Assembly (NCBI GenBank): GCA_025774805.1 | Contig: JALGZR010000068.1 | Coordinates: forward strand, 1 to 21,106 | Reading direction: 5' to 3' | From: a bacterium | Lineage (GTDB): Bacteria; ARS69 | Length of the DNA: 21,106 bases | In this document: positions 1-21,106 of the stretch, piece by piece | Layout of the letters: each line of letters begins with the position of its first letter | Numbering within the stretch: the first letter of the stretch is position 1 | Translations under genes and position numbers: made by a program | The notes under the pieces: generated by a model | Databases searched by the model: none | What the model was told of the DNA's origin: nothing | Seen by the model: only the letters and a program-made list of their open reading frames with translations

Positions 1-108
1 TTTCGCCCGAGGCGGGGCCGTAGCCCCGTCGCAGGGCGGAAGCCTCGCAGCGACGAAGCCAGGCGCGGCTTTGCCGCTGCCGCAGCAGAGGCTGGTGAGA
101 TATGCAGG
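1..108 (-). mobile_element. MITE-like repeat, copy A (partial, runs off the left edge)
   Basis: Read on the minus strand from position 108, this segment matches the left part of the complete copy at 8380-8553. By hand I count about 99 of 108 identical positions with no gaps. It begins with the same terminal repeat (CCTGCATATCTCACCAGC...) and is followed outward by CTAG at 109-112. It keeps both internal hairpins: GCGGC-TTT-GCCGC at 65-77, and a GGGGC/GCCCC stem at 14-27 whose minus-strand loop is UACG. No open reading frame is evident. The other terminus should lie before position 1. The TAG stop of the neighbouring dikinase gene is inside the flanking CTAG. Non-autonomous mobile repeat is an inference from repetition and structure. 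Confidence 0.8.
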
Positions 109-3021
<2,913 letters not shown>

Positions 3022-3104
3022 GTTCAAACCTCCCGCTCCTGTAAAGACCACAGCGACGGACACTTGGGAGCCCTTCCCCGCGCTCGTCGTTTCCTCGGAG
3101 AACC

Positions 3105-3129
3105 CTAGCCTGCATATCTCGCCAGGCTC
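3105..3129 (+). repeat. Solitary terminal arm of the MITE-like repeat (copy C)
   Basis: CTAG at 3105-3108 is followed by a 21-bp terminal repeat, CCTGCATATCTCGCC then AGGCTC. It differs by two bases from the right arm of the complete element at 8533-8553, at the third base and at the G in CTCGCC. Its inner end (GGCTC) is of the right-arm type, while copy A shows the left-arm type (GCCTC). I find no matching second arm or internal hairpins downstream, so it looks like a remnant. Its outer end faces the outer end of copy A, with the dikinase gene between them. It lies about 85 bp upstream of the dikinase start. Confidence 0.7.
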
Positions 3130-3243
3130 GAACCTACCCGAAAGCCGAAGCACGGGCAAATGAGACGAACGGGGCGAGCGCCGCCCCGGGCCGGTGGATC
3201 ATCCGTCTCGCCCACGGCGCCGGGGGGGCGGTAAAGTGGATTC

Positions 3244-5088
3244 ATGCGCCGTCTGCTTGATCCGGAGGTTCTCGTCGTCCTGGCCCTGGTCGTTCGGATC
3301 GCCTACGCGTTCGACATCCAGGGCACACCGACCTTCGCTTCCCCCCTCATCGATGCCGAGGTCTACGACCGGACCGCCCGGGAGATCGCGGCGCGGGGAC
3401 CGGCCGCGCTCGAGGTCCCGTACTACCAGCCGCCGCTCTACCCGATGTTCCTCGGTGCGGTCTACGCGATTGCCGGCGAAAGTTATCTGGTCCCCCGCAT
3501 CGTGCAGGCGGTCTTGGGCGCGTTGACCGTCCTGGGGACGGTCGCGCTCGCGCGTCGGGGCGGCGGGCGCGCTGCCGGTTGGATCGCGGGGGGGCTGCTC
3601 GCCCTCTACGGGCCGGTGCTCTATTTCGAGGGGGAGCTCCTCCCGCCGGCTCTGCTGCTCTTCCTCACGACGGGCGCGCTCCTCCTCCTCGTCGACGGGG
3701 ACAGGAGCGACCGTCCTGTGCCCCCGCTCGTCGGCGCCGGGCTTCTTCTCGGGCTCGCGGTCGCGGCGCGGCCGACCGCGCTGCTTCTCGTCGTGGCCGC
3801 CCTCGGGTGGTGGCTCGCGGGAGGTCGAGAAGGGGCGCCGGGCGCCGGCCGGGGCCGGCCCGCAGCGGCCCTGCTGATCGCGGTCTTGCTCCCGATTCTG
3901 CCGTTCAGCCTCGCGAACCGGATCGGAGGGGGAGAGATGATCGCGATCTCCTGGAACGGCGGGATCAACTTTTACCTGGGCAATGGCGCGGGCTCCGACT
4001 CGCTCACCGCGATCCAGCCGGGCCACGGGTGGGATCGCCTCCAGCTCGAGCCGCTGCGGGCGGGAGTCGCCACGCGGCGGGGCGAAACGGATTACTGGGT
4101 GCGGCGGGCGCTGCGAGAGGCGTCCGCGAATCCTGGAGCATGGGCCGGCGCGCTCGGCCGCAAGGCCCTCCGGTTTCTCGACGCGAGGGAGACTCCGCGG
4201 AACACCGATTTCGAGGCGTTCCGCCCCTCTTCGGCGGTCCTCTCCCGCACGGTCGTCGGGTTCGGGATCGTCGCCCCGCTGGCCGCCGTGGGACTCCTCG
4301 TCGGTCGGGGCGGACCCGGGAGATCCGCCGGTCGCCTCCGGTCTCTGCTCGGGCTGGCCGTGGGAGCGGTGGCGGTCGAAAACCTCCTCTTCTTCGTGAC
4401 CGCGCGCTATCGCGTGGAGGCCGCGCCCGCCCTCTGCGCTCTCGCGGGTCTAGGAGTGACGGGACTCCTCGCGAGGGGCGACCGTCGCTCGTGGGCCGTT
4501 CCGATCGTGGGCGCCGTCCTTGTCGCGACCATCGTGCACGTCGACTTCCTCGGCGAGCGCGCCATCGATCGGACGCGCGTGGCGATCAATCGGGGAGTCG
4601 CCCTCCGCCGCTCGGGCTTCGACGCACGCGCCGAGACCGCCTTTCGAGAAGCGCTGCGGTTCGGCCCGGGCGATCCGGACGCACACCGGTGGCTCGGCGA
4701 GATCGAGCTCGGTCGGGGGCACCTCGAGGGGGCGATGGCCCACTTCGACTCCGCCCTCGCCGGCGCGCCGGACTACCTGCACGTCCTCCTCGCCAAGGCG
4801 CAGAGTCTCGAGCGGGCGGGGAGGCGATCCGAAGCGGAGCCGCTCTATCGCCGGGCGATCGAAGTCGATCCCTGGTCGGCCGAAACCCGGAACAATTACG
4901 GGGTGTTCCTGGCCATCGAGGGACGGGAGGACGAGGCGCGTCGCCAGTTCGAGGCCGGACTCTCGATCGATCCCACAGACGAGCGTCTGGCCCGCAATCG
5001 CGAACGGCTCGCGGGAACGGGGCCGGCCGCGGGCCCGGAGGAGGAGGCGGGCGAGGAAGGGCCGCGCGGCGCGACCCTCCGAAAGTGA
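3244..5088 (+). CDS. GT-C-type membrane glycosyltransferase (family 39-like) with C-terminal TPRs
   Basis: The 614-residue product has about ten hydrophobic helices in residues 5-435, then a soluble TPR region at about 447-605. After the first helix comes an acidic loop (LIDAEVYDRTA, with D37 and E39), followed by YYQPPLYPMFLG at about 60-71. This arrangement is typical of GT-C transferases of the ArnT/PMT group, where a loop acid is catalytic and the sugar donor is polyprenyl-linked. The donor and acceptor here cannot be inferred. TPR consensus is clear in the segments around WLGEIELGRGHLEGAMAHF and NYGVFLAIEGREDEARRQF, and implies a protein partner. The ATG at 3244 follows a G-rich stretch (GGGGGGGCGG) that may serve as a ribosome site. 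The next gene starts 36 bp downstream, so the two are probably co-transcribed. Confidence 0.8.
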   Translation: MRRLLDPEVLVVLALVVRIAYAFDIQGTPTFASPLIDAEVYDRTAREIAARGPAALEVPYYQPPLYPMFLGAVYAIAGESYLVPRIVQAVLGALTVLGTVALARRGGGRAAGWIAGGLLALYGPVLYFEGELLPPALLLFLTTGALLLLVDGDRSDRPVPPLVGAGLLLGLAVAARPTALLLVVAALGWWLAGGREGAPGAGRGRPAAALLIAVLLPILPFSLANRIGGGEMIAISWNGGINFYLGNGAGSDSLTAIQPGHGWDRLQLEPLRAGVATRRGETDYWVRRALREASANPGAWAGALGRKALRFLDARETPRNTDFEAFRPSSAVLSRTVVGFGIVAPLAAVGLLVGRGGPGRSAGRLRSLLGLAVGAVAVENLLFFVTARYRVEAAPALCALAGLGVTGLLARGDRRSWAVPIVGAVLVATIVHVDFLGERAIDRTRVAINRGVALRRSGFDARAETAFREALRFGPGDPDAHRWLGEIELGRGHLEGAMAHFDSALAGAPDYLHVLLAKAQSLERAGRRSEAEPLYRRAIEVDPWSAETRNNYGVFLAIEGREDEARRQFEAGLSIDPTDERLARNRERLAGTGPAAGPEEEAGEEGPRGATLRK

Positions 5089-5124
5089 TATGATGGCCCG
5101 CCTTCCTCGGAACGCGGAGGCTGA

Positions 5125-8100
5125 ATGACGACCCCGGACAGGATCGAGACGCCGCCTCCGGAGAGCGGGAAACCTCCCGGCGCGGCCCGCGCCCTCGCCT
5201 TCGCTGTGGGAGGAGCCGCCGCCGGTGCCGGTTGGCTCGTCGGAGCGGAGGGCATCGAGCGCGCGTTCGGCCGGGCGCCGGGAGTGGCCGCCACGTTCGC
5301 CGGGGCGGTGGCGGTCGCGGTGGCGGTCGGCTTCGGGTGGAAGTCCCGTAGACGGGGTCCGCGGCCCGCTCCCGTCCGGGAGGCGGGGGGCTGGCTCGTG
5401 GCCCTGGGCGTGGTCACACTCGCCATCGGGGGATCGGTTCGCTGGATCGAGCCGGTCCTCGGGTGGGCCGGCGCCTCGACGGACGCGGGTCCGCTGGTGA
5501 CGACCCTGGCCCGCCTCCTGGTGGGAGGCGTCGTCCTCCTCCCGGTGGGCTTCGCGATCGGAGCCGGCTCGAGCGCCTTGCTGCGGGCGGTGTCCTCGGA
5601 AGCGGGGGCCGCGTCCTCCGCCGTCGGCGGGGGGGTCGCCGGGGCCGGTCTGGGGGCGGTTCTCGCCCACGGCGCGAATCTCCGCGGAGTGCTCGACCCC
5701 ACCCCGATCGGAATTGCCGCGGGGGTCTTGCTGATCGTCCTCGGAGCGGTCCTCCGTCGGGTGAGGGCGAACACCGGGGCGGACGGGGTGTCGGACGCGA
5801 GTTCGGACGTCGCGGGTGTGGGGGAGACCGCTCCCGGAGCGCCGGTCCGGGAAGCCGCGCGCACCCCCCTCTTCGGGTGGGTGGCGGCCGGGCTCGGAGC
5901 CGGATTCCTGGGCGCGGTGGCCGCCTATCTCCCCGGACGCTGCCTGATCCCCGCGTTCGGCAACGAGCTGCCCGGGATGCCCGTGGTCCCGCTCCTCCAC
6001 GCCGCGGGAATCGCGGTCGGTGGGCTGTTGGCGACCCTCGTCGTGAGGTCCCTTCCGCGAAGGGTGGGACCCGGGAGTGTCGGCGGCGCTCTGGTGCTGG
6101 GAGCGGCCGCCCTCCTCGTCGGGCCGGGTCGATACGATGGCCTGCCCTCCCGCTTCGTCGAGAGCACGGCCGAGGCGGCGACCCACGACGCCGTCGTCCT
6201 CGAGGCGATTCGAATCGCCACACCGGTGGTCACGCCCGTCGCACTCTTCGTCGGAGCCGCGATCGCCCTGCTCGCCGCCGGGCTCTCGCGGGCGGAGTCC
6301 GCCTGGTCCGGCGCGGCCCGATGGATCGTCGGGGCGGGGCTCCTCGGGGCGGCGCTCGGAGTCGGCGTGCCGCGCTTCGCGATCCCCGGGCTCGGCCTGT
6401 TTCCCCTCGTGCGCGCGACCGGAGTCCTTGTCGCCGGATTCGGCGCGCTCTCTCTCCTGCGGGGAGGCGCCATCTCTCCGGTGCGGGTCGGGTTCGCGTT
6501 TCTATCGCTCGCCGTGATCGTCCTCGGCGCGCATCGGCTCCCGCCCCCGGACCGCGACGCGGTCCTGGTCGATCGCGACCTCCTCTCGGCCCTCTCCCCG
6601 GCGCGGCAGGTTCAGAAGATGTGGCGGGTCTTCGACGAGGACGGGCCGAGGGACTCGCACACCCTTCTCAAGCGCGGTCATCGCCGGCGGCTGCTCGTGA
6701 ACGGGCGCTTCGAGATGGGGGACGTGAAGGGCATCAAGAGTCAGGGAATGCTGACCCACCTCCCGCTCCTGTTGCATCCCGCTCCGGCCCGGGCTCTCGT
6801 GCTCGGCTCGGGAAACGGGCACGCGCTGGCGGCGGCCCTCGCGCACCCGATCGAGCGACTCGACTGCTTCGAGACGGGACGGGTCCCCCCGAGGGCCACC
6901 GCCCGTTTCGGGCCCCGCTCGGAGAGCGCCCTCCGGGATCCCCGGATCCACTTCCGTCTCGGGGACGAGGTCGACCTTCTCGCGCGATCCGGGGCCGGGT
7001 ACGACGTCATCGCCGGTCAGATCTCGGGCACGTGGACGGAGAGGATGGCGAGGGCGACTTCCCGGGAGTTCCTGGAGCTCGTGCGCGGAAAGCTCGGCGA
7101 GGAGGGCGTCTACTGCCAGTGGATCCCCGACTCGGCGCTGACGAAGAGAGGGTTCCAGATCCTTCTGGCCACCTTCCGGTCGGTCTTTCCGCGGACCGAG
7201 ATCTGGGCCGGACAGGGGGGGGACGTGCTGCTGCTGGCCAAGAAGGCCGACGTGCCCCACGACTTCGCGCGCGTGCTCGAGACCTATCGCGACCCGAACG
7301 CGAGGGCGGCTCTGCGACGGGCGTGGCTCGAGGATCCCCCCACGCTCCTGTCGCAGTACCTCGTGGGCGACGCCGCGGTCCGCCGCATCTCGGTGGGCTT
7401 CCCGATCCACACGATCCGCGATCCGCGTCTCGATCGGGAGGAGGCGGCGAGACGGCGAACCGACCCGATCGTGGACCCGGTCCCCGGACTTGCCGCCGTT
7501 CGCGATGACGTTCTGAGCGCGTTCGCGAGCACTCCGGGAGGGGACTTCGCGGTCGCGGTCCGGAACGCGATCGAGGCCCGCGACCTCGAGCGAGAGGGTC
7601 TCGAACGGGAGCACGCCTTCCAGAACCACGAGGCGACGGAAGTCTATCGGAAGGGAATCCGGCTGAATCCGCAGGACGGTGCGCTGCGCCGGGCTCTGGC
7701 CAGCCTACGCACCCGGATGGGCATCGAGAGCGCCGCCCATCGATCCGCCGTGACCGCGGCCCACGGGTACATCCGCGAGGCCATCGAGGTCGACTCGACC
7801 TATGCGGACGGGTTCGCCAACCTCGGCATGGTCCTGCTCATGACGAAGTCGCACCAGTACGCGCGGTCGGTGACCGGCCAGGCGATCCGGCTCGAGCCCG
7901 AGAACGAGCTGTTCCACATGCAGATGGGGCGCATCTGGAAGCATTGGGGCTACTACGACAAGGCGCTCCCCTGGTACGAGAAGGCGATGGAGCTCAACCC
8001 CCTCAACGTGACGGCGGCCATGGCCTGGCTCGACACCCAGCTCGCGCTCGACGGCGAGTTTGCGGACCTGGAGTGGGGAATCGCGTTCCTCGAGCCCTAC

Positions 8101-8379
8101 CGGGAGCTCGAGCCGGACAACCGAGAGCTCCATCGACGAATCGACCGCATGCAGGAGGCCCTCGACCGACAGATCCTCCCGCCCGAAGAGGACGAGTTGG
8201 AGAAGTCCCTGGCCGACCGTCTCACCGAGGCGGAGGAGGAGGACGAGGAGCCCGGGGAGGAGGGGGCGGACGAGGAACACGTACACTCGGCGGCGGACGG
8301 CCACGAGCACGGCGAGGCGGCGGGCGGCGAAGACGAACCAAACGAGCCGCCGGCCGCCGAGGAGACGAACGGCAGTTAA
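5125..8379 (+). CDS. Fused membrane / spermidine-synthase-like / TPR protein, probably not an active aminopropyltransferase
   Basis: The 1084-residue product has four parts. Residues 20-480 are a multi-pass hydrophobic region. Residues 500-725 resemble spermidine synthase, with a nucleotide-binding loop GSGNG at 561-565, then CFETG, then YDVIAGQISG from residue 626. Residues 828-1015 hold TPRs (for example FANLGMVLLMTKSHQYA and YDKALPWYEKAMELNP). Residues 1016-1084 are very acidic, with histidines at 1052, 1054, 1060 and 1062. In spermidine synthases an acidic residue normally lies six positions after the Tyr of YDVI; here it is Gln632, so classical aminopropyl transfer is doubtful, although an S-adenosyl-type ligand could still bind. 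GGAGG lies 6 nt before the ATG. The TAA stop is inside the TTAA that borders the repeat element. The true substrate is unknown. Confidence 0.82.
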   Translation: MTTPDRIETPPPESGKPPGAARALAFAVGGAAAGAGWLVGAEGIERAFGRAPGVAATFAGAVAVAVAVGFGWKSRRRGPRPAPVREAGGWLVALGVVTLAIGGSVRWIEPVLGWAGASTDAGPLVTTLARLLVGGVVLLPVGFAIGAGSSALLRAVSSEAGAASSAVGGGVAGAGLGAVLAHGANLRGVLDPTPIGIAAGVLLIVLGAVLRRVRANTGADGVSDASSDVAGVGETAPGAPVREAARTPLFGWVAAGLGAGFLGAVAAYLPGRCLIPAFGNELPGMPVVPLLHAAGIAVGGLLATLVVRSLPRRVGPGSVGGALVLGAAALLVGPGRYDGLPSRFVESTAEAATHDAVVLEAIRIATPVVTPVALFVGAAIALLAAGLSRAESAWSGAARWIVGAGLLGAALGVGVPRFAIPGLGLFPLVRATGVLVAGFGALSLLRGGAISPVRVGFAFLSLAVIVLGAHRLPPPDRDAVLVDRDLLSALSPARQVQKMWRVFDEDGPRDSHTLLKRGHRRRLLVNGRFEMGDVKGIKSQGMLTHLPLLLHPAPARALVLGSGNGHALAAALAHPIERLDCFETGRVPPRATARFGPRSESALRDPRIHFRLGDEVDLLARSGAGYDVIAGQISGTWTERMARATSREFLELVRGKLGEEGVYCQWIPDSALTKRGFQILLATFRSVFPRTEIWAGQGGDVLLLAKKADVPHDFARVLETYRDPNARAALRRAWLEDPPTLLSQYLVGDAAVRRISVGFPIHTIRDPRLDREEAARRRTDPIVDPVPGLAAVRDDVLSAFASTPGGDFAVAVRNAIEARDLEREGLEREHAFQNHEATEVYRKGIRLNPQDGALRRALASLRTRMGIESAAHRSAVTAAHGYIREAIEVDSTYADGFANLGMVLLMTKSHQYARSVTGQAIRLEPENELFHMQMGRIWKHWGYYDKALPWYEKAMELNPLNVTAAMAWLDTQLALDGEFADLEWGIAFLEPYRELEPDNRELHRRIDRMQEALDRQILPPEEDELEKSLADRLTEAEEEDEEPGEEGADEEHVHSAADGHEHGEAAGGEDEPNEPPAAEETNGS

Positions 8380-8410
8380 CCCGCATATCCCACCAGCCTC
8401 TACTGCGGCG

Positions 8411-8423
8411 GCGGCAAAGCCGC
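8411..8423. other. Internal hairpin 1 of the repeat element
   Basis: GCGGC-AAA-GCCGC is a perfect 5-bp stem with a 3-nt loop. The same hairpin occurs in copy A at 65-77 (GCGGC-TTT-GCCGC on the plus strand). Conservation in both copies suggests that structure matters. Confidence 0.6.
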
Positions 8424-8450
8424 GCCTGGCTTCGTCGCTGCGGCGCTCCC

Positions 8451-8483
8451 GCCCTGCGACGGGGCTACGGCCCCGTCTCGGGC
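8451..8483. terminator. Internal hairpin 2 of the repeat element; candidate bidirectional terminator
   Basis: GACGGGGC at 8458-8465 pairs with GCCCCGTC at 8470-8477 around the loop TACG, giving an 8-bp stem with the exceptionally stable C(UACG)G tetraloop on the plus-strand RNA. An outer stem GCCC (8451-8454) with GGGC (8480-8483) extends it. It lies between two convergent genes, where a bidirectional terminator would be useful. There is no U-tract on either side, so intrinsic termination is uncertain. Copy A keeps the stem and loop at 11-30, with one G-U pair. Confidence 0.4.
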
Positions 8484-8553
8484 GGAAGCACCCCATCTCC
8501 TCGCCAGCCACGACCATCCGCAGCCTCGCGACGAGCCTGGTGAGATATGCGGG

Positions 8554-10470
8554 TTAATCCCCCTTCCCGTTGAGCCTGGCGATCGCCTCCCGCAGACGTG
8601 CGCGGTCCCCGCGCGAGACCTTCGGAATTGCCCCCTTCCAGTAGTCGCGGGCCTTGCCGGGGTTCCCCTCGCGGACGTCGCAGAGGCCGAGGTTCACGTG
8701 CGCCTCGACGTCCCGCGGCGCCACGGAGAGCACGGCCCGGTACCCCTCCCGGGCTTCCGGAATCCATCCGAGCGTCAGGCAGAGGTTGGCGTAACGGACC
8801 GCCCGCCGCACGGCGGCCCCGGTCGGGCGGGGCGCGAGCCGGCGGTGCAGCGGCCCGGTGAGGGACACCAGGGCGTCACCGGCGTGGGGGGCCGGCCCCC
8901 GGTCCTCGGCCAGGATCGCGGTCCACGCGTCGGAGCCGGGACGGTGCGAGGAATCGATCCGGATCTCGGCCCGGGGGATCGCGGGTTCTTCGCCGTCGGC
9001 GCCGCGCCAGAGGAGAAGGGCCGCTTCGGGAGACAGGCAGGCCGTCTCCCAGTTCCCGGAGCGGAGAAGAGCCCGGAGAAACGCCGCGCTGCCTTTGGCC
9101 GAGTGCTCGAGGAGCAGTACTTCCAGGTTCCACGAGGAGCGCATCCGCCGCCAGGCGGCGGGATCCTCGTGCGCCTCCAGGAATCGACCGAACCACTCCG
9201 GTCCCGCGACCTCGAGACGCCCGTCGATAAATGCCTTCCGGGTCGGATCTCGCCACGTGACGTAGCCCCCGAAGTCCAGATCGTGGAAGAGCGGGCCGGC
9301 CGCCCCCGAGCGATCGAGGGCGGCGAGGCACGTCTCGGGAAAGAGCCCCGGGGTCACGCCGAGCCCGCGATCCCGATGCAGTCCGAGGAGCCAAGGGGAG
9401 GATCCGGCGAGCACGGCGAGCGCGACCAGAATCGCGACCCCGACCGGCGCGAGGGAGAGCCGCCGGAGAGCGCGCGCCCGGCCGATCCCCTCGGAGAGGT
9501 TCACCGCGAGAACCGGAGCGGCGACCCAGGCGAACAGCGGGATGTTGCGTCGCGCCAGGAGCGCCAGAGCGAGAAAGGGAAGGACGGGCAGGAGACGGAG
9601 CAGAGCGCTGCGTCGTCGGCCGACGAAGGACAGCGCGAAGAGAGCCAGGAAGATCGCCGGGATGCGGAGAAACGGATCCCCCGGAGTCTCCAAGGGGCTC
9701 ACGAACTCGAGGATCCGGGAGAACGCCTCGTGCCCGCGATCGATGCGCTGCCAGAGCGTGAATGGGAACGTCCACGCGGCGAGGCCGTACGGATTCAGGA
9801 GCAGGGCGAGCGCCGACACGGCACCGGCAAGACCGAGATCCCGGGCGGCCCGCTCACCTCCGGTGCCCGGGGCGTCGGGTAGAGGTCGCGGCGGTCCCCG
9901 CTCGAGCCGCGTGAGAACCGCGTACATCAGCGTCGTCGCGGGTCCCAGGAAGGCGAGCGCGTGAAGGTTGACCCAGAGGACGGTGATCACGGGGAGAGAG
10001 ATCGCCGAGCGTCGCTTCCCCCGTCGGACGCGGTGGATCGCGAGGAGCGTGGCCGACAGGGCGACGTAGGTGAAGATCTCGGGGCGGGCGAGCGTCCGCT
10101 CGGCCGAGGTGAGAACGGCCAGTGATGCGGCGGCCCCGGCGGCACCCGCACCCGCGCCCGCCGCCCGCGCCGCGGCCACGACGAGCCCCGCCACTCCGGC
10201 GAACGCGAGCGCTTTGAACAGGACGACTCCGTCCGGCCCGGCCCAACTCCAGAGCCCGGCGAGAAGCACGTCCGTCAGCCACTGAAGGTCGATCCAGGGG
10301 CTGTCTTCCCGCGTAAAGGTGAGGAAATCGGTTCTCGGAACCGTACGGTCCGCGAGGATCCGGCGGCCGGCGGACAGGTGCCACCAGAGATCGGGGGCGA
10401 CGACCGGGTGGAGGGAGACGGCGAGAGCCAGAAACGCCGCCGCCGCCCCCTGCACACGCGCCGCCATCAC
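8554..10470 (-). CDS. GT-C-like polytopic membrane protein with short C-terminal TPR tail
   Basis: The 638-residue product opens with a hydrophobic segment and then DLWWHLSAGRRIL and PWIDLQWLTDV at about residues 27-70. I recognise this signature from uncharacterised GT-C-like membrane proteins. Further helices continue to about residue 360. A soluble domain follows, with FGGYVTWRDPTRKAFIDGRLEV at about 393-420, a conserved block of the same family. One or two TPRs lie at about 555-625 (REGYRAVLSVAPRDVEAHVNLG). A role in transferring sugars from lipid-linked donors is possible but unproven. Translation may start at GTG 10470 or ATG 10467; AGAAG just upstream is a weak ribosome site. The dehydrogenase gene ends only 6 bp upstream, so the two are co-transcribed. 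The TAA stop lies in the TTAA border of the repeat element. Confidence 0.78.
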   Translation of the reverse strand: MMAARVQGAAAAFLALAVSLHPVVAPDLWWHLSAGRRILADRTVPRTDFLTFTREDSPWIDLQWLTDVLLAGLWSWAGPDGVVLFKALAFAGVAGLVVAAARAAGAGAGAAGAAASLAVLTSAERTLARPEIFTYVALSATLLAIHRVRRGKRRSAISLPVITVLWVNLHALAFLGPATTLMYAVLTRLERGPPRPLPDAPGTGGERAARDLGLAGAVSALALLLNPYGLAAWTFPFTLWQRIDRGHEAFSRILEFVSPLETPGDPFLRIPAIFLALFALSFVGRRRSALLRLLPVLPFLALALLARRNIPLFAWVAAPVLAVNLSEGIGRARALRRLSLAPVGVAILVALAVLAGSSPWLLGLHRDRGLGVTPGLFPETCLAALDRSGAAGPLFHDLDFGGYVTWRDPTRKAFIDGRLEVAGPEWFGRFLEAHEDPAAWRRMRSSWNLEVLLLEHSAKGSAAFLRALLRSGNWETACLSPEAALLLWRGADGEEPAIPRAEIRIDSSHRPGSDAWTAILAEDRGPAPHAGDALVSLTGPLHRRLAPRPTGAAVRRAVRYANLCLTLGWIPEAREGYRAVLSVAPRDVEAHVNLGLCDVREGNPGKARDYWKGAIPKVSRGDRARLREAIARLNGKGD

Positions 10471-10476
10471 GGCTTC

Positions 10477-11613
10477 TTACGCCATCGCGCCGGTCCGCGC
10501 ACGCGCGGCCACCGCCTCCGCCACCTCCGTGGTCGAGTTCGAGCCCCCCATGTCGTAGGTGCGGATCCGGCCCTCCGCGATCACCTCGGCCACCGCGTTC
10601 TTCACCCGTTCCGCCTTGTCCTTCTCCCCGAGCCAGTCGAGCATCATCCGGGCGGAGAGGATCATCGCCATCGGATTGCACTTGTTCTGCCCGAAGTACT
10701 TGGGCGCGGAACCGTGCGTCGGCTCGAACACGGCGTAGTCGTCACCGATGTTCCCGCTGCACGCGAATCCGAGCCCTCCCACGAGCTGGGCGCAGAGATC
10801 GGACATGACGTCTCCGAACAGGTTCGAGCAGGCGATCACCCCGTAATCCTGCGGATTCTTGATCAGCCACATGGCCATGGCGTCGATGTTCGTCTCCCAC
10901 AGGTCGATCCCCGGGTAATCCTCGGCCACCTTCCGGGCCGTGCGCACCATCAGGCCCGAGGTCTCGCGCAGGACGTTGGGTTTCTCGACCACGGTGACGG
11001 TCTTGTACCCGTAGGCCTTCGCGTACTCGAACGCGTCCCGAATGATGTTTTCCCCTCCCTGGCGCGTGATGATGCGGCAGGAGATCGCCATGTCCTCCGA
11101 GGAGACGGCGTCGAACCGCCGCATCGCCGGGCTCTGCTCCTTCAGCACGTCACGGACCTCATCCGGCACCGGATGGAACTCCACACCGGCGTAGAGGCCC
11201 TCGGTGTTCTCCCGGAAGACCACGAGATCGATCCCCTCCTTCACGTTGAGGGGATTCCCGGGGAAGGCATAGCAGGGTCGCCGATTGGTGCGCAGATTGA
11301 ACTCCTGGCGCAGCCGCACGATCGGGCTGCGGTAGACGAGACCCTTACCTTGAAGCTCCGGGACGAGAGCGGCCTCCGCCTCCTCCTTGGGCATCGACGT
11401 GATGGCTCCGAAGAGAGCCGCGTCGGTTCCGCGGAGGGTCTTCAGGGTCCGGGCCGGAAGCGGATCCCCTTCCGTACGCCAGAGCTCCCAGCCGATTTCC
11501 GCCGGGACGTACTCCGCGTCGAAACCCACGGCGTCCAACACGATGCGCGCGGCGTTCATGACTTCGATGCCGATCCCGTCCCCGGGCATCCAGGCGACCT
11601 TGTGCTTGGGCAT
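10477..11613 (-). CDS. Isocitrate/isopropylmalate dehydrogenase family protein (probably isocitrate dehydrogenase)
   Basis: The 378-residue product is a cytoplasmic beta-decarboxylating dehydrogenase that would oxidise a 2-hydroxy acid such as isocitrate with NAD(P)+ and Mg2+/Mn2+. Visible landmarks are MPGDGIG near the N terminus, VVFRENTEGLYAGVE with the catalytic Tyr, VEKPNVLR with the catalytic Lys, NLFGDVMSDL with the metal-binding aspartates, and HGSAPKYFGQNKCNP in the cofactor loop. The RENTEGLYAG form favours isocitrate over isopropylmalate, whose enzymes have REL-type sequences. Lys-Tyr after SAP resembles the NADP-type E. coli enzyme, but the later Arg of that pocket is Gly here, so cofactor preference is open. 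I chose the ATG at 11613 because AAGGAG lies 8 nt upstream and homology starts there; the frame extends upstream to 11697. Homoisocitrate or tartrate as substrate cannot be excluded. Confidence 0.88.
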   Translation of the reverse strand: MPKHKVAWMPGDGIGIEVMNAARIVLDAVGFDAEYVPAEIGWELWRTEGDPLPARTLKTLRGTDAALFGAITSMPKEEAEAALVPELQGKGLVYRSPIVRLRQEFNLRTNRRPCYAFPGNPLNVKEGIDLVVFRENTEGLYAGVEFHPVPDEVRDVLKEQSPAMRRFDAVSSEDMAISCRIITRQGGENIIRDAFEYAKAYGYKTVTVVEKPNVLRETSGLMVRTARKVAEDYPGIDLWETNIDAMAMWLIKNPQDYGVIACSNLFGDVMSDLCAQLVGGLGFACSGNIGDDYAVFEPTHGSAPKYFGQNKCNPMAMILSARMMLDWLGEKDKAERVKNAVAEVIAEGRIRTYDMGGSNSTTEVAEAVAARARTGAMA

Positions 11614-11757
11614 TCGCGGGCTCCTTGCCTTGAAGTTCACGGAGCGGGGCGGACCAATCGCCCCCCTGATCTCTGTCTTCCCTTCCGTTCCCGGCATCCG
11701 ACCCGGAAAGACCCCCGCGCACGAGACCGATCCCTTCGACCGGCGGGCGAGAGAGAC

Positions 11758-11782
11758 GGGAAAGGGCGCTCGGCTCTTTCCC
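11758..11782 (-). terminator. Stem-loop downstream of the exported-protein genes
   Basis: GGGAAAG at 11758-11764 pairs with CTTTCCC at 11776-11782, a 7-bp stem with an 11-nt loop. It lies about 20 nt past the TGA of the exported-protein gene ending at 11803. A CCCC-GAAC-GGGG minihairpin on the minus strand lies between them. No clear U-tract follows, so this is a weak terminator call. The rest of the 189-bp gap to the dehydrogenase start shows no other recognisable signal. Confidence 0.3.
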
Positions 11783-11802
11783 CGTTCGGGGTCGGGTGGG
11801 AT

Positions 11803-13350
11803 TCAGCGTACGACGATCATCTTTCCGGTATGCCGATAGGACTGTGAGACCGATTCCGTTTCACCGTTTCCCAGGTCCCGTTCGAATCGATCGATCCCGT
11901 CGATGTAGTAGATGTAGATTCCGGGCGCGATGCGCGCACCCACGGTCGACCTCAGATCCCAGGTGGCCGAGGTCGGTGACTCGGTCGCCGGCTCGCCTTC
12001 CCCGTGCAGGATCGTCGCGACGTGATCCGCGGCCGCGGTGAAGATCCGGATAGTGCACTCGCTGGGAAGGTTGGCGAAAACGACCTTGGGCCGTCCGGTC
12101 TCCCATTCCACGGACTGGTTGTACGGGTTGGGAACCACGTACGCGTCGAAGTTCGAGTCGCGCCGCTGCAGAGCCGGAAAGAACGTCCGGGACTCCACCC
12201 GCTCCCCCTCGAACGTCAGGTCCTGGTCGTTCCCCAGGAATCCGCGGTCGAAGGTGGAGACCGCGTATCGGTACGGGAAGTCGTTGTGGAGATCCCGATC
12301 GGTGACCTCGAATCGCCTCGCCACGGGATCGTATCGGAGGTCCAGGTCGATTTCCGCGATCTCATCCTCGTTGACCAGAGAGAATGTGAACTTGGAGAAA
12401 CAGGTCTGGATCTCCCCGAGCAGGACGAAATTGTCGACGTCGGGCAGGCCGGATCTCCAGACGCGGTATCCCTCGAAGGCCTCGAGATCGGCCAGAATGA
12501 ATCCTCCGGGGGGCGTCAGGTAGTGGGCCGACCAGACCACCGTGTCCTCGGGCGCGGCCGATCCCTCCCCGAACGAGATCCACATCCCGTTCATGATCCG
12601 CATCGTGTCGGCCGGCGAGGTCACCGTGTAGTTGAAGGTGGGGGTCCCGGGGGGCAGCGAATCGACGGGAAGGGTGATCGGACCCGACACCTCGATCTCG
12701 AGACCGTCGGAGAGACTCGTCACGCTGTTCAGCGCGGTGACGAAGTACTCAGCCCTCTCGCTGAGGGTGGTGTTCAGCCCGGAGATTCGGACCTGAATCG
12801 TGCCCAACGGCGTCGTCGGTTGACTGACATTGGAGCCGAGCCGGACTCCCAGGTTCCCGAGGATCGCGGGATCGAAGTAGAAATCGGTGTCGGCCCACGG
12901 GACGGTAATGATGTCCGTGGCGACTCCGCCCCCGGTGTTTTCCGTGTTCTCGGCGATCACGGCCACGACGACCGCTTCCTGGAACCGACGGTCGTCCAGA
13001 TCGGTGCGGCGGACCACCTTCATGTTCAAGCGGTAGTCGCATTCTCCGACGTACTGGCCCAGGATATCGATGTCGACGGAAATCCCCAGGGTGTCGTCCA
13101 GAAACACGGTCTCGAGATTCGAGAAACGTCGGCCGGAGGTTACAGGAGCCTCCGCCCAGGAGAAGACCATGTTCGCGGTTCCGGGCTGATAGATCGGGTC
13201 CTCGGGAGTGGGGCAGAGGTCGCACGCCGATCCCGGCGACTGCGCTTCCAGCGTGGCCGGATCGAAGGCTCCGATCCCCAGGGAGACAGCGAGAAGCGCG
13301 AGGACCGATCGGAAGGGGTGGCGCCGGCCGGCGGCCGGGTATCGTCTCAT
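11803..13350 (-). CDS. Exported protein with FlgD-like / type IX-like C-terminal domain
   Basis: The 515-residue product starts with an Arg-rich, hydrophobic signal peptide of about 36 residues ending near LEAQ. The mature chain opens with a CDLC pair of cysteines and continues as a beta-rich region I do not recognise. From about residue 404 the sequence reads VVPNPYNQSVEW, then IRIFTAAADHVATI, then APGIYIYYIDG, and ends in GKMIVVR. This is the layout of FlgD-Ig-like or type IX secretion C-terminal sorting domains (NPYN start, GxY core, K-hydrophobic-hydrophobic-R end). It would therefore be exported and possibly anchored at the cell surface if such a system exists in the organism. GGAGGT lies 8 nt before the ATG. 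It is the last of three same-strand exported-protein genes, 63 bp after the previous one. Its biochemical function is unknown. Confidence 0.85.
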   Translation of the reverse strand: MRRYPAAGRRHPFRSVLALLAVSLGIGAFDPATLEAQSPGSACDLCPTPEDPIYQPGTANMVFSWAEAPVTSGRRFSNLETVFLDDTLGISVDIDILGQYVGECDYRLNMKVVRRTDLDDRRFQEAVVVAVIAENTENTGGGVATDIITVPWADTDFYFDPAILGNLGVRLGSNVSQPTTPLGTIQVRISGLNTTLSERAEYFVTALNSVTSLSDGLEIEVSGPITLPVDSLPPGTPTFNYTVTSPADTMRIMNGMWISFGEGSAAPEDTVVWSAHYLTPPGGFILADLEAFEGYRVWRSGLPDVDNFVLLGEIQTCFSKFTFSLVNEDEIAEIDLDLRYDPVARRFEVTDRDLHNDFPYRYAVSTFDRGFLGNDQDLTFEGERVESRTFFPALQRRDSNFDAYVVPNPYNQSVEWETGRPKVVFANLPSECTIRIFTAAADHVATILHGEGEPATESPTSATWDLRSTVGARIAPGIYIYYIDGIDRFERDLGNGETESVSQSYRHTGKMIVVR

Positions 13351-13412
13351 GCGGGCGGGACCTCCGGATCGGGTTCCTCGACGGTTTCCTCGTTGGGGGT
13401 GGCGGCGATCAT
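13347..13412 (-). CDS. Possible 21-residue coupling ORF between two exported-protein genes
   Basis: After the TAG stop of the upstream lipoprotein gene, one base later (TAG-G-ATG), a short frame opens. It encodes 21 residues, strongly acidic and Pro-rich at the end (EETVEEPDPEVPPA), and its TGA overlaps the ATG of the next gene as ATGA. It spans the whole intercistronic gap. This geometry could couple translation of the two genes, but so short a frame may occur by chance in GC-rich DNA. Confidence 0.2.
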   Translation of the reverse strand: MIAATPNEETVEEPDPEVPPA

Positions 13413-13413
13413 C

Positions 13414-15504
13414 CTATCCCGGGAACTCCCCGAAATCGGCCAGCAGAGCCCGAAGCAGAGATCGAAACGCCGGACGCTCGACGAAGTAGGGATGGAATCC
13501 GAGATAGGCCACGTTGACCTCGATATCGTCGGAGGGGCGGAACCGGCGTTGGATCGCAATCGCGTCTTGCGTGTCGTTGGCGGTGTAGATGATCTCCGCG
13601 TCGGGGACCGGCACGATGCCGCGATCATAGTACCCGAAACCTCTCAATCGGGGACCGTTCGGCCAGGTGAGAGGATCGAACAGGAGATCGGGGTAGGGGT
13701 TGTTCCCGTCCCGTCTCCTGGAATAGCAGACCTGGAGTCGATCCTCGAGAGCCGAACTCGTCGTGTTCCGCACGGTCTTCCTGATTCGCGAGATTCCCAT
13801 TTGCGTGAAGATCCAGTGCGGCACGATGTCCGGATCGAGAATCGTGTTCTCGAAGACTACCGGATCGGCCAGCTGCGGAATCGGATTTCCCACCCTGGTC
13901 TCGAAGTACCGGATTCCCTCGACCACGTTGATGCCGCAGAGAATGAGATTTCCGCCCGCGTTGACGTATGACGGGAGGATGTTGGGGGGATCGGCGTGGT
14001 ACCCGAGAAGAATGGAGTTGTAGCCGTCGTTGATATTCGTGCTGTGGATCCAGATCATCGTCGAGGCACAGTCCATGCGGGCGACTTCGGGAGGGACCGA
14101 CCCCCGGCGCGTCGTGTGGACCTGGTAGTCGTAGCCCTCCAGCCAGTACTCGATGAGCCCCCGCTCGACCGCCTCGTAGTCCTGCGGCCAGATGTTGTCG
14201 ATCTGGAGCGATTGCGGTGACGTGTCCATCACCACCAGGATCGTTCGATCCTCCTCGGGGCACACCGCCGGTCCCCTGAACACCCGGATCCGGGCCGTCA
14301 ACAGGCGCACGAAGTTTCCGGCGTCGATCGCCCGAACGAAGAACGAGTGAAGACCGGCCTCGGGAGTCCAGAGGCGCTCCGGCTCCTCCGGATCCACGGG
14401 CTGTGCGGGCCATTCGGTGACATCCCGTACGAACGGCGACCAGTTGAGGGTGTCGTCGACGGCGTAGCTGTACCCGGCCACCGGGCTGCCGGTCGGCCCG
14501 GGCTGCGCCCTCCACTCGAAGCGGAGACCCTGTCCCCGGAAGACCTCCCGGGGGTCGGGAGGGGACGAGGCCGACCAGGTTCCCGCCGCGTTCGAGGTCA
14601 GGGTAATGGCGGGTCCGGAGACCGACGACGAGACCGTGAAGCGACGATAGTTGCCGTGAATGCCCGTGGGGTCGAGGTCCAGGACCTGCTCGACGGCTCC
14701 GGCGTTGTCGATGCTCCGGACCACGAAGACGTAGAGGTCGATGAGCCCTCCTCCGATCGCCTGAGTGGGGGGCAGCGAGAAGACGACGGAATCCGCTTCG
14801 GTCTCGCTCCACACCGAAACGTCGCTGTAGCCGCCTCCCGGCTCGGGGCGGAGGCTCAACGTGTCCAGCCAAGCCACGAACCGGCCGAGGCTCGTGGGAG
14901 GTTGATTGTTGTTGTCCCACAGGTACTGCTCGAGGCTGGACCAGGCCCACCGGTAGCTCACCACCTCCCCGTCCTCGTCGATTCCCTCCCACTTGAACTT
15001 GAGGCTCGTACCCCAGGGTCGATTGTCATTGGGACCGACGAGGGGATCGAGCTTCGTGTACGGGGCGATCGTCTTGGCGTTGAAGCTCCGGTGGGCGGGC
15101 GTCGGGTCGGCGGCCCCCCGGTCGTCCACCGCCCGTACGTAGAACGTGTGGTACTCCTCGAAGATCTTCTCCGGAGGAATCCCCCACTCCGGAAGCGGGT
15201 CGACGCAGCAGATGCTGTCCGCCTCGACGACGAACAGGCTGTCGTTGACGAAGATGGGTCCGATCCACTCCTCGGGAGTTTCCCAGGCGATCTCGAAGTG
15301 ATCGACGCGCCCGTCGTCATCCCAGCCGTACCAGAAGAGATTGACGTTGACCCCGGAGTCGGTCGCTTCCGGGGGCCCGGCGGAGATTCGGGTATCGGGA
15401 GGGATGTTGGAGATCTCGAGACCGGTCTCCGAGTCACAGCCCGACCAGATGCTCCCCACGAGTAACGTGAGAACCGCCAGCGGAGTGAGTGTCGCTCTTC
15501 TCAT
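13414..15504 (-). CDS. Putative lipoprotein: Ig/fibronectin-like modules plus C-terminal Rossmann/amidotransferase-like domain
   Basis: The 696-residue product has a signal peptide and a lipobox-like SGC with Cys23; the Trp three residues before the Cys is unusual. Repeated beta-sandwich-like units follow to about residue 400, with the recurring pattern LFWYGWDDDGRVDHFEIAW and HTFYVRAVDDRGA. From about residue 418 the chain changes character: ILVVMDTSP, later YVNAGGNLILCGINVV, and near the end VAYLGFHPYFVERPAF. This alternating alpha/beta pattern resembles glutamine-amidotransferase-like (ThuA/DUF4350-type) domains found in exported proteins, but no catalytic triad is evident to me. GGAGGA lies about 8 nt before the ATG at 15504. 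The N-terminal half is paralogous to the protein encoded just upstream (15628-17214). Substrate and role are unknown; a surface-exposed structural or binding role is plausible. Confidence 0.82.
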   Translation of the reverse strand: MRRATLTPLAVLTLLVGSIWSGCDSETGLEISNIPPDTRISAGPPEATDSGVNVNLFWYGWDDDGRVDHFEIAWETPEEWIGPIFVNDSLFVVEADSICCVDPLPEWGIPPEKIFEEYHTFYVRAVDDRGAADPTPAHRSFNAKTIAPYTKLDPLVGPNDNRPWGTSLKFKWEGIDEDGEVVSYRWAWSSLEQYLWDNNNQPPTSLGRFVAWLDTLSLRPEPGGGYSDVSVWSETEADSVVFSLPPTQAIGGGLIDLYVFVVRSIDNAGAVEQVLDLDPTGIHGNYRRFTVSSSVSGPAITLTSNAAGTWSASSPPDPREVFRGQGLRFEWRAQPGPTGSPVAGYSYAVDDTLNWSPFVRDVTEWPAQPVDPEEPERLWTPEAGLHSFFVRAIDAGNFVRLLTARIRVFRGPAVCPEEDRTILVVMDTSPQSLQIDNIWPQDYEAVERGLIEYWLEGYDYQVHTTRRGSVPPEVARMDCASTMIWIHSTNINDGYNSILLGYHADPPNILPSYVNAGGNLILCGINVVEGIRYFETRVGNPIPQLADPVVFENTILDPDIVPHWIFTQMGISRIRKTVRNTTSSALEDRLQVCYSRRRDGNNPYPDLLFDPLTWPNGPRLRGFGYYDRGIVPVPDAEIIYTANDTQDAIAIQRRFRPSDDIEVNVAYLGFHPYFVERPAFRSLLRALLADFGEFPG

Positions 15505-15580
15505 GGTGCGCTCCTCCTATCGGAGCCTGGACCCCTTTCCGCTTCGGACTCGGGTGCTCCGGAGGAAGTCCATGTCTCGC

Positions 15581-15608
15581 GAGCCGGGAACCCCTTCGGT
15601 TCAGGCTC
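15581..15608 (-). other. Intercistronic hairpin between the two lipoprotein genes
   Basis: GAGCC (15581-15585) pairs with GGCTC (15604-15608), and inside it GAACC (15588-15592) pairs with GGTTC (15598-15602) around a 5-nt loop. The compound stem lies about 20 nt after the TAG of the upstream lipoprotein gene. No U-tract follows, so partial attenuation or 3' end protection seems likelier than full termination. The rest of the 123-bp gap holds only the AGGAGGA ribosome site of the next gene. Confidence 0.35.
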
Positions 15609-15627
15609 CGTTCGCGCCGCGCTCGGA

Positions 15628-17214
15628 CTACCGGCGCCGCTCCGCCGCTCCGGCCCCGGGCTCCGGGGACTCGAAGACCCGGAACAGCACCGTGTCCGGA
15701 GCGGACGCCCGTATCGTTCCGCTCTCGTCGAATGCCTGGATCACGAGCCGCTTCACTTCGGGAGGATTCGTCGCCGACGCGTCGAATGCCCGGCTCACTT
15801 TCCAGAGGTTCGGATTGAGCGGTCCGATGGTGGAGTCCGCCTGTTCTCCGTCGAGCTCGGGAAAGTTGTACGTGAAGATCAGCCCGTCCGCAGGGTGATC
15901 CGGATAGGGGGAGGAAGGACCGTCACTGTCGTTCGCCGTGAACCGGAAATCGTGAGTCTCTCCGGTCGGCAGCCAGCCTTCGTCCTCGTTTTCGAAGGAA
16001 ACGGTCGGAGGATAGTTCACGTGAATCACCGTGATGGGTGGCTTCTCCTCCACGTTTCCGAAGATGTCGACGCCCTTCACGAAGAACCAGAGGCCCTCCC
16101 CGGTGTCCGTCAGGCCCACGGTGCCGTCCAGGTTCAGGCTGTCGTTCCGGACCTCGATCGTCGAGGCGTCCAGGTCGGTGAAATCGTTGATGCCCTGGGA
16201 CTCACCGAAGCTCCAGAGAAAGTGGCTCATGTACCCCTCGGGATCGACGCTCGTCCAACTCGCCGAGACGATGGCGCGACTGGGAATCGTGTCGATCGCG
16301 GCACCCGAGGCGTCCAGCGGGCGGATCACCAACGTGTCGGTCGGACCGATCCACGGACGGGGGAGCTTGGCGACCATGCTCTCCGGGTTGATGGTGGTTT
16401 TCGAATCGAAGTTGGCGCGCATCTTGGCTTTGGCCGGCAACTCGGACTTGGCTCCGGCGTCGTCGAACGCGTTCACGAACAGCTCGTACGTGCCGGACTC
16501 CAGATTCTCCACCGTGCGGGTCGTGTCGAACCTGTCGTGCCAGACCGGTTCGAGATCCGTATCGAACTGGGACGTCCATCCCGCGACCTCGCCGTCGACG
16601 TCGGAACCGGTCCAGACGAACGTGACGGAGCTGAACAGCCGGACCGTGTCCTCGCCGTCGAGGGGGCGCGGCTCGTTCTGGTGCACGAAGGGATAGATGA
16701 CCCCATTGACCCGGGTCAGGTCGAAGAGGAGACGGACCTGCGGCCGATGGGACGTGAACGCCGTGAACCGGAGCGTGTCGGGAGAGAGATCCTGCTTTCC
16801 CAGCTCGTCGACCGCACGGATGTAGAACGTGTGGGTCCGAGATCCCAATGGGTCGACGGGGAACCGGAACACGCTGTCCGTGCGGGTCGTGTAGGACCAG
16901 GCGCTCGGATCCGAGGTGTCGCCGATGGCGAACCGGAACCCCTCGACGGTTCCGTCCACGTCCTCGCCTCGCCAGAAGAGATGCGCTCTGTAGTAGTACT
17001 CGGTCAGACGGTCCGGATCCGGGGAGATGTCCGGTCCCCGAGTGATATAGGTCTCGGGGGCGCGGTTCCGATCGATCTGGAGCATCTCGTCGCGTTCGCA
17101 CCCTCCCGTGTACGTGAACGCGACGAGAGCGGCGAGACCGCAGAGGAGGGCGAGGCCCGTCCGCGCCGGAGGAACGGCCCGCGTTCCACAACCGCTCGAT
17201 CGTCGTAACTTCAT
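15628..17214 (-). CDS. Putative Ig/fibronectin-like lipoprotein, paralogue of the next gene product
   Basis: The 528-residue product has an Arg-rich signal peptide and the lipobox TGGC with Cys39, so it is probably lipidated and exported. The mature part is a string of perhaps four beta-sandwich-like modules. Two consecutive stretches match the neighbouring lipoprotein: RAPETYITRGP, AHLFWRGEDVDGTVEGFRFAI and HTFYIRAVDELGKQDLSPDT correspond to NIPPDTRISAGP, NVNLFWYGWDDDGRVDHFEIA and HTFYVRAVDDRGAADPTPAH. It ends in a beta module and lacks the alpha/beta C-terminal domain of its paralogue. No enzymatic motif is seen. I see no clear ribosome site before the ATG at 17214, which is unlike its neighbours. 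It is the first gene of the three-gene run driven by the promoter at 17257-17285. Confidence 0.82.
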   Translation of the reverse strand: MKLRRSSGCGTRAVPPARTGLALLCGLAALVAFTYTGGCERDEMLQIDRNRAPETYITRGPDISPDPDRLTEYYYRAHLFWRGEDVDGTVEGFRFAIGDTSDPSAWSYTTRTDSVFRFPVDPLGSRTHTFYIRAVDELGKQDLSPDTLRFTAFTSHRPQVRLLFDLTRVNGVIYPFVHQNEPRPLDGEDTVRLFSSVTFVWTGSDVDGEVAGWTSQFDTDLEPVWHDRFDTTRTVENLESGTYELFVNAFDDAGAKSELPAKAKMRANFDSKTTINPESMVAKLPRPWIGPTDTLVIRPLDASGAAIDTIPSRAIVSASWTSVDPEGYMSHFLWSFGESQGINDFTDLDASTIEVRNDSLNLDGTVGLTDTGEGLWFFVKGVDIFGNVEEKPPITVIHVNYPPTVSFENEDEGWLPTGETHDFRFTANDSDGPSSPYPDHPADGLIFTYNFPELDGEQADSTIGPLNPNLWKVSRAFDASATNPPEVKRLVIQAFDESGTIRASAPDTVLFRVFESPEPGAGAAERRR

Positions 17215-17516
17215 ATCAAATCATCAGTTAGCGGCCGGTCTGCAAAGAGCCTAGTTACCTTACCAAGAGACCCTGGGGGTGTCAACCGGCAACGGGGGCG
17301 AAACCGGGCGGCGGGCGATCGCGTAACTATTTGAGAAAAAGCAGGTTGGGAGAGCACGGGATGCGGGGAAAGGGCCCGATTCCGCGGGTGGCCGCACGGG
17401 GGGCGGCACCTCGAATCCCGCCGTTTTTCAAGGGCTTGGACCGGGTCTCGGACGGCCGTCACGGACCGCCTGCTCCGGGGCCCTCGAGTGGGTCCCGGCC
17501 TGCACTTCTCCCCAGG
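17215..17516. other. 302-bp intergenic region
   Basis: This gap separates the large lipoprotein gene (stop at 17517) from the operon start at 17214. It contains the promoter at 17257-17285. Just after the upstream gene it also contains an imperfect hairpin: CCGGGGCCC at 17475-17483 against GGGTCCCGG at 17490-17498, with one mismatch and a 6-nt loop. The hairpin has no U-tract on the minus strand. I see no gene or repeat in the remainder. Confidence 0.5.
17257..17285 (-). promoter_or_regulatory. Sigma-70-type promoter for the exported-protein operon
   Basis: On the minus strand TTGACA (17285-17280) is followed after exactly 17 bp by TAAGGT (17262-17257), preceded by TG one base upstream (extended -10 form). 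The -10 match is modest but the -35 is perfect. The predicted transcript would start near 17250 and have a leader of about 36 nt before the ATG at 17214. Confidence 0.6.
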
Positions 17517-20072
17517 CTAAGGGAGATCCACGTTGACTTCCCAGATCCTCATCTCGCCCACGGCCCATGGGTCGCCCGCCTCCAGATCCTCGAATTCGTT
17601 GTCGGGGCACCCGCCCATCGCGACCACCAATCGGTGGCCCTGGCCCGCGGAGCTGGGCACCCAGCGGGGGTGGAAGATGCTGCGACGGCAGGCGAAGTTG
17701 TCGCTGGTCCCGGGTGTCGGAACGAGGATCGGATCACCGTCCGGTTGCCAGTTGCGAAGCGGTTGAATGTAGAGCTCGGAGACCCCCAGATCGGTGCTCA
17801 CGTACGCGACGTAGCGCCGGTCCTCACCCGCCCCTCCCACGTTCTCGGTGAGCGCGGGGCTCTGGATCATGGTCGGCGAGCCCAGGATCTCCTGAAGATC
17901 GATGGACCCGTCCTCCCCGAGTCGGATCCGCCACAGGGTCGCCAGATCCCCGGCCGCTCGGAAGAGCGACGAGAGGGCGGTTCCCCCGCCGACGGGCGAG
18001 GGGGTCGTGCGACTCCCCCACCGGCGCGTCGGAGGTTGCCCCGAGTCGCGGTCGGAGACCGGGAGCCGGTCGCGGAGGTGAGCCTCGCGTCGATACCTTG
18101 CGAGGCGGTAAGACCGTTCGAGTCCCGCCGTGAGCTCCACGGTCCCGAGGTCGGTCGTGTCCGGAGGCGTGACCGCAACCTCCTCGAGGGTCAGGTCGCT
18201 GTAACCCGGGCACGTGAAAAACAGGTCGTAGGCTCCTTCGAGGAGTCGATCGACCACGAAGCTCGGGTCCGTGGAGTCGGTCACCGCGAAGCCCGCGGAG
18301 TCCTCGGTGTCCGCCACGAAGACCACCAGGCTACAGACGGGAAAGGGGACGGGCAGATCGCTGAAGGTCAGGGTGCCGCCGATCGCTCCGGTCGGAAGCG
18401 CGTTGAAGGGGACGATCCCCACGTGGACCCCCGTCACCGAGTTCACATGGCCCCCCGCCAGGATGCTGTCGGCGACGATGTCGACGTTCTCGACGCGAGT
18501 GCTGTCGTACCGAGGAGAGGTGAGGAGGAGGTCGTACCGCCCCTCGATCAGATTGGACACCCTGAATTCGCGCGAGAGGGGTGGGGTCTGTCCGATTGCG
18601 AACGTGTCCGCCGTGTCGTCGCGGAAGGCGACGACGTCGACGCGGGGGCGATCCGGCGGGTTGTCGGAGTAGGCGACTGTCCCGGTCACCGGGGCGGAAG
18701 GCAGGAGCCGGACGACGGTCGTGGTGCCCGGGGGAACGGTGACGAACGCCGTGTCGGCGTCCGCTCCCGAAGAGCCGGCCACCAGGAACGTCTCGAGCAG
18801 CGGGACGTTCGGTTCTCCCCCCGAGATGTCGTGGGAGAAGACGCAATTGTACTGATTGAAGCTCCCCGCGTTGGGGAGGTTCGGCAACAGACCGTAGTCG
18901 TTGCTCGACTCGTTGAGGTCTTCACGCTGCCAGAAGATCGCCGTGTTCGGACGACCGGTGGTGACACGGAGTGAGCCCCGAACCACCTGGAAGTATGTGC
19001 GCAGCGTGTCGGAGTCCCCGGGCAGCAGCTCGACTTCCCCGATCAGCGTCGTGTCGCAGTAGGTCTCGCGGAGGGAGTCTTCCGGCGCGGTATCCAGGTC
19101 CAGGAGGTTCCGGTCGATCTTCGTCCCGATGCGGAAGACGCCGCCCTCACCCACCGGGATGGACTGGAGGAGAACCGGGGTGCGGACGATCTGACCGCTC
19201 TCCAAGATCGGATACGACGGGTTCGGCGCACCGGGAGGTTGGTAGAGCACCCAGGCTCCCTTTCCGTCCCCCATCTCGGCCACCGTGGTGTCCCCCGACA
19301 CGAGATTGTCGATCTCGAACGTCTCCAGAAGGAGATCCGCCACGGGCTGCCGGTTCATGGTGTTGAAGAGGATCTCCCCATCAGGTGACACGGTGGGATG
19401 TCGGTCGATGTACTTTTCCGTGGAGGCGTACGTCGGGGGCGAGTACGTCAACTGCTCCTCCGAAGTGCCCCCCCTCGCACCGCGCGGGGACGTCCGGTAC
19501 AGCTTGTCGTTCCGCGTGAACATCACCGTCGTCTCGTCGAGCCATGCGGGGTCCCGGGCGTCCGGAGCGACCAGCTCCGGCACCCCCAGAACCGGAGGAT
19601 TCTGCGGTCCGGCGGGAAGCGTGACGTCCAACCTCCAGATTTCGAAGTCACCGGCGGCCGAGGTGTGGGTGAAGGCGATCTGTGTACCACTCGGCGACCA
19701 GCGCGGGTTGAAGTTGTCGCCAGGTCCGAGCTCGCCGAAGGTCAGCTGGTAATGGATGTTCTGAGCGGGATCGTGGGGATCGAGCACCCAGAGCAGCCAG
19801 AGGTCCTCGTCGGAGTCCAGCGTCCCGTCGGGGGCGCTCCTGTCCTTCTCGATCGTGCTGTAGGCGATGAAGTCCGGGTTGACGGGATGGGGCTCGGGGA
19901 ACCGGCCCAGACCGGCCGTCAGCTGCGACCAGGACTCGCAGAGGTCGCAGACGGGAGTTGAATCGTCGTCGGAGCAACCGGCGGCCAGGATCGCGATCGA
20001 AGGGAAGAGAAGGAGAAGGAGAGGAGCGGGTATCCCACGGAGGGTCCGGAGACGACGTCTCGCGTTGCGCAT
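17517..20072 (-). CDS. Large lipoprotein with PD40/TolB-like propeller repeats and PEGA-like beta modules
   Basis: The product is 851 residues from the ATG at 20072. I chose this start because it opens directly with a basic-then-hydrophobic signal peptide and a canonical lipobox (LAAGC, Cys33), with GAGGAGG upstream; the frame stays open to 20807, but that part is the antisense shadow of the phosphodiesterase gene. After the Cys comes a short acidic linker and CDLC (Cys42, Cys45). PD40-type blades are seen at about 119-140 (NPRWSPSGTQIAFTH), 170 (DPAWLDETTVMFTRN) and 224 (HPTVSPDGEILFNTMN). Two beta modules at about 460-540 and 570-660 share the ending EGRYDLLLTSPRYDS / EGAYDLFFTCPGYSD, as in PEGA or carboxypeptidase-regulatory domains. 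The C-terminal part returns to blade-like sequence (FHPRWVPSS). The likely site is the envelope and the role is binding or structural; no catalytic motif is seen. Confidence 0.85.
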   Translation of the reverse strand: MRNARRRLRTLRGIPAPLLLLLFPSIAILAAGCSDDDSTPVCDLCESWSQLTAGLGRFPEPHPVNPDFIAYSTIEKDRSAPDGTLDSDEDLWLLWVLDPHDPAQNIHYQLTFGELGPGDNFNPRWSPSGTQIAFTHTSAAGDFEIWRLDVTLPAGPQNPPVLGVPELVAPDARDPAWLDETTVMFTRNDKLYRTSPRGARGGTSEEQLTYSPPTYASTEKYIDRHPTVSPDGEILFNTMNRQPVADLLLETFEIDNLVSGDTTVAEMGDGKGAWVLYQPPGAPNPSYPILESGQIVRTPVLLQSIPVGEGGVFRIGTKIDRNLLDLDTAPEDSLRETYCDTTLIGEVELLPGDSDTLRTYFQVVRGSLRVTTGRPNTAIFWQREDLNESSNDYGLLPNLPNAGSFNQYNCVFSHDISGGEPNVPLLETFLVAGSSGADADTAFVTVPPGTTTVVRLLPSAPVTGTVAYSDNPPDRPRVDVVAFRDDTADTFAIGQTPPLSREFRVSNLIEGRYDLLLTSPRYDSTRVENVDIVADSILAGGHVNSVTGVHVGIVPFNALPTGAIGGTLTFSDLPVPFPVCSLVVFVADTEDSAGFAVTDSTDPSFVVDRLLEGAYDLFFTCPGYSDLTLEEVAVTPPDTTDLGTVELTAGLERSYRLARYRREAHLRDRLPVSDRDSGQPPTRRWGSRTTPSPVGGGTALSSLFRAAGDLATLWRIRLGEDGSIDLQEILGSPTMIQSPALTENVGGAGEDRRYVAYVSTDLGVSELYIQPLRNWQPDGDPILVPTPGTSDNFACRRSIFHPRWVPSSAGQGHRLVVAMGGCPDNEFEDLEAGDPWAVGEMRIWEVNVDLP

Positions 20073-20125
20073 GGGGGGTGCCGCCTCCTCCCGAGGCCAC
20101 GGGAAAGGACCTGGCCGGACCGCCG

Positions 20126-20159
20126 GGTGCCCGCACGAAGCCCGGTGCCCGCACGAAGC
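20126..20159 (-). repeat. Tandem 18-bp repeat in the leader of the PD40 lipoprotein gene
   Basis: The 16-base sequence GGTGCCCGCACGAAGC occurs at 20126-20141 and again, identically, at 20144-20159, a period of 18 bp. On the minus strand it lies immediately after the predicted transcription start near 20160, so it would form the first part of the leader RNA. It may be a recent slippage duplication or a paired operator. Confidence 0.8.
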
Positions 20160-20166
20160 GGAGGCG

Positions 20167-20195
20167 ACTATACGCAGGCGCTCCGGGGGTGTCAA
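20167..20195 (-). promoter_or_regulatory. Near-consensus sigma-70-type promoter for the PD40 lipoprotein gene
   Basis: On the minus strand TTGACA (20195-20190) and TATAGT (20172-20167) are separated by exactly 17 bp. The six bases after the -35 begin CCCCC, the same as at the promoter at 17257-17285. The predicted start near 20160 gives a leader of about 88 nt before the ATG at 20072. Confidence 0.75.
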
Positions 20196-20242
20196 GCAAC
20201 GCCGCGGGCGGCACGGACGCCACAATCCGTTCCATTGCAAGA

Positions 20243-20258
20243 GATTGCGTCGGCAATC
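20243..20258 (-). terminator. Small hairpin after the phosphodiesterase gene
   Basis: GATTGC at 20243-20248 pairs with GCAATC at 20253-20258 around a 4-nt loop, about 10 nt past the TAG at 20267. The stem is only 6 bp and no U-tract follows, so termination is a guess. The remaining gap to 20072 holds the promoter and leader repeat described separately. Confidence 0.25.
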
Positions 20259-20266
20259 ACCTCGTC

Positions 20267-21106
20267 CTACTCGACGTAGCCGAGAGCCCGGATCCGCTCC
20301 TCGATCTGCTCGTCCACGGGGGACTCGAACACGTCGGGGAGATCGGGCGGCAGGCCGGTCTCGTAGGTCTCGACGGTTCGCACGGGTCGATCCCGGCCGC
20401 CGCGGGAGCCCAGAAGATCCAGGACGACCTCGCCGTCGAGGTCCTCTCCCACCGGAAGCCCGATTGCGTGAAGCACGGTCGGAAGGATGTCCTCCACCCG
20501 GGCTCCGTCGAAGCGGACTCCCTCCCCCGCGGCGAGGGGACCGGTCATCAGAAGGGTTCCGAGCTCGCGGTGCATCCAGATTCCGAGACGGACGGAGCCG
20601 TCCACGGCCCGGCGGCCTCCCTGGAATCCGTGATCCGACACGAGAAGAAGCGTCGTCCGGGTGAAGTCGATCTCCGCGATCAACTCGCCGATGAGTCGGT
20701 CCGTCTCCTGGTAGTAGAGGTCGACCGCGTCGCCGAACACCGCGCTCCGGGAGGTCGGCTCGCTCTCGCGGGCCCGCTCCTCCCGGGCGCCCCAAAACTT
20801 GTGGCACACGGCGTCGGGTCCGCGCAGGTAGATGGCGACGACGTCCTGGGGCCGGTTCCGCAGAATCTCCCGGCCGATCGCCGTGAACGTGAGGTCGCCT
20901 GCGTAGATCCAGCGAAGATCTCGGACCCCCCCCCGGAGCTCCGGGTCGTACTCCCCGGGAACGAAGCCGGCGCCGAGAAGCGGGGCGAGCCGCTCGTCGC
21001 TCACGGCCCGGGGATACACCACGAGCGATTCGATCTCCGCGAAGAGGGAATCCGGATGCGTACGGTGCTCGAGCCGGGCCAACTTCTCGCTCTCGGAGAT
21101 GTCGTA
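20267..21106 (-). CDS. Type I phosphodiesterase / alkaline-phosphatase-superfamily protein, C-terminal part (5' end outside window)
   Basis: The frame is open to the window edge, so the N terminus is missing; 279 residues are visible. The sequence contains GPDAVCHKFW (metal-binding Asp and His) and LLLVSDHGFQGG (Asp-His pair), followed by VEDILPTVLHAIGLPVGEDLDGEV and a terminal IRALGYVE. These are typical of the type I phosphodiesterase/nucleotide pyrophosphatase group, which hydrolyses phosphate esters or transfers phospho-groups using two divalent metals. The nucleophile Thr/Ser and first metal site would lie upstream. An internal TTG at 21082 could be read as a start, but the conserved fold and the uninterrupted frame upstream argue against it. 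Export and substrate cannot be judged from this part. It is separated from the lipoprotein gene downstream by a 194-bp gap that contains that gene's promoter. Confidence 0.85.
   Translation of the reverse strand, partial: YDISESEKLARLEHRTHPDSLFAEIESLVVYPRAVSDERLAPLLGAGFVPGEYDPELRGGVRDLRWIYAGDLTFTAIGREILRNRPQDVVAIYLRGPDAVCHKFWGAREERARESEPTSRSAVFGDAVDLYYQETDRLIGELIAEIDFTRTTLLLVSDHGFQGGRRAVDGSVRLGIWMHRELGTLLMTGPLAAGEGVRFDGARVEDILPTVLHAIGLPVGEDLDGEVVLDLLGSRGGRDRPVRTVETYETGLPPDLPDVFESPVDEQIEERIRALGYVE

Follow-up and report, generated by a model that had tools for sequence, protein, structure and literature searches.

The two convergent genes at the centre of this analysis are separated by a 174-bp element in the window, by which we mean the whole 21,106-nucleotide stretch analysed here (the entire contig C272; the host genome comprises 5.1 Mb in 284 contigs). 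This element is very probably a MITE that was mobilised in trans by an IS1380-type transposase and inserted at a YTAR site, duplicating a stop codon shared by both genes, with selection shaping the occurrence of its relatives at stop codons. The features of the locus are:

5125..8379, plus strand: plus gene, a membrane protein that has TPR repeats and a spermine-synthase-like domain; the left TTAA holds its stop
8376..8379, no strand: left target copy TTAA, in which 8377-8379 is the TAA that ends the plus gene
8380..8553, plus strand: MITE copy of 174 bp with no evidence of coding, oriented with the CTACTGCGG subterminal box to the left
8380..8400, plus strand: left terminal inverted repeat, CCCGCATATCCCACCAGCCTC
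8401..8532, plus strand: G+C-rich interior with subterminal boxes CTACTGCGG (left) and CTCGCGACGA (right)
8533..8553, minus strand: right terminal inverted repeat, CCCGCATATCTCACCAGGCTC (minus-strand reading), identical to the left repeat at 19 of 21 positions
8554..8557, no strand: right target copy TTAA, in which 8556-8554 is the TAA that ends the minus gene
8554..10470, minus strand: minus gene, predicted to encode a membrane protein and matching TPR weakly; the right TTAA holds its stop

The locus is built as the preliminary description had it: a non-coding element with 21-bp inverted termini, bordered on both sides by TTAA copies that each hold the TAA stop of one convergent gene. No terminal repeat pair matching at 19 or more of 21 positions within 250 bp arose in 20 shuffled windows. 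The plus-gene protein ends in TNGS and the minus-gene protein in GKGD, each followed by its TAA stop inside a TTAA copy. When the element and one TTAA are taken out, the joined flanks read CGAACGGCAG-TTAA-TCCCCCTTCC. Short, devoid of a transposase and closed by terminal inverted repeats, the element has the characters of a bacterial MITE. It also has the many dispersed copies expected of one, hundreds in all, which confirms the earlier suggestion of a mobile repeat: at least 40 copies in the host genome scored at 89-97% identity to the window element, and the terminal core GCATATCYCACCAG matched 224 times there (112 + 112) with 0-1 mismatch, compared to 0 matches for the reversed control pattern. 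Our statistics on copies and sites cover 813 kb of host contigs (GC 67.5%), in which we counted about 91 full or partial elements, a density that may be slightly high because these contigs were picked for size and for having matches. The 42 copies with both ends measure 47-200 bp, mostly 173-174. In own copies, terminal positions 3, 6, 7 and 9 co-vary between the two ends, as if hairpin templating had made the ends of one copy alike or selection had favoured their pairing. The flanks of some copies (L045, L049 and L054) resemble another copy's end, with one CTAG in common, which suggests that they went into a target already duplicated by an earlier copy.

The window holds a second copy, missed in the preliminary description, at its very start:

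1..108, minus strand: second MITE copy, cut by the contig start
109..112, no strand: CTAG target copy beside the second MITE, its first three bases (CTA, 109-111) supplying the TAG stop of PPDK
109..3051, minus strand: PPDK gene, its TAG stop within the CTAG of the second MITE copy

The window contig thus starts inside a copy, and contigs of many other MAGs likewise end in these repeats; the MITE family therefore fragments assemblies.

Duplication of a TTAA target had been proposed from the window copy. The 4-bp flanks do behave as a duplication, matching on both sides in own copies, but tabulating them shows that TTAA is atypical. CTAG/CTAG flanks surround 15 of the 42 paired own copies, most others being one or two changes off, and 39 of roughly 70 in other genomes, whereas TTAA/TTAA was found once among the 42, at the window copy itself. 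Since the flanks of own copies are mainly CTAG, the target is not TTAA but YTAR, with CTAG strongly preferred, and the window copy represents a YTAR variant. CTAG is a rare word in this genome, with 201 sites in the 813 kb compared to 2442 expected from base composition (an about 12-fold depletion) and 664 under a maximal-order Markov model; element ends lie directly beside 57 of the 201. In the same contigs GATC and TCGA are over-represented while CTAG is depleted. Under-representation of CTAG has been described for bacterial genomes (PMC5493358).

We did not find a syntenic empty site of the window locus in four same-family genomes, where the two genes have their homologues on separate contigs, and a BLAST screen for empty sites returned mostly other elements or self-matches. 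A Thiodiazotropha MAG carries a related element (L207:4879-5122) with the ends CCCGGATATTTCACCCGG and a CTAG at either side, and for this one an empty site was found when its joined flanks were searched in 22 genomes of the genus. A sister genome (G098) aligns through the joint at 92% identity and has a single CTAG there; more distant genomes carry CTAG, CTAA or diverged versions. The CTAG at this joint is the TAG stop of a gene that, from its translation, probably encodes a methyl-accepting-chemotaxis (receptor)-like protein. This empty site belongs to another genus and to a related element whose ends differ from the common type at a few positions; with the matching flanks of own copies, it bears out target-site duplication. 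The genome of the L207 element also contains IS1380 remnants (L251 and L265) with similar ends.

The link to IS1380 extends to other MITE-bearing genomes. Of 20 such genomes, 12 had a match to PF13701, the IS1380-family transposase; the cut-off was passed in 10 of them, compared to 1 of the 14 control genomes. In 83 kb around IS1380 transposase genes, the YTAR-plus-end motif occurred 19 times with up to 5 mismatches, and the reversed control once. One complete IS1380 element (L245, 1261-2996) is flanked by CTAG on both sides and contains a 486-aa open frame, the transposase ORF. In L246, from a Ca. Eisenbacteria MAG that also bears these MITEs, the end CCCGCATTTCTCACCA adjoins a full-length transposase, the other side being cut off by what we read from its ORF as an IS3-like gene. 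All four transposases tested match the NCBIfam IS1380 model NF033539. IS1380-family IS (DDE; PF13701, NF033539) thus resemble the MITE in terminal inverted repeats and YTAR flanks, and the MITE ends match those of autonomous members. The MITE differs in lacking a transposase and has only about 16 terminal bases in common with them; its interior has no evident origin by internal deletion of an IS1380 element. An intact IS1380 transposase occurs alongside the MITEs in some other genomes but not in the incomplete host assembly. The single PF13701 match of the host is a 131-aa IS1380 remnant (L080) with no ends nearby, end pairs 0.5-3.5 kb apart in the host contigs enclose no evident transposon, and PF01609, PF13546 (IS701) and Y1_Tnp gave no match in the host genome. 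The fragmented host assembly thus shows no autonomous partner: it holds only this remnant, and the other transposase families tested gave no match. Matching ends and flanks of the YTAR type accompany IS1380 transposase genes in MITE-bearing genomes, so the likely mobiliser is a transposase of the IS1380 type, an identity that we infer for the window copy.

Two other kinds of machinery would also account for a palindromic repeat next to CTAG. The same target would be used by a MITE of the IS5 group, since IS5 duplicates Py-T-A-Pu, mostly CTAG (PMC5493358), and MITEPsy1 of Pseudomonas syringae, a small non-coding MITE related to ISPsy2, duplicates CTAG or YTAA (PMC3189936). However, MITEPsy1 is 100 nt long, has different ends (GGAAGGTCTGAAAAAGCC) and a different parent element, the DDE_Tnp_1 domain (PF01609) has no match in the host genome, and the ends that do match ours belong to IS1380 elements. 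With differing end sequences and neither ends nor a transposase of the IS5 type found, we disfavour this origin as very improbable. Mobilisation as a REP/BIME-like palindrome by a RAYT (Y1 HUH) enzyme, with CTAG as a guide tetranucleotide and no true duplication, would fit the palindromic structure, the very high copy number and the tetranucleotide at the foot. It would not fit a 174-bp element with terminal repeats in a host genome devoid of Y1_Tnp, nor the TTAA on both sides of the window copy and the single-CTAG empty site, which agree with duplication; we likewise disfavour it as highly improbable.

In the IS1380 reading, a DDE transposase of this family, acting in trans, would recognise ends of the type CC(C/T)GCATWTCTCACCAG, and the MITE would insert into a four-base YTAR site, usually CTAG, and duplicate it. 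The site in the window would have been a TTAA serving as the overlapping stop common to the two convergent genes, and its duplication would have supplied each gene with a complete stop, leaving both proteins unchanged. Both neighbours would keep their ends because the stop-bearing site is copied on insertion. That a duplicated stop-bearing tetramer preserves both stops had been anticipated, and the host genome contains a second case:

C63:30823-30996: second double-stop copy, CTAG/CTAG flanks; the flanking proteins end in KLRG and KRGG, each followed by its stop

Selection rather than targeting would yield the wider pattern at stops: insertions that break genes would be lost, and the CTAG sites that remain in this depleted genome lie largely at TAG stops and in spacers.

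The interior of the element is itself structured. Together with its flanks, the window element folds as a long hairpin that is far better than those of shuffled sequences (z of -8.4 for RNA and -7.1 for DNA). Elements measuring about 175 bp in different genomes, including MAGs labelled as other phyla, align with each other and have the boxes CTACTGCGG and CTCGCGACGA in common inside their ends; the consensus fold of this type comprises only the ends and a short subterminal stem. In a sister subfamily of about 240 bp the interior forms a long hairpin whose compensatory covariation is strong: double changes are seen at 32 of its 56 pairs. The underlying alignment (A2) contains twelve elements from several groups (L134, L136, L155, L163, L175, L183, L186, L212, L140, L164, L224 and L207). 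In its consensus hairpin 93% of cells pair, compared to about 40% when slid, and its covariation score is 0.436 versus 0.161 +/- 0.015 in shuffles, an effect size and not a probability, because the structure was derived from the same alignment and the rows are related. Candidate readings are that the interior is preserved by an RNA function, by DNA folding in transposition, or by hairpin-templated correction.

We compared insertions with unoccupied target sites, calling genes with a simple purpose-written Markov-model caller that recovered the evident window genes. None of 27 CTAG-flanked insertions lies inside a called gene, compared to 29 of 141 free CTAG sites. A stop falls within the flank at 10 of the 27 insertions and at 55 of the 141 unused sites (Fisher p=1.0). 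The safe-site strategy suggested in the preliminary description therefore survives in part: CTAG is depleted and largely found at stops and in spacers, and coding insertions are missing, but stops are not favoured over free CTAG. Because insertions are no commoner at stops than unused CTAG sites are, a strategy aimed at stops is unsupported; in our reading, the availability of CTAG sets the association with stops. Convergent context is somewhat different, occurring at 9 of 27 insertions versus 16 of 112 free non-coding CTAG sites (p=0.028). Both stops were restored in two insertions, the window copy (TTAA) and the C63 copy, compared to 0 unoccupied double-stop YTAR sites in the 813 kb (p=0.011). 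In other genomes, ORFs of at least 100 codons end on both sides of 7 of 62 insertions versus 14 of 382 free CTAG sites (p=0.017), by an ORF-only criterion that admits spurious antisense ORFs; the plus ORF at L207, for instance, appears to be antisense to a PAS-type gene, and Pfam backed only some of the remaining cases. The bias towards convergent and double-stop sites is weak, with p values of about 0.01-0.03 on very small counts.

These three comparisons are what one would expect if something beyond CTAG itself, for example transcription or supercoiling, directed the machinery to translation stops or convergent gene ends. We consider this distinctly unlikely: enrichment at stops as such is absent, the counts are tiny and partly inflated by antisense ORFs, and the same bias is expected from selection against operon-splitting, promoter and coding insertions. 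Selection against harmful insertions can explain the mild convergent bias. Copies might also be retained for their usefulness, acting behind genes as bidirectional transcription terminators or as hairpins at mRNA ends, which is compatible with mobilisation by IS1380. The strong hairpin, the many copies at stops or just downstream of them and the covarying interior of the 240-bp subfamily speak for such a role. It is nevertheless rather unlikely, as stops are not enriched beyond CTAG availability, the hairpin has no T-run after it, and Rfam at the gathering threshold gave no match in the 14 element-bearing loci searched. Copies are oriented at random with respect to gene direction (14 sense, 11 antisense), which also argues against it, though a palindrome could act both ways. 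The account of an IS1380-mobilised MITE whose surviving sites reflect selection is the one we favour.

Matching ends occur far beyond the host. An exact search with CTAGCCYGCATNTCTCACCAG in GTDB genomes returned at least 115 stretches, and among the matches listed the MAGs are labelled Gammaproteobacteria, Deltaproteobacteria, Acidobacteria, Holophagae, Eisenbacteria, Planctomycetes, Verrucomicrobia, Nitrospira, Myxococcales, Alphaproteobacteria and Latescibacterota; many matches lie on short contigs, where binning errors are possible, and several on contigs of 90-150 kb. The matches in other genomes are again MITEs, many of 126-264 bp and mostly with CTAG/CTAG flanks. Matching ends were absent from viral contigs, and plasmids and phages gave no convincing match. 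In a genome of the host's family (G002), an element at L122:1487-1679 resembles these MITEs in length and interior, but its ends (GCCGCGTTTCGTGGCAGGCTCGTCGCGA) differ, and CTACAAGTAG comes after it.

Long palindromic intergenic repeats of high copy number also include ERIC and BIME, which have other ends and targets and are limited to particular bacterial groups. Unlike these, the ends of the window MITE occur in genomes labelled as many phyla. The piggyBac elements and MITEs of eukaryotes likewise have ends that commonly start with CCC and a 4-bp YTAR-like duplication, but their target is almost exclusively TTAA, whereas that of the bacterial MITE family is mainly CTAG. IS1380 serves as an outgroup for piggyBac, whose duplication is mostly TTAA (PMC10813416). 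It is a serious possibility, although we hold it tentatively, that one palindromic-MITE superfamily with the same ends, a CTAG target and a compensated hairpin has spread through many phyla on IS1380-type transposases, with the rare CTAG as built-in safe sites that include split shared stops.

We found no description of the end sequence in the open-access literature searched; the family would thus be a very widespread MITE type, linked to IS1380 transposases, that this literature has not described before. It would represent a near-harmless mobile element, the target of which is almost purged from coding sequence and kept largely at stops and in spacers, and the duplication of which rebuilds a stop, even for two genes together. 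Its copies provide a natural insertion set for asking whether target choice or selection lies behind the sites at which elements survive, and the covarying hairpin poses the question of why the non-coding core of a parasite is conserved.
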